Positions 1 through 64,000 of a stretch of 64,000 bases of DNA are shown here, piece after piece. Numbering within the stretch: the first letter of the stretch is position 1; each line of letters starts with the position of its first letter. The translations under genes and the position numbers were made by a program. The notes beneath the pieces are model-generated. The model worked only from the letters and a program-made list of their open reading frames with translations. It made no database searches and was not told where the DNA came from. Source of the DNA: Clostridiales bacterium (GTDB lineage: Bacteria; Bacillota; Clostridia; Lachnospirales; Lachnospiraceae); contig JAJBVD010000083.1 in the NCBI GenBank assembly GCA_020859985.1, forward strand, positions 1-64,000, given 5' to 3'.

Positions 1-2
1 GT

Positions 3-1115
3 ATCCTGAACGCGGAGGATGAGGTAAAGGATACCTTTACTTCCCTGAACCAGAAAGTGAAAAACGCGAACTTCAGTTCCCAGTTCTTATCGGGTCTGAT
101 GCAGCCTCTGATGACCTTTGTCGGGAACCTGGGGTATGTGGCTGTCTGCATCGTGGGTGCGTCGCAGATCATTAACGGCAATATCACGTTCGGCGTGATC
201 ACGGCATTCCTGATCTACACCCGTCTGTTCGAGTCGCCGCTGCGCCAGATCTCACAGGCCATGACACAGCTGCAGTCCTGTGCGGCAGCATCCGAGCGAG
301 TCTTTGAGTTCCTTGCTGAGGAAGAGATGGAAGATGAGTCTGCGAAGACAAAGCGCATCGATCATGTGCGCGGCGAGGTGGAGTTTAAGCATGTGAAATT
401 CGCGTACCCGAGCGCACCGGAAAAAGAGATCATCCACGATTTCAGCGTAAAGATAAAGCCCGGTCAGAAAGCCGCCATCGTCGGCCCGACCGGCGCAGGC
501 AAGACCACTCTGGTCAACCTGCTGATGCGATTCTACGAATTGACCGGAGGCGAGATCCTGATCGACGGCGTCCCGACGACGGATATCCCAAGGGAGAACG
601 TGCACAGCCAGTTCGGCATGGTGCTGCAGGATACCTGGCTGTTTGAGGGTACTGTAAGAGAAAACCTCCTGTATAATACAGAGGGCGTCACGGAAGCGCA
701 GATGATCGAGGCGTGCAAGGCCTGCGGCATCCACAACTTCATCTCGGCACTGCCGCACGGCTATGATTCCGTCTTAAGCGACAATACCGCGATCTCTGCC
801 GGCCAGAAGCAGCTGATGACCATTGCGAGGGCAATGATCCAGAACAGCCCGCTTCTGATCCTTGATGAGGCTACGTCAAGCGTCGATACGAAGACCGAGA
901 TGATCACGCAGCAGGCGATGGATAAGCTGACCGACAAGCGTACCAGCTTCGTGATCGCGCACCGTCTGTCCACGATCAAGAATGCCGACATCATCCTTGT
1001 GATGCGCGACGGCGATATCGTCGAGCAGGGCAACCATGAGGAACTGCTGGCGAAGAACGGGTTCTATGCGGAACTGTATAACAGCCAGTTTGAGAGCGCT
1101 GCCCAACGGTGCTGA
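3..1115 (+). CDS. ABC exporter (permease-ATPase), 3' part
   Basis: This is the C-terminal part of a fused membrane-ATPase ABC exporter of the MsbA/MdlB type. The frame is open to the left edge, so the start and first membrane helices lie outside; a GTG at 57 is internal. The visible part has the last transmembrane segments (about nt 90-250), then a complete nucleotide-binding domain: Walker A GPTGAGKTT (about nt 484-510), Q-loop GMVLQDTWLF (about 616-645), signature ISAGQKQ (about 790-812), Walker B LLILDEA and the H-loop IAHRL (about 952). The signature has ISAGQ where LSGGQ is usual, a common variant in clostridial exporters. The substrate cannot be read. Such proteins usually come as heterodimer pairs, so a partner may lie upstream. 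The stop codon sits inside a palindrome at 1108-1140. Confidence 0.93.
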   Translation: MLNAEDEVKDTFTSLNQKVKNANFSSQFLSGLMQPLMTFVGNLGYVAVCIVGASQIINGNITFGVITAFLIYTRLFESPLRQISQAMTQLQSCAAASERVFEFLAEEEMEDESAKTKRIDHVRGEVEFKHVKFAYPSAPEKEIIHDFSVKIKPGQKAAIVGPTGAGKTTLVNLLMRFYELTGGEILIDGVPTTDIPRENVHSQFGMVLQDTWLFEGTVRENLLYNTEGVTEAQMIEACKACGIHNFISALPHGYDSVLSDNTAISAGQKQLMTIARAMIQNSPLLILDEATSSVDTKTEMITQQAMDKLTDKRTSFVIAHRLSTIKNADIILVMRDGDIVEQGNHEELLAKNGFYAELYNSQFESAAQRC

Positions 1116-1245
1116 GCGCCAGTGGCGCTCGTTTAGCACCGACCGGAGCGGTAGCGGAGACCAGCGTTATAAAAATGGCAGCGCGACTTGCCGCGCCGAG
1201 CAAAGTGAGGGGCATTTCCCGAGGCATCGTAAAAAAATGAGATAA
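1108..1245. repeat. Palindromic intergenic element overlapping the exporter 3' end
   Basis: A long stem is visible: GGTGCT (1108-1113) pairs with AGCACC (1135-1140), and inside it GAGCGCCA (1114-1121) pairs with TGGCGCTC (1123-1130). The exporter stop codon lies in the left arm. The following GC-rich stretch to about 1245 contains further short repeats (GGAGCGGTAGCGGAGACC and GCGCGACTTGCCGCGC) and no convincing gene. There is no U-run, so it looks like a dispersed palindrome rather than a plain terminator. Only one copy is visible in this window. Confidence 0.5.
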
Positions 1246-1319
1246 CAGATAAGGGTGGCACTTAATGGACAACTGAACAGTGTCTGTTAAGCGCCACATC
1301 ATCTATGAGGGTATGTGAA

Positions 1320-1634
1320 GTGAAAATGCTATGGGATATTTTTAAGACCTGGCTTAAATGGCGAAAGGACTGGGACTCTTTGTGCAATCGTTGTGGGAAA
1401 TGCTGTTATTCCCGTTCGGCCTGGGCAAAAGGAAAAGTGGCCATTCACTATGACAGCCCGTGTGAAAATCTGGATGTAGAAACGCATTTATGCAAAGTTT
1501 ATAAAGATCGTTTTCGTAAATGCAATCATTGCGGGAAGGTAAATCTGTTCGTGGCATTGTTTCATCCTACTCTGCCGAATGACTGTGCATACCGACAGAC
1601 ATTCCGGCTGTGGGAGAAAGGGAATAGGGATTGA
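1320..1634 (+). CDS. YkgJ/YcgN-type Cys-cluster protein
   Basis: A protein of about 104 residues with the cysteine pattern of the zinc/iron-chelating YkgJ/YcgN (UPF0153/UPF0260-like) families: CNRCGKCC near the N terminus, CENLD and HLCKVY in the middle, then CNHCGK and a C-terminal LPNDCAYR. The biochemical role of the family is not established; the cysteines suggest a metal site. The start is uncertain. GTG at 1320 is chosen because GAGGG (1307-1311) lies 8 nt upstream; ATG at 1305 has no ribosome site and ATG at 1326 is also possible. The next gene follows after 21 nt on the same strand, but no functional link is evident. Confidence 0.75.
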   Translation: MKMLWDIFKTWLKWRKDWDSLCNRCGKCCYSRSAWAKGKVAIHYDSPCENLDVETHLCKVYKDRFRKCNHCGKVNLFVALFHPTLPNDCAYRQTFRLWEKGNRD

Positions 1635-1655
1635 ATCATCAAACAGGGAAAAACA

Positions 1656-3470
1656 ATGATAATCAGCCAGCAGGAAAAAGATGATTTATATAGTAATCAT
1701 TGCCGCGGTATTAGCATTGTGCTTATCGTGCTTATTTTATTTGCACTGATCTGGAAATATCCGGCTGCAGTGGTGCTGATTGCAGTTTACCTTATTTATG
1801 GCATATGCTGTTTCGGACTTTATGGTTATGTAAAACGAAGATTTGAAGGAAAAGAAAAATCGCTGACGATTTCTGTAAGATGCATTTTTCTTGCTGCAGT
1901 TACGGATTGTTATGGGCTTGCAGCGGGAGAGGACAGTTATCTCTTTTTCGATATCCTTAGCAGTATAGATGGCATTGCGATGCTGGCAGATCTTGTGGCG
2001 AAGGCCCGGGTTATCATTGCCATATGGAAAGAAAAAGCGGGAAAGCATGCTGCGAAAAAGAGAATTCCTGCCTTTTTCCGCAGTCCGGTGCTTTATATCA
2101 CGTTGTACATTCTGCTGGGGGCGCTTTTGCCATTTGTGGTTCAGCCGCAGATCAGCGAGAGTACGGTTGAAAATGTCGAAGAAACCTCTTTTTACAGTGA
2201 TGAGACCTCGGGTGAACGGGCTGCCGTTATTTCAGATAATGGAGAAGCGCTGGAAGAACGCATCCGTCTGATTTCGCAGGCGCAGGAGGAAATCATTCTG
2301 TCCACGTTCGAAATTGACGCGGATACCAGCGGCAGGATGGTAATGTCGGCGCTGATGGAAGCGGCGGGTCGGGGAGTAGATGTATATATTCTGGTAGACG
2401 GGTTCTCTTATATCAAAAGTATGTGGGGAAATCCGTATTTTCTGGCACTTGCGCAGACGGAGCATGTGGAGATCCGGATTTACAATCCGGTTCGTCCGTG
2501 GATGCCGTGGACTTTTATGGGACGGATGCATGACAAATACCTGATCGTGGATGACCTGGGATACATTTTGGGCGGCCGTAATACGTATGATTACTTTCTG
2601 GGGGATCAGGAAGGACATAAGAATTATGACTGGGACATTCTTGTCTACAGTGTCGATGCCGGGGATGACAATTCATTGGAACGGGTGCGCGATTATTTTT
2701 GGTCTGTGTGGGAGCAGCCTGTATGCAGAACACTTGCGGACAATCATTTCTGGGAAAAACTTCCACCGGTCATTTCAGCCAAAGAGGAGCTGTGGGATGA
2801 GTATGAGGAAATGACGGAAGCGCATGGGGACTGGTTTTTAGAAGAGGATTACGAAAGCGTGACCGTGCCGGTCAACCATATAGAATTGGTATCCAACCCG
2901 ACTCATATTTATTCCAAAGAACCGGTAGTGTTCTATACCATCACAGAGCTGATGATGCAGGCGGAGAAAGAAGTAGTTTTCCATACGCCGTACATCATCT
3001 GCAATGACTGGATGTTGGAACGTCTGGAGGAAATCTGCGGGGAAGTGGACAGCGTCACGATGATGACCAATTCGGTTGCGAACGATGGAAACCCATTTGG
3101 CGCTTCGGATTATAATTTGAATAAAGAAGAGATTCTTGAGACAGGCGTAGAAATACTGGAATATGACGGAGGCATTTCCTATCATGGAAAGTGTTTTGTG
3201 ATTGATGACCGGCTATCCGGAATCGGCTCTTTCAACTGGGATATGCGGAGCGCCTATGTTGATACGGAACTGATGCTGGTGGTAGACAGTGAAGAACTGA
3301 ACGCGCAGCTTCGGACAAAAATGCAGGAGTACGAGGAGGATGCGCTGAAGGTGATCGATGTTGATACATCGATTGCACCGGAAGGAAAAACGGCACAGGA
3401 GGTCAGCGATGGGAAAAACCGACTCCTGCAGATTCTGAAATGCTTCAACTGGGGACGTTTTATTATGTGA
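1656..3470 (+). CDS. Cardiolipin synthase-like phospholipase D
   Basis: A 604-residue membrane protein with two HKD phospholipase D motifs: MHDKYLIVDD followed by GGRN (about residues 289-308) and YHGKCFVIDD followed by GSFN (about 508-527). Two motifs with hydrophobic N-terminal segments (about residues 17-60, 75-100 and 145-165) fit the bacterial cardiolipin synthase class, which condenses phosphatidylglycerol at the membrane. It is longer than typical Cls (about 480-510 residues), and the linker between the last helix and the first motif is long and acidic, so a different phospholipid-transfer role is possible. The start ATG at 1656 is preceded by CAGGGAAAAA. The neighbouring gene ends 21 nt upstream. 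Confidence 0.8.
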   Translation: MIISQQEKDDLYSNHCRGISIVLIVLILFALIWKYPAAVVLIAVYLIYGICCFGLYGYVKRRFEGKEKSLTISVRCIFLAAVTDCYGLAAGEDSYLFFDILSSIDGIAMLADLVAKARVIIAIWKEKAGKHAAKKRIPAFFRSPVLYITLYILLGALLPFVVQPQISESTVENVEETSFYSDETSGERAAVISDNGEALEERIRLISQAQEEIILSTFEIDADTSGRMVMSALMEAAGRGVDVYILVDGFSYIKSMWGNPYFLALAQTEHVEIRIYNPVRPWMPWTFMGRMHDKYLIVDDLGYILGGRNTYDYFLGDQEGHKNYDWDILVYSVDAGDDNSLERVRDYFWSVWEQPVCRTLADNHFWEKLPPVISAKEELWDEYEEMTEAHGDWFLEEDYESVTVPVNHIELVSNPTHIYSKEPVVFYTITELMMQAEKEVVFHTPYIICNDWMLERLEEICGEVDSVTMMTNSVANDGNPFGASDYNLNKEEILETGVEILEYDGGISYHGKCFVIDDRLSGIGSFNWDMRSAYVDTELMLVVDSEELNAQLRTKMQEYEEDALKVIDVDTSIAPEGKTAQEVSDGKNRLLQILKCFNWGRFIM

Positions 3471-3512
3471 CCAAAGATGGATTTCGATAATATTTTAAAG
3501 GAACGGTGAGAC

Positions 3513-3725
3513 ATGAGGCTTAATCCAAAGCTGAAGGAAAAAATTATGGAGTCGCTTTCAGCGTTTCTTCCGGTTACCGGAATTGTGCTGGCTTTAAGTA
3601 TCCTTGTTGTGCCGCTTGATTTGGGAACGACCGCGGTTTTCCTGGCCGGTGCGGTGCTGCTGGTGATTGGCATGGGCTTTTCATGTGTTGTATTTTCAAC
3701 ATCATTTTCGGAAACATCGAAGTAA
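3513..3725 (+). pseudogene. DUF1538 membrane protein, N-terminal remnant
   Basis: A 70-codon frame with a good ribosome site (AAAGGAACGGTGAG before ATG 3513). The first 55 residues (LKEKIMESLSAFLPVTGIVL, then a second helix ending in LLVIGMG) resemble the start of DUF1538 integral membrane proteins, which normally continue for several hundred residues. After GMG the match stops: the remaining residues FSCVVFSTSFSETSK look unrelated and a stop follows. It is read as the 5' scrap of a deleted DUF1538 gene; a genuine two-helix miniprotein is the alternative. Confidence 0.6.
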
Positions 3726-3751
3726 AAAATGCTGTTGGCTGAGATACCTAA

Positions 3752-3910
3752 TCGTTTAATCAAGAGATCAAGGATTTCATAGCAGATTGTGCAGGTGAGA
3801 TGCAGTCGTTTTTGGATGAGGTAATGCCGGAGGAAGGAGGGCGCGGAAACAAAGTACAGCAGGAATGTGATACGATTGTAATAGACACGGATGAATACCT
3901 GAGCGCGTAA
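3752..3910 (+). pseudogene. Unidentified open remnant without a clear start
   Basis: The frame between stops at 3749-3751 and 3908-3910 reads as an acidic, protein-like stretch (QEIKDFIADCAGEMQSFLDE at its start, ending DTIVIDTDEYLSA). Its only internal ATG codons are 36 or fewer residues from the end and lack a ribosome site. The composition looks like real protein rather than noise, so it may be the 3' end of a deleted gene joined to the DUF1538 fragment. No family is recognised. Confidence 0.3.
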
Positions 3911-3981
3911 AATCAGGATCGGCAGTGAAAAAACACAAAGTCAATTGTGCAAACGGCAAATTTAAGTGATAGTCGCTGAAT

Positions 3982-3995
3982 CGAACAAATATTCG
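3982..3995. promoter_or_regulatory. LexA (SOS) box-like site
   Basis: CGAACAAATATTCG matches the Gram-positive LexA/DinR consensus CGAACRNRYGTTYG at all specified positions but one (A for G). It lies about 70 nt upstream of the GTG that would start the partial uvrB copy. A possible extended -10, TATACT, is at 4006-4011 so the box would overlap the -35 region. uvrB is a classical LexA target in Bacillota; no comparable box is seen in front of the intact uvrB at 5872. Confidence 0.6.
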
Positions 3996-4052
3996 AAAAA
4001 GCGGCTATACTTTTTTGAAAGGATGTGGTATACTGCTGAAAGATTTTTAGAG

Positions 4053-4242
4053 GAGGTGGCTTTTGTGCAGTCTGAACAAAAACTCTTCAAGCTTCACAGC
4101 GAATACCAGCCCACCGGCGACCAGCCGCAGAAGCCGACTCTGGTCATTGCGCACAATAAGACGCTCGCGGCCCAGCTCTATTCGGAGTTTAAGGAGTTTT
4201 TCCCTGAAAACGCAGTTGAGTATTTTGTGAGCTACTACGATA
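4053..4242 (+). pseudogene. Partial, internally deleted copy of the uvrB 5' end
   Basis: From the ribosome site (AGGAGGTGG, 4051-4059) and GTG at 4065, the sequence repeats the start of uvrB almost exactly: [20 protein letters not shown], then directly [20 protein letters not shown] and on to FVSYYD. Compared with the intact gene at 5872, about 37 residues containing Walker A (GVTGSGKT) are missing, and homology ends at about 4240 at the YYDYYQ hairpin. The frame runs on to 4409 with unrelated residues. In another frame, the codons just after the break read [11 protein letters not shown] before a TAA at 4282, reminiscent of a short-chain dehydrogenase C terminus, but that is a weak impression. 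It cannot encode a working helicase. Confidence 0.85.
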
Positions 4243-4348
4243 GTAGATTCCGAGACACTATATATAGACGGGGGTTGGTTGTAATGTACCAGATGTTGAC
4301 ACTGAATGAACCATTTGAGGGCGTTTGGACGGCGTGGATTTTGCATGA

Positions 4349-4371
4349 TGGTGACCAAAATTCGTCGAGAG
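4349..4371 (+). repeat. 23-bp direct repeat, left copy
   Basis: TGGTGACCAAAATTCGTCGA plus GAG here recurs with 21 of 23 matches at 5761-5783. The pair brackets the DUF3791/DUF3990 and nucleotidyltransferase module. It may mark the ends of an inserted segment or be a relic of recombination. Confidence 0.55.
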
Positions 4372-4512
4372 AAAGTAGTAAAAGAAACGCTGTAGGTATT
4401 CGGCTTTAGTGTGAGTGCTGAGGCCGGATTTTATTTTAGGAAAAAGAGTGTAAGTATGACAGGAATCTGTTATAATACTTAAGTAGAAGAAGTCTCGGAA
4501 GGAGGAGGCCAC

Positions 4513-4737
4513 ATGTCTGAGGAAAGAATAAATATTACACATATGCAGTGTCACGTGTTTCGTATGGCGCAGATAAAATGGGGTGTTTCGCCAAAAGAAT
4601 GTGCGGAAATCTTTAGAAAATATGATATTTTAGGGTTTATCAATGAGTGTTATGATTCACTTCATTTAAACAGCTATAATTGTGCTTTGGATGATGTAGA
4701 AACTTTGCTGTATAATCAGGGGGTGACGGTAGTATGA
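4513..4737 (+). CDS. DUF3791 protein (putative antitoxin-like partner)
   Basis: A 74-residue protein of the DUF3791 type: helical, with a central WGVSPKECAEIFRKYDILGF stretch and a C-terminal DDVETLLYNQGV. DUF3791 genes are habitually found directly upstream of DUF3990 genes, as here, where the stop overlaps the next ATG (4734) by 4 nt. The pair is widely suspected to be a toxin-antitoxin module, with this member as the small partner; that role is inferred from context. ATG 4513 has a strong ribosome site, GGAGGAGG. A TATAAT at 4471-4476 could be its -10, though no good -35 is seen. Confidence 0.75.
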   Translation: MSEERINITHMQCHVFRMAQIKWGVSPKECAEIFRKYDILGFINECYDSLHLNSYNCALDDVETLLYNQGVTVV

Positions 4738-5036
4738 TACAACTGCAAGATGGAGATCTGTTATACCATACAAGCTATCTGGAAATCCGTAATATTGATT
4801 TGAGCAAGGGGAAACGCGGGCTTGATTTTGGAAAAGGATTCTACGTGACGTCATCCTATGAACAGGCCTTTAGTTACATACCGCAGGCGGTCAGAAAAGC
4901 AAGACGTTTAAAAAGAGTGCCAGAGACCTTTTCTAATGCAGAAGGCGTTATCAATGTTTACAGGGTTCATCTCGATGCAAACGTTTTGTTTTCGGACAGA
5001 GGATGCTGTAAATTGTCTGGAATTCATAAGGAGTGA
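4734..5036 (+). CDS. DUF3990 protein, probably C-terminally truncated
   Basis: A 100-residue protein whose N-terminal part carries DUF3990 hallmarks: YHTSYLEIRNIDLSKGKRGL, then DFGKGFYVTSSYEQAFSY. DUF3990 belongs to the ADP-ribosyltransferase-like fold, where the His/Tyr and FGKGFY segments form the NAD site, so it could be the toxin of the pair with the DUF3791 protein. Relatives are usually around 150 residues or more and carry a further conserved C-terminal half; here the sequence ends soon after VYRVHLDANVLF with a short unrelated tail. An internal deletion has probably removed the catalytic C terminus, so activity is doubtful. Confidence 0.7.
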   Translation: MIQLQDGDLLYHTSYLEIRNIDLSKGKRGLDFGKGFYVTSSYEQAFSYIPQAVRKARRLKRVPETFSNAEGVINVYRVHLDANVLFSDRGCCKLSGIHKE

Positions 5037-5041
5037 ACGCT

Positions 5042-5290
5042 ATGGAAATGGTAAGTGATAGTGCTGTGTCAGACAGACAAAAAGAACATTGTGCGGTAAA
5101 CACAATGCGCAGAATGCTTGAAAAATATTCGAACGAAAATCATATTGATTTTGAGGAAGCTTTTCTGGAATTTGCCTCTTCGCGGACGTATGAAGCGATA
5201 TTTGATTTTGAAACAGGTATCTGGAAAGAAGGTCCGGATTATTTTATGGATCTCTACGAAGAAGAGTTGACTGAACAGTCGGAAGCGTAA
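5042..5290 (+). CDS. Hypothetical protein linked to the DUF3791/DUF3990 pair
   Basis: An 82-residue, acidic, largely helical protein with no recognised family. The start ATG 5042 is chosen over the upstream GTG 5033 because AAGGAG (5028-5033) lies 8 nt before it. It begins 5 nt after the DUF3990 stop, so it is co-transcribed. The C-terminal part (FASSRTYEAIFDFETGIWKE followed by GPDYFMDLYEEE) looks like a conserved small domain seen beside DUF3791/DUF3990 genes in gut clostridia. It could be a third member of the module; its function is unknown. Confidence 0.6.
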   Translation: MEMVSDSAVSDRQKEHCAVNTMRRMLEKYSNENHIDFEEAFLEFASSRTYEAIFDFETGIWKEGPDYFMDLYEEELTEQSEA

Positions 5291-5309
5291 GTACGAGGAG
5301 ATGATGAAT

Positions 5310-5651
5310 ATGTGTACAAAGGCAGAATTATAAACGGTTCTGGGCAAGGTCAGAGAGGAATCGAAGCACATATATGGCAGTAAGCTGGATCGGATTATTT
5401 TGTATGGCTCGTATGCCAGAGGCGATAACACGGAAGAATCCGATATTGACATCATGATTTTGCTGGACTGTGACAGAGATGAGGTAGAAAATTTAAGAGA
5501 TAGGACATATGAAATGGCCAATGATATTTCGCTGGATGAGGATGTTTTTCTTTCGATACTGTTGAGGGACAAAAAGCATTTTCAGGAAAATCAGGATTTC
5601 CTGCCATTCTATCGGAATGTGGTAAGAGATGGGGTGTCCGTATATGGATGA
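5310..5651 (+). pseudogene. MNT-type minimal nucleotidyltransferase with in-frame stop
   Basis: ATG 5310 follows an AGGAG site (5296-5300) by 9 nt and starts MCTKAEL, then hits TAA at 5331-5333. The same frame continues without interruption as TVLGKVREESKHIYGSKLDR and then the nucleotidyltransferase signature LYGSYARGDNTEESDIDIMI (G-S-x9-D-x-D), ending at 5649-5651. So a single nonsense codon (likely from CAA, GAA or AAA) separates start and body. The family includes the MntA antitoxins of HEPN/MNT modules, which AMPylate their HEPN partner. Reinitiation at ATG 5400 would lose the N-terminal helix and the strand before GS. Confidence 0.75.
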
Positions 5652-5757
5652 ACGACAGATATTAGAACTTATGTTCGATTTGCGTATAGACATGCGTGAT
5701 AAAATCTGTTATACTGTCTGCATGGTTTTACTACTTCCGCACAGTCTGAAAAATTAA
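5644..5757 (+). pseudogene. Vestige of a nucleotidyltransferase partner gene
   Basis: A 37-codon frame starts at ATG 5644, overlapping the nucleotidyltransferase end by 8 nt, the usual geometry of MNT-HEPN operons. Only the first residues (MDERQILELMFDLRIDMRDK) look protein-like; the rest (CYTVCMVLLLPHSLKN) ends quickly. It is probably the 5' stub of a deleted HEPN-type gene, inferred from position alone. Confidence 0.35.
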
Positions 5758-5760
5758 AAG

Positions 5761-5783
5761 TGGTGACCCAAATTCGTCAAGAG
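5761..5783 (+). repeat. 23-bp direct repeat, right copy
   Basis: Matches 4349-4371 at 21 of 23 positions. This copy is also half of an inverted pair: AAATTCGTC (5770-5778) with GACGAATTT (5814-5822), close to the intact uvrB start. Confidence 0.5.
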
Positions 5784-5871
5784 CGGATTTTTCCAAAAAC
5801 TGAGAATGTGGCTCGACGAATTTCTGCGTAATAGACGAACTTTTTAATTATGGAATTTTGAGGTGATTTTT

Positions 5872-7872
5872 GTGCAGTCTGAACAAAAACCTTTTGTTTT
5901 ACACAGTGAATACCAGCCCACCGGCGACCAGCCACAGGCGATCAAAGAGCTGGTCGAAGGCTTCAAAGAAGGCAATCAATTCGAGACTTTGCTGGGTGTG
6001 ACGGGCTCCGGGAAGACATTCACGATGGCGAATGTGATCGAGCAGCTGCAGAAGCCGACTCTGGTAATAGCGCACAATAAAACCCTTGCTGCCCAGCTCT
6101 ATTCGGAGTTCAAGGAGTTTTTCCCTGAAAACGCGGTTGAGTATTTTGTGAGCTACTATGATTATTATCAGCCTGAGGCGTATGTGCCGTCCTCAGATAC
6201 CTATATCGCGAAGGATTCAGCGATCAATGACGAGATTGACAAGCTGCGGCTGTCGGCGACTGCTTCGCTGGTGGAGCGGCGCGATGTCATCATCGTGGCG
6301 AGCGTTTCCTGTATTTATGGTCTGGGCAGCCCGGCGGATTACAAGGACCTGGTACTGTATCTGCGGCAGGGGCAGGAGCGCGACCGGGATGAGATCCTGC
6401 GGAAGCTGATCGACATTCAGTATGACCGCAACGAAATGGATTTTCACCGCGGCACGTTCCGGGTGCACGGGGATGTGCTGGAGATCTTCCCGGCGAACGC
6501 GGATGACTATGCGTATCGGGTAGAGTTTTTCGGAGATGAGATTGACCGGATTACGGAGATTGACGTGCTGACCGGTGCGGTGAAAAAAGGTTTGGAATTT
6601 ATTGCGGTCTTCCCGGCGTCGCATTATGTCGTGCCGATGGAGAAGATCCTGCGGGCGGCGGATGCGATCGAGGAGGAAATGAAGGAGCGCGTCGAGTATT
6701 TTAAAAGCGAGGACAAGCTGATCGAGGCGCAGCGGATTGCGGAGCGGACAAATTTTGACGTGGAGATGCTGCGGGAGACGGGCTTCTGCTCGGGCGTGGA
6801 GAATTATTCGCGGCATCTGGCCGGACTTCCGGCGGGAGCGACGCCGCATACACTGATGGATTATTTCGGCGATGATTTCCTGATGATCATCGACGAGTCG
6901 CATAAGACGGTGCCGCAGATCCGGGCAATGTATGTGGGTGATCAGTCGCGCAAGACGACTCTGGTGGACTACGGGTTCCGGCTGCCTTCGGCGAAGGACA
7001 ACCGTCCCTTGAATTTTGGGGAATTTGAAGATAAAATAGACCAGCTTTTGTTTGTTTCGGCGACGCCGGGCGAGTACGAGGAGGAGCACGAGCTGATGCG
7101 TGCGGAGCAGATCATCCGGCCGACCGGTCTTCTGGATCCGCGAGTGGAAGTGCGCCCGGTCGAGGGACAGATTGACGATCTGATCAGTGAGATCAATAAG
7201 GAGACGGCAGAGGGCAACAAGGTATTGGTGACGACATTGACGAAGCGGATGGCGGAGGATCTGACCGATTATATGAAAGAAGTCGGTATCCGTGTGCGCT
7301 ATTTGCACTCGGATATTGATACGCTGGAGCGGACGGAGATCATCCGTGATATGCGGCTGGATGTGTTTGATGTGCTGGTCGGGATCAACCTTCTGCGTGA
7401 AGGACTGGATATTCCGGAGATTTCTCTGGTGGCGATCCTCGACGCGGACAAGGAAGGCTTTTTGCGTTCATCGGTGTCGCTGATCCAGACGATCGGCCGC
7501 GCGGCGAGAAATGCGCAGGGGCATGTCATTATGTATGCGGATGTGATCACGGATTCGATGCGGGTGGCGATGGATGAGACGCAGCGCAGGCGTGAGCTGC
7601 AGCAGAAATACAACGAGGAGCATGGCATCACGCCGCAGACGATCAAAAAGGCAGTCCGCGATCTGATCAGCATTTCCAAAGAGCTGGCGAAGCAGGAAGT
7701 ACAGATGGAGAAGGATCCGGAGTCGATGAACCGCGAGGAACTGGAAAAGCTGATCGGCGAGGTGCAGAAGAAGATGAAAAAGGCTGCTTCGGAACTGGAT
7801 TTCGAGACGGCGGCCGAGCTGCGTGATAAGATGATCCTGCTGAAGAAGCATCTGCAGGAGATTGAGGAATAG
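5872..7872 (+). CDS. uvrB: UvrABC system protein B
   Basis: The 666-residue DNA damage-recognition helicase of nucleotide excision repair; it receives damaged DNA from UvrA, verifies the lesion and recruits UvrC. Seen: Walker A GVTGSGKT (about residues 42-49), the DNA-inserting hairpin [12 protein letters not shown] (about 95-106), DEAD-like IIDESH (about 339-344), helicase motif [11 protein letters not shown], and a C-terminal UVR domain ([12 protein letters not shown]). GTG 5872 is chosen because GAGGTGA (5860-5866) lies just upstream; GTG 5863 overlaps that site. uvrA follows after a 15-nt gap, forming an operon. A defective 5' copy lies 1.8 kb upstream and carries the LexA-like box that this copy lacks, so SOS control may have been altered. 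Confidence 0.97.
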
Positions 7873-7887
7873 GAGAGACATTTGATA

Positions 7888-10743
<2,856 letters not shown>

Positions 10744-10776
10744 ATGTATAATGTAGCAGTTATATTCGATGTAGAT

Positions 10777-11037
10777 GATACGCAGCCGCGGCATCCGCAA
10801 GCAGACAGTAGGCAGATTTTTGCAGATTTGTTGAGCATAGCTTCCCTTGCTTCGCCATTGTCTGAGCGAAGCGAGACATATCCCGATTCTCGAAGAGAAT
10901 CGAGGATGCAGGCCGTGCCTCGCCGTTAGGCGATTTAGCATGGCACGGCTTCCCGCCCAGCGAAGCAAGGGATAATAAGCGGCGCAAGACAAATGCAAAA
11001 ATCAACGTGTCTGCGGTGGATGCCGCGGCTGCGTATC
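10777..11037. repeat. Long imperfect inverted repeat (about 260 nt)
   Basis: GATACGCAGCCGCGGCATCC (10777-10796) is perfectly complementary to 11018-11037. Further nested pairs follow: TTTTTGCAGATTTG (10817-10830) with CAAATGCAAAAA (near 10990-11002), CCCTTGCTTCGC (10844-10855) with GCGAAGCAAGGG (10960-10971), and GGCCGTGCC with GGCACGGC at the centre. The whole could fold as a cruciform or one long RNA hairpin. It carries no open frame with protein character. Confidence 0.8.
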
Positions 11038-11066
11038 TGTCATTTGTCGCAGACAGCATACACACG

Positions 11067-11094
11067 AAAAAACCTGACTCGCGTCAGGTTTTTT
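11067..11094 (+). terminator. Rho-independent terminator after uvrBA
   Basis: AAAAAACCTGAC, a 4-nt loop region, then GTCAGGTTTTTT: a perfect stem with U-run on both strands. It probably ends uvrBA transcripts that read through the long inverted repeat. Confidence 0.85.
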
Positions 11095-11438
11095 CAGGAA
11101 AGAGAAAAATTTGGGTTGAAAAATGTTTTGCCCTGTCGGGGTTGGCTTCCCCATTCAGGAAATGTTTGAGGGAGTACTTGGCAGCGTGTGGGAGCTGCCA
11201 AGTGTGAGTTATGAAATATATTAGCTCCTCGCTAATACATTACCCATAATAGAGCGAAATTATGAGTAAAGTGTGTCGATTTTATAAAAAAAACAGAAAG
11301 TTCGTTAAGAAATCCTTGCGAAAAAAGAATTTCCAATTTACGGTATAGTGTGTTAAGATGATGGGGATATTCATGATATGGGAAACTGCATTTCCTGCAT
11401 CATGTAACTGGTAGAAAACGTGAAAGGGGTTTGAACTT

Positions 11439-12446
11439 ATGGCAGCATCGGATGTTGGGATTGATCTGGGGACGGCAAGTATTCTGGTCTACGTCAGAGG
11501 GAAAGGTGTGGTCTTAAAGGAGCCGTCCGTCGTAGCCTATGACCGTGATACGAATAAGATCAAGGCGATTGGGGAAGAAGCGCGCCTGATGCTGGGCAGG
11601 ACACCGGGGAATATTGTTGCGGTCCGGCCGATGCGCAAGGGCGTGATTTCCGATTATACAGTGACGGAACAGATGCTGAAATATTTTATTCAAAAGGCGA
11701 TTGGAAAGATGTCTTTTCGAAAGCCAAGAGTGAGCATCTGTGTGCCGAGCAGCGTGACTGAGGTGGAGAAAAAGGCTGTAGAAGATGCGACCTATCAGGC
11801 AGGCGCACGTGATGTGCACATTATTGAGGAGCCGATTGCTGCTGCGATCGGGGCTGGGATTGACATTTCCCGTCCCTGCGGGAATATGATCGTGGATATT
11901 GGCGGCGGCACCTGTGACGTGGCTGTGATCTCACTGGATGGAATTGTGGTCAGCACTTCGATCAAAGTGGCAGGGGATGATTTTGATGACGCGATCGTCA
12001 AATATGTCCGCAAAAAATATGGGCTGATGATCGGGGAGCAGACAGCAGAGGAAATTAAAATGACGATCGGCACTGCATTTGAGAAGCCGGAGCCGAAGGT
12101 GATGGAAGTCAAGGGCCGCGATCTTGTGACCGGGCTGCCGAAGACGATTCGTGTGACCTCAGAGGATACGCGTGATGCGCTCAAAGAGGTGACCGGACAG
12201 ATTGTAGACGCTGTGCACAGTGTGCTGGAACGTACGCCTCCTGAGCTGGCGGCGGACGTAGTTGACCGAGGCATTGTAATGACAGGCGGCGGATCATTGC
12301 TGGACGGTCTGGAGGAGCTCATTGAAGCGCGGACCGGCATCAATACGATGGTGGCTGAGGATCCGATGACAGCGGTAGCGGTTGGTACCGGACGGTTTGT
12401 AGAGCTTACTGCGGCGGCCCATGCGAAGCCGCTGGAGAATGCGTAA
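11439..12446 (+). CDS. mreB: MreB/Mbl-like rod-shape actin homologue
   Basis: A 335-residue bacterial actin that forms membrane filaments guiding lateral cell-wall synthesis. Seen: phosphate-1 loop GIDLGTASILVYVRGKG at the N terminus, phosphate-2 loop MIVDIGGGTCDVAVISL (about residues 149-165), the MreB stretch EEPIAAAIGAGI (about 130) and the adenosine motif GIVMTGGGSLLDGL (about 283). Length is typical. ATG 11439 is preceded by AAAGGGG at suitable distance. mreC and mreD are not adjacent; instead recD2 and comF follow on the same strand, so this may be the second (Mbl-type) paralogue. Which paralogue cannot be decided without alignment. Confidence 0.93.
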   Translation: MAASDVGIDLGTASILVYVRGKGVVLKEPSVVAYDRDTNKIKAIGEEARLMLGRTPGNIVAVRPMRKGVISDYTVTEQMLKYFIQKAIGKMSFRKPRVSICVPSSVTEVEKKAVEDATYQAGARDVHIIEEPIAAAIGAGIDISRPCGNMIVDIGGGTCDVAVISLDGIVVSTSIKVAGDDFDDAIVKYVRKKYGLMIGEQTAEEIKMTIGTAFEKPEPKVMEVKGRDLVTGLPKTIRVTSEDTRDALKEVTGQIVDAVHSVLERTPPELAADVVDRGIVMTGGGSLLDGLEELIEARTGINTMVAEDPMTAVAVGTGRFVELTAAAHAKPLENA

Positions 12447-12570
12447 CGGTGAAGGTACGGTTCAGATTTTCATATGGTCTTCGTAGAAAAAAAGCAAAGA
12501 GCAACAAAGCAAATTGTAACAATGCAGTCCGTAGCAAAGCAGAATGGAGCGGGTGTGACCGCCGGGTGAT

Positions 12571-14862
12571 ATGGAACGACTGGAAGGATATATTGATCAC
12601 ATTATATTTCGAAACAATGAAAACGGCTACACAGTATTTGTGCTGGTGGGCGCAGGGAAGGAGACTGCTCCTGACTATGTGAAGCCACAAAAGGGAACGC
12701 GCATTCCGGTACGGATTCCGCAAGATGAGGATGAGATCACATGTGTCGGCACGTTGCCCTATATTGGTGAGGGGGAGAAAGTGGAGCTGCAGGGCGAATT
12801 TATCTCCCATCCATCTTATGGGGATCAGTTTAAGGTTTCTGAATGCCGGACCATTGCACCGGATGATGCAGAATCAGTGGAGCGTTATCTTGGATCCGGT
12901 GCGATCAAAGGCGTCGGTACGGCGTTGGCGGCGCGGATCGTCCGCCGCTTTGGTGACGACACATTCCGCGTCATCGAGGAGGAACCGGAACGACTGGCGG
13001 AGATTAAGGGGATAAGCGAGCGGATGGCGAGGGAGATTGCTGCTCAGGTATATGAGAAGCGGGAAATGCGTCAGGCGATGATCTACCTGCAGCAGTACGG
13101 CGTTTCAACTACACTGGCGGTGAAGATTTACCAGAAATACGGAGCTGGTATGTATCAGGTAATCGGAGAGAATCCTTATCGGCTGGCGGACGACATTACC
13201 GGTGTAGGCTTCCGCATTGCAGACGAGATCGCGAAACGCGCCGGTGTTGCCATTGACTCGGAATACCGCCTGAAAAGCGGTGTTTTTTATGTGCTACAGC
13301 AGGCAGGAGGCGGGGGACATGTGTATCTGCCAAAGGAGCAGCTTCTCGCCCGCGCAGGTGAACTGCTTGGTGTGGAGATGGAGAGCATTGATCAGTATCT
13401 GATGGATCTGGCGATTGATAAGAAAATTGTGGTAAAGCAGGAAAAGGAGCAGACGCGTGTCTACACGGCATCTTCTTATTACATAGAGATGGAGACTGCC
13501 CGTATGCTTTGTGATCTGAATATTTCGTGCGAGATTGACCGCAGTGTGATCTCCGGTAAGCTCGGCGTGATTGAAAAGCAGACTGGTACGGTGCTGGATG
13601 AAAAACAGAGAATGGCGGTCATGGAGGCGGCCAGATGCGGTCTTTTGGTAATCACAGGAGGACCGGGTACGGGAAAAACAACGACGATCAACACACTGAT
13701 TTCCTATTTTGAGTCTGAAGGACTGCGCATTTTACTTGCGGCACCGACCGGCCGGGCAGCCAAACGCATGACGGAAGCAACCGGATGTGAGGCGAAGACA
13801 GTCCATCGGCTTCTGGAGATCAGCGGACCGGCAGAGGACGGAGGACAGGAAGGATTTGACAGGAATGAGGAGAATCCCCTGGACGCAGACGTGATTATTG
13901 TGGATGAGATGTCTATGGTAGATATATACCTGATGCACGCTTTGTTGAAAGCAGTGACGGTAGGCACCCGCCTGATCATGGTGGGGGATGTGAACCAGCT
14001 GCCGTCGGTCGGTCCGGGAAGCGTACTCAAGGATATCATTGCTTCAGGCCAGATAACGGTTGTTCGGCTGACCAGAATTTTCAGGCAGGCATCGGAGAGT
14101 GATATTGTGGTCAATGCGCATAAGATCAACCGCGGCGAACATATCATGCTTGACAATAAAAGCCGGGATTTCTTTTTCCTGAAACGGCAGGATGCCAACG
14201 TGATCATCAGTATCGTGATTCAGCTGATCAGGGAAAAACTGCCGCGCTATGTGGATGCGGAGCCGTATGAGATTCAGGTGTTGACACCGATGAGAAAAGG
14301 ACTGCTTGGCGTGGAACGGCTGAACCGGATTTTGCAGGAATACTTAAACCCGCCGGATCGCCGGAAGCGGGAGCATGGGCAGAATGGCACGATCTTTCGC
14401 GAGGGCGACAAGGTCATGCAGATTAAAAACAATTATCAGCTGGAATGGGAGATTCGCGGACGCTACGGGATACCTGTAGAAAAGGGGACAGGGATTTTCA
14501 ACGGTGACATGGGTGTTATCCGTGAAATTAATCTGCAGACAGAGCAGATAACGGTTGAATTTGATGAGCATCGCATGGTAGAATACGCATATAGTGGTCT
14601 CGATGAACTTGAACTTTCATATGCTGTGACAATCCACAAGTCACAGGGAAGCGAATACCCGGCGGTAGTGATCCCACTGCTGACAGGCCCGAGGATGCTT
14701 ATGAACCGCAACCTGCTTTATACGGCGGTGACGCGGGCCCGCAAATGCGTGACACTGGTCGGTGACGCGAATACCTTTGATCAGATGATTGATAATATTG
14801 TGGAGCAGCGGCGCTATACAGCGTTGGATGAGAGAATACAGGAGCTTGAACAGGAGCAATAA
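12571..14862 (+). CDS. recD2: RecD2-type ATP-dependent DNA helicase
   Basis: A 763-residue superfamily 1B 5'-3' helicase of the RecD2 (RecD/TraA) family, found in bacteria lacking RecBCD partners and linked to replication-fork and mismatch repair. Seen: an N-terminal OB-like region, tandem helix-hairpin-helix segments (about residues 95-215), Walker A GGPGTGKTT (about 364), Walker B IIVDEMSMVD (about 445), GDVNQLPSVGPGSVL (about 471), and the C-terminal TIHKSQGSEYPAVVIP (about 687) and YTAVTRARK motifs. The start at 12571 has only a weak site (GGGTGA). The 124-nt gap after mreB contains no gene; same-strand order suggests co-transcription. Confidence 0.93.
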   Translation: MERLEGYIDHIIFRNNENGYTVFVLVGAGKETAPDYVKPQKGTRIPVRIPQDEDEITCVGTLPYIGEGEKVELQGEFISHPSYGDQFKVSECRTIAPDDAESVERYLGSGAIKGVGTALAARIVRRFGDDTFRVIEEEPERLAEIKGISERMAREIAAQVYEKREMRQAMIYLQQYGVSTTLAVKIYQKYGAGMYQVIGENPYRLADDITGVGFRIADEIAKRAGVAIDSEYRLKSGVFYVLQQAGGGGHVYLPKEQLLARAGELLGVEMESIDQYLMDLAIDKKIVVKQEKEQTRVYTASSYYIEMETARMLCDLNISCEIDRSVISGKLGVIEKQTGTVLDEKQRMAVMEAARCGLLVITGGPGTGKTTTINTLISYFESEGLRILLAAPTGRAAKRMTEATGCEAKTVHRLLEISGPAEDGGQEGFDRNEENPLDADVIIVDEMSMVDIYLMHALLKAVTVGTRLIMVGDVNQLPSVGPGSVLKDIIASGQITVVRLTRIFRQASESDIVVNAHKINRGEHIMLDNKSRDFFFLKRQDANVIISIVIQLIREKLPRYVDAEPYEIQVLTPMRKGLLGVERLNRILQEYLNPPDRRKREHGQNGTIFREGDKVMQIKNNYQLEWEIRGRYGIPVEKGTGIFNGDMGVIREINLQTEQITVEFDEHRMVEYAYSGLDELELSYAVTIHKSQGSEYPAVVIPLLTGPRMLMNRNLLYTAVTRARKCVTLVGDANTFDQMIDNIVEQRRYTALDERIQELEQEQ

Positions 14863-14888
14863 TACCGGAAAAGATTCCTGAGAAAGCT

Positions 14889-15791
14889 ATGAGTAAAAAA
14901 GAAAAAGCGGCAGAGCTGGCACGAATGGCCGGAGGGCTGGCAATGGAACTGATGTATCCGTCACGCTGTCCGCTCTGTGACCAGCTTCGCCCTGCACTTC
15001 GCCTGCGAAGCGTCTTTCAATGGGCGAAGCAACCTGCCGCCGAGCGAAGAGAGGTGGCGTTACCCGAGCTTCGCCCTGCACTTCGCCCAGAACCCGTCTG
15101 TGCAGACTGTCGTGAAAAACTGCCCTGGGTCAGGGAACCTGCGTGTATGAGATGCGGTAAGCCGGTGGGGAGTCCGGAAGCGGAATTCTGTCGGGACTGC
15201 CTGCGTACCAGCCATCTTTTTGATCAGGGAAGAGCGGCGTTTACCTACAGCGGCGCGATGCGGCGCAGCGTGTATCGGATGAAAGCGCTGAACCGCCGCG
15301 ATTATCTCGATTTTTATGCGGATGCGATGGTACGTGCTGGCAGACGGTATCTGGATGCATGGCGGCCGGAGGTGATCGTGCCGGTTCCCATGCACTGGAA
15401 AAAGCGCGCTGCACGCGGCTATAACCAGTCGGAACTGCTGGCGGTCCGGGTGAGCCGTCTGACCGGAATTCCCTTTGACCGCAAGCTGCTGTACTGTATT
15501 CGTTATACCGGTGTTCAGAAAGAGCTGGGGCGTGAGGAACGCCTGAGAAATCTTCGGGGAAGCTTTGAAGCGCGCAGGCTGGAGAAAGGCCGAAGGTATG
15601 AGCAGTATGATGGACGATCCGGGGCTCCTTCGAGTGTTTTACTGATTGATGACGTTTATACGACCGGCAGTACAATGGATGAGGCGGCGAGAGCTTTGCG
15701 GGCTGTTGGTGTGCGGCATATTTTTTTTCTCGTTTTGTGCACCGGTGCGACGGAGCGCGATCGGATTATGCCCCGAAGTATAGCTGACTGA
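14889..15791 (+). CDS. comF: ComF family phosphoribosyltransferase-like protein with insertion
   Basis: A 300-residue ComF-type protein, associated with DNA uptake. The N-terminal zinc finger is recognisable (CPLC, then CADC, CMRCGK and CRDC) and the C-terminal PRTase loop VLLIDDVYTTGSTMDEA is intact (about residues 254-270), as is VPVPMHWKKRAARGYNQ. Between CPLC and CADC there are about 45 residues where relatives have roughly 15-20. The extra segment contains a 21-nt direct repeat (14983-15003 and 15067-15087) that gives LRPALR twice, and resembles palindromic repeat DNA elsewhere in the window. ATG 14889 has a weak ribosome site. It ends the mreB-recD2-comF cluster. Confidence 0.88.
   Translation: MSKKEKAAELARMAGGLAMELMYPSRCPLCDQLRPALRLRSVFQWAKQPAAERREVALPELRPALRPEPVCADCREKLPWVREPACMRCGKPVGSPEAEFCRDCLRTSHLFDQGRAAFTYSGAMRRSVYRMKALNRRDYLDFYADAMVRAGRRYLDAWRPEVIVPVPMHWKKRAARGYNQSELLAVRVSRLTGIPFDRKLLYCIRYTGVQKELGREERLRNLRGSFEARRLEKGRRYEQYDGRSGAPSSVLLIDDVYTTGSTMDEAARALRAVGVRHIFFLVLCTGATERDRIMPRSIAD
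14983..15087 (+). repeat. In-frame repeat insertion inside comF
   Basis: AGCTTCGCCCTGCACTTCGC plus C occurs at 14983-15003 and again at 15067-15087, 84 nt (28 codons) apart, so the unit keeps the frame. The intervening GCGAAGCGTC...GGGCGAAGCAACC is partly complementary to the repeats, giving a palindromic element. Confidence 0.75.
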
Positions 15792-15831
15792 TTACAGAGC
15801 ATATAAGTTTTCAGGAAAAGACAAAAAACAT

Positions 15832-15859
15832 TTGCATGACTCGGAAACTGTGCTATACT
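15832..15859 (+). promoter_or_regulatory. Promoter for cdaA-cdaR-HPr
   Basis: TTGCAT (15832-15837), 16-nt spacer, TATACT (15854-15859) with a TG extension. A small stem GCCGTG/CACGGC lies in the leader (about 15873-15904), before cdaA at 15950. Confidence 0.7.
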
Positions 15860-15949
15860 GAAAATGGTATGAGCCGTGATCCGGGGGGATTTGGAACACG
15901 GCTGAAAGGATGCCACATTGGGATTGATATAATATAAGGGGGGAGCAAA

Positions 15950-16831
15950 ATGAGCGGATTTCTGTTTTGGCTGCAGGACAGTTTTTCATGGCTGACAATA
16001 CCAACTGTGTCGATTACGCTCACGGATATTCTGGAAATTCTGATTCTGGCTTTCCTTGTGTACAATCTTCTTCTCTGGATTCAGAATACCCGCGCCTGGA
16101 ATCTCCTGAAGGGTATAGCGATCCTCTCGGCCTGCATTGCTGTGGTGTATTTACTGCAGATGACGACTCTGATGTATCTTGTTAACCGGGTGGTGGATAT
16201 AGCCATCACGGCTGCGGTTGTCGTATTTCATCCTGAGATTCGAAAGGCGCTGGAACGGCTTGGCGAGAGACCGATTTTTTCCAATCTGTTTCCTTTTGGG
16301 GATGACAGCAAGAATGTATCGGAACGTTTCAGCGATAAGACTGTTAATGAGATTGTGAAAGCTTCTGCAGAGATGAGCAGGGCCAGGACAGGAGCCCTGA
16401 TCGTGGTCGAGCAGAATATCCGTCTGGAGGAATATGAGCGGACCGGGATCATACTGGATTCGATTGTAACAAGCCAGCTTCTGGTTAATATTTTTGAACA
16501 CAATACGCCTCTTCATGACGGCGCAGTGATTATCAAGGGCAACCGTATTACTGCGGCGACCTGTTACCTGCCTCTTTCTGATAATATGATGCTGAATAAA
16601 GCGCTGGGCACGAGACACAGGGCGGGAGTTGGCATTAGTGAAGAGACGGATTCGATGACTGTGATCGTTTCGGAGGAGACTGGAGATATCTCTGTTGCGT
16701 ACAGGGGAGAATTGCTGCACGGGATTTCTTCAGAAGAGCTTAAGAGACAGCTTGAGACTTTACAGAATAAATCAGTTGCTCCGAAGAAATTTAAGCTCTG
16801 GAAAAGGCGGACCAAAAAGAATGAAGCATAA
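15950..16831 (+). CDS. cdaA: Diadenylate cyclase CdaA
   Basis: A 293-residue membrane enzyme that makes the second messenger c-di-AMP from two ATP. Seen: three N-terminal hydrophobic helices (within residues 20-95), then the DAC domain with the catalytic DGA motif (PLHDGAVII, about residues 187-195) and RHR (GTRHRAGVG, about 219-227). A charged tail follows. The start ATG is backed by AGGGGGGAG. The stop overlaps cdaR by 11 nt, the conserved cdaA-cdaR arrangement of Bacillota, in which CdaR modulates the cyclase. c-di-AMP controls potassium and wall homeostasis in this phylum. Confidence 0.96.
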   Translation: MSGFLFWLQDSFSWLTIPTVSITLTDILEILILAFLVYNLLLWIQNTRAWNLLKGIAILSACIAVVYLLQMTTLMYLVNRVVDIAITAAVVVFHPEIRKALERLGERPIFSNLFPFGDDSKNVSERFSDKTVNEIVKASAEMSRARTGALIVVEQNIRLEEYERTGIILDSIVTSQLLVNIFEHNTPLHDGAVIIKGNRITAATCYLPLSDNMMLNKALGTRHRAGVGISEETDSMTVIVSEETGDISVAYRGELLHGISSEELKRQLETLQNKSVAPKKFKLWKRRTKKNEA

Positions 16832-18170
16832 GTTTTCCTTCAAATTTCCAAAAGAATTGTTTAAGAATCTGATCAGAAGGCTGCGGAAGAATTTTTCCTT
16901 GAAGCTGCTGTCTGTAGGTGTCGCGTTTATCATATGGCTTGTGGTTGGCAATGTCAGCAATCCGACGACGTCCAAGCTGTTTCGCAATATTAAGATTGAG
17001 ATCATCAATGAGGACAGTGTGACGGAGATTGATAAGGCGTTTGATATTGTGTCTGAGGATACTGTTGTAATTAAAGTCACGGAACGCAAACGTGTGCTGG
17101 AGAGTCTTTCTGCTTCAGACTTTACGGTAATCGCCGATATGGAGAATCTGACGGAGATGAATACAGTTCCTCTCACAGTCTCCTGCAGCAATTCTGCTGT
17201 GACATTGGACGAAATTACGGTTGTTCCTTCGTCACTGAAGGTGGAGCTGGAGCAGATACAGGAGAGTGAGTTCGCGGTTACAGTGGAGACCACGGGAACA
17301 CCGCAGAGCGGATACGAGGTCGGAACGACCGAAGTGGTGGACGGGAAAACAATACAGATTGCAGGACCTGAGAGCCTGCTGGAGCGGATCGGTCAGGTGA
17401 CGGCGACAGTTTCTGTAAATGGAATTTCTACAGATCAGAGATTGACGACTACGCTTACTATTACGGATAAAAATGGCGATGAGCTCAGTGAGACGCAGAT
17501 GAGCCGTCTGCAGATTAAGAATTCTTCCGGCGTATTGCTCTCTGATAATACAGTGACTGTGGATGTGGAGCTTTGGGAGGTCCTGTATGAGGTACCGGTC
17601 ATGATTGAGACAAGTGGTACTCCCGCACAGGGCTATGAGGTGACAGAAGTGACCACAGTCCCGACGACAGTCAATCTGGTCGGGACGCAGGAGGTACTCT
17701 CTACGATAGAGGCACTCTCTGTTACTACATCTGTTTCTGTAGCCGGAGCGACGGAAACGTTTACGCAGGAGGTCGATCTGACTGAGACGATCAGCACGCT
17801 TGAGAATGTGCGGCTTGCGCAGGGGACAGACTCTGTGATTTCTGTGACCGTTGTGGTGGAGCAGAGTGGGGATCAGACAGTGCAGCTGGCTCTGTCAGAG
17901 CTTACGGTGCTGAATCGCCCGGAAAACATGCAGCTGACGTTTTCTCCGGCGGATGCCATTTCGGTGACAGTCCATGCGGACGATGAGGAAAGTACGATTA
18001 CGGCCGGAGAAATTACGGCGACGATAGATTTGTCTGTTTGTTCGGAAGCAGGCGACTATGAGATACCGGTGGAAATAGAACTGCCGGATGGCTTTACGCT
18101 TGTATCGGAGGTTACGCTGATGGTCAATGCCACAGAGCAGGAGCAGCAGGAACCTTCTTCGGAGGAGTGA
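16821..18170 (+). CDS. cdaR: YbbR-domain cyclase regulator CdaR
   Basis: A 449-residue protein with one N-terminal helix (LKLLSVGVAFIIWLVVGNV, about residues 28-46) and a long extracellular beta-rich part made of about four YbbR repeats (units around residues 60-135, 145-230, 235-320 and 335-425). It partners CdaA in the membrane. ATG 16821 is chosen because it overlaps the cdaA end and gives the usual short cytoplasmic N terminus; the longer in-frame opening to 16695 lies entirely inside cdaA. The tail is rich in Glu and Gln. HPr follows, with its ribosome site in the last codons. Confidence 0.93.
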   Translation: MKHKFSFKFPKELFKNLIRRLRKNFSLKLLSVGVAFIIWLVVGNVSNPTTSKLFRNIKIEIINEDSVTEIDKAFDIVSEDTVVIKVTERKRVLESLSASDFTVIADMENLTEMNTVPLTVSCSNSAVTLDEITVVPSSLKVELEQIQESEFAVTVETTGTPQSGYEVGTTEVVDGKTIQIAGPESLLERIGQVTATVSVNGISTDQRLTTTLTITDKNGDELSETQMSRLQIKNSSGVLLSDNTVTVDVELWEVLYEVPVMIETSGTPAQGYEVTEVTTVPTTVNLVGTQEVLSTIEALSVTTSVSVAGATETFTQEVDLTETISTLENVRLAQGTDSVISVTVVVEQSGDQTVQLALSELTVLNRPENMQLTFSPADAISVTVHADDEESTITAGEITATIDLSVCSEAGDYEIPVEIELPDGFTLVSEVTLMVNATEQEQQEPSSEE

Positions 18171-18175
18171 TAGAA

Positions 18176-18430
18176 ATGGAGAAAAGACTGACGGTTAATA
18201 ATGAACTGGGACTCCATTTGCGTCCGGCCGGTGAATTATGTACACTGGCGATGGAATATGATGCAAAGATTACCCTGCGCTTTCATGATCGCGAATACAA
18301 TGCCAAAAGCCTGTTAAGTGTCCTGAGCGCGTGTATACAAAGCGGGGATGAGATTGTACTGAATTTTGAGGGCCCGGATGCGGAAGAAGCGGCAGAACGG
18401 ATCTCCGCTTTTATCAATGGGCTGCACTGA
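18176..18430 (+). CDS. HPr-family phosphocarrier protein
   Basis: An 84-residue HPr-like protein. The active-site His motif is present as LGLHLRPAGEL (canonical GLHARPA, His about residue 15), and the regulatory Ser region as YNAKSLLSVLSACIQSGDEI (Ser about 44-46). HPr accepts phosphate from enzyme I in the sugar phosphotransferase system, and its Ser-phosphorylated form drives carbon catabolite control. ATG 18176 is chosen since GGAGGAG (18161-18167) lies 8 nt upstream. Whether this is the main HPr or a Crh-like variant is unclear: the His is kept, which argues against Crh. Confidence 0.85.
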   Translation: MEKRLTVNNELGLHLRPAGELCTLAMEYDAKITLRFHDREYNAKSLLSVLSACIQSGDEIVLNFEGPDAEEAAERISAFINGLH

Positions 18431-18436
18431 AATATT

Positions 18437-18476
18437 GAGCCGCGCCAGACACAGTCATGTTGGACGCGGCTCTTGT
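18437..18476 (+). terminator. Terminator after the cdaA operon
   Basis: GAGCCGCG (18437-18444) pairs with CGCGGCTC (18465-18472) followed by TTGT. The U-run is weak but the stem is strong and sits 7 nt after the HPr stop. Confidence 0.7.
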
Positions 18477-18550
18477 CATGCTCCTTTTGCATCCGTACCG
18501 GATACTGCCGGATGAAAGAGAGCCAGGCCGATTTTAATGGACTTTTTCCC

Positions 18551-18577
18551 GTAACTGTGAAGGTACTGAACAGTTAC
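18551..18577. repeat. GTAAC palindromic repeat, copy 1
   Basis: A 27-nt element with ends GTAACTGT and ACAGTTAC around AAGGTACTGA. It is identical to 21814-21840 and 42066-42092, and to the reverse complement of 49371-49397. It lies in the leader of the sugar-transferase gene. Confidence 0.85.
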
Positions 18578-18601
18578 AAACATATTATGGAAGGGAACTT
18601 C

Positions 18602-20785
18602 ATGAAGAGAAGAGAACAGTACAAGAGACTGATCATGTTTATGGCTTCGGTACTGATTGTAGCGATCCAGACAGGGGTTTTTACTTATACCTGGTTCCAC
18701 TGCTATCACTCAGAGGCAGTGATCGGGCGGCAATACAGCTTCTGGGGACATTGGGCTCTGATCACGCTGTATGCGTTCCTTGTGGTTGTAGTATCGAAGC
18801 TTTTTTCCGCTTTTAAGGTTGGCTATCAGAGGGTGCTGGACGTATTGCTGTCCCAGATTTTTTCTGTGATCATTGTAAATGGCGTTGTGTACATTCAGCT
18901 GGCATTGATCGGGCGTTGGAAGTTTCTTGAGCATGTTGGGCCGATGCTTCGCGTGTGCGGCATTAATCTGGCTGCAGTGGTTGTCTGGGTACTTTTTATG
19001 CGGTGGATTTATGTGAAGATTTATCCCCCGCATGCGATCCTGCTGATTTATGGAAAATTTGATCCTTCTTCGCTGATTAAGAAGATGGAAGGGCGGAAAG
19101 ATAAATATACGATACAGGGGATTATTTCTCTGGATGAGGGCGTAGATAAGATTAAAGAGGAGATCTTAAAGCATCAGGCTGTCATGATCTGTGACATTCC
19201 CTCGCATGAGCGCAATCTTTTTCTGAAGTTTTGTTTTGAACACGATATTCGATGCTACTGCCAGCCAAAGATTTCTGATGTTATGGTGATGAGTTCAGAG
19301 GAGATTAATCTCTTTGATACGCCGCTTCTCCTGTTCAGGAACCGTGGACTGACAGTGGAGCAGCAGCTGATAAAACGCATTTTTGACATAGTGGTTTCAG
19401 CAGTGCTTCTTGTCGTTCTTTTGCCCCTGTTTTTACTGATAGCGGTTCTGATCAAGGCCTATGACGGCGGTCCCGTCTTTTATCGACAGAGACGTCTGAC
19501 GAAGAATGGCAAGAACTTTATGGTTTATAAATTCCGCAGTATGCGGATGGATTCGGAGAAAGAGGGTGCTCGTCTTGCAGCGAAGGGAGACGACCGTGTC
19601 ACGCCGGTCGGTAACGTGCTGCGTAATATCCATTTTGATGAGCTGCCGCAGCTTTTGAATATTCTGGCGGGTGATATGTCTCTGGTTGGACCCCGCCCGG
19701 AGCGCCCGGAGATAGCGGCGGAATACGAGAAAGAGATTCCGGAATTCTCATACCGTCTGAAGGTGAAAGCCGGCCTGACGGGATATGCGCAGGTTTATGG
19801 GAAATACAATACAAATCCTTATGATAAGCTGAAGCTGGATCTTACCTATATAGAGAATTATTCGTTCCTGATGGATTTGCAGCTGATTGCAACGACGGCA
19901 AAGATCCTCTTCCAGAAAGAGAATACCGAGGGAGTGGAGCAGTGGCAGAGAACTGCTTCTGCCTCCAGCGCGGAGCCGGTTTTAAATACGGAGGATGCAG
20001 ATGTTGGCACCGCGGCACCGATCGTTTCAGTCATTATCCCGGCGTGCAGCTGTGAGGATACCATTGAACGCGCGATTGATTCTGCGTTAGCACAGGAGGT
20101 GCCCTTAGAGATTCTGGTCCTCAATGACGCTTCACCGGATAACCTCGATGCAGTCATGGAACGATATTGCAGCGAACCCCGGGTACGATACAGCAGGAAC
20201 AAGAGCAGTATCGGAGCTGCTGCTACGAGAAACCGCGGTGTACAGCTTGCGAGCGGAAAATATGTGGCATTTTTGGATGCGGATGACTGGTGGACGCAGG
20301 ATAAGCTGAAAAAACAGCTGGCGCTGTTGGAGTCAGGGGATTCTGCTCCGGTCCTTTGTGCGACCGCACGGGAGCTGGTGACATACGAGGGCAGGCTGAC
20401 CGGACATGTGATCCCTGTGCACGAGACGATCACTTATCGGAGACTTTTGCTGCACAACTGCATTAACTGCTCGTCAGTGGTGCTACGTACGGACATTGCC
20501 AGAGAATTCCCCATGGAGCATGAAGACAGCCACGAGGACTATATTACCTGGCTTCGGGTTCTCAAAAAGTATGGGAGAGCTGTTGCTGTCAATGAGCCGC
20601 TTTTGAAATACCGGCTGACTGCGTCAGGCAAATCCGGCGGGAAGCTTCACTCCGCACGTATGACATACCGCGCCTATCGGTATGCGGGTTTTGGCAGGAT
20701 ATCATCTGTGTTCCTGTTCTGCGCGTATGCAGTCAACGGTGTTCTGAAATATTCTGCAGCATTCTTAAGTAAATGGGAAAATTGA
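18602..20785 (+). CDS. Polyprenyl glycosylphosphotransferase fused to GT2 glycosyltransferase
   Basis: A 727-residue two-enzyme fusion for surface polysaccharide synthesis. Residues 1-140 hold four to five membrane helices and 145-235 a CoA-binding-like domain. From about 257 there is a bacterial sugar transferase ([55 protein letters not shown]), which puts the first sugar phosphate onto undecaprenyl phosphate. After a short linker (about 445-470), a GT2 domain begins [20 protein letters not shown], with FLDADDWW as its DxD site (about 557). ATG 18602 with AAGGGA 5 nt upstream is chosen; the frame is open further upstream, through a repeat. No other polysaccharide genes adjoin. Confidence 0.87.
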
Positions 20786-20805
20786 AAAAGATGGAGGACA
20801 AAACT

Positions 20806-21813
20806 GTGATACAGAAGCTGATTGAAAACATCAAAAAGACGAACGCGCCGATTGTGGTAGGTTTGGATCCGATGCTCTCTTATATTCCGGAACACATAAA
20901 AAAGGCCGCTTTTGAGGAGTACGGGGAGACATTGAAGGGAGCCGCAGAGGCTGTCTGGATGTACAATAAAAAGATTGTGGATGCGGTTTACGATCTGATC
21001 CCGGCGGTAAAGCCGCAGATTGCAATGTATGAGCAGTTTGGCATTCCGGGACTGATTGCTTTTCAAAAGACAATTGATTATTGTCATGAAAAAGGACTTG
21101 TCGTGATCGGGGATGTGAAGCGGGGGGATATTGGTTCTACCTCAGCTGCGTATGCCACAGCACATCTGGGAAGGGTGCAGGTTGGCACACAGATGCTGAC
21201 GCCCTTCGGAGAGGACTTTGCGACTGTGAACCCCTACCTTGGGACAGATGGAATTAAGCCATTTCTGGATGTCTGCCATGAAGAAAAGAAAGGCATTTTT
21301 GTCCTTGTCAAGACATCTAATCCGTCGAGCGGGGAATTTCAGGACAGGCTGATTGCAGAACCGCGGACGGAAGCTGCGCAGTGCATTGCAGCTGCGCCGG
21401 ATCCTGCAAAGAGTGTACAGTCTGGCACGGACGGTATGCGGCCTCTGTATGAACTGGTGGGTGAAAAGGTGGCCGAGTGGGCCGATTCCTGTATGGGAGA
21501 GACCTACAGTTATGTCGGAGCTGTGGTCGGAGCTACGTATCCGGAGATGGGCAAAACGCTTCGCCGTGTAATGCCGAAATGCTTTATTCTTGTGCCGGGC
21601 TATGGCGCGCAGGGAGGGAAGGCTTCAGATCTGGCGTGCTTTTTTAACGAGGACGGACTTGGCGCGATCGTCAATTCTTCACGCGGCATTATTGCAGCAT
21701 ATAAGCAGGAAAAATATGCGGCTTTCGGAGCGGAGCATTTCGCGGAGGCAAGCCGGGCCGCAGTGACAGATATGATTGAAGATATCAATGGGGCACTGGG
21801 GCATAGATTTTAG
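20806..21813 (+). CDS. pyrF: Orotidine 5'-phosphate decarboxylase
   Basis: A 335-residue OMP decarboxylase of the longer (type 2) class; it makes UMP in the last step of de novo pyrimidine synthesis. Seen: IVVGLDPMLSYIPEH near the N terminus, the catalytic Lys-Asp cluster GDVKRGDIGSTSAAYA (about residues 102-117), and phosphate-binding VVGATYPE and LVPGYGAQGG near the C terminus. GTG 20806 is chosen because GGAGG (20793-20797) is 8 nt upstream; ATG 20791 is an alternative, and ATG 20773 overlaps the previous gene. It opens a pyrF-pyrK-pyrD run on one strand. A GTAAC repeat begins at the base after its stop. Confidence 0.95.
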   Translation: MIQKLIENIKKTNAPIVVGLDPMLSYIPEHIKKAAFEEYGETLKGAAEAVWMYNKKIVDAVYDLIPAVKPQIAMYEQFGIPGLIAFQKTIDYCHEKGLVVIGDVKRGDIGSTSAAYATAHLGRVQVGTQMLTPFGEDFATVNPYLGTDGIKPFLDVCHEEKKGIFVLVKTSNPSSGEFQDRLIAEPRTEAAQCIAAAPDPAKSVQSGTDGMRPLYELVGEKVAEWADSCMGETYSYVGAVVGATYPEMGKTLRRVMPKCFILVPGYGAQGGKASDLACFFNEDGLGAIVNSSRGIIAAYKQEKYAAFGAEHFAEASRAAVTDMIEDINGALGHRF

Positions 21814-21840
21814 GTAACTGTGAAGGTACTGAACAGTTAC
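21814..21840. repeat. GTAAC palindromic repeat, copy 2
   Basis: Identical to the 27-nt element at 18551-18577. It starts immediately after the pyrF TAG, so the pyrF-pyrK transcript contains this hairpin. Confidence 0.85.
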
Positions 21841-21876
21841 GAATTTAGTATGCGAACACGAACGGGTATTTGTGAT

Positions 21877-22728
21877 ATGAAAAAAGAAAACGGCAGCAGT
21901 GAGAACAATAAGAAGTCTGAAAAATCGATGATACGTGCGGTGATTTGTTCGCAGGAACAGATCGCAGACCAGATATTCAGCATGTGGCTGCAGGCGGATC
22001 CTGTTGCACAGAGCGCATGTCCGGGACAGTTTGTCTCCGTATACAGCAGTGATTCCGGACGGCTGCTTCCGCGTCCCATCAGCATTTGCGAGACGGATAA
22101 AAATCATGGAAGGATCCGTCTGGTATACCGGGTTGCCGGAAAGGGCACGGCAGAATTTTCCGGCTGTCAGGCTGGAGACTGTCTGGATATTTTAGGGCCG
22201 CTCGGGAACGGCTATCCGCTGGAACGGTGTCCGGAAGGACGCACGGCATTCCTGATCGGCGGTGGGATTGGAATCCCGCCGATGGTAGAGCTGGCAAAAC
22301 AGCTCAAGGGAAGGGTGATATCTGTTGCGGGCTATCGGAATGAATTGTTTTTAACGGATAAACTGGAGGCATACGGAGAACTGCATGTAGCTGTAGAGGA
22401 TGATTCTCTGTACAGCAGGCTGCGGAGTATGAAAAATGAACATAAAGCCACGCATGGCAATGTGCTTGACTGCATCCGGGAACACAATCTGCATGCTGAT
22501 GTGATTTATGCCTGCGGCCCGACGCCAATGCTGCGCGCAGTAAAAACATTTGCGCAGGAGAACGAGATCGAATGCTGGCTTTCTCTGGAACAGAGGATGG
22601 CGTGCGGAATCGGGGCCTGTCTGGCCTGTGTCTGTGATTCGGCTGAGGTGGACGCGCATTCTAAGGTAAAGAACAAGCGAGTCTGCAAAGAAGGGCCGGT
22701 GTTTGCGGCGGAGGATGTTGTTCTATGA
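21877..22728 (+). CDS. pyrK: Dihydroorotate dehydrogenase electron-transfer subunit
   Basis: A 283-residue iron-sulfur flavoprotein that passes electrons between PyrDB and NAD. Seen: FAD-binding LPRPISICE (about residues 65-73), the NAD-site GGGIGIPPM (about 128-136), and a C-terminal [2Fe-2S] cluster motif CGIGACLACVC with a further Cys at KNKRVCKEGP. It is slightly longer than the usual 250-260 residues because of a charged N-terminal extension. ATG 21877 is taken; ATG 21850 is possible and neither has a good ribosome site, so the repeat just upstream may have disturbed initiation. The stop overlaps pyrD by 4 nt (ATGA). Confidence 0.93.
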   Translation: MKKENGSSENNKKSEKSMIRAVICSQEQIADQIFSMWLQADPVAQSACPGQFVSVYSSDSGRLLPRPISICETDKNHGRIRLVYRVAGKGTAEFSGCQAGDCLDILGPLGNGYPLERCPEGRTAFLIGGGIGIPPMVELAKQLKGRVISVAGYRNELFLTDKLEAYGELHVAVEDDSLYSRLRSMKNEHKATHGNVLDCIREHNLHADVIYACGPTPMLRAVKTFAQENEIECWLSLEQRMACGIGACLACVCDSAEVDAHSKVKNKRVCKEGPVFAAEDVVL

Positions 22729-23633
22729 TAAATACAAAGGTGACAGTCGCAGGGGTGGAACTGAAAAATCCGGTGATGACCGCATCGGGTACATTTGGAT
22801 CCGGTATGGAATATAGTGAATTTGTTGATCTCTCCCGTCTGGGCGCGGTCGTGACAAAGGGGGTTGCAAATGTCCCCTGGCCGGGGAATCCGATACCGCG
22901 CGTGGCGGAGATCCGCGGCGGCATGATGAATGCGATCGGTCTTCAGAATCCGGGCGTTGAGACATTTTGTACGCGCGACCTGCCGTTCCTTGAGCAGTAT
23001 GACACCGCTGTGATCGTGAATGTCTGCGGTCATACGGCGGAGGAATATGTGGAGGTTGTCGAGCGGCTTTCGGATGAAGCTGCGGTTGACCTTCTGGAGA
23101 TTAATATTTCCTGCCCGAATGTGCGCTGCGGTGGTATTGCGTTTGGCCAGAATCCGGATTCAGTGGAGGCGATTACGCGCGAGGTCAAACGACACGCGAA
23201 GCAGCCGGTGATTATGAAACTCAGTCCGAACGTGACAGATATTACGGAATTAGCACGGGCCGCGGAAGCGGGAGGTGCAGACGCACTCTCCATGATCAAC
23301 ACTCTGACGGGGATGAAGATTGATGTAAACCGCCGTACCTTTGCTCTGGCGAATCAGACCGGCGGTGTATCCGGACCGGCTATTCATCCAATTGCGGTGC
23401 GGATGGTATATCAGACGGCACAGGCAGTAAAACTTCCGATTATCGGCATGGGAGGAATCTCCTCTGCGGAGGACGCGCTGGAATTTATCCTTGCCGGAGC
23501 GACAGCGGTCGCGGTCGGCACCGCGAATTTCCGCAATCCGCGCACGACGCTGGATGTGATAGAGGGAATTGAGGACTACATGCGCTGTCAGAAGGTGGAA
23601 GATATATGCAGTTTGATCGGAACGGTGAAATAA
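22725..23633 (+). CDS. pyrD: Dihydroorotate dehydrogenase, class 1B catalytic subunit
   Basis: A 302-residue FMN enzyme that oxidises dihydroorotate to orotate in pyrimidine synthesis. Seen: TASGTFGSGMEYSEF and TKGV near the N terminus, the active-site loop NISCPNVRCGGIAFGQ with catalytic Cys (about residues 126-141), and the C-terminal FMN phosphate site GMGGISSAEDALEFILAGA. It overlaps pyrK by 4 nt, the expected stoichiometric arrangement for the NAD-linked PyrDB-PyrK complex. pyrE lies separately at 34.5 kb. Confidence 0.96.
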   Translation: MINTKVTVAGVELKNPVMTASGTFGSGMEYSEFVDLSRLGAVVTKGVANVPWPGNPIPRVAEIRGGMMNAIGLQNPGVETFCTRDLPFLEQYDTAVIVNVCGHTAEEYVEVVERLSDEAAVDLLEINISCPNVRCGGIAFGQNPDSVEAITREVKRHAKQPVIMKLSPNVTDITELARAAEAGGADALSMINTLTGMKIDVNRRTFALANQTGGVSGPAIHPIAVRMVYQTAQAVKLPIIGMGGISSAEDALEFILAGATAVAVGTANFRNPRTTLDVIEGIEDYMRCQKVEDICSLIGTVK

Positions 23634-23691
23634 TCCGAGATAATTCTGTTTTATTATATTAAATCATATGTTTTGAAAATATAAAAATATA

Positions 23692-23720
23692 TTGCAAATT
23701 ATTTTCACATGTGTTATATT
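23692..23720 (+). promoter_or_regulatory. Promoter for a short convergent RNA
   Basis: TTGCAA (23692-23697), exactly 17 nt, TATATT (23715-23720). Transcription would begin near 23727 and meet the terminator at 23765-23796. No open frame lies in between, so an RNA product is expected. Confidence 0.6.
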
Positions 23721-23726
23721 GGCTGC

Positions 23727-23803
23727 TGTAAAGATCAGAAGAAGTTCCATAATGAGAGAAAGCGAAAACCCCGGATGTTGCAGCATCTGGGGTTTTCTAT
23801 TCC
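23727..23803 (+). ncRNA. Candidate antisense RNA (type I antitoxin-like)
   Basis: About 75 nt from the predicted start to the end of the U-run after the hairpin. It is complementary to the 3' untranslated part of the small-peptide message on the other strand if that message ends at the same bidirectional terminator. This is the geometry of TxpA/RatA- and BsrG/SR4-type systems of Bacillus. Existence is inferred from promoter plus terminator only. Confidence 0.5.
23765..23796. terminator. Bidirectional terminator of the small-peptide locus
   Basis: AAAACCCCGGATG (23765-23777) pairs with CATCTGGGGTTTT (23784-23796), apart from one G-T pair. There are A/U runs on both sides, so it can end transcripts from both strands. 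Confidence 0.85.
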
Positions 23804-23841
23804 TTTTTGGTGGCGGCTTACACCACAGGCTGTTTTCCGAA

Positions 23842-23928
23842 TTACTTTATCCCGTCCAGCCATTTGATGATATAGTGCGTAACTACATCACACGTGACGG
23901 TAATCAATAGAATCAGAAGATATTCCAT
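23842..23928 (-). CDS. 28-residue hydrophobic peptide, type I toxin-like
   Basis: On the minus strand, ATG 23928 starts a 28-codon frame: a hydrophobic stretch MEYLLILLITVTCDVV then THYIIKWLDGIK. One transmembrane helix followed by a short polar tail with KWLDG is the layout of small toxic membrane peptides (TxpA/BsrG/Fst-like) and of unannotated peptides in gut clostridia. The Shine-Dalgarno is exceptionally strong, AAAGGAGGTGAT, close to full anti-SD complementarity. A promoter lies 40 nt upstream of that site region (23977-24005, minus strand). The leader contains GTTACCACCTC (23970-23960), which can pair 9 of 11 positions with the SD region, so translation may be masked. Toxicity is inferred. 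Confidence 0.65.
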   Translation of the reverse strand: MEYLLILLITVTCDVVTHYIIKWLDGIK

Positions 23929-23976
23929 ATGGTATCACCTCCTTTCTGTACCTTATGTAGAGGTGGTAACAGAAAG

Positions 23977-24005
23977 ATAATATCACATAATATAAATGCA
24001 TGCAA
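23977..24005 (-). promoter_or_regulatory. Promoter of the 28-residue peptide
   Basis: Minus strand: TTGCAT (24005-24000), 17-nt spacer, TATTAT (23982-23977). Predicted start near 23970. A second possible pair, TTGCTT with TATAAT, lies further upstream on the same strand (about 24025-24055). Confidence 0.6.
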
Positions 24006-24092
24006 TAAAAACTAGCTCACAAATATTATAATAACATTTATACAATAAGCAAGTTGATTTAGAGTAAGGCCATATGAATAAAAAGAATAATA

Positions 24093-24129
24093 CAGGCAAC
24101 ACTTCGGGATAGAAAAGGGAGGTTGCCTG
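24093..24129 (+). promoter_or_regulatory. Hairpin presenting the spoIIR ribosome site
   Basis: CAGGCAAC (24093-24100) is perfectly complementary to GTTGCCTG (24122-24129), which ends 2 nt before the spoIIR ATG. The GGGAGG site (24117-24122) sits at the 3' side of the loop. Folding would restrict or expose initiation. Confidence 0.5.
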
Positions 24130-24131
24130 TA

Positions 24132-24869
24132 ATGCGTAAAGATCAAAAATATAAATATAGAATTCGGTGTCAGTCATGGATCGGCAGGTGCGTTCTGTTT
24201 TTGCTCCTCGCCATTTTTCTCAATGCCGCTGCTGCGGCTGCACAGCAAAACAATATTCAGCAGGGGATTGCGGATGAAGTTCTGAGATTTCATGTACTTG
24301 CGAACAGTGACAGCGAGGAAGACCAGAATGTAAAGTATCAGGTGCGAGATGCGGTGCTGGAGTGGATGTCAGAAGAACTCTTATCGGAAGAACCGGTATC
24401 AGAAGAACTGGTATCGGACTTACATTCAGAATCCGCCGGAGAGCTGGCGGTGCTCAAAGGCGCGGATCAGAACAGTCAGAGCGGACGGGATACGGCGCTG
24501 GAGTTTGTGTCTGAAAATCTGATACAGATAGAAAAAATCGCGAATGCCGTGCTGGAGGAGCAGGGATTGTCCTACCGCGCTTCCGCGGAACTTGCCCAAA
24601 GCTGGTTTCCGGAACGCACCTACGGGGACTGTACATTTCCAGCAGGGTGGTACGAAGCTCTGCGCATCCGCCTCGGAGAGGCAGAAGGGCAGAACTGGTG
24701 GTGCGTGCTCTATCCGGCTCTCTGCTTTTCCGACTGTCTTCATGCTGTGGTCGGCAAGGAAGAACTGCTTCAGCTGGAGGATGCGCTGACGGTAGAAGAA
24801 TATGAGAGCCTGCTGCAGTCTCCGGGGCAGTGGAAACTCTCTTTTAAGTGGTTTACTGCGCTTTTTTAA
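24132..24869 (+). CDS. spoIIR: Stage II sporulation protein R
   Basis: A 245-residue secreted signalling protein made in the forespore under sigma-F; it triggers processing of pro-sigma-E in the mother cell. Seen: an N-terminal signal/anchor (VLFLLLAIFLNAAAAAAQQ, about residues 16-34) and the family block LRFHVLANSDSEEDQNVKYQ followed by VRDAVL. An extra repetitive Glu/Ser/Val stretch (about 75-100, ELLSEEPVSEELVSDL) is not typical. ATG 24132 is chosen over TTG 24123 from the GGGAGG site. It overlaps the end of typA on the opposite strand by 17 nt. It implies a sporulating host. Confidence 0.9.
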   Translation: MRKDQKYKYRIRCQSWIGRCVLFLLLAIFLNAAAAAAQQNNIQQGIADEVLRFHVLANSDSEEDQNVKYQVRDAVLEWMSEELLSEEPVSEELVSDLHSESAGELAVLKGADQNSQSGRDTALEFVSENLIQIEKIANAVLEEQGLSYRASAELAQSWFPERTYGDCTFPAGWYEALRIRLGEAEGQNWWCVLYPALCFSDCLHAVVGKEELLQLEDALTVEEYESLLQSPGQWKLSFKWFTALF

Positions 24870-26682
24870 ATCCGGCTCGTTTTCTTAAAGTCGGATCGAG
24901 AATCTTTTTGCGGATACGCAGACTCTTCGGCGTCACCTCAAGCAGCTCGTCTGTATCGATGAATTCCAGTGCCTGTTCAAGGCTTAAGATCTTTGGTGGC
25001 GTCAGCTTTAGTGCCTCATCTGATCCGGAGGCTCGTGTGTTGGTCAGATGTTTGGTCTTGCAGACGTTCAGCTCGATGTCCTCCGGTTTCGCACTCTGAC
25101 CGATGACCATGCCGGAATATACTTTTTCACCAGGTCCGATGAATAGCGTGCCGCGGTCCTGTGCGTTGAACAGACCATACGCGACCGATTCACCAGACTC
25201 GAAGGCGATCAGAGAACCAAGGTTGCGGTAAGAGAGGTCGCCCTTATAGGGACCATAGCCGTCGAAAATCGTGTTCATGATGCCGTTGCCCTTGGTATCA
25301 GTCAGAAACTCGCCGCGGTAGCCGATCAGACCTCGGGAAGGAATGGAGAATTCCAGACGGGAATAGCCGCCCTGTCCGAGACTCATACCCTGCAGCTCTC
25401 CCTTGCGCAGACTCAGCTTCTGAATGACGGTGCCGGAAAATTCTTCCGGTACATCAATGTAACACAGCTCCATCGGCTCCAGCTTTTTGCCGCGCTCGTC
25501 GGTCTTGTAGATGACCTCCGCTTTGCTTACGGCAAACTCAAAGCCTTCACGGCGCATGGTCTCGATCAGGATGGAAAGATGCAGCTCTCCGCGTCCGGAT
25601 ACCTTAAAGGTGTCGGTGTCTTCCGTATCCTCCACGCGCAGGCTGACGTCTGTATTCAGTTCCCGGTACAGGCGGTCGCGGATGTGGCGGGAGGTGACGT
25701 ATTTACCTTCCTGTCCGGCAAGCGGACTGTCGTTGACGATGAAGTTCATGGAGATCGTCGGCTCGGAAATCTTCTGGAACGGAATTGCGTCCGGTGCTTC
25801 CGGCGCACAGATCGTATCGCCGATATGCAGATCTGAAATGCCGGAGATGGCCACTATCGAACCGATGGTCGCACTCTGGACATCTACCTTATTTAAAGCG
25901 TCGAACTCATAAAGCCGGCTGATTTTAACCTTGTGCTTTTTATCCGGATCGTGGTGGTTGACAATGACGACTTCCTGATTGACAGATATGGTACCGCGAT
26001 CTACTTTGCCGACACCGATGCGGCCGACATATTCATTATAATCGATCGTACTGATGAGTACCTGGGTCGGGCCGTTTTCATCCCCCTCCGGAGCCGGGAT
26101 ATAATTTACAATCGTTTCGAACAGCGGTTCCATATTTGTTCCCGGTACAGCCGGATCCATGCTGGCGTAGCCGCCTTTTGCGGAGGCATAGACAAACGGG
26201 CAGTCCAGCTGCTCGTCCGAGGCTTCCAACTCAATGAAAAGCTCCAGCACTTCGTCTACTACTTCCGCGGGTCTGGCTTCCGGACGGTCAATTTTGTTGA
26301 TACAGACGATGACCGGGAGCTCCAGCTCCAATGCCTTCCGCAGCACGAATTTGGTCTGCGGCATCGCTCCTTCAAACGCGTCGACGACCAGAATGACGCC
26401 GTTTACCATTTTAAGTACACGTTCTACCTCGCCGCCGAAATCTGCATGCCCCGGAGTGTCAATGATGTTGATTTTTGTATTTTTATAAGTAACCGCGGTA
26501 TTCTTAGAAAGGATGGTGATGCCGCGCTCACGCTCCAAATCATTGGAATCCATGATGCGCTCCGCTACCTCCTGATTCTGCCGGAACACGCCGCTCTGCT
26601 TCAAAAGCTCGTCCACCAGTGTCGTCTTACCGTGGTCTACATGTGCGATAATTGCAATATTTCTTACATCTTCTCTTATCAT
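24853..26682 (-). CDS. typA: Ribosome-associated GTPase TypA/BipA
   Basis: A 609-residue translational GTPase of the TypA/BipA family, acting on ribosome assembly and stress adaptation. Seen: G1 AHVDHGKTTLVDELL (about residues 14-28), the switch ERGITILSKNTAV, G3 DTPGHADFGGEVERV (about 76-90), G4 NKIDRPEA (about 130), and the C-terminal TypA block (PSRGLIGYRGEFLTDTKG, then GVY-like end LTPPKILSLEQALEFI). Length is normal. It has its own promoter and a long structured leader (26683-26868). It is convergent with and slightly overlaps spoIIR. Confidence 0.96.
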   Translation of the reverse strand: MIREDVRNIAIIAHVDHGKTTLVDELLKQSGVFRQNQEVAERIMDSNDLERERGITILSKNTAVTYKNTKINIIDTPGHADFGGEVERVLKMVNGVILVVDAFEGAMPQTKFVLRKALELELPVIVCINKIDRPEARPAEVVDEVLELFIELEASDEQLDCPFVYASAKGGYASMDPAVPGTNMEPLFETIVNYIPAPEGDENGPTQVLISTIDYNEYVGRIGVGKVDRGTISVNQEVVIVNHHDPDKKHKVKISRLYEFDALNKVDVQSATIGSIVAISGISDLHIGDTICAPEAPDAIPFQKISEPTISMNFIVNDSPLAGQEGKYVTSRHIRDRLYRELNTDVSLRVEDTEDTDTFKVSGRGELHLSILIETMRREGFEFAVSKAEVIYKTDERGKKLEPMELCYIDVPEEFSGTVIQKLSLRKGELQGMSLGQGGYSRLEFSIPSRGLIGYRGEFLTDTKGNGIMNTIFDGYGPYKGDLSYRNLGSLIAFESGESVAYGLFNAQDRGTLFIGPGEKVYSGMVIGQSAKPEDIELNVCKTKHLTNTRASGSDEALKLTPPKILSLEQALEFIDTDELLEVTPKSLRIRKKILDPTLRKRAGFKKAQ

Positions 26683-27019
26683 TTCAATCTCTCTCCTGAA
26701 ATCATTCTTTCCTTAACAGTAAACGACGTAAGTCGATTTACTTTGCGCCTGACGCAAGGGATGTCATAAGGATTGGATTCCTTATGACTATCGCGTAAGC
26801 TGCCATTCCTTGTGCGTCAGTGTGCATACAAACCTATGCAAGTTTATCACAAATTCGATAGAAAACAAGGGTGATTCAAAATTATTTTGCAAAAATCCCC
26901 AAATGTGGTTCTAAACGGAACATCTGATGAATAAACATAGAGTATACAGGAAAATGTTTTCGGATATGATTCGATGCCGGAAATATTTTTACCATACGAA
27001 GGAAGGGAGATCTTCAGAC
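26683..27019. other. typA leader and divergent intergenic region
   Basis: No gene. It contains a palindrome (26718-26742), a nested inverted repeat CTGACGCAAGG...CCTTGTGCGTCAG (about 26750-26820) enclosing GTCATAAGGA/TCCTTATGAC, and a minus-strand promoter TTGTTT-N16-TAAACT (26868-26841). The palindromes therefore lie in the typA 5' untranslated region. The plus-strand side leads to the SSB-like gene. Confidence 0.65.
26718..26742. repeat. AGTAAA palindrome, copy 1
   Basis: A 25-nt palindrome with arms AGTAAACGAC and GTCGATTTACT around a central GTAA. A near-identical, fully symmetric copy is at 51816-51840. Confidence 0.7.
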
Positions 27020-27646
27020 ATGACAGATAAAATTATTGAAAACAATCAGGTATCCATCATGGGCAAAATCATTTCCGATTTTTCTTTCAGCCATGAAGTG
27101 TTCGGAGAGGGATTTTACATGGTGGATATTTCCGTGCAGAGGCTGAGCGACTCGACCGATATCATCCCGGTGATGGTATCCGAGCGGCTGATTGACGTCA
27201 CAAAGGACTACCATGGTTCTACCATACAGGTATTCGGCCAGTTTCGCTCGTATAACCGGCACGAAGAGAAGAAAAACCGGCTGGTTCTCTCTGTTTTTGC
27301 CAGAGAATTAAGCTTTACGGAGGATGACAGTGATAAGGTAAAGAGCAATCAGATTTTTCTGGATGGTTTTATCTGTAAGACGCCGGTATACCGGCGTACC
27401 CCTCTTGGAAGGGAAATTGCAGATATGCTGTTGGCGGTCAACCGCCCATATGGAAAATCGGATTACATTCCCTGTATCTGCTGGGGGAGAAATGCCCGCT
27501 TTGCTTCAGGATTCGAGGTGGGTGGTCATGTGCAGGTATGGGGCCGTATACAGAGCAGGGAGTATGTGAAAAAACTCGATGAGGAATCCGCAGAGCGCCG
27601 TATTGCCTATGAGGTATCGGTGAGTAAGCTGGAGTATCTGGAATGA
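27020..27646 (+). CDS. Two-OB-fold single-stranded DNA-binding-like protein
   Basis: A 208-residue protein that seems to contain two OB folds, each beginning with a pattern like that of SSB/PriB: NQVSIMGKIISDFSFSHEVF (about residues 9-28) and NQIFLDGFICKTPVYRRTPL (about 113-132), the second continuing GREIADMLLAVNRPYGKSDY and CICWGRNA as SSB proteins do. It resembles single-stranded DNA-binding proteins annotated in Lachnospiraceae, distinct from the classic SSB with its acidic tail, which is absent. ATG 27020 is chosen because GGAAGGGAGA (27001-27010) precedes it; an upstream in-frame opening to 26927 lacks a site. Its role is not known. Confidence 0.65.
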   Translation: MTDKIIENNQVSIMGKIISDFSFSHEVFGEGFYMVDISVQRLSDSTDIIPVMVSERLIDVTKDYHGSTIQVFGQFRSYNRHEEKKNRLVLSVFARELSFTEDDSDKVKSNQIFLDGFICKTPVYRRTPLGREIADMLLAVNRPYGKSDYIPCICWGRNARFASGFEVGGHVQVWGRIQSREYVKKLDEESAERRIAYEVSVSKLEYLE

Positions 27647-27824
27647 GACGCATTGCCTTTACATAAGGGCAATCATGCTTTTATGAGAAAGCCGCGCAGA
27701 GCCGGGGCAGCAAGAGTTGCTTTTCAGAAAAAGTTGTAGTACAATTAGCGATATTGTGAAGGCGCCAAACGTGGCGATCGTGGCCTGCATAAAAGCAACG
27801 CGGGACGTACCTGGAGGGAAAAGT

Positions 27825-28345
27825 ATGAGCGAACGGAAGATACATATATTTTGCGGCAGCGGCACGGGGAAAACCTCGGCCGCTCTTGGCAAGGGCATTC
27901 GCGAGGCGAGCGCCGGAAAAAACGTTATCGTGATTCAGTTTCTGAAGGAAAAAAACAAAGAAGCGACCGCGGATTATTTTAAGCGTCTGGAGCCGGAATT
28001 CCGGTTATTTCGTTTTGAAAGGTTTCCGGAAAATTATGAGAGCCTGAGCGAGAAGGAAAGAGAGGATGAGTGCCGGAACATCAAGAATGGCCTGAATTTT
28101 GCCAGAAAGGTGCTGGTGACAGCGGAATGTGATGTTCTGATCCTGGATGAGATACTGGGATTGACTGATCGGGGATTGTCACAGTGGATGAGCTGCGCAC
28201 ACTGATGGATCTGGCCGGAGAGAATATGGAGCTTTACCTGACCGGTACCAGCCGCTGTGAGGAGCTTTGGCCGTATGTCGATGAAGTGACAGAGATGACG
28301 AATCCGATGGCCTCTCCTCAGGAGAAGGAACCTTCCTTTTTATAA
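27825..28345 (+). pseudogene. Cob(I)yrinic acid a,c-diamide adenosyltransferase, frameshifted
   Basis: A CobO/BtuR-type corrinoid adenosyltransferase, which attaches the adenosyl group in B12 coenzyme synthesis. The frame from ATG 27825 reads the P-loop HIFCGSGTGKTSAALGKG and LILDEILGLTDRG, then diverges and stops at 28205. The missing end is in the next frame: GIVTVDELRTLMDLAGENME, LYLTGTSRCEELWPYVDEVT, ending at TAA 28343-28345. Restoring one G in the run GGGG (28171-28174) would join the two parts into a normal-length protein of about 173 residues. A sequencing error, a true mutation or slippage could explain it. Ribosome site GGAGGG is at 27813-27818. Confidence 0.85.
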
Positions 28346-28396
28346 GGATTTTCGTAAGTTTTCGTGAAAACAGAGCTTTTTTTCGCCAAAATAGCA

Positions 28397-28425
28397 TTGC
28401 ACATTTTTTCAATAGTGTGTAAAAT
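28397..28425 (+). promoter_or_regulatory. Promoter of the propeller-HD-GYP receptor
   Basis: TTGCAC (28397-28402), 17-nt spacer, TAAAAT (28420-28425), preceded by TG. The leader to the TTG start is about 100 nt. Confidence 0.65.
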
Positions 28426-28534
28426 AGATCTGACAGTTCAAGGAGGCAGGTTTCCCACAGTCTGTGACATGATGCAGAAGGAGATACCTGTATAAACAGA
28501 GGAAAAGACCGGTCAGTCTGTTGGGGGATTTATT

Positions 28535-31507
28535 TTGTGCGGATCAGATTCAGATAAGAGTTCAAAACTCCGAAAGCTTTTTTCGGGCGCACTGCGGCTG
28601 TGTGTGCTGAGCCTTGTGGTGTGGATGTCAGTTTTCTGCCGGGGGTATGCTTTAGATTCCGGTGCAGATCAGTGGATTAAGACAGTATATAATGAGAATA
28701 ATGGTCTGGATACCGGCGAGGCGAATGCCGTACTTCAGACATCGGACGGCTACATATGGGTCGGCAGCTATGGCGGTTTGCTTCGTTATGACGGCAGGAC
28801 ATTTGAGAACTTCAGCGTTGGGGATAATGCTGTGGCTTCTTCAAGTATTCGCGCTTTGTATGAGGACGAAAGCGGCCGTCTTTTTATTGGAACAAATGAC
28901 GAGGGTGTTTTTCTGTATGAAAACGGCAGCTTTACGGATATTTCCGATGAGAGCGGCAGCTTTTATTCTGTGCGTTCGTTTGCGGAGGATTTATCCGGGA
29001 CAGTATATGTCGGCACAAGCTCAGGTCTTGCTTATATTGAAGAAACGGACGAGGGAATGCTTACTCTTGCCGCGGTAGAAGATACGGAGGGCAGAGTGGT
29101 CTACGATCTGTCTTGCGATGACAACGGTGTGCTGTGGGGCTGCGCAGACAACAGCACGCTTTTTCTTGTGCAGAACGGCACGCTGACAGGCACAATGAAT
29201 GCGGATGCCTGGTTTGAAAATGACTGCTACAGCGTGTTCTGTTCTTCTGACGGCAGTATTTATCTTGGAAGCGGCGGTAGCGAGGCGGTGCGCCTTCGCC
29301 CGGAGGAAAGCGCAGATGCGGATAGCGGATATGACGTGGAGGATTTTGACGCAGATGTGATCGATACCGGTGAACTGTATGCCGTGAATCGTTTTTATGA
29401 GACCACGGACGGAAATATCTGGGCTCTTTGTGACAATGGGATCGCCCGGATTGATGAGAGTGAAACCTTCGAAACTCCGGGCGGAATGTCAGGGATGATC
29501 TCCTGCAGCTCGATGATTGAGGATTATGAGGGGAATTTCTGGGTGACATCGAGCCGGACAGGATTGACTTATTATTCGGAAGGAAAATTTTATAATTACA
29601 ATGATCAGGCAGACCTCGAAGGTGTTTCTGTAAATGCGATCGTGCGGCAGGACGGATATACTTATATTGGCACGGACAGCGGGCTGATCTTATTGGATGA
29701 AGAATTTAACCGGGTGAATAATGAGCTTACAGAAGCCATGGATTCCAGGAGGGTACGGCACATTATGTGTGCGGAAGACGGCAGCCTCTGGTTCTGCATT
29801 TATGGAACCGGTCTGGTATATTATATGCCTGATGACGGTGAGATGCTGCTGCTGACAGAGGATGACGGGCTTTTAACCAATCAGGTGCGTATGACATTAG
29901 AGCTTTCTGACGGAACGGTTGCTGTGGCGGGAACCGCAGGAATCAATCTGATAAAGGACGAAGAGGTCACCGCGGGCTATGGCTCTGATGTGCTGCCGTA
30001 TTCATTCATTCTCTGTATGTATGAAGCGGAAGATGGGACACTGGTAGCCGGGAGCGACGGGCAGGGCTTTTATGAGATTGCCGAAGACGGTGTGACACAG
30101 TTTTACAAGGAAGACGGGCTGTCATCCGGTTCGGTGATGCGCATGGCATCAGATGGGGATGGTGTCTGGATCAGTGCAGGCAGCTCGCTTTATTATCGGG
30201 ATGAAGATGGAATCAGAGAGATTTCGCTGCCGGAAAGTGCGGGCAGTGTGCTTGATATTCAGTTTATTGGTGATGAGATCTGGTTGGAAAAGAGCAGCGG
30301 AATTTTGATTGCTGACCGTGAAGAATTGCTTGCAGGTACAGCTTCTCTTCGCGAGCTTGGCACAGGATACGGGCTGACCGGTACACTGGTCGCCAATTCC
30401 TGGAACTGGCTGGACGATGAAAGCGGTACACTCTGGCTCTGTACGAACAATGGTGTTTCCGTGATTGATACGGGACACATTCCATCCAACGAGACAAAGC
30501 CGCTGGCTGCTGTTTCTAAAGTAGTGATCGATCAGGAGCCCTATCTGATCACGGATGAGAAAATCACGATACCGGCTTCCGCGACACGAGTGACTTTTGA
30601 ATTTTCCGTACTCTCATTTACACCGGGAGAAAAGACAGTTGAATATTGTCTGGAAGGATTTGATGAGGAGATGATCACCGGAAGCGCTTCTTCCGTAACG
30701 ACAGTCAGCTATACGAATCTTGGCGGCGGGGATTATGTATTCCATCTCGCTGTTTGCAATGAGGATGGAGTGGAGGGAGAAGAGATTACTCTGACCCTGC
30801 ACAAAGAGATTTATTTCTGGCAGACGACGGGGTTCCTGATTCTGCTGGCTTTGGTGATCCTGCTGGTTGTTGTCTTGCTTTTCCTGGCGGCTTATCAGCA
30901 TCGCGTCAGCAATCTGAAAAAACGGCAGGCTGAGTATAAGATGATCATTGACCAATCTCTGCGGACATTTGCGAATGCAATTGATGCGAAGGATAAGGAT
31001 ACCAATGGACACTCCGTGCGAGTCTCGAAGTATTCCAGAGAGATTGCCCGTCGTATGAATCTTTCTGAGGCGGATCAGGAAGAAATCTCCTACATGGCAC
31101 TCCTTCATGACATTGGAAAAATAGGTATTCCGGACAGCATTTTGAAAAAAACCGGCAAGCTGACGCCGGAGGAATGGGAGACGGTCAAAACGCATCCCCG
31201 GATCGGAGGGGATATCTTAAGTGAGTTTACCGTGATTCCGGACATTGCGGATGGTGCGAAATACCATCATGAGCAGGGGTATTGTGAGGGGCTGAAAGGA
31301 GAGGAGATACCGTTTAAGGCCCGTATCATTGCCATCGCGGATTCGTTTGACGCGATGTGCAGCACGCGCCGCTATCAGGCCGGCAACACGCTGGAATATG
31401 CGAGGGAGGAGCTGCTGCGCTGCAGCGGGGCACAGTTTGACCCGAATATCGTCGGGTACATGGTCGCCATGATCGACGACGGGTTTGTGGAGCAGGTGAA
31501 GCAGTAG
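28535..31507 (+). CDS. Beta-propeller receptor with variant HD-GYP phosphodiesterase domain
   Basis: A 990-residue membrane receptor. An N-terminal helix (about residues 17-36) is followed by some 14 short propeller repeats of the two-component regulator type (TSDGYIWVGSYGGLLRYDG and similar, about 50-660), a Y_Y_Y-like domain (about 665-750), one transmembrane helix (FLILLALVILLVVVLLFLAA, about 768) and a cytoplasmic HD domain. The HD site is intact (ALLHDIGKIGIPDSILKKTG, about 855), but the HHE-GYP motif is shortened: YHHEQGYCEGLKGEEIP, lacking the usual WDGxGYP. Such domains hydrolyse c-di-GMP; activity here is uncertain. The start is TTG 28535 after GGGGGA. Ligand binding is inferred. Confidence 0.85.
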   Translation: MCGSDSDKSSKLRKLFSGALRLCVLSLVVWMSVFCRGYALDSGADQWIKTVYNENNGLDTGEANAVLQTSDGYIWVGSYGGLLRYDGRTFENFSVGDNAVASSSIRALYEDESGRLFIGTNDEGVFLYENGSFTDISDESGSFYSVRSFAEDLSGTVYVGTSSGLAYIEETDEGMLTLAAVEDTEGRVVYDLSCDDNGVLWGCADNSTLFLVQNGTLTGTMNADAWFENDCYSVFCSSDGSIYLGSGGSEAVRLRPEESADADSGYDVEDFDADVIDTGELYAVNRFYETTDGNIWALCDNGIARIDESETFETPGGMSGMISCSSMIEDYEGNFWVTSSRTGLTYYSEGKFYNYNDQADLEGVSVNAIVRQDGYTYIGTDSGLILLDEEFNRVNNELTEAMDSRRVRHIMCAEDGSLWFCIYGTGLVYYMPDDGEMLLLTEDDGLLTNQVRMTLELSDGTVAVAGTAGINLIKDEEVTAGYGSDVLPYSFILCMYEAEDGTLVAGSDGQGFYEIAEDGVTQFYKEDGLSSGSVMRMASDGDGVWISAGSSLYYRDEDGIREISLPESAGSVLDIQFIGDEIWLEKSSGILIADREELLAGTASLRELGTGYGLTGTLVANSWNWLDDESGTLWLCTNNGVSVIDTGHIPSNETKPLAAVSKVVIDQEPYLITDEKITIPASATRVTFEFSVLSFTPGEKTVEYCLEGFDEEMITGSASSVTTVSYTNLGGGDYVFHLAVCNEDGVEGEEITLTLHKEIYFWQTTGFLILLALVILLVVVLLFLAAYQHRVSNLKKRQAEYKMIIDQSLRTFANAIDAKDKDTNGHSVRVSKYSREIARRMNLSEADQEEISYMALLHDIGKIGIPDSILKKTGKLTPEEWETVKTHPRIGGDILSEFTVIPDIADGAKYHHEQGYCEGLKGEEIPFKARIIAIADSFDAMCSTRRYQAGNTLEYAREELLRCSGAQFDPNIVGYMVAMIDDGFVEQVKQ

Positions 31508-31610
31508 AATTGATCATCGAATCGAGCAGGAGGCGTTTTACAGACTCCTGCTCGTAGCGCAGGCCGGGTGCGGCAAAAGCCGCAAAACACCATGCCCGGC
31601 CGTGTGCATA

Positions 31611-31649
31611 AAAGACGCCGGGGAATAAAATCCATCCGGCGTCTTTTTT
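31611..31649. terminator. Bidirectional terminator
   Basis: AAAGACGCCGG (31611-31621) pairs with CCGGCGTCTTTTTT (31636-31649). It separates the receptor gene from the convergent glgC-glgD operon. A further stem around CAGGAG/CTCCTG lies just upstream. Confidence 0.85.
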
Positions 31650-31694
31650 CATGGTATAGGAAACTTCGTTCCCTATATCATAATAAAATCTATT

Positions 31695-32837
31695 TTATAC
31701 CGTATGTCCCTTGGCAATATAAACCGGGAAGCTGTCGGTGCCTTTCATTTCTTTGCCCGCGCTGACCTTTACATTTTTGTCTGTGATCAGATAGTCGATG
31801 CAAGCTCCGGCTTCCACTACAGTATCCTGCATCAGCACGCAATTCTTTACGACCGCGCCCTTCTCGACCTTTACACCTCGGAAGAGAACGCTGTTTTCCA
31901 CTTCGCCCTCGATGACGCAGCCGTCGGCGCACATCACATTGGACACCTTTGCGCCGTTGATATAGCGGGTCGGATTGTCGTCACGGATTTTGGTATAGAT
32001 CGGAGCGCCGTCAAAGAGTGCGTTCAGGTTGTAATCGTCGAGCAGCTTAAGGTTTTCATCGAAATAACTCTTCATGCCTGTGATGCGTGCGGTGTAGCCC
32101 TCGTATTTGTATGCGTGTACATTTCGCCAGGAGAGCTGGTTCAGCAGCACGTCGCGGTTGAAATGCTCCAGACCGCGCACAAAGGCTGTGTTGACCATGT
32201 TGATCAGCAGCTCACGTTCCAGAACATAAATATTCATGGAGTAATTCTGCACACCGCTGACACGCGGATTCACATAGATGTGATTGATTCGGCCGTTGTC
32301 AATCGTGAACGTGTAGTGGAAGCCTCTGCTGTTGTCCTGCGTACGCATCAGATACTCAGGAAGCTCTTTCTCACAATAGGCGATGGAGACGTCCGCTCCG
32401 CTCTCTATGTGCTCATTGATCATTTTTGTAAAATCAAAGTTCACCGCAATGCTGGAGTCTGCCATGATGACGAAGCGCTCTTTCTGTTCGCGCAGGAACG
32501 GAAGGATATTCGCCAGAGTGCCGATTCGTCCGTTGTAGACTTTGTTGGACTTCTCTGCGTAAGGCGGGAAAATATGGAGACCGCCGTTTTTGCGGACCAG
32601 ATCCCACTCACGGCCGGTGCCGAGGTGATCCATCAGTGAATGATAGTTGCTGTTTACCGGAACGACAATGTTGTCAATGTCGCAGTTCACCATGCTGGAG
32701 AGAATAAAGTCGATCATGCGGTAACGGCTTGCAAAAGGTATGGAGGCCATGCTCCGGATAGTGACCAGTTCAGGAACAAGTGCGTCGTAATGATTCGGGA
32801 AAATGATCCCGAGTGCGCTCGTATTTGAATTTACCAT
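31695..32837 (-). CDS. glgD: Glucose-1-phosphate adenylyltransferase, regulatory subunit GlgD
   Basis: A 380-residue GlgD, the partner subunit of ADP-glucose pyrophosphorylase in Bacillota. It has the nucleotidyltransferase fold but lacks the canonical GGxGxRL loop at the N terminus (it begins [15 protein letters not shown]), consistent with a regulatory subunit. The C-terminal half is the left-handed beta-helix ([35 protein letters not shown]). It starts at 32837, overlapping the glgC stop by 7 nt, so the two are translationally coupled for 1:1 assembly. No glgA or glgB is nearby. Confidence 0.95.
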
Positions 32838-34039
32838 TGTTTTTCACCGCCCTCCACATTATTATAAATCATTGCTTTCGGGCCGATGACCGCACCCGCG
32901 CCAACAGTAAGTCCCGCGCCGACGGTGGCCACACCGTCCTCTTCCTCTGTCGGCATCGCGCCTACGACAGCGTTCTCACCGATCGTCACATTTTCCGCAA
33001 GGATGCAGTGCTTCACGACCGCACCGGATTTGATCACGGAGCCGCCCATGATGACCGCGTCCTCCACGATCGCGCCTGCTTCCACCTTTACGCCTGCGAA
33101 CAAAACGGAATGCTTCACACTTCCGCCGATGCGGCAGCCATCTGTGATCATCGAATTCTCAACGGTTGCTCCGGCACTGATCTTGTGTCCGGTCATGCCG
33201 CTGTTGCGGCTGTAGATTTTCCAGCCATCCTCAAAGAGGTCGATGCCGCTGTGCTCCGGATCCAGAACCTCCATATTGGCTTCCCAGAGGGAAGAGATCG
33301 TCCCGACGTCTTTCCAGTAGCCGCTGAAATGATAAGCGTACATTCTGCGGTTATCACGCAGCAGGTTCGGAATAATGTTGTTGCCAAAGTCATTCTCTGA
33401 ATTCGGATCCGCCTCATCCTCAGTCAGATATTTTTTCAGAATGTCCCAGTTAAAAATATAGATACCCATAGATGCAAGATTGGACTTCGGATTCTTCGGC
33501 TTCTCCTGGAACTCCGTGATCCGGTCGTCTTCACCGGCTACCATCAGGCCGAACCGGGGAGCCTCCTCCCACGGCACTTCCATTACCGCGACGCTGAATT
33601 CCGCGTTCTTTTCCTTGTGAAAACGCAGAAAATCGCTGTAATCCTGTTTGCAGATCTGATCGCCGGAGAGAATGATTACGTATTTCGGATCATACCGTTC
33701 GATGAAAGAGAGATTCTGATAAATTGCATTGGCCGTGCCCTTGTACCAGTCGGAACCGGAAGCCTGCTGATAGGGTGGCAGCACATGTACGCCTCCGTGC
33801 AGACGGTCCAGATCCCAGGGCTGTCCGTTGCCAATGTACTCGTTGAGTACAAGCGGCTGGTACTGGGTCAGAATACCGACCGTGTCAATGCCGGAGTTTA
33901 CGCAGTTCGAGAGCGGGAAATCAATGATACGGTATTTTCCGCCGAAGGGAACTGCAGGTTTGGCAAGCTTCTGTGTCAGGGCATACAGTCTGGAGCCCTG
34001 GCCGCCGGCAAGAAGCATTGCAATCATTTCCTGAGCCAT
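32831..34039 (-). CDS. glgC: Glucose-1-phosphate adenylyltransferase GlgC
   Basis: A 402-residue ADP-glucose pyrophosphorylase catalytic subunit, the committed step of glycogen synthesis. Seen: [20 protein letters not shown] at the N terminus (nucleotide loop), [32 protein letters not shown], and the sugar-phosphate site [12 protein letters not shown] (about residues 185-196), then beta-helix repeats. ATG 34039 is chosen because AGGAGG (complement of 34051-34056) lies upstream; the frame extends to 34069 but would span that site. It is first in the glgC-glgD operon. Confidence 0.96.
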
Positions 34040-34476
34040 AATATAGATATCCTCCTGTGATTTTTGCAACAGTTCAGAGCAACATCAAGTCTCAGACATA
34101 CGACACGCAAGGGGTCTGCTGTCTGCAAAGCAGGCAATCTGCGGCCTGTTGGACTGAATAGCTGCTGTTAAGTAGAATTGTACCATAAAAAATAGAAAAA
34201 GGGAATTTATTTGTGCAAATTTTTCAAAAAATTTTCTTGCTTATTACATTACAGGAAGAAGATTTGTTTTGTAAAAAGGGTATGGAAGTGTTTGCCTGTT
34301 TATGCTATACTGACTTCATTGGTAATTATGATATACACTGCCCGTTGTCAGATCCGGAGGGCTTGCAGTTATATTCTTTTAAAGCGAATGAATATGGTGT
34401 AAAAATAGTAAAGTAAAGCAGGGGTTGATAATCCGGGGAGCCGGGAAAGCAGTAAATATAAGGAGAATACAGAATT
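34040..34476. other. Divergent region between glgC and pyrE
   Basis: Minus strand: the glgC leader, with TACAAT (34182-34177) as a possible -10. The stretch 34110-34160 has short complementary pieces (TGCTGTCTGC/GCAGGC) and may fold. Plus strand: TGCTATACT (34303-34311) is a good extended -10 for pyrE, leaving a leader of about 155 nt. Frames of 60-70 codons here have no convincing protein character. No PyrR-type attenuator is recognised. Confidence 0.5.
34303..34311 (+). promoter_or_regulatory. Extended -10 promoter for pyrE
   Basis: TGCTATACT, a TG-extended -10 with no well-spaced -35. It is the best plus-strand candidate before pyrE. Confidence 0.45.
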
Positions 34477-35157
34477 ATGGAGACGTATAAGCGGGAATTC
34501 ATCGAGTTTATGGTTGACTGTGAGGTGCTTCGCTTCGGCGATTTTGTGACAAAGAGCGGGCGGAAGACGCCGTTCTTTGTAAATACGGGCTTTTACCGCA
34601 CGGGCGCTCAGCTGCGCAGGCTTGGCGGTTATTACGCGCAGGCAGTGGAGCAGAAGTTCGGTTTGGATTTTGACATTTTGTTCGGACCCGCGTACAAGGG
34701 TATTCCGCTTTCCGTTGCGGCGACAATGGCGATCAGTGAGAAGTACGACAAGGACATCCGTTACTGTTCCAATCGTAAGGAAATTAAGGATCACGGAGAT
34801 AAGGGTATCCTTCTGGGCAGCCCGATTCAGGATGGCGACCGTGTGGTGATCATTGAAGACGTGACGACTGCCGGCACCTCGATTCAGGAGACGCTGCCGA
34901 TCATTCGGGCGCAGGGTAATATCGATGTACTAGGTCTCGTAGTTTCGGTAGACCGTATGGAGCGGGGGCAGGGGACAAAGAGTGCCCTTCAGGAAATTGA
35001 AGAGACATATGGACTGAAAACGACCGCAATCGTTACGATGGCGGAAGTCGTGGAGCATCTCTATGGCAGAGAATACAAAGGAAAAGTCGTTATTGACGAT
35101 GCGATGAAGGCGAAGATTGACGCTTATTATAAAGAATATGGGGCAGCACAGGATTGA
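34477..35157 (+). CDS. pyrE: Orotate phosphoribosyltransferase
   Basis: A 226-residue enzyme that joins orotate to PRPP, giving OMP for PyrF. The PRPP loop is clear: VVIIEDVTTAGTSIQETLPI (about residues 123-142), and RKEIKDHGDKG provides the flexible catalytic loop (about 100-110). KSGRKTPFFVNTGFY near the N terminus is typical of the longer clostridial form. AAGGAG precedes ATG 34477. It stands alone, 11 kb from pyrF-pyrK-pyrD. Confidence 0.95.
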   Translation: METYKREFIEFMVDCEVLRFGDFVTKSGRKTPFFVNTGFYRTGAQLRRLGGYYAQAVEQKFGLDFDILFGPAYKGIPLSVAATMAISEKYDKDIRYCSNRKEIKDHGDKGILLGSPIQDGDRVVIIEDVTTAGTSIQETLPIIRAQGNIDVLGLVVSVDRMERGQGTKSALQEIEETYGLKTTAIVTMAEVVEHLYGREYKGKVVIDDAMKAKIDAYYKEYGAAQD

Positions 35158-35251
35158 TGCCGTGCTTTTGCGGTAAACGATAATGGCCCATATGCAGATG
35201 AAAATGGAAAATGCGGTTTGTTTATCATTATAGAAACTGGAGGAATTTGAT

Positions 35252-35404
35252 ATGAATGAGCGGATTTTGAAAGCAACGGCTAAGGCGGGAGTATGGAATC
35301 TGGTGCTGGGTATTGTCGTACTTGTGACTGGGGTGACTTCAGGCATCCTGATGATCCTGAATGCGGCCAGACTGTGGAAAGCCGGCACCGGACTGGGGCT
35401 TTGA
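35252..35404 (+). CDS. 50-residue membrane peptide coupled to VanZ gene
   Basis: A small protein missed by simple length cut-offs: ATG 35252, with GGAGG (35239-35243) 8 nt upstream, reads MNERILKATAKAGVWNLVLG, one hydrophobic segment (VLGIVVLVTGVTSGILMIL) and a short basic tail. Its TGA overlaps the next ATG (TGATG at 35402-35406), so translation is coupled to the VanZ gene. It is probably a single-pass inner-membrane peptide; no function is known. Confidence 0.7.
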   Translation: MNERILKATAKAGVWNLVLGIVVLVTGVTSGILMILNAARLWKAGTGLGL

Positions 35405-35928
35405 TGGGAGAAGAAGTGAAACCTTTGCGAAAATGGATTCGGATACTGGGCGCGTGCCTGTTTCTGCTGTATATGGCAGGACTTATCTATTTCCTGTTTC
35501 TTTCCGAAAATGCCGGTCACGGCGGCGCGGGAGAGTACGATTATAATATTCAGCCGTTTCGGGAAATCATCCGCTATATCCGTTATCGGGAGATCCTTGG
35601 CACACGTGCCGTGCTGATGAATCTGGTCGGGAATATTATCGGCTTCATGCCGTTTGGTGTGCTGGTTCCGCTGATGTGGCGCAGCGCACGGAAGGCCTGG
35701 CGCACAGCTCTTCTGAGTTTTGAGATCAGTGCTCTGGTGGAGATTTCACAGCTGATTTTCCATGTTGGCTGCTTTGACGTGGATGATATGATTTTGAATG
35801 CTCTGGGCGGGCTGCTTGGTTATGTGCTTTTTTTCGCGGCGAGCCGCTGTTATTATAATATTGAGGAAAGACGGCTGGTCACAGTGGGGCGCACGGTGCG
35901 TATGCGGGCAGAGAACAGAGAAAAATAA
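35404..35928 (+). CDS. VanZ family membrane protein
   Basis: A 174-residue VanZ-like protein. Features: an N-terminal helix (ILGACLFLLYMAGLIYFLFL), the conserved block NIQPFREIIRYIRYR, NLVGNIIGFMPFGVLVPL, then ALVEISQLIF and the family signature FDVDDMILNALGGLLGYVLF. VanZ confers mild teicoplanin tolerance in enterococci, but most homologues are of unknown function. ATG 35404 is chosen because it overlaps the stop of the 50-residue peptide; the open frame upstream belongs to that peptide's shadow. Confidence 0.88.
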   Translation: MGEEVKPLRKWIRILGACLFLLYMAGLIYFLFLSENAGHGGAGEYDYNIQPFREIIRYIRYREILGTRAVLMNLVGNIIGFMPFGVLVPLMWRSARKAWRTALLSFEISALVEISQLIFHVGCFDVDDMILNALGGLLGYVLFFAASRCYYNIEERRLVTVGRTVRMRAENREK

Positions 35929-35930
35929 TC

Positions 35931-35956
35931 GTAACTATTCAGGACAGAACAGTTAC
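35931..35956. repeat. GTAAC palindromic repeat, copy 3 (variant)
   Basis: A 26-nt variant beginning GTAACTATTCAGGACAG and ending ACAGTTAC, 2 nt after the VanZ stop. The start is the same as at 41958. Confidence 0.75.
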
Positions 35957-36028
35957 AAATAATTGTTCACATGGGGAAAAGGTCAGATTGATTAAGAGAA
36001 GACCTGAGTGTGGAGATAAAGGGATAAG

Positions 36029-36355
36029 ATGGCAAAGAAAAAAGTATATTCATTTGTTGACAAAAAATATTCCACGAACAGTATCGCATCGGTGGTGCTT
36101 GGCCTGATCGGGATGGGCATGCTGGTGCTTCTGCTTCTGGTTTCTTACCTGCTTGCCGGAAGCGCGGGAGCCTGGATCGGAGCCTGTGGCGTGACCGGCA
36201 TTGTGATGGCGGTGATGGGGCTGCGGTACGGGTTTCTGGGATTTCAGGACGACTGTAAATCTTATTTTTGCAGTAAACTCGGTACGATCGTGAGCACGGT
36301 GGCGATCGTGGGCTGGTTTTTTGTGGTTTGCATGGGGATTGTGAGTCTGTTGTAA
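36029..36355 (+). CDS. DUF6142 family membrane protein
   Basis: A 108-residue protein with a basic N terminus (MAKKKVYSFVDKKYSTNSIA) and three hydrophobic segments (about residues 20-46, 48-68 and 84-108). It fits the DUF6142 family, common in Lachnospiraceae and of unknown role, often next to peptidase genes. It precedes the aminopeptidase gene by 12 nt and is probably co-transcribed with it. Confidence 0.7.
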   Translation: MAKKKVYSFVDKKYSTNSIASVVLGLIGMGMLVLLLLVSYLLAGSAGAWIGACGVTGIVMAVMGLRYGFLGFQDDCKSYFCSKLGTIVSTVAIVGWFFVVCMGIVSLL

Positions 36356-36367
36356 GGAGGATTATAT

Positions 36368-38566
36368 ATGCAGGAGGATGAGTTTCAGGAATTCTTAAAG
36401 GAGCGGTATGATCTCTCCATCGCGCGGATTCACGAAATCGGCGGTGAGGAGACCGTGCAGGCTCCTTTTTCTGACTATTTTAGGCGGACGGCAGAGTTTC
36501 TACTGATGATGGAAGAACTGAAAGCAAGGGTTGACGCAGGGCGCACCAGCATGGTATCAGGCTGTGATACGAATCGTGACAGGATACCAGCGGATTGTGC
36601 CGACGGCGGCAGGAAGAATGCGCCGCAAATGGACACTCTTCAGCAGTGCGAGGAGTGGAACGAGCGTCTGTATCAGGATATTTTACCCGGTAATTATGAG
36701 AGCAGCTACGCCAATCCGGAATACGCGGAAAAAATGCTCGGCGAGGGTTATGGAAAGCTTTTGAGTTTTCTGTATACGGAGCTGCGAGGCATGATCGTCT
36801 ATGTGTACGAGCAGAGATTTGAGGAGCAGGTGATCCTGCTGGAATTGTTTATAGAGATTTATAACTGTTTTGAGAACGCAGAACCCGCCGATCATTCGGA
36901 GAACACTTCGTATGGGTCTGACGCTGAATTACCATCTTACCGGGAGCTGCAGCAGATTCTCTACTGGTTTGTCAGTGACTACAGTGAGCTGTTTGTGACA
37001 CACCGGGTGCAGGAGGCAGTTGACCCGTCGCTTGATTTTGCAACGAGGATTGTCATGGATTCGAATCTGGAGGATCCGCGCTATCTCTACCAGTATGGAG
37101 AATATGTCACGGAAAATGAGAGGAAAATGGCAGCATTTTTGAATGCTCTTCCGGAGGAGGAGATAGCGGCGATGGCCGATACCTTCACGGAGGGCTACCG
37201 AATCGGCTTTCTCGCCGGAGGCAAGGATCTTTCGCGTAAGAAAACAGTCAATATCCGGTATCAGTTGGGATTTGAACGCATGATCCGCAGGGCAATTCAG
37301 AGCTTTGAAAAAATGGGGCTGCGCCCGGTCATTTACCGGGCCGCGGTCAGTACGTTAAATAAGAAACAGCATCAGCGCATCGGTTATACGGGTGCGGTGC
37401 CGAATCCGCAGTATGACTATGACCACCGTGCAGACAGCGCGGTATATCTGGATAATAAATTTGTTGAGCGCAGGCTGGGCGTTATGCGTACTGCATATGA
37501 GGAATACCGGCAGGAGGCGCGGGAGCACGGCGGACCGGCTGTAGTAGAAGTGTTTGGCGAGACACCGTTTACTCCGGCTGCTAAGCCAGCCGCTTATCAG
37601 CTTTCGGAAAGGCAGCAGAAGCTTTCCAACCGGATGGATAATGAGGCCTCGCAGATCACCAATCAGTATATTATCGGAAAAGAGCGCAGCTTTACGATCA
37701 TTGCTTTCCCGGTTCCGCAGATCGGGCCGCGTTTTCCGGAGATTTTCAGGGAGACGATAAAGGTCAATACGCTGGATTATTCGCTGTATCAGCGCATTCA
37801 GCAGGTGTTGATTGACGCTCTTGATGAGGGCGTAGCGGTTCATATACAGGGGCAGAATGGCAACCGCACGGATCTGACCGTTGCGCTTACGGCTCTGACA
37901 GACCCGGACAGGCAGACGATCTTTGAAAACTGTGTGGCAGATGTCAACATTCCGGTCGGCGAAGTGTTTACCTCGCCGAAGCTTGGCGGCACGAACGGGC
38001 TGCTGCACGTGAAGCAGGTTTACTTAGGCGCTCTGAATTATATCGATCTTTCCGTGCGTTTCACGGACGGCATGGTGACGGATTACGACTGCGGGAATTT
38101 TGCTTCAGAAGAAGAGAACCGCAAATATTTCTTTGAAAATGTAATGTACAGCCATGAGACGCTGCCGTTGGGTGAGTTTGCAATTGGTACGAACACGACC
38201 GCCTATGTGATGGCGCGACGGTTTGATATTGCCGGTCTGCTGCCAATCCTGATCGCGGAAAAGACCGGACCGCATTTTGCCATCGGCGATACCTGCTACA
38301 GCTGGCAGGAGGACACTCCGGTCTACAATCCGGACGGAAAGGAGATTATTGCCCGCGACAATGAGGTAACGCTGAAGCGGAAAGAAGATCCGTCGAAGGC
38401 CTATTTTGGCTGTCACACGGACATTACGATCCCCTATGAGGAGATCGGCCATATTCAGGTTATCCGTGCGGACGGCAGCCGGATTTCCCTGCTGGAGAAC
38501 GGGCGCTTTGTCCTGCCGGGGACGGAGGAGCTGAATGCGCCGCTGGATGAAGCCACAGTTGAATAA
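36368..38566 (+). CDS. M29-like aminopeptidase
   Basis: A 732-residue protein whose C-terminal two-thirds resembles thermophilic-type metallo-aminopeptidases (M29): IQGQNGNRTDLTVAL, then NIPVGEVFTSP with a likely metal Glu (about residue 533), LHVKQVYLGALNYIDLSVRF, NPAxx-like NVMYSHETLPLGEFAIGTNT (about 595-613), and EKTGPHFAIGDTCYS with His (about 635). These place Glu, Glu, His, Tyr, His and Asp ligands in order. The N-terminal 250 residues are helical and specific to the clostridial form. The metal ligands are inferred by eye. GGAGG precedes ATG 36368. Confidence 0.72.
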   Translation: MQEDEFQEFLKERYDLSIARIHEIGGEETVQAPFSDYFRRTAEFLLMMEELKARVDAGRTSMVSGCDTNRDRIPADCADGGRKNAPQMDTLQQCEEWNERLYQDILPGNYESSYANPEYAEKMLGEGYGKLLSFLYTELRGMIVYVYEQRFEEQVILLELFIEIYNCFENAEPADHSENTSYGSDAELPSYRELQQILYWFVSDYSELFVTHRVQEAVDPSLDFATRIVMDSNLEDPRYLYQYGEYVTENERKMAAFLNALPEEEIAAMADTFTEGYRIGFLAGGKDLSRKKTVNIRYQLGFERMIRRAIQSFEKMGLRPVIYRAAVSTLNKKQHQRIGYTGAVPNPQYDYDHRADSAVYLDNKFVERRLGVMRTAYEEYRQEAREHGGPAVVEVFGETPFTPAAKPAAYQLSERQQKLSNRMDNEASQITNQYIIGKERSFTIIAFPVPQIGPRFPEIFRETIKVNTLDYSLYQRIQQVLIDALDEGVAVHIQGQNGNRTDLTVALTALTDPDRQTIFENCVADVNIPVGEVFTSPKLGGTNGLLHVKQVYLGALNYIDLSVRFTDGMVTDYDCGNFASEEENRKYFFENVMYSHETLPLGEFAIGTNTTAYVMARRFDIAGLLPILIAEKTGPHFAIGDTCYSWQEDTPVYNPDGKEIIARDNEVTLKRKEDPSKAYFGCHTDITIPYEEIGHIQVIRADGSRISLLENGRFVLPGTEELNAPLDEATVE

Positions 38567-38682
38567 AATGAAATTGTCTGGCAGACTTCGCCAGAGGGCA
38601 CGAACCGGCTGTAAAGCCTCTGAAATTGTAAAAATATGGAATGGTCACTTGCGAAAAGATGATAGAAAGAAGATGATATAGT

Positions 38683-38910
38683 ATGAAAATGAATCCCAAA
38701 ATACTGATGCAGCTGAAAGACATGGAAGAACGCTTCAAAGCCGGCCATCCGAGGCTGGAGCCGTTCTTTGCGGCGGCAACGGCCGTGGTCGATGAGGGCT
38801 CTGTGATTGAGGTAACGATGACCACCTCCTCCGGAGAGACGCTTCGCACCAATATGCGGGTCAGCGCACAGGATATGGAGATGATTCAAACATTGAAGGA
38901 TCAGTCATAG
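38683..38910 (+). CDS. Conserved small hypothetical protein
   Basis: A 75-residue soluble protein: a helical start (MKMNPKILMQLKDMEERFKA) followed by a beta-rich part (GSVIEVTMTTSSGETLRTNM). It follows the aminopeptidase gene by 116 nt and is followed by a strong terminator. The type is common in Lachnospiraceae but no function or domain name is recognised. Confidence 0.6.
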   Translation: MKMNPKILMQLKDMEERFKAGHPRLEPFFAAATAVVDEGSVIEVTMTTSSGETLRTNMRVSAQDMEMIQTLKDQS

Positions 38911-38925
38911 TTTGTGGTATAAGAG

Positions 38926-38962
38926 AGGGCACTCTGGAAAAAGAGTGCCCTTGATCATTTTC
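38926..38962 (+). terminator. Terminator
   Basis: AGGGCACTC (38926-38934) pairs perfectly with GAGTGCCCT (38943-38951), followed by TGATCATTTT. It ends the plus-strand run before the convergent GH3 gene. Confidence 0.8.
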
Positions 38963-39012
38963 AGCTTTATTATCAATTATATGATTTTTGAACTGAGCTG
39001 CCTGTGCCTGAG

Positions 39013-41892
39013 TCACTTTCGGACGTCGCCCACCAGCCGGACCCGCAGGGATTCCAGCTCCAGTCCTCCCTGTGAGAAATAAAACTTCATATAGTGCATC
39101 TTCCCGCGCACTTCTTTTTCGCGGGAAATTTCTGATTTTTCAGATTCGCCGTGCCAGGTATAGATATTCAGCACCGTGTTGTCCAGGCTTAAGGTCGCGG
39201 ACATCTGTGCGAGTTCGCTGCCGTGGGAAGCGGCGGTCAGAGAGAAGCAGTAGAGTCCTTCCTGCAGAAAATCCACTGCGATCGTGAACGAACTGCCCGC
39301 CGATGTCATCCGCTCATCAAGCGGGATCACAGTATCCCGGCCAATCGTAAAGTACTCCATGTTCGCGCCGGTCGCAAGGTCCAGATTTTCCGGAGTATTT
39401 ACATGGGTGATCTCATGGTATGTCCCGCGCAGCCGCTGCATGGCGGGGGAGGCGATCAGAAACCGGCAGATGTTGGCTGAGTTCCGCACAAGCTCTGCAC
39501 GGGTCAGAGTCCCTTTTTTTAATGCTTTTGGCTGATTGTCTGAAAAGGTCCGCGCATCCTGCGTCACCATATAGACGTCATTCTGGGCGCGCACCATTGC
39601 GGCCAGATTGTCGCGGGCAGGAGCCTCGCCCTCGTCATTGATCCGCGTCCACCAGTCTGTCATGACCATTCCCTGATAATTCCACTCTTCGCGCAGGATG
39701 GTTGTGTTGAGGTCATAATTGCCCGCGGTCCAGATCCCGTTCACCGGTCCGTAGGTCGTCATGATGGAGCGGGTATGGCCGCTTCTGACACCCATTTCAA
39801 ACGGCTTCAGATAGATCTCGCGCAGCGCACGTTCCGACACCGCGCTGACGACGGAATGGCGCTTGTACTCCTGATTGTTCGCGCAAAAATGCTTCATCGT
39901 GCCGCTGACCGCACAGCGGTCCATGCCCGTCACCTGAGCGACTGCCATGCGGCCGGTCAGATACGGGTCTTCTGAATGATATTCAAAATTCCGTCCGTTT
40001 AAAGGACTGCGGTGAATGTTGATGCCGGGTCCCAAAAGGGAATCAATCTTGTTGGCATAGAGCTCCAGACCTTCCATGGCAAAAAGCTCCGTGACCAGCG
40101 ATTCATTGAACGTGCAGGCGAGCAGCGTGCCGTTTGGAAGACTGAATGCGCTCGTGCCGCAGTCCATGCGGATGCCGGAAGGTCCGTCGGAACAGCAGCC
40201 GGCCGGAATGCCGAAGTCCTGCAGGCGTTCCGTGACTCCGCCGAAAGCGGAGGCTGTGCCCGGCGTCACCTTCGGACTGCACATCCCTTCGCCGCGCGAG
40301 AGTGCCATCAGATCCTCGTCACAAAGCTGCGCCAGAAACTCTTCCATCGTTACAGTTCCATCCGCCACGTCCGCAAGACGATAGCCCTTGTCGCCGGAGT
40401 AAGGCAGGCATTTGGGCAGATGCGCAAGACGCCGGTCTGCCGGAGAGATTGTTCGCTGCGGTACCGGTTCGTATGTAAGAGTAAGCGGGGCTGACAGAGT
40501 GACGTTATTTTGCTCCGCGGTCAGCAGAGACTCAGGGCGGAACCGCTCAAACGGTGTGGTCGGAGCCATCGCTTCATGACACTGGCAGACGGCAGAGGTT
40601 TCGTTGAGAGAAAAGCTTCCGGTTAATGCAGCGCTGCGCACATTGTTCCCTACATAGATTCCATAAGTCCCCTGCTCCAGTACATAACAATCCCTGTGTC
40701 CGGTTACGCCGCTGTCGTCATAGGATGCGAGATCTCTAAGCGGTACGGTAAGAGTAAGCGTTTCTGATTCGCCGGGAATGAGCAGATGCGTTTTTCCGAA
40801 TGCGCATAGGTTGCGCAGCGGTTTGCCAAGCTTTCCCTGCGGCGGATTTACGTAGACCTGTACGACCTCCTTGCCGGAGCGGCTGCCCGTGTTGGTAATC
40901 GTGGCTCGGACGGTAATATGCGGCTCTGATGACGGGTCATTGTTTTCAGCAGGCTGTAAATGGGCTGCCTCATCTGCTGTAAAATCAGAACCGACAGCGG
41001 TGCTCCCGGAAAAATCCGCAGAAAGAGAAGCTGAAGTATCGAACGTCGTGTAGGAAAGCCCATATCCGAACGGATACTGCACCTTTTCCGGTGCAAAGGT
41101 CTCAAAGTAGCGATATCCGACATAAATATCTTCCTGATAATAATTGATCGTATCTGAACCAAAATTGCGTGTGGACGGATAATCCTCAAGCTCGTACGCG
41201 AGCGTGTCAGCAAGCTTTCCGCAGGGAGAGACAGCGCCGCAGAGCACATCTGCAACGCCCAGACCGCCCTCCATGCCGCCCTGCCATGCATAAAGTACGG
41301 CGCCGGGGCGCACTTCGTCCACCCACTTCATGGAAATGATATTGCCTGTATTTAAAACAACTGCCGTGCGCGGAAAGGAAGCACAGACTTTTTTCAGCAT
41401 ATCCGATTCTATATCCGTGAGGTAGTAGCTTCCGGGCTGGCCAAAATTGTCGCGGTCCTCTCCGGCTGTACGGCCTAAGATGACCACAGCCGCGGTGGAA
41501 TGATCCGCCGCGTCACGGACAAGCTCATCTGACAGCGGCATCTCTTCCTGGCACCAGGGCTCCTGCCCCCATCCGTTTCCTTTGTCAAACGGGTGCTGCT
41601 TTATCCACTCGCGGTAGGTGCGAAGAAGCGGTTCGTAAATCCGGATATTCCGACTTTCGTATTCTTTCAGCCCATCGAGAATAGAGCGGACGTAAGGAAC
41701 ATTCACCATACCGCCCGACCCGGTACCACTTTTATAATAGTTTTGCTGAGTCCGCCCGAATACGGCGACTGTATCTCCGGAAAGAAGTGGGAGAGTGTTA
41801 TTTTCATTGCGCAAAAGGACGCAGCCCTCGGCAACTGTCTGCCTGGCGAGCGCGCTGTATTTTTTCCAGTCAAGAGTATAAGAATCCATCAT
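39013..41892 (-). CDS. GH3 beta-glucosidase with reversed domain order
   Basis: A 959-residue glycoside hydrolase family 3 enzyme, cutting beta-glucosides or related sugars. The usual C-terminal alpha/beta domain is at the N terminus (GCVLLRNENNTLPLL, then GRTAGEDRDNFGQPGSYYL, about residues 20-290), a fibronectin-like domain follows (about 315-440), and the catalytic barrel is last (GIPAGCCSDGPSGIRMD, GPGINIHRSPLNGRNFEYHS, then the nucleophile Asp in MVMTDWW near residue 745). This inverted order is known from Ruminococcus albus and Butyrivibrio enzymes. There is no signal peptide, so it should act on imported sugars. It stands alone, without an adjacent transporter. Confidence 0.92.
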   Translation of the reverse strand: MMDSYTLDWKKYSALARQTVAEGCVLLRNENNTLPLLSGDTVAVFGRTQQNYYKSGTGSGGMVNVPYVRSILDGLKEYESRNIRIYEPLLRTYREWIKQHPFDKGNGWGQEPWCQEEMPLSDELVRDAADHSTAAVVILGRTAGEDRDNFGQPGSYYLTDIESDMLKKVCASFPRTAVVLNTGNIISMKWVDEVRPGAVLYAWQGGMEGGLGVADVLCGAVSPCGKLADTLAYELEDYPSTRNFGSDTINYYQEDIYVGYRYFETFAPEKVQYPFGYGLSYTTFDTSASLSADFSGSTAVGSDFTADEAAHLQPAENNDPSSEPHITVRATITNTGSRSGKEVVQVYVNPPQGKLGKPLRNLCAFGKTHLLIPGESETLTLTVPLRDLASYDDSGVTGHRDCYVLEQGTYGIYVGNNVRSAALTGSFSLNETSAVCQCHEAMAPTTPFERFRPESLLTAEQNNVTLSAPLTLTYEPVPQRTISPADRRLAHLPKCLPYSGDKGYRLADVADGTVTMEEFLAQLCDEDLMALSRGEGMCSPKVTPGTASAFGGVTERLQDFGIPAGCCSDGPSGIRMDCGTSAFSLPNGTLLACTFNESLVTELFAMEGLELYANKIDSLLGPGINIHRSPLNGRNFEYHSEDPYLTGRMAVAQVTGMDRCAVSGTMKHFCANNQEYKRHSVVSAVSERALREIYLKPFEMGVRSGHTRSIMTTYGPVNGIWTAGNYDLNTTILREEWNYQGMVMTDWWTRINDEGEAPARDNLAAMVRAQNDVYMVTQDARTFSDNQPKALKKGTLTRAELVRNSANICRFLIASPAMQRLRGTYHEITHVNTPENLDLATGANMEYFTIGRDTVIPLDERMTSAGSSFTIAVDFLQEGLYCFSLTAASHGSELAQMSATLSLDNTVLNIYTWHGESEKSEISREKEVRGKMHYMKFYFSQGGLELESLRVRLVGDVRK

Positions 41893-41957
41893 AAGCTCCG
41901 TTCCGCCGCCGTCAGGCAGCTGTTTCTTATTTTTTACAGGTACACATAAAGTGTTTT

Positions 41958-42092
41958 GTAACTATTCAGGACAGTACTTCGCACTTGCTGCGAAGTACGT
42001 ATGAAAACGTATATTATGTGGGGAAAAGCCCCATCGCGAAGCGATTTTAAATGGGCTTTTCCCTCGTAACTGTGAAGGTACTGAACAGTTAC
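41958..42092. repeat. Composite GTAAC element (about 135 nt, nested inverted repeats)
   Basis: The outer ends are GTAACTATTCAGGACAGTAC (41958-41977) and GTACTGAACAGTTAC (42078-42092), which are nearly complementary. Inside are GTACTTCGCA/TGCGAAGTAC and a 12-bp pair GGGGAAAAGCCC/GGGCTTTTCCC (near 42017-42064). The right end is exactly the 27-nt repeat unit. It looks like a non-autonomous mobile or REP-like element between two minus-strand genes. Confidence 0.75.
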
Positions 42093-42136
42093 AGTGTTTT
42101 GCAGCATACTGCACGGTGAGTAGGGGATAAGTTTCC

Positions 42137-43318
42137 CTACTCGATCAGGTCATCGTCAGATTCGGATTGTATTCCGGTCCGCACCGGAATCCCATTGACT
42201 TCCACGGAATCATTTACCGGGATAACAAAGCAGAGCCGCCCGTCGACGACCTGTGTCTCGATCAGGTCAGCGCATTCCGGCTTAACAGAAATCGAGATGT
42301 CCGGCGTTCTGATCTCAAACTTGCGGGTATGCGCCACATTGGTCACATAGAGCTCCGCCTGTGTGTCGCCGGAAGCTTCCGCAAAGCTTTCATCAAAATG
42401 CTCCAGCGCCTCATCGTCCGCTCCGCTGTCCGCAAGCAGGCGTTTCATATCCCCTTTATCAAGCAGTACCGGGTTCGGGTCATCTTTGTGTTCTTCCAGA
42501 AGCTCGTTCAGGGAAGAGTGGATGTTTTTTACCGTCTCAAACGTGCAGGATTCGCTCAGGGTCTCGGCGACCAGCGTATTGAAGGTATCCTTCTGAGAGC
42601 CTGCTGTGAGAGGAAGCTCGCAGCCTAATAGCAGTCTGGCAAAGTCTGCATTCAGCTCATCCGGATTTTTGGAATAGTACAATAAACTGTGGATATCCGC
42701 ATTGCGGTCTGTAAAGGCCGGAAACAGGAAGCCTGTGACCGGCGGCTCGACGAACCAGTCGCGTATACGCTCACTGATCGTATTGGTCTCCTCGTGATAG
42801 CACAGTCCGGGCTTGGACAGATGCACCGGGCAGATCGAACACAGCAGGAATTCGTAGACATCCTCAGAGGCATCGTCCATATCCAGTCCGTCCGTGCCCT
42901 TTCCGGGAATATCATACGCGCCGTGAATCAGTATGATATAGTAATTCTCCGAATACAAAAAGGTATCGATCACTTTATCGTAAAATTCATCCAACAGGTT
43001 ATCGTCCTTAAGTGCGCTTTCCTTCAGCTTCATCAGAAAGCTCTGAAGTCCGCCGTCTGTGATCGCAGTATGAGGATCTTCTGAATGCACAAGCGGAAAT
43101 TCCATATCCAGCAGATTTCTCCCGATCGTACCGGAGAGCGTCTTTTTGAAAATATCAAAATATTTGAACATTTCTTCTTCGGGAAGGGAAAGAAATGCTT
43201 CCTTCATCGTAGCTTTTTTTGTCTTCTCCGCATCTACATAACAGCCGCAGATCCTTGTGACCGGTGTGCGATCAGGATGAAAGAGACGTTTCAGTTCGGA
43301 GACTTCTTTCTTATTCAT
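42137..43318 (-). CDS. DUF4317 family protein
   Basis: A 393-residue soluble protein of the DUF4317 family, seen almost only in Clostridia. The N terminus MNKKEVSELKRLFHPDRTPV is typical, as are CGCYVDAEKTKK and YVTNVAHTRKFEIRTPDISI near the C terminus. No catalytic motif is evident and the role is unknown. ATG 43318 is chosen because AAGAGGAAA lies just upstream on the minus strand; the frame extends to 43363 without a ribosome site. Confidence 0.85.
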   Translation of the reverse strand: MNKKEVSELKRLFHPDRTPVTRICGCYVDAEKTKKATMKEAFLSLPEEEMFKYFDIFKKTLSGTIGRNLLDMEFPLVHSEDPHTAITDGGLQSFLMKLKESALKDDNLLDEFYDKVIDTFLYSENYYIILIHGAYDIPGKGTDGLDMDDASEDVYEFLLCSICPVHLSKPGLCYHEETNTISERIRDWFVEPPVTGFLFPAFTDRNADIHSLLYYSKNPDELNADFARLLLGCELPLTAGSQKDTFNTLVAETLSESCTFETVKNIHSSLNELLEEHKDDPNPVLLDKGDMKRLLADSGADDEALEHFDESFAEASGDTQAELYVTNVAHTRKFEIRTPDISISVKPECADLIETQVVDGRLCFVIPVNDSVEVNGIPVRTGIQSESDDDLIE

Positions 43319-43456
43319 AATGTGTTTTCCTCTTTCTGTTTGTTCAAAAAATGCCGGAATCATCTGTGCTGCGTGTATTTCCGCATAAGGAGCATGGCTT
43401 TCATGAACATCCTTTTTGGCAATATGTGCGCTTGACAGGAAAATTCCTGCGAAAAA

Positions 43457-44209
43457 TCAGACTGCAAAGACTGTTTTTTCCAGCAGCGGCACGCCCCAGG
43501 TATTGATCGCATACAGCAGCATCAGGTGTACCGGATAGAACCAGTAGAAAACGTATTTGAGCGAGATGCCGCGTTTTCCATTGTAAAAATAGACCGGGAT
43601 AAATGCAATCGGCGCCGGAAGCTCCCAGGAGATCGCAGCCGCCCCGCCGATGCACTGGTACAGCCTGGAATTGCGCATCAGATATAGTACAGCAATCAGA
43701 AAGACGCCTTTATAGTTATAATCCGTATCAATCCATGCAGCCAGCATCATCCCTGCGGCAATCGGCAGAACAGAGAGCAGCACACGCCGCGTACCGTTGT
43801 CTGTCAGCCACCGGATGGCCATCATAACCAACAGTCCGATCAGCAGCGTAAAATAGACATTCTGCTTATCCGGATAAAACCAGCTTCCCTTCAGTGCGAT
43901 GTCGAACGGGATCTCGGAGATCAGCGCGAACAAAAAAAGCCGCCCGGCGTATTTACGCGGACTTCGTGTGTGCAGAAATCCTTCTACCAGTAAAAAGCAG
44001 AAGATAGGGAAGGCAAGCCGCCCGATGTCGCGGGAAGTATTGTAGATATGCACCCATGTGTTCCGCAGGGCTGCATTCCCCGTTACTTCGGGAAGCCGCA
44101 TAATGGAGCGAAGCACGGTCGCGCCTGTGTGGTCGATCAGCATGGTGATGATCGCGATCAGCTTTAATGTGCTGCCGGATATACCCAAATTGGTAAATTT
44201 TTCTTTCAT
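43457..44209 (-). CDS. TraX family membrane protein
   Basis: A 250-residue polytopic membrane protein of the TraX family: STLKLIAIITMLIDHTGATV near the N terminus, RDIGRLAFPIFCFLLVEGFL, and FALISEIPFDIAL (the family's SEIPFD signature). About seven hydrophobic segments follow. TraX acetylates F pilin in enterobacteria, but chromosomal clostridial homologues are probably acyltransferases for other targets. It has its own promoter: TTGACA-N17-TATGCT on the minus strand (44307-44279). Confidence 0.85.
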   Translation of the reverse strand: MKEKFTNLGISGSTLKLIAIITMLIDHTGATVLRSIMRLPEVTGNAALRNTWVHIYNTSRDIGRLAFPIFCFLLVEGFLHTRSPRKYAGRLFLFALISEIPFDIALKGSWFYPDKQNVYFTLLIGLLVMMAIRWLTDNGTRRVLLSVLPIAAGMMLAAWIDTDYNYKGVFLIAVLYLMRNSRLYQCIGGAAAISWELPAPIAFIPVYFYNGKRGISLKYVFYWFYPVHLMLLYAINTWGVPLLEKTVFAV

Positions 44210-44278
44210 AGAGTACCCTTTTATTGATTTTAGCAGAGTAGCTTTGCATTATTATTGCAGTAGTAACAAACCTGAAAC

Positions 44279-44307
44279 AGCATACTTGTTTTCAGAGAGT
44301 TTGTCAA
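44279..44307 (-). promoter_or_regulatory. Promoter of the TraX gene
   Basis: Minus strand TTGACA (44307-44302), 17-nt spacer, TATGCT (44284-44279). The -35 is consensus. Confidence 0.7.
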
Positions 44308-44379
44308 GAACAGATGCAGGAAAACAGTTACCGGGAAACAGTAACCGGAAGTTGTCAATGCCGGGAATAGTAATACCGG

Positions 44380-44447
44380 AAAAACCTCCGGAACAGCTGC
44401 AAAGGAAGATTGGTAGCATATCCTTTGGCATCTGCCGGAGGCTTTTC
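44380..44447 (-). terminator. Terminator of htpG
   Basis: CCTCCGG (44385-44391) pairs with CCGGAGG (44435-44441), enclosing a second stem AAAGGA/TCCTTT. On the minus strand it ends in a T-rich run (GGTTTTTCC). Confidence 0.7.
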
Positions 44448-44538
44448 TATATTTCATGTTTTGCAGTTATGCGCATTTCTGTTTTGTGAGACTCTGCTTT
44501 GTTACTTCCTGTTTTGTCTATCCCTGTTTCACTGCACT

Positions 44539-46641
44539 TTACTGCGCCAGCAGCATCAGGATCTCGTTGCTTCTGGAGATAAACTTCGTCATTTCTTCCG
44601 GCTGCAGCGGTTTGTGCGCGATCATGGCCAGATCGTAAAGCTGTTCGCAGATCATCGGTACCTTGTCGGAGTCCTTGTTTGCTGCGACATACTGCACCAG
44701 TTTATTGTTCGCGTTCAGCACCAGAGTTTCTTCTCCGCCGAACATCGAAGGATCCATGCCGTACATATTGTACATCTTCATCATTTCCTGCATCCGGCGG
44801 CTCTCCTCGGAGAGGGTGATCATAGAGGAAATGTTCGCGTTTTTGAGCTTCTCGACCTTAACGTCGAGCTTTTCCCTGCCGAGCGCTTTGCGGAACACCT
44901 CAGTCAGAGTATCTGTAGTCTCTTTCAGCTCATCCGCATCGGTTTCTTCCTTCACAGTCTCCGTGACATCCGCGTCAATGCGCTCAAATTTCACTTTCTC
45001 GTTGATCTGCTCAATATGCGAGATAAACGGTGTATCAATGTTGTGCTTTAGGATAACTGCATTCAGGCCTGATTCACGGAACATGTTGATGTACTGGCTC
45101 TGCTGTACCTCATCTGTTACGTAGTAGATCGTCGTTTTTTCCGGCTCTTTCTCCTCGTCAGCATCTTCATCCACGGTTTCATCCACTGTCTCGTCAGCAC
45201 TCTCCGCGGACGCGTCGTTTTCAGAGGCCTCTGCACTTTCTGCAGCTGCCTTTGCGTCCTCGGCCGCTTTCAGCAGATCCTCCAGCTTCTGGTACTTTCC
45301 GTCGATGTCCTTATAGAGGATGTAGTCGTTCATCTTCTCGCTGAATTTGCTGTCCTTGATGCAGCCATATTTGATGAACGGGCTGATGTCGTCCCAGTAT
45401 TTCTCATAGGATTCGCGGTCTGTTTTGCACATGCCGGTCAGCTTATCCGCGACCTTCTTGGTGATATAATCGGAAATCTTCTTTACAAAGCCGTCATTCT
45501 GCAGCGCGCTTCTGGAAACGTTCAGAGGCAGGTCCGGGCAGTCGATGACACCCTTTAAGAGCATCAGGAATTCCGGAATGACTTCCTTAATATTATCCGC
45601 GATGAATACCTGGTTGTTGTAGAGCTTGATCGTACCCTCAATAGAATCATACTCCGTATTGATCTTCGGGAAATAGAGGATACCCTTTAAGTTAAACGGA
45701 TAGTCCATGTTGAGGTGGATCCAGAACAGCGGCTCCTTGTAATCCTGGAAAACCTTGCGGTAGAAGTCCTTGTATTCCTCCGCCGTGCAGTCGTTCGGAT
45801 GCTTGGTCCACAGCGGATTGGTATCGCTTAAGGAAACCGGACGCTTGTTGATCTTCACACGCTCACGGGCCGGAGAAACCTCAACGGTCTCTTTTTCGCC
45901 GTTCTCATTTTCCTTCTCCTCGGTCTTCGCGTCCTCATGGATGTGCTCAACGACAACATCGTCCTCACGAAGCTCGCTCTCGTCGATCGTCTCGTATTCC
46001 TGCTCGGCGTTCGCTTTGGAAAGGAAGATCTGTACCGGCATGAAAGAGCAGTATTTCTCAATCACTTCACGCATGCGGTACTCATTCGCGAACTCCAGGC
46101 AATCCTCATTTAAGAACAGAGTAATTTCCGTGCCGACCTCCGTGCGCGTTCCTTCGTCCATGGTATACTCGGTACCGCCGTCACATTCCCAGTGCACCGG
46201 CTTCGCATCCTTCTGATAAGAAAGGGTATCAATGTGTACTTCATCCGCTACCATGAACGCGGAATAGAAGCCGAGACCGAAATGACCGATGATCTCATCG
46301 TTCGTTGTCTTATCTTTATACTTTTCTACGAAATCAATCGCGCCTGAAAATGCGATCTGCGTGATGTACTCCTCGACCTCGTCTGCTGTCATGCCGAGAC
46401 CGGAATCAATGAACTTCAGTGTTTTCTCTTCCGGGTTTACGATCACTTGAATTCTCTTTTTATAGTCCTCCGGGAACGTGTAGTCACCCATGACTTCCAG
46501 CTTCTGCAGCTTCGTGATCGCGTCGCAGCCGTTGGAGATCATCTCACGCACAAAGATGTCGTGGTCCGAATACAGCCACTTTTTGATGATTGGGAAAATG
46601 TTCTCACTGTTGATAGAAAGACTTCCTGTTTTCTTACTCAT
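44539..46641 (-). CDS. htpG: Hsp90-family chaperone HtpG
   Basis: A 700-residue bacterial Hsp90. The ATP domain is intact (ELISNxxDA equivalent EMISNGCDAITKLQ, DSGLGMTADEV, GHFGLGFYSAFMVAD), followed by middle-domain SDTNPLWTKHP and LPLNVSRSALQND. It is about 70 residues longer than the usual 610-640. There are two acidic inserts: one between N and M domains (about residues 230-275, HEDAKTEEKENENGEKETVE) and one near 470-520 (ASAESADETVDETVDEDADE). Charged linkers are a eukaryotic Hsp90 trait. A CIRCE element and consensus promoter upstream show HrcA heat-shock control. It is monocistronic, with its own terminator. Confidence 0.96.
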   Translation of the reverse strand: MSKKTGSLSINSENIFPIIKKWLYSDHDIFVREMISNGCDAITKLQKLEVMGDYTFPEDYKKRIQVIVNPEEKTLKFIDSGLGMTADEVEEYITQIAFSGAIDFVEKYKDKTTNDEIIGHFGLGFYSAFMVADEVHIDTLSYQKDAKPVHWECDGGTEYTMDEGTRTEVGTEITLFLNEDCLEFANEYRMREVIEKYCSFMPVQIFLSKANAEQEYETIDESELREDDVVVEHIHEDAKTEEKENENGEKETVEVSPARERVKINKRPVSLSDTNPLWTKHPNDCTAEEYKDFYRKVFQDYKEPLFWIHLNMDYPFNLKGILYFPKINTEYDSIEGTIKLYNNQVFIADNIKEVIPEFLMLLKGVIDCPDLPLNVSRSALQNDGFVKKISDYITKKVADKLTGMCKTDRESYEKYWDDISPFIKYGCIKDSKFSEKMNDYILYKDIDGKYQKLEDLLKAAEDAKAAAESAEASENDASAESADETVDETVDEDADEEKEPEKTTIYYVTDEVQQSQYINMFRESGLNAVILKHNIDTPFISHIEQINEKVKFERIDADVTETVKEETDADELKETTDTLTEVFRKALGREKLDVKVEKLKNANISSMITLSEESRRMQEMMKMYNMYGMDPSMFGGEETLVLNANNKLVQYVAANKDSDKVPMICEQLYDLAMIAHKPLQPEEMTKFISRSNEILMLLAQ

Positions 46642-46684
46642 GAATTACCACTCCTTAGATTTTTAATTTGAAATAATGAATCAG

Positions 46685-46722
46685 GTAACGATTCAGGAGA
46701 GACAGCCGCCCTGAATCGTTAC
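46685..46722. repeat. GTAAC palindromic repeat, copy 4 (divergent)
   Basis: GTAACGATTCAGG (46685-46697) is perfectly complementary to CCTGAATCGTTAC (46710-46722). It lies in the long htpG 5' untranslated region, and starts like the 35931 and 41958 copies. Confidence 0.75.
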
Positions 46723-46785
46723 GATATTTGCGGTTATCGTGTGGAGAACCGGCGAAAAATATGGCCTTCCACAAAAACTGAACAC

Positions 46786-46814
46786 ATGATAATACCATAA
46801 GAAAGAAATGTCAA
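46786..46814 (-). promoter_or_regulatory. htpG promoter
   Basis: Minus strand TTGACA (46814-46809), 17-nt spacer, TATCAT (46791-46786). The CIRCE element lies 7 nt upstream of the -35. The untranslated leader would be about 140 nt. Confidence 0.8.
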
Positions 46815-46821
46815 GAAAAAA

Positions 46822-46848
46822 TTAGCACTCATTTTTGATGAGTGCTAA
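46822..46848. promoter_or_regulatory. CIRCE element (HrcA operator)
   Basis: TTAGCACTC (46822-46830), 9 nt, GAGTGCTAA (46840-46848): a perfect CIRCE inverted repeat. HrcA binding here represses htpG at normal temperature. The divergent DUF5721 gene ends nearby, so htpG is the target. Confidence 0.97.
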
Positions 46849-46916
46849 CAAAACTTTGCCGATATATCAAAAACCAACAGATCCGGGGAAAGGAGCATCG
46901 TCAGGAAAATGCCGTC

Positions 46917-47417
46917 TTACACGAGAAATGGAATCTGCTCACGCCGGAAGAATTTTTCCAGCATTTCATCCCAGGCATGCTCCAGTGTCTTATCCAATGT
47001 GAAAACCTTCATGGAGACACCGCTGACACAGGTGATTGCTTTTCCGTCGAAATGAATATTCAGAAAAAGACCGTCCACCTGATCCGTGCTGATGCTGAGT
47101 CCGTTCTGCATGATCAGTTTCCCGATATTGTGCGGAGCGAGCCGGAAGACGATGCGAAATTTCAACGGCGTATTTTTGCCTTTGGTCAGCTCAAAAAAGA
47201 AAGGGCGCACGCGCCGCCACAGGGTATAGCCGGAATCTTCTGCGCCAAGCTGTTCTGCTTCAGCTGTGCCCAGATATTCCGGGTGAAAAACACCGTCAAT
47301 CTGAAACGCGGCAAATGTCGTGATGGAAGCTTCCGAGAGCAGGAACGTGTCAAATGTGTCGTTGGTCAGAAGCTTTTTCATAAAGCCAAGATTATCTTGA
47401 ATCTGAAAAGAACGCAA
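46917..47417 (-). CDS. DUF5721 family protein
   Basis: A 166-residue soluble protein of the DUF5721 type found in Lachnospiraceae. Seen: LLTNDTFDTFLLSEASITTF, FQIDGVFHPEYLG, WRRVRPFFFELTKGKNTPLK and FRLAPHNIGKLI. No catalytic motif or function is known. It ends 70 nt before the CIRCE element, so both share the strand with htpG, but the htpG promoter is separate. The plus-strand frame over it is a shadow. Confidence 0.78.
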   Translation of the reverse strand: MRSFQIQDNLGFMKKLLTNDTFDTFLLSEASITTFAAFQIDGVFHPEYLGTAEAEQLGAEDSGYTLWRRVRPFFFELTKGKNTPLKFRIVFRLAPHNIGKLIMQNGLSISTDQVDGLFLNIHFDGKAITCVSGVSMKVFTLDKTLEHAWDEMLEKFFRREQIPFLV

Positions 47418-47554
47418 GAGAAGGCCCTCCTTATTTCAAAAGCTGTATTTTATTATACATGAAAGCGTATCAGAGGTGCAACTATGGATTTTGAGTTTCT
47501 GAAAATAATATGAAAAATATGCAAAACCCCCTTTCCAAGTGACTGTGAATATGG

Positions 47555-47597
47555 TATAGTATTGGCAATAACGATGTAGACTCAAAAACTACATCGT
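47555..47597 (+). promoter_or_regulatory. DegV gene promoter with palindromic operator
   Basis: TATAGT (47555-47560) is a likely -10. Just after the expected start is a perfect inverted repeat ACGATGTAG (47571-47579), 9 nt, CTACATCGT (47589-47597). Its spacing fits a repressor operator or a stabilising hairpin at the 5' end. Confidence 0.5.
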
Positions 47598-47657
47598 AAA
47601 ATAATTAAAAACAGATTGAAACAAATAGAGTTATCATTGAATTATCGGAGGTTTGCT

Positions 47658-48497
47658 ATGGATTATGTGATCGTGATGGACAGCTGTGGGGAACGCACAG
47701 AGGAAATGCGGGCGGACGAGCGAATCATATCTGCCCCGCTTACGATGCAGGTGGATGAATATTCATTTGTGGATGACGACAGCTTTGACCAGGCTGATTT
47801 TCTGAAAAAGATTGCCGCGAGCCCAAATTGCCCGAAGTCAGCCTGCCCTTCACCGGATTATTATAAGAAGGCGTTCGAAAGAGCGGAAAAACGTGCGTAC
47901 GCTGTGACGCTTTCCGCGGAGCTCAGCGGCTCATGCAACAGCGCGGTGCTTGCGAGAGATCTGTTGGAAGAGGAAGGCTCCTCTCTTCAGGTTCATGTGT
48001 TTAATTCCCGCTCTGCGTCGGTTGGTGAGACACTGATCACGGCGAAGATTCAGGAGTGTGAGGAGGCCGGGATGTCGTTTGAGGAGCTTGTGGAGACGGT
48101 AGAGGCCTATATTGACGGCCAGAATACCTACTTTGTGCTGGAGAATCTTGAGACGCTTCGCAAGAACGGCCGTCTAAGCAATCTCAAAGCGTTTTTCGCG
48201 TCTGCTCTGCGCATCAAGCCGGTCTGTGGTGCATCGCCGGAGGGGACGATCATTCAGCTTGATCAGGCGCGCGGGATCAATAAAGCACTGGTGAAGATGG
48301 TAGATTATATTGTAGATCAGGTCGAAAATCCGGCAGAGAAAATTCTGGCCCTGTCGCATTGCAATTGCCCGGAACGCGGCCGCATGGTGCTGGACGCGAT
48401 TACGAAACGCATCAAGGTTAAGGGTGTTATTCTCCTTGATACAGCCGGGATTTCAACAATGTACGCCAACGATGGCGGGATTATTGTAGTCATATAA
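47658..48497 (+). CDS. DegV family fatty-acid-binding protein
   Basis: A 279-residue DegV (FakB-type) protein; such proteins bind a fatty acid and present it to the kinase FakA. Seen: VIVMDSCGE near the N terminus, the fatty-acid binding and phosphate contact SACPSPDYYKKAFE, TLSAELSGSCNSA (about residues 85-97), NSRSAS (about 115), and the LENLETLRKNGRLSNLKAF stretch (about 157-175). ATG 47658 with GGAGG (47647-47651) is chosen; the open extension to 47616 has no site. No fakA is adjacent. Confidence 0.92.
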   Translation: MDYVIVMDSCGERTEEMRADERIISAPLTMQVDEYSFVDDDSFDQADFLKKIAASPNCPKSACPSPDYYKKAFERAEKRAYAVTLSAELSGSCNSAVLARDLLEEEGSSLQVHVFNSRSASVGETLITAKIQECEEAGMSFEELVETVEAYIDGQNTYFVLENLETLRKNGRLSNLKAFFASALRIKPVCGASPEGTIIQLDQARGINKALVKMVDYIVDQVENPAEKILALSHCNCPERGRMVLDAITKRIKVKGVILLDTAGISTMYANDGGIIVVI

Positions 48498-48687
48498 TGA
48501 TTGTGGGAATATGAAGCGCGTAGCATTCCGTAGTATCATCAGTTTTGATTATGGTTTGTGATTATGTTTCGGTAATGCGCGGGAGTGCGGCAAAAAAAGG
48601 TTGCACTTTCTCTGAAATCGTGTATACTTAAGAAAGATGGGCGCCGAAAGAAAGAACGGCGCAGTACAGGTAAAGGAGAGACATATC

Positions 48688-48945
48688 ATGAGCCAGGCAA
48701 AGGTTGATCGTTATAAGGAAGAGAAGAAGAATCGCGCAAAGATTATCAAAAAAGAAAAACGCCAGTGGATGCTGACGAAGGCGGTAGGAGTATTGGTAGC
48801 CGTATTGGTGGTTGCATGGGTAGGTTTTTCTGTTTATAATTATACCGGCACGACGGAAGAGACGACGACGGTGGAGTTGCCGACTTACACGGTAGATACA
48901 GCGGCGTTGGATGATTATCTTACCGCATTGTCTGCAGAGGAATGA
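48688..48945 (+). CDS. Hypothetical single-pass membrane protein
   Basis: An 85-residue protein with a strongly basic N terminus (about residues 5-28), one helix (AVGVLVAVLVVAWVGFSVY) and an extracytoplasmic Thr/Glu-rich tail ending TALSAEE. The start is fixed by AAAGGAGAG upstream. No family is recognised. A strong terminator follows after 17 nt, so it ends a transcript. Confidence 0.65.
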   Translation: MSQAKVDRYKEEKKNRAKIIKKEKRQWMLTKAVGVLVAVLVVAWVGFSVYNYTGTTEETTTVELPTYTVDTAALDDYLTALSAEE

Positions 48946-48962
48946 TCAGGAGTGAGTTGACG

Positions 48963-48995
48963 GCCGGCAGTGGGATTTCCACTGCCGGCTTTTTT
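48963..48995 (+). terminator. Terminator
   Basis: GCCGGCAGTGG (48963-48973) pairs with CCACTGCCGGC (48979-48989), followed by TTTTTT. Confidence 0.9.
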
Positions 48996-49086
48996 GCCTT
49001 ATAGGAAGATTCGTTTCTATAAAGCAAAAAACGGCTCCGCAGGATGCGCCAAGGCGCATTCTTTTTACGTTCCGGGGATCCGGTTG

Positions 49087-49287
49087 TCAGCAGCCGCAGC
49101 CTCCGCCGCAAAGAGAGTTGCCGCCGCAGCAGCACAGAAGGATGATTGCCCAGAGACAGGTATTATCCGACCCGAAGGAGTTGCCGCATCCGTTTCCGCT
49201 AAAAAGAATCAGAAGGATGAGAATCCACAGGATAGAGTTTCCGCTGTCACATCCGCATCCACAGTTTGTAGCTGCCAAATCACTCAT
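49087..49287 (-). CDS. Cys/Gly-rich hydrophobic peptide ('HCB protein 13'-like)
   Basis: A 66-residue minus-strand protein with 13 or so cysteines: MSDLAATNCGCGCDSGNSIL, a hydrophobic WILILLILF, then more Cys/Gly clusters and a second LWAIILLCCC. Lachnospiraceae genomes carry such genes under the name 'chorion class high-cysteine HCB protein 13'; that name reflects composition, not function. GGAGG lies before the ATG. A spore-surface or membrane-associated role is possible, in a neighbourhood with a Csp-like protease, but this is a guess. Confidence 0.7.
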   Translation of the reverse strand: MSDLAATNCGCGCDSGNSILWILILLILFSGNGCGNSFGSDNTCLWAIILLCCCGGNSLCGGGCGC

Positions 49288-49370
49288 TTCGTAGTCCTCC
49301 GAAGATTGATTTTACATTGTATCATATGTTCTGAAATCAAAGATGTGACAGAAAAAATGAAAGACTCATC

Positions 49371-49397
49371 GTAACTGTTCAGTACCTTCACAGTTAC
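49371..49397. repeat. GTAAC palindromic repeat, copy 5 (inverted)
   Basis: The exact reverse complement of the 27-nt unit at 18551-18577, placed 7 nt beyond the protease stop. Confidence 0.85.
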
Positions 49398-49404
49398 GAC
49401 TCAC

Positions 49405-51288
49405 CTATCTTCCCAGAAAGGATTGAAATACATTCGAGACATTCATCACTCCGTATCCCCATGACTGGTCTGGCAGTGACTGGTTATTCTTTATCAGTGT
49501 TCCCCGTAAAAAGAGATTTTTGATGTCTTCTGCGGAAAAATAGCGCGGCGGTTCCTGCATCAGACCGCTTTCCAGAAGCAGGGCGGCAGCGCCGGCAGTG
49601 AGAGCAGAGGCAGCGCAGGAGCCGGTAATGGAGGAGTAGCTGCCGCCAACAGCAGGACAGGACAGGCGAACACCTGGAGAGACGAAATCCGGTTTCACCA
49701 GACCATTACGGGTATAGCCGCGGCCGGAGTATGGATAAAGACTGTTCTCATAAGCATTCCATGAACCGACGGAGAGTACGGACGGCGCGCAGGATGGGAC
49801 CACCAGTGTCGTGTCCGCATCCGGGGAAGTAAAACGGATACCCGGATCGACAAGGCCGCTGATGGGAAGCCATATATGAAACTTTTTGGCACCGATGACA
49901 TCATCGATCGCAATGATGTCATTGCCTGATATTTCCTGAAGTGACGGAAAGCCGGAGCTGTAGGTATCATCGGATGCGGAGTCAGCAGGAGCAACGTGAA
50001 TCTTCCAGATGCCGGGTGTCGGGTCAAGAAAACGAAGCAGAATCACTCGTGAGAGAAAGGGCGCTCCGGTAAGTGCTCCGGTAAGGATGATCCGACTGCG
50101 TTCCAGAAGGAAAGAAAAGTCTCTCGATGCACCAACGTCAGGGAGAATGGGGGGAAAAGTTTCACCGAGCGGGGAGGTGAAGCCCAATGCGCAGGGCACG
50201 GGGGAATCTGTCCAGAATTCGATGGAGAATCCGGCAGAAGCCTGATCGACCAGAAGCTCGATATCTGCCGTTGCTCCTGAACCGGGATCTGGAAGCTGCC
50301 CGGAAACGTGATGAGCGAGTCCTGTTTCATTTCCGGTTCCGGCAACTGCACATACTCCGGGAATCATAGAAGCGGTTTCCAGCACATTCTCAAGAGGAGT
50401 ATTTCCGGTATGTCCGCCCTGATTTGTGCCGAGAGAAAGGCAGATTACGAGCGGCATTTCGAGCTGTTCTGCACAGTCGATCAGATAACGGATGCCCACC
50501 ATCAGATCGTCTTCCTGATATGCGACAGCATCGTCGGGAATCCGAAAATAGTCCCGGAGGTATTGCTTGGCTGGCTTGAGTTTCACAAATGCGATAGCGC
50601 TCTCCGGTGCGGCTCCTGTAAATCCTTCGCCCGCATCCGGGCTGCCGCAGGCAATGCCTGCTACAGCGGTGCCGTGTCCGGTCGAGTCTGTCCGGGGTAC
50701 GGGAGGGGATGCGTTATTCTCAGATAAACTTTCGGAGCTATCCGGGGAAAAGAGGGGTGCTGTTTCGTTTAAAAGAGGCGGGCCGGAAAAGAGAGCCCGA
50801 TTGATGTCTTCTTTTGTATATTCAGTTCCATAGAAGATTCCGTTTGGCGGCGTGCCGCGCGTATCCCCCTGATCCCAGAGCCGTACGATACGTGTTGTGC
50901 CATCCGGGCTGCGAAAGGCCGGATGTGTGTAGTCTATGCCGGAATCAAGAAATCCTGTAAGGATGCCTTTCCCGGAGAGTTCCAGAAAAGGCTGGATCCG
51001 TACAGACAGAATACCTGTTGCCTCAAGACTCACAACATTGATTTCAGTGAATAATTTGGGAACAGAAGAGTAGCCTGCTTCCTCGACAGTAGAAAGCTGT
51101 TCGGAAAGAGGAACATAGAAAATGGAATACTGTTCATTGACTGCTTGCGAGACAGTGGGTAGATCTGAATTTATCCGGTTGACCAGTCGAGAAGCAGAAA
51201 GCGGGAAAGCCGTGTCCTCGAAGGGCATCCGGATAATAATATCAGAATAATCCTCCAGAAGCGCCGGAAATATGGCATTAGAATTCAT
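49405..51288 (-). CDS. Csp-like subtilase with Cys at the catalytic Ser position
   Basis: A 627-residue S8-family protein of the clostridial Csp type, which relay germinant signals to SleC. Asp (GFLDSGIDYTHPAF, about residues 135) and His (DSTGHGTAVAGIA, about 210) are intact, together with NETG. The Ser motif, normally GTSxAA, reads ITGSCAASALTAGAAALLLE, so the codon at 49615-49617 is TGC (Cys). Csp families include catalytically dead members, so this may be a pseudoprotease or a Cys variant. ATG 51288 is chosen with AGGGAG 5 nt upstream; the frame extends to 51306. It is a single gene with no csp or sleC partners nearby. Confidence 0.85.
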   Translation of the reverse strand: MNSNAIFPALLEDYSDIIIRMPFEDTAFPLSASRLVNRINSDLPTVSQAVNEQYSIFYVPLSEQLSTVEEAGYSSVPKLFTEINVVSLEATGILSVRIQPFLELSGKGILTGFLDSGIDYTHPAFRSPDGTTRIVRLWDQGDTRGTPPNGIFYGTEYTKEDINRALFSGPPLLNETAPLFSPDSSESLSENNASPPVPRTDSTGHGTAVAGIACGSPDAGEGFTGAAPESAIAFVKLKPAKQYLRDYFRIPDDAVAYQEDDLMVGIRYLIDCAEQLEMPLVICLSLGTNQGGHTGNTPLENVLETASMIPGVCAVAGTGNETGLAHHVSGQLPDPGSGATADIELLVDQASAGFSIEFWTDSPVPCALGFTSPLGETFPPILPDVGASRDFSFLLERSRIILTGALTGAPFLSRVILLRFLDPTPGIWKIHVAPADSASDDTYSSGFPSLQEISGNDIIAIDDVIGAKKFHIWLPISGLVDPGIRFTSPDADTTLVVPSCAPSVLSVGSWNAYENSLYPYSGRGYTRNGLVKPDFVSPGVRLSCPAVGGSYSSITGSCAASALTAGAAALLLESGLMQEPPRYFSAEDIKNLFLRGTLIKNNQSLPDQSWGYGVMNVSNVFQSFLGR

Positions 51289-51370
51289 GAAGGCTCCCTG
51301 CGGCAAAAGATAAGGCCGCGGATTGATTGTTTTAAAAATATATGAGACAGATAATGAAAATATGAAAAAA

Positions 51371-51757
51371 TCACGTCTCAGCAGGAGAAGAATTCAGATG
51401 GATATGTGACCGGATCGCGTCAAAGCTCTCGCGGCTGATCACATGTTCAATCTTGCAGGCGTCCTCAGTCGCGGTCGTTTCATTGACGCCGAGAGAGATC
51501 AGCCAGGAAGAAATCCATCTGTGGCGTTCATAGATTTCATCTGCGATGGCTTTGCCGGACTCAGTCAGATAAATATAGCCGGCATCTGTCACCGTAATAT
51601 GATTCTTCATACGCAGGTTTTTCATCGCAATGCTGACACTGGATTTTTTAAATCCGAGTTCCGTGGCAATATCGACAGAGCGAACCACAGGCAGACGTTC
51701 ACTCAATATAAGTATCGTTTCCAGATAGTTTTCCGCAGATTCATTTGTTGCACTCAT
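51371..51757 (-). CDS. DtxR/MntR-family metal-dependent repressor
   Basis: A 128-residue regulator with the N-terminal winged helix (YLETILILSERLPVVRSVDI, then ATELGFKKSSVSIAMKNLRM) and the metal-binding helix region (ERHRWISSWLISLGV and EDACKIEHVIS). It is short for DtxR, without the SH3-like third domain, which is typical of the clostridial group. It is divergent from feoA-feoA-feoB, so it probably represses the ferrous iron transporter under metal repletion. ATG 51757 gives a 7-nt distance to GAGG; the in-frame ATG 51763 overlaps that site. Confidence 0.87.
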   Translation of the reverse strand: MSATNESAENYLETILILSERLPVVRSVDIATELGFKKSSVSIAMKNLRMKNHITVTDAGYIYLTESGKAIADEIYERHRWISSWLISLGVNETTATEDACKIEHVISRESFDAIRSHIHLNSSPAET

Positions 51758-51815
51758 TTGCATACCTCACAATACAGAGATTCCGGTAACACCGTATTAC
51801 ATAATTACACCGCAA

Positions 51816-51840
51816 AGTAAAACGACTTACGTCGTTTACT
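51816..51840. repeat. AGTAAA palindrome, copy 2
   Basis: A 25-nt near-perfect palindrome with arms AGTAAAACGAC and GTCGTTTACT. It matches 26718-26742. It lies between the repressor gene and the feo promoter. Confidence 0.7.
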
Positions 51841-51944
51841 ATGAAATTTAGTATATCATCAAATCCCCAAACCGTAAAGAAATAATCTGAAAAATTTCCC
51901 GAACATTTCCCATATACAGGTCAGATTTTGTGCAAAAAAACTGC

Positions 51945-51976
51945 TTGACGTACGCATAATGTTAGAGTATACTAAC
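51945..51976 (+). promoter_or_regulatory. feo promoter with DtxR-type operator
   Basis: TTGACG (51945-51950), 17-nt spacer, TATACT (51968-51973). The perfect palindrome GTTAGAGTATACTAAC (51961-51976) covers the -10 and has the TTAG...CTAA form of DtxR/IdeR-type boxes. The divergent repressor is the natural ligand. Confidence 0.75.
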
Positions 51977-52072
51977 TAAAGGTTGAGAAGAACAACTTTA
52001 CTTTTGCGTGTGCGCCTGCACGAAGATATTATCAGAGAATAGCGCTGCGGGAGCCGGAAAGGGGACGATGAT

Positions 52073-52282
52073 ATGCCGCTTAGCATGGCAGCGACCGGAG
52101 AAGAGAACATTATCAGAAGAATCGGCGGAAAAGAGGAGACCAGACTTTTTCTGGAGAAGCTGGGATTTGTCGTGGGAAGTGTGGTCACGGTAATCTCCGA
52201 GGCCAGTGGGAACCTGATCGTGAACATCAAGGACTCCCGTGTTGCCATCGGCAAAGAGATGGCCAACCATATTCTGGTATAA
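52073..52282 (+). CDS. feoA: FeoA, first copy
   Basis: A 69-residue SH3-like cytoplasmic protein of the Feo system: IRRIGGKEETRLFLEKLGFV, then VGSVVTVISEASGNLIVNIK and the C-terminal IGKEMANHILV. FeoA assists FeoB in ferrous iron uptake. AAAGGGG lies before ATG 52073. It is the first gene after the promoter; a second FeoA follows after 117 nt. Confidence 0.92.
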   Translation: MPLSMAATGEENIIRRIGGKEETRLFLEKLGFVVGSVVTVISEASGNLIVNIKDSRVAIGKEMANHILV

Positions 52283-52399
52283 TACAGGTTCACTTATGCT
52301 TTACGTTTCTGACGCTGTGGAGTACACATTGGGAATCGGGCAGTGCAGGATAAAAGCAGTGGGTATATTTTTTGCCCGGAAAGGGAAAAGGAGGACATT

Positions 52400-52621
52400 A
52401 TGAAAACGTTGAGAGATGTCACGGTAGGAGAGACCGTGACGGTTCAGAAGCTTACCGGTGACGGCCCAATCAAGAGAAGGATCATGGATATGGGCATTAC
52501 AAAAGGAGTGGAGATATTTGTCCGCAAGGTAGCGCCTTTAGGGGATCCGGTTGAAGTCACGGTGCGGGGCTATGAGCTGTCACTTCGCAAAGAGGACGCG
52601 CAGATGATACAGGTTTCCTGA
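52400..52621 (+). CDS. feoA: FeoA, second copy
   Basis: A 73-residue FeoA paralogue: TVGETVTVQKLTGDGPIKRR, IMDMGITKGVEIFVRKVAPL, GDPVEVTVRGYELSLRKEDA. Two FeoA paralogues before FeoB are common in clostridia. AAAGGAGG precedes ATG 52400; the frame opens to 52343 without a site. It differs clearly from the first copy, so the duplication is old. Confidence 0.93.
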   Translation: MKTLRDVTVGETVTVQKLTGDGPIKRRIMDMGITKGVEIFVRKVAPLGDPVEVTVRGYELSLRKEDAQMIQVS

Positions 52622-52836
52622 TGTGCGCCGGATGGCAGATGGAAAGGTATTTTATATCACGTTCAGAAATAGAATGATTTTTTTACATAACGGTTAGATT
52701 AAACGGACTGATATCAGAAACATAAAACATTTGACAGAAATTTAAAACCTTTGACAGATCATCAAAACTTCTGATAGCAGTTTCAAACAAACCAGTTACA
52801 GAACAGTTCTATTAATCAGGAAAGAAGGAGAATGAA

Positions 52837-55362
52837 ATGGCGATTAAAATTGCACTTGCGGGAAACCCGAACTGCGGTAAGACCACTTTATTTAACGCTC
52901 TGACGGGTTCTAACCAGTACGTCGGCAACTGGCCGGGCGTGACTGTTGAGAAAAAAGGCGGTAAGCTGAAAGGGCAGAAGGATGTGGAGATCATGGATCT
53001 TCCGGGTATCTATTCCCTCTCCCCGTACACGCTGGAAGAGGTCGTGGCAAGAAATTATATCATCAGTGAGCATCCGGACGCGATCATCAACATCATCGAT
53101 GGTACAAATATCGAGAGGAATCTGTATCTGACCACGCAGGTGATCGAGCTTGGCATCCCGGTAGTGCTTGCTGTCAACATGATGGATCTGGTGGAGAAGA
53201 GCGGCGATAAGATCAATACAAAGGCACTCTCGAAGAGCCTGGGCTGCGATGTGGTAGAGATTTCCGCGATGAAGGGCACCGGTATCGACGAGCTTTCAAA
53301 GAAGGCGGTAGCCGCCGCCAATTCGAAAAAAGCGGTGAGCCGTGTACATAAGTTTGCCGATGAGGTAGAGGACGCGATTGAAAAGGTCGAGGCTAAGCTT
53401 GGCAGCAGCGTTGCGGACGCACAGAAGCGCTTCTTTGCAATTAAGCTTCTGGAGAAGGATGACAAGATCGCGGAGCAGATGAAGAGCGCACCAAATGTTT
53501 CTGTGGAGATCAAAGCGCTGGAGGATGCGTTTGACGACGACACGGAGAGCATCATCACAAGTGAGCGTTACGCTTATATTTCTTCGATTATTGATTCCTG
53601 CGTAAAAAAGACAGCGGCGAAAGAGAAGCTGACGACCTCAGATAAGATCGACCGTATCGTGACCAACCGGATCCTGGCCCTGCCGATCTTCGCGCTGGTT
53701 ATGTTCCTTGTGTATTATATCGCAATGTCCACGATCGGTGCGGCGGCGACGGACTGGACGAATGACAACCTCTTCGGCGACGGCTTCCATCTCTTTGGTA
53801 TCGGCACTTCGGCATGGTCAGAGGCAGACGAAGAGTACGCGGGTGCGGCTGAGGTTGTGACCGGTTTTGTTGATTACGCGTCAGAGCAGGGCATGGATGT
53901 GGATGCGATCGCGGAGGCGCTCGATGAGGAGTCAGAAGAGTACGACGCAGACGCGGCGGCATCTGCACTTGACGAACTGATTGCCATGTTTGACGAAGAC
54001 GCTGTTGCGGAGTATACTGTAGAAGATGAGGAAACATTAGAGGTTTCAGATGCAGAAGCATCCTATGCGGATCTGACCGCGGCGGCCGAGGTGTATGCGG
54101 CATATGAATACACCGCTCCGGAGATGGGAGATTACGGCATCTATATCCCGAGTATCCCGATGCTCTTTGAGAGCGCATTGAATGCTTTAAACTGCGCAGA
54201 CTGGCTTTCTGGTCTGGTGCTTGACGGTATTGTGGCAGGTATCGGTGCGGTGCTTGGATTTGTTCCGCAGATGCTGGTGCTGTTCATCCTGCTGGCGTTC
54301 CTGGAGTATTGCGGCTATATGGCGCGTATCGCCTTTATTCTGGACCGTATCTTCCGCAGATTCGGCCTGTCCGGAAAATCCTTCATTCCGATGCTGGTCA
54401 GCATGGGCTGCGGCGTTCCGGGTGTTATGGCAAGCCGGACGATTGAAAATGAAAAAGACCGCCGGATGACGATCATGACCACGACATTCATCCCCTGCGG
54501 CGCCAAGGTTCCGTTTATCGCGATGGTAGCAGGCGCTCTCCTAGGCGGCAATCCGCTGGTAGCGACCGCGGCGTATTTCATCGGTGTGGCGGCAGTCATC
54601 TGCTCCGGTATCATTCTGAAAAAGACAAAGATGTTCGCCGGTGATCCGGCTCCGTTCGTCATGGAGCTTCCGGCCTATCACTGGCCGAAGGTCAGCGCGG
54701 TGCTCCGCAGCATGTGGGAGCGCGGCTGGTCGTTCATTAAGAAAGCCGGTACCATCATCCTGCTTTCTACGATTGTCATCTGGTTTACGACTTACTTTGG
54801 ATTCACGGAAGACGGCTTCCGCATGCTGGCGGAGGACGAGATCGACCACAGCATTCTGGCTGCCATCGGCGGCGCGATTGCCTGGATCTTCATCCCGCAG
54901 GGCTGGGGCAACTGGCAGGCGGCCGTGGCATCCATCACCGGTCTCGTGGCAAAGGAAAACATTGTAGGTACTATGGGTATCCTTTACGCGAATGGCGATG
55001 GCACCGTATGGCAGAATATGCAGACCGCGTTCACTGCGGGCGGTTCTTCGGTGGCTGCGGGACTCTCCTTCCTGCTCTTCAACCTGCTGTGCGCACCGTG
55101 CTTCGCGGCGATGGGCGCGATCAAGCGGGAGATGAACAACATCAAATGGTTCTGGTTCGCGATCGGCTATCAGTGCGGTTTCGCGTATCTGGTATCGCTG
55201 GTGGTATACCAGCTGGTTGGCCTGACGACAGGAGAGTGCAGCTTTGGCATTTTCACGATCGTTGCGATTGTCATTGTAGTATTGTTCCTTTATATGCTGT
55301 TCCGTCCAGATCCGAATAAGGAGACCGGGAAAGCCGGAAAGGCCGTGAGAGCAGCGATCTGA
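52837..55362 (+). CDS. feoB: Ferrous iron transporter FeoB with acidic insertion
   Basis: An 841-residue GTP-driven ferrous iron transporter. The G domain is complete: G1 AGNPNCGKTTLFNALTG (about residues 8-24), G2/switch VGNWPGVTVEKK, G3 DLPGIYSL, G4 NMMD. Membrane helices start near 275. Between the first helix and the next (about 328-430) lies an insert of about 100 acidic, Ala-rich residues (LDEESEEYDADAAASALDEL and similar) that standard FeoB lacks. It probably faces outside. The remaining transport core is normal (PCGAKVPFIAMVAGAL, FIPQGWGNWQAA). AAGGAG precedes ATG 52837. It is the last large gene of the feo operon. Confidence 0.95.
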   Translation: MAIKIALAGNPNCGKTTLFNALTGSNQYVGNWPGVTVEKKGGKLKGQKDVEIMDLPGIYSLSPYTLEEVVARNYIISEHPDAIINIIDGTNIERNLYLTTQVIELGIPVVLAVNMMDLVEKSGDKINTKALSKSLGCDVVEISAMKGTGIDELSKKAVAAANSKKAVSRVHKFADEVEDAIEKVEAKLGSSVADAQKRFFAIKLLEKDDKIAEQMKSAPNVSVEIKALEDAFDDDTESIITSERYAYISSIIDSCVKKTAAKEKLTTSDKIDRIVTNRILALPIFALVMFLVYYIAMSTIGAAATDWTNDNLFGDGFHLFGIGTSAWSEADEEYAGAAEVVTGFVDYASEQGMDVDAIAEALDEESEEYDADAAASALDELIAMFDEDAVAEYTVEDEETLEVSDAEASYADLTAAAEVYAAYEYTAPEMGDYGIYIPSIPMLFESALNALNCADWLSGLVLDGIVAGIGAVLGFVPQMLVLFILLAFLEYCGYMARIAFILDRIFRRFGLSGKSFIPMLVSMGCGVPGVMASRTIENEKDRRMTIMTTTFIPCGAKVPFIAMVAGALLGGNPLVATAAYFIGVAAVICSGIILKKTKMFAGDPAPFVMELPAYHWPKVSAVLRSMWERGWSFIKKAGTIILLSTIVIWFTTYFGFTEDGFRMLAEDEIDHSILAAIGGAIAWIFIPQGWGNWQAAVASITGLVAKENIVGTMGILYANGDGTVWQNMQTAFTAGGSSVAAGLSFLLFNLLCAPCFAAMGAIKREMNNIKWFWFAIGYQCGFAYLVSLVVYQLVGLTTGECSFGIFTIVAIVIVVLFLYMLFRPDPNKETGKAGKAVRAAI

Positions 55363-55641
55363 TTTGTGGTGTTGTGAAGCTTTGGACATCCGGTGGGTAT
55401 CCGTTTAGAGCCGACAAAGTGATTAGAAAGAATTTATTTCCATAAAGAATATCAGAGTCCTGGACCCGGAATCGGAATCTTTGTGTTCCGTTTCCCGTTT
55501 CCGGGACCTGTCTGTACACATTATATTATAGTGAACGACAAAATTGTTTTATTATTCACTATAAAAGATAAAATAGTAGTGGGCATAGTTATGATTTTTA
55601 CGTAACACCGGGTGCGCAGGCCGGGAGAAAGGAGTCAGAGT

Positions 55642-55779
55642 ATGGGGACAATCATCGTAGGCGGAATTCTTGTTGTGATCGTAGCTCTGATTATTCGCAG
55701 CATGATTAAAGACAAAAAGGCCGGGAAATCCTTGCAATGCGGCGGAGATTGCAGCCATTGCAAGGGACATTGCGAGTAA
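55642..55779 (+). CDS. FeoB-associated Cys-rich membrane protein
   Basis: A 45-residue peptide too short for standard detection: ATG 55642 with AAAGGAG reads MGTIIVGGILVVIVALIIRS (one helix), MIKDKKAGKS, then CGGDCSHCKGHCE. The C-terminal CxxxCxxCxxxC is the mark of FeoB-associated Cys-rich proteins, proposed to help deliver or sense iron. It lies 279 nt after feoB. Confidence 0.9.
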   Translation: MGTIIVGGILVVIVALIIRSMIKDKKAGKSLQCGGDCSHCKGHCE

Positions 55780-55870
55780 GGAAAACTTTTTTGGTAAATT
55801 AAATTTTTTCTCTTGTATTTTCGCGAAAAAAGTGTATAATGATTTCTGTTCGACAGAAATAACAGTTTTA

Positions 55871-55944
55871 GGAAGTATAGCTCAGCTGGGATGAGCGTTC
55901 GCCTCACACGCGAAAGGTCAGGAGTTCGAGCCTCCTTACTTCCA
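55871..55944 (+). tRNA. tRNA-Val (anticodon CAC)
   Basis: A 74-nt cloverleaf: acceptor GGAAGTA/TACTTCC, D arm GCTC/GAGC, anticodon arm TTCGC-CTCACAC-GCGAA, T arm AGGAG-TTCGAGC-CTCCT, discriminator A. CCA is not encoded. Confidence 0.95.
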
Positions 55945-56015
55945 TCGGCAATTACTTATCTGACAATTACAGGATGATTACTCCGGTTTGTATGATAAGT
56001 GTTGCGAAATACTAT

Positions 56016-56088
56016 GGGCTTGTAGCTCAGTTGGGAGAGCGTTCGGTTCGCATCCGAGAGGTCGAGGGTTCGAATCCCTTCAGGTCCA
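56016..56088 (+). tRNA. tRNA-Ala (anticodon CGC)
   Basis: A 73-nt cloverleaf: acceptor GGGCTTG/CAGGTCC, anticodon arm TTCGG-TTCGCAT-CCGAG, T arm GAGGG-TTCGAAT-CCCTT. The acceptor has the G3-U70 pair that marks alanine tRNAs. CCA is not encoded. It lies 71 nt after tRNA-Val and probably shares its transcript. Confidence 0.92.
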
Positions 56089-56092
56089 TGAT

Positions 56093-56125
56093 AAAAAGCT
56101 CTGGATTTTATATTCAGAGCTTTTT
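56093..56125 (+). terminator. Terminator after the tRNA pair
   Basis: AAAAAGCTCTG (56093-56103) pairs with CAGAGCTTTTT (56115-56125). Confidence 0.9.
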
Positions 56126-56150
56126 CATATTATTAATTTCTTTTATTCTT

Positions 56151-57485
56151 TTACTTTTCCTGATTCATTTTTGCTGCTTTTCCAAACAGGATAAATCCGA
56201 TCACAAAAAGCACAGAGAGCACCGCCACGCCGGCATTTGCAGCGCCGGAAATCTGTGCGACGATTCCGACCAGAAAAGTACCCATGAACGAAGCTCCTTT
56301 TCCAAAGATGTCGTAGATGCCAAAGTACTCGCCGGATTTTTCCGGCGGTATGATTTTTGCAAAATAGGAGCGGGAAAGTGCCTGAATAGCGCCCTGAAAC
56401 ATGCCGACGCAGACTGCGAGCAACCAGAATTCCCATTGCTTGTCCAACTGGATCGCAAACAGCGCTATGAGCGTATAAGCGCCAATGCAGAAGCGGATGA
56501 GCTGATCGGTGCGGAATTGTCTGGAAAGACGACCAAAGATCAGAGCAAACGGGAAAGCGACGATCTGGGTCACGAGGAGTGCCAGCAGAAGGCCGGTGCT
56601 GTCGAGTCCAAGGGCGCTGCCGTAGGCGGTTGCCATATCTATAATAGTATATACGCCATCAATGAAAAAGAAAAACGCGAGCAGATAATAAAAAATATTC
56701 TTTTGCCGAAAAATTTCCATAAATGTATGCCCAAGCCGTGAAAAACTGCTTCGGATGAGGGAAGGGTTTTTTGTGTTCGTGCCGGAAGAATTTTCTTCAA
56801 CAAAATGTGTCTGCCTGTAATTTTTCAGAAGAGGTAATGTGACGAAAAGCCACCAGGCAGCGTTAAGGAAAAACGCGATCGTCATTGCCATGTGAAAGGT
56901 AATGCCGATCGAATCGTACATCAGTACGAAGATGAGCGAGATTACAAAAGGAATACAGCTTCCGATATATCCCCAGGCATATCCGCTGGAAGAGACGGTA
57001 TCAAACCTTTCTTCGGTGGTAATGTCTGTGAGCATGGAATCATAAAAAATCAGACTGGCGTTGAAGCCAATTTTGGCAATCACAAAGACCGCCAGAAAAA
57101 CGATCCATGAGGTTGGAACAGAAAGAGCAGCGCAGCCGATGACGCCAACCATCATACAAGCCGTAAACAACGGCTTTTTGTAATTCTGCGTATCGGCAAT
57201 GCTGCCGAGCACCGGACCGATCAATGCTACGGCTATGGTTGCTACAGAGGCAGCGTAGCCCCAATAAGCCAGATAATCTACCTCGCTGATGCCGGCCGTA
57301 TCTGCCAGATAGTTGAAATAAATTGGTAAAATAGTGGCGACAAGCAGCACAAAAGCGGAATTCCCGACATCGTAAAGAATCCAGTAAATCTCAAGCCGGG
57401 TCAGGCGGCTGTCAGCCGTATTGCTGTTAACGTCCGTGACACTGTTTTTTCGATCATGATTGTTCTTATTTGTACTCATACTCAC
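56151..57485 (-). CDS. MFS transporter, UMF1 family
   Basis: A 444-residue permease with about 12 hydrophobic segments. The N-terminal half carries WILYDVGNSAFVLLVATILP and the MFS loop GPVLGSIADTQNYKKPLFTA; later SSSGYAWGYIGSCIPFVISL and SRSYFAKIIPPEKSGEYFGI are typical of the UMF1 (Atg22-like) group. Substrates are unknown. The N terminus is hydrophilic and Asn-rich. It is convergent with the tRNA pair and 7 nt behind no other gene, so it is probably monocistronic. Confidence 0.88.
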   Translation of the reverse strand: MSMSTNKNNHDRKNSVTDVNSNTADSRLTRLEIYWILYDVGNSAFVLLVATILPIYFNYLADTAGISEVDYLAYWGYAASVATIAVALIGPVLGSIADTQNYKKPLFTACMMVGVIGCAALSVPTSWIVFLAVFVIAKIGFNASLIFYDSMLTDITTEERFDTVSSSGYAWGYIGSCIPFVISLIFVLMYDSIGITFHMAMTIAFFLNAAWWLFVTLPLLKNYRQTHFVEENSSGTNTKNPSLIRSSFSRLGHTFMEIFRQKNIFYYLLAFFFFIDGVYTIIDMATAYGSALGLDSTGLLLALLVTQIVAFPFALIFGRLSRQFRTDQLIRFCIGAYTLIALFAIQLDKQWEFWLLAVCVGMFQGAIQALSRSYFAKIIPPEKSGEYFGIYDIFGKGASFMGTFLVGIVAQISGAANAGVAVLSVLFVIGFILFGKAAKMNQEK

Positions 57486-57656
57486 ACACTCTCTTATATA
57501 TATTTATTCAAAATTGCGATGGAAGCGGTCCGGCAGCTTTTTCCCGGAACGAAGACACTCATCAAATTGCTCCTGCAGCATTGCGGCAATGGGAATGGCA
57601 TTTTCATAGAGCTCCCTGAGCTTTTGATTACTTTCGTCACAAAGAGGATTGTCCTT

Positions 57657-58295
57657 TCACTGATTCATCAGTCCGTTCATCTCATGGTACTGTCCGATCA
57701 GCTTCATGATGGAATTGATCGCACCCTGCTTTATCGGACCCGGTGCACGAAAGAGGGATTTTACCAGACGCATTCCGCGCAGGGACGACCGCACTTTGAC
57801 CGAATCCATGGAAGGGAAAAATGGAACTATCGCTTCCGCGGTATCGGAATCCGTATAGACGAGGTCTGCCGTGCGGGTACCGACGGGATCCCTTCCATCC
57901 TCCCGAAGCAGGTATTTCTCAAATTCCGCCTCTATCTCCAGATGTGCAACGCCGCTTCGCTTAATCTGTCCTTCAATATATGGGTGACATTCACTGTCAA
58001 GCGTGAAGTGGCAGATGTAACCAAGAAGATAGGCGTATTGGCTGCTGTCGCGGCCATATCTGCGTACAACAGAGAGTGCATGGCGGAAAAATGGAGAGGC
58101 TTCTGTCTCATGGAGATGTACGCCATATCGCTGTACGCGGTTTTTGCACCACGGGTGATAAAAAAAGAAAATATCCGGCCCCTGCAATCCTTCACGGTAG
58201 GATGAATTATAACGATCTGTGAGGGCGTTCAGAGACTCGTTCATGTGATTCCGGACGTCTGAACCAAAACGGTCATGGGCGTATACTGCAGGCAT
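57657..58295 (-). CDS. Zinc-dependent phospholipase C-like protein, shortened by in-frame TGA
   Basis: A 212-residue protein resembling zinc-dependent phospholipase C proteins of Clostridia: MPAVYAHDRFGSDVRNHM, QGPDIFFFYHPW, LGYICHFTLDSECHPYI, AHLEIEAEFEKYLL. The His/Asp/Glu residues fit the metal site. The TGA at 57657-57659 is followed, without frame change, by 50 more sensible codons (KDNPLCDESNQKLRELYENA and on to LPDRFHRNFE) ending at TAA 57504-57506. So the gene was probably about 263 residues, and a Trp or Arg codon became TGA. The metal-binding core is upstream of the break, so the product may still function. Confidence 0.8.
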   Translation of the reverse strand: MPAVYAHDRFGSDVRNHMNESLNALTDRYNSSYREGLQGPDIFFFYHPWCKNRVQRYGVHLHETEASPFFRHALSVVRRYGRDSSQYAYLLGYICHFTLDSECHPYIEGQIKRSGVAHLEIEAEFEKYLLREDGRDPVGTRTADLVYTDSDTAEAIVPFFPSMDSVKVRSSLRGMRLVKSLFRAPGPIKQGAINSIMKLIGQYHEMNGLMNQ

Positions 58296-58612
58296 AAAGC
58301 ATTCCTCCTGATGTATCTTTGATGATGTTTTTTCAATCTGTTATCTTGAACGGTTGATTACATTGTATCACGAAATCAAAAAAATAATAGCAAATTTATG
58401 TAAAATCAAAAAATCATATTGATTTTACTCGAAAAATGGCGCATCCTTATCAATAGGCTCAGGGATGCGCGAAGAACCGGACTATATCACAGATGATAAA
58501 GTGAAATCACAAAAACACTTGAACTATCATAACGCTTATGATATAGTAAATCTGTGATTGATCCCGTTGATAGGATCGGGCAAACGGCGAGCACGCGAAA
58601 GGGGGTTTATTG
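58296..58612. other. Intergenic region with hairpins
   Basis: No gene. Seen: TAAAATCA (58401-58408)/TGATTTTA (58420-58427), GCGCATCC (58439-58446)/GGATGCGC (58463-58470), and the DUF6809 promoter with operator (58519-58547). Confidence 0.7.
58519..58547 (+). promoter_or_regulatory. DUF6809 promoter with palindromic operator
   Basis: TTGAAC (58519-58524), 17 nt, TATAGT (58542-58547). The spacer is filled by TATCATAACGCTTATGATA (58525-58543), a perfect palindrome with 8-bp arms. A repressor bound there would block polymerase. An XRE regulator is encoded just downstream on the other strand. Confidence 0.7.
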
Positions 58613-58912
58613 ATGAGCATTATGGATTCGCTCTTTGACGGTAGAATCTATCCGGGAGAGCAGGTTGTGCCAAACAATCCGGAGTATGATAAGACCAATC
58701 GGGAGATAGACATCCTGATGAAGAAGCTGGAGGAAAGGCTTGGCAAGGAAGAGTACGATATGGTAGAAGAGCTTTGCGATCTTCTTTCCGTTTCTGAGGA
58801 CATACAGAACAAAGAAATATTCGCGTACGCGATGTCTATGGGACTGCGGCTCATGCGGGAGGCTTATGATTCGCCATATCTGCAGGAAGAGCAGAGACGA
58901 GGAGATGCCTGA
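58613..58912 (+). CDS. DUF6809 family protein
   Basis: A 99-residue acidic helical protein of the DUF6809 type: SLFDGRIYPGEQVVPNNPEY, then LMKKLEERLGKEEYDMVEEL and FAYAMSMGLRLMREA. It is common in Lachnospiraceae, often near XRE regulators; function unknown. ATG 58613 has GGGGG (58601-58605) before it. The promoter carries a strong operator-like palindrome. Confidence 0.75.
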   Translation: MSIMDSLFDGRIYPGEQVVPNNPEYDKTNREIDILMKKLEERLGKEEYDMVEELCDLLSVSEDIQNKEIFAYAMSMGLRLMREAYDSPYLQEEQRRGDA

Positions 58913-59045
58913 GGGTGCTTCCATGACATTGTATTTGAACTGTGCGAATGACTGAAATTACGTGAATGGAGCAGAAAAGCAGCAGATGTTTCCTGCTCCA
59001 TTCTACTACGGTTTTTCGGGTTTTTATTGTCTTACAGACATCGGC

Positions 59046-59387
59046 TTATGTCGCTGGTTCACTGCAGGTTTCCAACGCGGCTTTTATCATTGCAGTTACC
59101 AGTGCCTGCTTTGAGGGAGTAAGCTCCCTCCAGAGAATTTCCAGTTCTCTGATCTCAGTCATCTCATTTTTGACGAGGAGATCGCGCATCAGATAGTCAG
59201 GAGAGACCTGAAGGGCGTTGCAGATGTCGATCAGCAGCGGAAGGCTTGGCGCCTTGCTGGACTTTTCAGATTCAATCTGCCGGGCATAGACCGGAGTGAT
59301 ATGTACGAGTTCTGCGAACTGGTCGACGCTGTAGCCGCGATCTTTCCTTACTTCACCGATTCTTTTTCCTATTGTGTTCTGATTCAT
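59046..59387 (-). CDS. XRE-family transcriptional regulator
   Basis: A 113-residue repressor with an N-terminal helix-turn-helix (IGKRIGEVRKDRGYSVDQFA, then ELVHITPVYARQIESEKSSK, about residues 6-55) and a helical C-terminal part. Such proteins bind palindromic operators. It faces the DUF6809 gene, whose promoter has a 19-bp palindrome, and is divergent from the gene at 59538; the gap between them (59400-59520) has GCATAC-containing inverted repeats. A local regulatory circuit is plausible but unproven. Confidence 0.85.
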   Translation of the reverse strand: MNQNTIGKRIGEVRKDRGYSVDQFAELVHITPVYARQIESEKSSKAPSLPLLIDICNALQVSPDYLMRDLLVKNEMTEIRELEILWRELTPSKQALVTAMIKAALETCSEPAT

Positions 59388-59537
59388 TTCATCACCTGTA
59401 CCTCATAAACATCTGGATATTTTTTATATGCTTTCAGCATACATTAGGATTGTGGATTTTGATATATTCTGGTAGACTACGATATGTAGGCCTGTAGCAT
59501 ACATAACATGCGTACACAGGCAGAAAGGGAGAATATA

Positions 59538-59999
59538 ATGAGAGTAGAAAAAAGATTTTATACAGAGGAAAGTAAGCTTTTGCAGAGGGCGGAGAGAAAA
59601 GCAGAGCAGGAAAGTGCGGATCAGCAGACGGAAGCACAGATTACTTCAAAAGCGCAGGCAATCATGAATAAGGTACAGGATGAGCAAAAAAAGAATTATC
59701 GGGTGATCCCCGGAGAACGGCTGGATTACTTTGAAAAAATAAGCCGCAGCGCTATGGAGCTTGCGGAGATGGCGCCGCTTGATATCGTGGTTGAGACGGA
59801 GCAGACATTCGGAAGAATTTCTCTGTGCGCGGATTGCCTGATGCTTTTGCCGAATTCACCGGCTGAGAGTAAAGAAATTTTCTCAACACTGGTACGGGAA
59901 GCGGAAAGTACGGAGATCGTGGTGGGGGAGAAGGGATTGATTACCTTTATTTTTGTATTTCCATTTACAACAGAGATTCCCCGTACAAACCAGGCATAA
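59538..59999 (+). CDS. Hypothetical protein
   Basis: A 153-residue soluble protein without a recognised family. The N-terminal 65 residues are highly charged and probably coiled-coil (RAERKAEQESADQQTEAQIT). The C-terminal part is alpha/beta (LDIVVETEQTFGRISLCADC, LITFIFVFPF). ATG 59538 has AAAGGGAG upstream. It lies between two XRE genes and may be under the control of one of them. Confidence 0.55.
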   Translation: MRVEKRFYTEESKLLQRAERKAEQESADQQTEAQITSKAQAIMNKVQDEQKKNYRVIPGERLDYFEKISRSAMELAEMAPLDIVVETEQTFGRISLCADCLMLLPNSPAESKEIFSTLVREAESTEIVVGEKGLITFIFVFPFTTEIPRTNQA

Positions 60000-60123
60000 G
60001 GCAGGTTCTTTTTGAAAAAATAGTATCCATTTGGCTATCAATATGAGCCGGAATGCAGTCTAATAATTCTTTCTCAATACAGTTAAAATGATTTAAAGTA
60101 ATGAGGAAGAGAGGGCTGCCTTC

Positions 60124-60540
60124 ATGAAAGAGAACAAGCGAACGGCGGAATGCGGCTGTGAGAAGGAAAAAGGGTGTGATCCGCAGGAAACAGTCGGTGC
60201 TTATACAGGACCAAGGATCAAAGAGCTTCTCAGAAAATATCATATGACGAAATATCGCCTTTCCCAGCTCTCTGGCGTGCTCCCGATCAATATTACAAGG
60301 TATGTGTCAGGAGTAAGGACTCCATCGCTTCAGACTCTGGAAAAGATATGCGCCGGGTTTGGCATTACTCTCTCTGAGTTTTTTGAGGATGCGCCTTATC
60401 AGGCAGATCCGTCGCTTACGGATGATCAGAACAGCCTGCTGGAAATACTGGACGGGCTGGATGAAAGCCGGAAAAAGCAATTGCTTTCTTATGGCGCATT
60501 TCTGCTCCATGAACAAAATGAAGATGCTTTGGACGGGTAA
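60124..60540 (+). CDS. XRE-family transcriptional regulator
   Basis: A 138-residue regulator. A Cys-containing N-terminal extension (ECGCEKEKGCDPQE) precedes a helix-turn-helix (IKELLRKYHMTKYRLSQLSG, then VLPINITRYVSGVRTPSLQT, about residues 31-80). The C-terminal part DSLLEILDGLDESRKKQLL-like helix is typical of small Cro/C1 proteins in this group. The targets are unknown. spoIIID follows after 59 nt, with a terminator-like hairpin in between. Confidence 0.82.
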   Translation: MKENKRTAECGCEKEKGCDPQETVGAYTGPRIKELLRKYHMTKYRLSQLSGVLPINITRYVSGVRTPSLQTLEKICAGFGITLSEFFEDAPYQADPSLTDDQNSLLEILDGLDESRKKQLLSYGAFLLHEQNEDALDG

Positions 60541-60559
60541 GAGGTCTGTTTTATAAATT

Positions 60560-60601
60560 CCCCGAATAGACTGTAAAAAGTCGCTTCGGGGGATTTTTTT
60601 T
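60560..60601 (+). terminator. Terminator-like hairpin covering the spoIIID ribosome site
   Basis: TCCCCGAA (60559-60566) pairs with TTCGGGGGA (60585-60593), enclosing GACT/AGTC, followed by TTTTTTTT (60594-60601). The spoIIID TTG begins within the T-run and its only Shine-Dalgarno-like sequence, GGGGG (60588-60592), is in the 3' arm. Confidence 0.75.
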
Positions 60602-60854
60602 GAAAGATTATATAGAAGAGCGGGTTCTTACCATTGCAGGCTATATTATTGAAAATCGCGCTACAGTGAGGGATGCGGCAAAACAATACGGCGTGAGCAA
60701 GAGCACGGTACATAAGGATATGGTAGATCGTCTGGCGGAAATTAACCCTTCCCTTATGCACGATGTGAGAAAGATTCTGGATGTGAACAAACAGGAACGG
60801 CATATAAGAGGTGGAATGGCGACACGGGAGAAATATCTGCAGAAGAAACGGTGA
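60600..60854 (+). CDS. spoIIID: Sporulation transcription regulator SpoIIID
   Basis: An 84-residue mother-cell regulator that switches sigma-E genes on and off during sporulation. The sequence is characteristic: MKDYIEERVLTIAGYIIENR, ATVRDAAKQYGVSKSTVHKD (helix-turn-helix), and ERHIRGGMATREKYL. The family starts exactly at this MKDYIEER, so TTG 60600 is taken although it lies at the edge of a terminator-like hairpin that holds its ribosome site. Its own sigma-E promoter is not recognised. Upstream XRE transcripts would have to read through or pause there. Confidence 0.95.
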   Translation: MKDYIEERVLTIAGYIIENRATVRDAAKQYGVSKSTVHKDMVDRLAEINPSLMHDVRKILDVNKQERHIRGGMATREKYLQKKR

Positions 60855-61046
60855 CAAGGACATATTTTTTTTGCTTGACAAAAGATTAAGGGACCTTATA
60901 ATATCTCTTGGAAAAACTTAAGATATTTTTCAGCTTTTATTTGGACTTTATTCAGATTTAATATTTTTTTAATGCTCTGTTTCTTGTTATTACGGAGCAA
61001 TTGTATTACTATGGCTAACAGGTTTACTGTTGAAGGATAAAACATT

Positions 61047-61817
61047 ATGTTCAAGTTACTTGTGGTTTGTGCAACTGCGGGAATTGCAGCTGGGTTGGGA
61101 ACCGGCTTTGCCGGAATGTCGGCGACAACGGCGATCGTCCCAATGCTGGTAACATTCCTCGGGATACCGTGGTATGAAGCGGTAGGAATCGGTCTTGCTT
61201 CGGACGTCCTTGCCTCCGCTTTTTCTGCATATGTATATAAGAAGAACAATAATCTGGATCTCAAGCATGGGATGATCATGGTAGCTGCCGTGCTGCTTAT
61301 GACGATTCTGGGAAGTTATTTTTCGCAGTATATGCCGGATATGGAGATGGGGCGTTTGTCTGTGGTATTTACGACCCTGCTTGGATTACGCTTTATCGTC
61401 TTTCCGGCAACGAAGCAGGCTGAGCTTGGACTTTTTATCCCGGAGAAATACCGTCCTCTGCTTTCGGTGATCTGCGGAGTGGTGATCGGGTTTTACTGTG
61501 GATTTATGGGGCTGGGCGGCGGAATGATGATGCTGTTTATCCTGACGACGATCCTGCGTTATGACCTGAAAACAGCAGTCGGGACAAGCGTATTTGTGAT
61601 GACATTTATTGCATTTACAGGTGCAGTTTCTCATTTTTATTTCGGAAATGTCGAAAGCTATATACCGGCCCTGCTGCTCTGTATTGTGACTACGCTGGTG
61701 TCTGCGCTTGTGTCCGCGGCGATATCGAATCGCCTGAAAGATAAGACAACAAATCGCGTTACGGGTATTGTACTGTTTGGCCTGGGGCTGATGATGCTGT
61801 GGGAATCTTTTCTATAA
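61047..61817 (+). CDS. TauE/SafE-family (TSUP) sulfite/anion permease
   Basis: A 256-residue membrane protein with about eight helices, of the TSUP family: GIAAGLGTGFAGMSATTAIV near the N terminus, then GFYCGFMGLGGGMMMLFILT (the repeated GxGGG-type motif, about residues 150-170), and TAVGTSVFVMTFIAFTGAVS. These export or import sulfite, sulfoacetate and related anions. A sulfotransferase gene follows 78 nt downstream, so a sulfur link is possible. A leader of about 190 nt precedes it. Confidence 0.87.
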   Translation: MFKLLVVCATAGIAAGLGTGFAGMSATTAIVPMLVTFLGIPWYEAVGIGLASDVLASAFSAYVYKKNNNLDLKHGMIMVAAVLLMTILGSYFSQYMPDMEMGRLSVVFTTLLGLRFIVFPATKQAELGLFIPEKYRPLLSVICGVVIGFYCGFMGLGGGMMMLFILTTILRYDLKTAVGTSVFVMTFIAFTGAVSHFYFGNVESYIPALLLCIVTTLVSALVSAAISNRLKDKTTNRVTGIVLFGLGLMMLWESFL

Positions 61818-61894
61818 AGGCCGCACGCAATCAATAAAGTACCGGATAAAGGCAGTGCTTTTGCGAATCTGCTGCCGGAATCAGAGGAACAAAG

Positions 61895-63031
61895 ATGGAT
61901 GATATGGACCGCATGGGAAGCAATGCAGAGAACGTTGAAAAACGGAATAAAAAGCAGAAAAAGATGCGAGACAAGAATGATAGAAGGTCGAACCGCCGGA
62001 ACCCTGAGTTTCTTTGCATGGGGTTTCAAAAATGTGGTACGACTACCCTCTTTGAGATTTTGAGACAGCATAAGGACGTTGTACTTTGTCGTGATGTGAA
62101 GGAACCGATGTATTACCGCGTTCCATGTCTTTGGTCTATTGGCAGGAAATGGTATTATCAGCGGCGTTATTACGGGCACATTACAGCAGAGGATCCCCGC
62201 AGGTGCGGAGAAGTAAATGCCGGCTTGACGTTCAGCGGATGCGCAAAGAAGATCTGCCATGATTTTTCTCCTGATACGAAGCTTATCTTTATGATGCGTA
62301 ATCCGGTGGATCGCGCGTATTCTTCATATAAATATTTTCTTGCGCGCGGATTTCTTCCGAAAGGAGCTGTCCGCGAAGATCAGAAATATGGGCATGCGGA
62401 GGCATTTGACCGTTATGTGCATTCTGTTCTGGATGATCCGAAACAGGAGGGGCGGATCATGCGGCAGCGTTTGAATTATCTGGTGTTTTCACAGAGCAGG
62501 TATTATAGCTGTATTCAGGAATATCTCGGACATTTTCCGGAGGAGAATATACGTTTTGTCTTTTTTGAAGAATTTGTAAGGGACGAGAAGGCGGCCTGCC
62601 GGGATTTGTTTGGTTTTATCGGGATCGGAGAGGATGAGAGTGTTGACTGTTCCATCCGTGCCAATGAAGGAAATGAGCGAGCGGTCTCTGATGCGGCGGC
62701 GAAGAAGTTCCAGATTATCAAGGGCTTTCATTATGGTTTTTACGAGTTTGCAGCATTAACTTACTGGCTGCCGGGGGCATATAATAAATTTAAGGGATAT
62801 TACGACCGGGAGCGAAGAGAATCTTTTGTATCGGATGGGGATAAGAGCGCGATTCTTCCCCAAACGCGGGAATATCTGGAGGCGTATTTTGCGGATGAAG
62901 TGCGTGGAATTGAGCGACTTTCCGGCAGAAGCCTTAAGTCGCTCTGGTATCCGACAGAAAAGTATCTGGGAAAAGCGCAGAATCAAAGCTCCGAAGTATG
63001 CCCCGGGAAAGTACCGGAAGATGCTGCATGA
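61895..63031 (+). CDS. PAPS-type sulfotransferase domain protein
   Basis: A 378-residue cytoplasmic sulfotransferase. The 5'-phosphosulfate loop FLCMGFQKCGTTTLFEILRQ (about residues 38-57) and the 3'-phosphate motif LIFMMRNPVDRAYSSYKYFL (about 130-149) are both present, with a C-terminal RVLFFEEF-like FVFFEEFVRDE (about 222). The N-terminal 35 residues are basic and low complexity. It transfers sulfate from PAPS to a sugar, lipid or peptide; the acceptor is unknown. No PAPS synthesis genes adjoin. It lies next to a TauE/SafE permease. Confidence 0.85.
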   Translation: MDDMDRMGSNAENVEKRNKKQKKMRDKNDRRSNRRNPEFLCMGFQKCGTTTLFEILRQHKDVVLCRDVKEPMYYRVPCLWSIGRKWYYQRRYYGHITAEDPRRCGEVNAGLTFSGCAKKICHDFSPDTKLIFMMRNPVDRAYSSYKYFLARGFLPKGAVREDQKYGHAEAFDRYVHSVLDDPKQEGRIMRQRLNYLVFSQSRYYSCIQEYLGHFPEENIRFVFFEEFVRDEKAACRDLFGFIGIGEDESVDCSIRANEGNERAVSDAAAKKFQIIKGFHYGFYEFAALTYWLPGAYNKFKGYYDRERRESFVSDGDKSAILPQTREYLEAYFADEVRGIERLSGRSLKSLWYPTEKYLGKAQNQSSEVCPGKVPEDAA

Positions 63032-63099
63032 TTCAGAAGACTTCATACAGACTTCTGCTGTGTCGAAGATTTTCCTGACAGTTTTCTGCGGTATTTTTG

Positions 63100-63708
63100 T
63101 CAGGATGCGGATTCATCTGAAAGGATATTTCCGGCCTCTACATTCGGTTCAATAAAATTATCACGTGAATATGCCCAGAGTTTTTCGGATCCCTTTGCGG
63201 TATTTTTATTCCGGCCGAGTATCTGGCTTAAGTGTACGCCTTTTTCACTCCAGGCTTTTCCACCGGCAGCCGCATTCAGCATGGCGGGCTGGATGTTGTC
63301 CATGGTGCGGGCAAATTGCGCTTCTGCTGTTTCCTCGGCTTCAAATTCATCCCAGAGCGCCCGCATTTTTGCACCCTGATCCTGTGGAAGCAGGCCAAAA
63401 AGACGTTCTGCCGCGGCCAGCTCACGCTGTCGCTGTGTCTTTTTCCCCTCTTCATCATAAGCGTAAGTATCTCCCGCATCAATCTCTACGACGTCATGAA
63501 TCAGAAGCATACTGATTGTTTTTAAGACATCGATTTCTTCGTTGGCATATTCGCTTAAGATCAGCGTCATGACCGCCATATGCCATGCGTGCTCAGCATC
63601 ATTTTCTTTTCGGTCTCCATCGGAGAGATAGGTCTGCCGCCCTATAAGCTTTTCTTTATCCATTTCCAGACAGAAAGCAAACTGCTGCCGGATGCGATCA
63701 TCGGTCAT
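63100..63708 (-). CDS. HD-domain hydrolase, YfbR-like
   Basis: A 202-residue HD-superfamily phosphohydrolase: ENDAEHAWHMAVMTLILSEY with His (about residues 32-51), LLIHDVVEIDAGDTYAYD (about 73-90) as the HD metal motif, and QFARTMDNIQPAMLNAAAGG near 130. It resembles YfbR/YedJ-type 5'-nucleotidases. ATG 63708 has AAAGGAG upstream; the frame runs to 63732. Its start region contains a half GTAAC-type repeat (63736-63755). Confidence 0.85.
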   Translation of the reverse strand: MTDDRIRQQFAFCLEMDKEKLIGRQTYLSDGDRKENDAEHAWHMAVMTLILSEYANEEIDVLKTISMLLIHDVVEIDAGDTYAYDEEGKKTQRQRELAAAERLFGLLPQDQGAKMRALWDEFEAEETAEAQFARTMDNIQPAMLNAAAGGKAWSEKGVHLSQILGRNKNTAKGSEKLWAYSRDNFIEPNVEAGNILSDESAS

Positions 63709-64000
63709 ATAGGAAACTCCTTTCTCGTGCAAAAATTAACTGTTCTGGACAGTACAGATTTTGTTTCAAGTGAGAATATTATATAGCAACTTAAAATGAC
63801 GGTAAAGTGTCTGTGTGAAGATTTTTTAATGAATCAGAGTCTTTTCCGGATGGAAATGAAGCTTTTGGGAGTGATGCGCCTTGTCATTCCGGGAGGTGCA
63901 TGGTAGAATGTTGTGAAAAAGGATTGCGGAACCGGGGCAGAGAGTGTACTGGACGGATACAGAGAAGTGCTTTAGTATCAGGCAGCAATAAAGAAAAAAC
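63709..64000. other. Intergenic end of window
   Basis: No gene. A half-site TTAACTGTTCTGGACAGTAC (63736-63755) resembles the GTAAC repeat start. A plus-strand promoter TTGTCA-N17-TAGAAT is at 63881-63909, so a gene or RNA probably begins just past the window. Confidence 0.6.
63881..63909 (+). promoter_or_regulatory. Promoter at the right edge
   Basis: TTGTCA (63881-63886), 17-nt spacer, TAGAAT (63904-63909). The product is outside the window. Confidence 0.6.

Follow-up and report, generated by a model that had tools for sequence, protein, structure and literature searches.

The RNAs of the TxpA/RatA and BsrG/SR4 modules are convergent and overlap at their 3' ends, as do those predicted for the locus described here, and neither module is known to have a repeat at the toxin start codon. 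The par loci, as described in PMC7472228, have convergent promoters, a common terminator, and direct repeats through which RNA II is positioned over the initiation site; their toxins carry a Trp residue between the transmembrane helix and a charged tail and mostly a P/D/S/TXXXG motif, and the YUNR U-turn is absent from some par homologues (PMC7472228). The type I toxins of C. difficile resemble the family reported below as small membrane toxins in Clostridia with a convergent antisense RNA, but differ from it in their length of 34–59 aa and long complementary region (PMC6563280) and in a lysine-rich C-terminus (PMC7699646); the term "direct repeat" is absent from the main text of PMC7699646. 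According to PMC6563280, a previous search had detected Fst-like sequences in two Clostridium species only. In pneumococci, the 239-nt sRNA F66 was reported in 2012 (Mann 2012; PMC3395615), and srn502, F66, and Spd_sr109 form a single entry in PMC12323649. Spd_sr109 has been described as an mRNA that encodes the toxin of a par-homologous, uncharacterised type I toxin-antitoxin module with Srf-27 as antitoxin, the toxin mRNA being generally more abundant than the antitoxin, with RNA-seq and northern levels that disagree in part (PMC9812572). The statements of these two sources (PMC12323649; PMC9812572), taken together, imply that F66 serves as toxin mRNA in a pneumococcal type I module homologous to par.

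The locus lies in a window of 64,000 nt, which is the whole stretch of DNA that was analysed, and its features are collected in Table 1. Its neighbours, as read off the open reading frames, are presumably pyrD and spoIIR. The 28-codon hydrophobic frame ending in KWLDGIK and the unusually strong Shine-Dalgarno sequence named in the initial annotation are both present, the latter forming with its gap and ATG a pattern that occurs once in the window against 0.01 expected matches. The strongest feature of the locus, overlooked in that annotation, is the imperfect direct repeat, whose two copies are identical at 16 of 18 positions. Transcription reads the second copy in the reverse orientation, so that the 5' arm of the convergent RNA would be complementary to the beginning of the toxin frame (start codon and first codons), and the duplex of repeat arm and toxin start has an energy of −26.5 kcal/mol. 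The locus resembles pAD1 par (Fst, RNA I/RNA II) in its convergent promoters, a putative common terminator, and a repeat by which the antitoxin would be directed to the start codon (PMC7472228), but it has no PXXXG motif, its peptide tail is short, the terminator loop (CUGCAA, read by eye in the window) lacks a YUNR U-turn, and a single interrupted repeat stands in place of the two, DRa and DRb, described for pAD1 par (PMC7472228). A matched repeat at the start codon belongs to the anatomy of Fst/par modules and not to that of TxpA/RatA, and the locus, judged by its sequence, is very probably an RNA-controlled type I toxin-antitoxin module of the Fst/par kind.

Table 1. Features of the candidate toxin-antitoxin locus, in window coordinates.
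Feature	Position	Strand	Remarks
Antitoxin RNA promoter TTGCAA-N17-TATATT	23692..23720	+	TG before −10; 9/12 consensus bases
Predicted antitoxin RNA	23727..23805	+	~79 nt; both ends inferred from promoter and hairpin
Direct repeat, second copy TATGGAACTTCTTCTGAT	23734..23751		just beyond hairpin
Predicted toxin mRNA	23752..23981	-	whole length matched by Rfam RF02442
Terminator hairpin, common to both genes	23764..23797		15 pairs; good tail on + only
Toxin ORF	23842..23928	-	28 aa; one hydrophobic stretch, then KWLDGIK
Direct repeat, toxin copy TATGGAATATCTTCTGAT	23912..23929	-	start codon and first codons
Shine-Dalgarno sequence AAAGGAGGTGAT	23934..23945	-	pattern search
5' leader GTTACCACCTC	23960..23970	-	at or near predicted RNA 5' end; can pair with GGTAC or Shine-Dalgarno sequence
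Toxin promoter TTGCAT-N17-TATTAT	23977..24005	-	TG one base 5' of −10

Other elements proposed in the initial annotation held only in part. Both promoter sequences are present, but with 5 matches in the 1.2 kb around the locus against 3.0 expected, single promoter matches at the window locus are not above chance and are convincing only family-wide. An antisense promoter with at least 9 of 12 consensus bases was found at 133 of 144 loci compared to 23 of 144 shuffles, and a toxin promoter of this quality at 92 of 142 loci compared to 18 of 142 shuffles (one shuffle each in both cases); the distance from the antisense −10 element to the hairpin is narrow across the family (quartiles 38–45 nt). 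The toxin promoter in the window itself has 8 of 12 consensus bases, counted by eye as was its TG. These frequencies argue for convergent toxin and antitoxin promoters, a trait of Fst/par loci, as a property of the family. The terminator had been considered bidirectional; its hairpin exists, and across the family it lies past the toxin stop codon, but the terminator scan scores it on the plus strand alone and the tail on the toxin strand, CGCTTTCTCT, is a poor U tract. Pairing of the leader with the Shine-Dalgarno sequence is possible in the window, but the mean longest run in 139 leaders (6.55) hardly exceeded that in mismatched (6.40) and shuffled (6.38) controls, and runs of at least 6 were found in 118 of 139 leaders (85%) against 73% in either control. 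As the mean run was not clearly above the controls, this pairing was dropped as a candidate for a conserved switch. Folding of the 5' leader likewise gave a divided result: the family leaders form more stable folds than their shuffled counterparts (mean z = −1.6; n = 137), and a 5' stem of at least five Watson-Crick pairs occurs in 44 of 137 leaders compared to 20% of the mismatched and 10% of the shuffled pairs, which points to a modest enrichment, but RNAalifold detected no structure in the aligned leaders.

The search for KWLDG-type relatives suggested in the initial annotation found peptide, hairpin, and repeat conserved together, with promoters enriched on both strands. The toxin frame is under coding constraint across the family, the differences at codon positions 1, 2, and 3 amounting to 392:162:573 in 84 family pairs. 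A Trp motif of the KWLD type, located between the transmembrane stretch and the charged C-terminus, was found in 145 of 145 members. In register with the Fst motif, position W−13 is occupied by Ala, Ser, or Thr in 140 of 144 family peptides (Ala in 72) and W−9 by Gly in 89 of 144; the window peptide reads TXXXD, with Asp rather than Gly at W−9, and its tail, DGIK, is short and weakly charged.

To assess the repeat, each toxin start region (−30 to +45) was compared with the 80 nt following its own hairpin and with the corresponding 80 nt of every other locus. A first set of 123 loci yielded 122 ORFs, with 9 further matches excluded because they had no acceptable start codon; after 2 ORFs whose downstream sequence was too short and 22 near-duplicates had been removed, 98 remained, for which the own region scored 33.0 and mismatched regions 16.3, and 80 of 98 ranked their own region first. 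The window locus was among these, with a score of 28 against a 99th percentile of 27. From 91 further loci 98 ORFs were obtained, of which 53 were removed as short or alike; the 45 that were kept, unlike the first set in sequence, gave 36.0 for own and 16.9 for mismatched regions, with 40 of 45, including 11 of 11 mobile copies, ranking first. In the pooled non-redundant loci (n = 145) the own region scored 33.9, compared to 16.4 for those of other loci and 15.5 for shuffled sequences; 117 of 145 ranked first, and the highest of 2000 permutation means was 17.6. The 28 of 145 loci that failed to rank first include, among the weak ones, locus L105 of the window's own genome. Of the ORFs from viral contigs and arrays, some of which are duplicates of one another, 26 of 33 ranked first against the pooled set. 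The window genome carries six copies of the module, and for each of the six toxin starts the energetically most favourable partner is its own antitoxin arm (6/6), the margin being small for the window toxin start (−25.8 kcal/mol with its own arm, −23.9 kcal/mol with that of a paralogue). Direct repeats that would place the antitoxin on the toxin initiation site, a further Fst/par trait, are thus indicated for the family, and in convergent promoters, direct repeats, and Trp placement together the clade agrees by sequence with the par loci. As most copies possess a private repeat, the antitoxins are predicted to act preferentially on their cognate toxins. A proposed role of chromosomal antitoxins in guarding against mobile toxins received no support, scores of at least 30 being reached in 4 of 1474 mobile-toxin/chromosomal-antitoxin pairs and in 141 of 17822 chromosomal pairs.

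None of the curated models in NCBIfam and Pfam, including PF13955 and NF033608, matched the window peptide. At E ≤ 1, the Fst models NF033608 and PF13955 matched 6 and 2 of 46 family members, respectively, and PF13955 exceeded its cut-off in none of 60 genomes; its matches in genomes of the host family were discarded as noise, as it also matches 7 of 14 control genomes. Weak matches were obtained with NF047374, the NCBIfam model of C. difficile type I toxins (11 of 46 members; best 2.7e-4), with phrog_738 (PHROG 738, unknown function; 18 of 46; best 3.4e-4), and with the unrelated-looking Pfam model DUF2158 (12 of 46). These profile matches suggest that the NF047374, NF033608, and PHROG 738 families may be connected. 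The closest described relative emerged at the RNA level: Rfam model RF02442 ("Streptococcus sRNA SpF66", SpF66_sRNA) matches the predicted toxin mRNA of the window end to end with 35.8 bits, below the gathering score of 42. Of 20 relatives scanned, two (L048 and L063) were above this score, as were 3 of 10 mobile records, all three streptococcal and encoding KWLD peptides (114.9, 102.9, and 93.8 bits); of the remaining mobile records, 3 matched below gathering and 4 had no match at E ≤ 0.001. Within the genus, 30 of 47 genomes matched at E ≤ 0.01, one of them over the cut-off, compared to 1 of 14 control genomes and none over the cut-off. By eye, a 32-codon frame with the C-terminus CKWLDGKE can be read in the printed consensus of RF02442, and the name of the model and its length of 239 nt indicate that it derives from F66. 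The pneumococcal Srf-27/Spd_sr109 module (F66, srn502; PMC9812572) thus resembles the window locus in the full-length covariance-model match, the KWLDG frame, and the antisense antitoxin RNA; it differs, as compared via the Rfam model, in being distant (35.8 bits against 42) and in having DXXXG in the consensus frame against TXXXD in the window peptide. RF02442, labelled an sRNA, appears to be a toxin mRNA, and the label should probably change. A match of the antitoxin to ctRNA_pGA1 (30.1 bits, gathering 45) was set aside as a G + C hairpin match. Elsewhere in the window, at 14980–15068 on the plus strand, a GA-cis RNA candidate was recorded (RF02987; 37 bits, gathering 34.7).

With the window peptide alone as query, 32 of 47 genomes of the genus matched at E ≤ 0.1, and a 23-row profile gave matches at E ≤ 1e-3 in 90 of 299 sampled genomes (~30%) of the host family. 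A 46-row profile matched 52 of 295 genomes in the order, 24 of 391 in the class, and 16 of 398 in the phylum, samples that also include nearer relatives and in which a few matches at the weak end fall within long frames and are questionable. Both pyrD and spoIIR are shown at 11 of 30 genus loci examined; among these 11, the module is intact in the window alone and interrupted by a short repeat in one more, a pattern of presence and absence that fits gain and loss of the module. A repeat of ~75 nt with a palindromic start was observed between the toxin and the terminator of one paralogue (L002, from position 1605); it has four near-full-length copies in the genome with 77–100% identity (G000 C38:69820–69894, C5:11483, C82:19339, and C53:58061), and a similar repeat interrupts the toxin at pyrD-spoIIR in another species (L230). 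Tandem arrays with copies ~400–600 nt apart were found in three genomes: L300 (G1313:C28) comprises six modules in 2.5 kb and a seventh farther off, L302 (G1178:C23) four, and L301 (G1303:C4) three. In the L300 and L302 arrays 9 of 11 copies ranked first in the repeat test, as if the copies were kept mutually specific.

The plasmid collection contained 11 records matching at E ≤ 1 (weakest 0.8), among them the pneumococcal pSpnP1 and plasmids of Mogibacterium, Waltera, Lactococcus, and Enterococcus; no listed gene lies under any of the 11 matches in a gene table that describes itself as incomplete. In the phage collection there were 7 matches, three of them in bajarodino viruses and two in streptococcal satellite phages. 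Of these 18 records 11 were examined. Two bajarodino viruses among them are classed as Inoviridae and encode Zot and a replication initiator, and pSpnP1 has an annotated Zot-domain protein and Rep. When the Zot proteins of L221, L222, and L223 were used as queries, no Zot was recovered from the remaining 8 examined mobile records or from 12 viral contigs, and the L221 protein did not recover those of L222 or L223; a wider link to inoviruses was dropped. In an inovirus survey (PMC6813254), the toxin-antitoxin pairs described are of type II except for one of type IV, and all but one pair are proteobacterial. It is conceivable, and proposed here only tentatively, that these modules represent the first recognised case of type I addiction on inoviruses of Gram-positive gut bacteria and that the same clade fills chromosomes, partly as tandem arrays, with mutually specific toxin-antitoxin RNA pairs; the Zot searches, which yielded no further inovirus among the mobile records, make this reading slightly less probable.

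Preferring an Fst/par module departs from the initial annotation, which had taken TxpA/RatA and BsrG/SR4 as its model. In such a module the antitoxin would pair only with the 3' end of the toxin mRNA and trigger decay, which suits the convergent genes with their common hairpin, and TxpA-like sequences in C. bolteae are cited by PMC6563280. However, a repeat over the toxin start that is matched locus by locus is needless for 3'-end pairing alone, and no TxpA-type model is among the NCBIfam and Pfam matches of the family (libraries which may hold none); with its start-codon repeat and full-length RF02442 match the locus fits Fst/par better, and a TxpA/BsrG-like module is judged highly improbable. 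Somewhat less so, yet still unlikely, is a conserved membrane peptide under antisense control that is not a toxin and serves, for example, as a regulator of a membrane enzyme. Coding constraint on the frame is compatible with this proposal, and the toxicity of the peptide is a prediction, but carriage of the module by small plasmids, inoviruses, and a satellite phage, its presence or absence at one site, and its tandem arrays all suit an addiction module better.

The proposal that deserves least credence is that the hydrophobic ORF next to the pyrD terminator is decayed or arose by chance. Relatives in 90 of 299 family genomes, the matched repeats, and the codon-position bias contradict it, and for the family it is refuted by the joint conservation of peptide, hairpin, and repeat, even if the single promoter matches at the window locus are near chance and the 11 genus loci with pyrD and spoIIR hold one intact and one interrupted copy. 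For the preferred Fst/par module, the minus strand would be transcribed into a short mRNA for the 28-residue membrane peptide and the plus strand into an antitoxin RNA of ~79 nt ending in the same hairpin. The two RNAs would meet at their complementary hairpin loops and pairing would spread to the direct repeat, where the 5' arm of the antitoxin would cover the toxin start codon and first codons and block translation, neutralising the presumed toxin; the duplex is probably marked for decay. On plasmids and inoviruses, the module would probably keep the element in the cell.

The kind of module is already known, whereas the locus itself and its examined plasmid relatives are without annotation; the claim that it was new therefore holds for the locus and not for its kind, as the par-homologous pneumococcal module had been described. 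Anatomy and conservation support a chromosomal type I module in Lachnospiraceae that was overlooked because of its size, and the clade seems to have been missed with genes of ~28 codons and scores below the family models. Queries of the open-licence literature by title and abstract start found no paper on the module in Lachnospiraceae, and the KWLDG/KWLDR/CKWLD motif gave one match there, which was unrelated. What looks new is the scale, with ~30% of sampled family genomes, tandem arrays, small plasmids, and the two inoviruses examined. A type I module on Gram-positive inoviruses would extend the survey presented in PMC6813254. The family comprises many relatives that lack annotation, in gut Clostridia, on small plasmids, and in some filamentous phages, and its locus-specific repeats offer many natural toxin/antitoxin RNA pairs for studying the evolution of antisense specificity.
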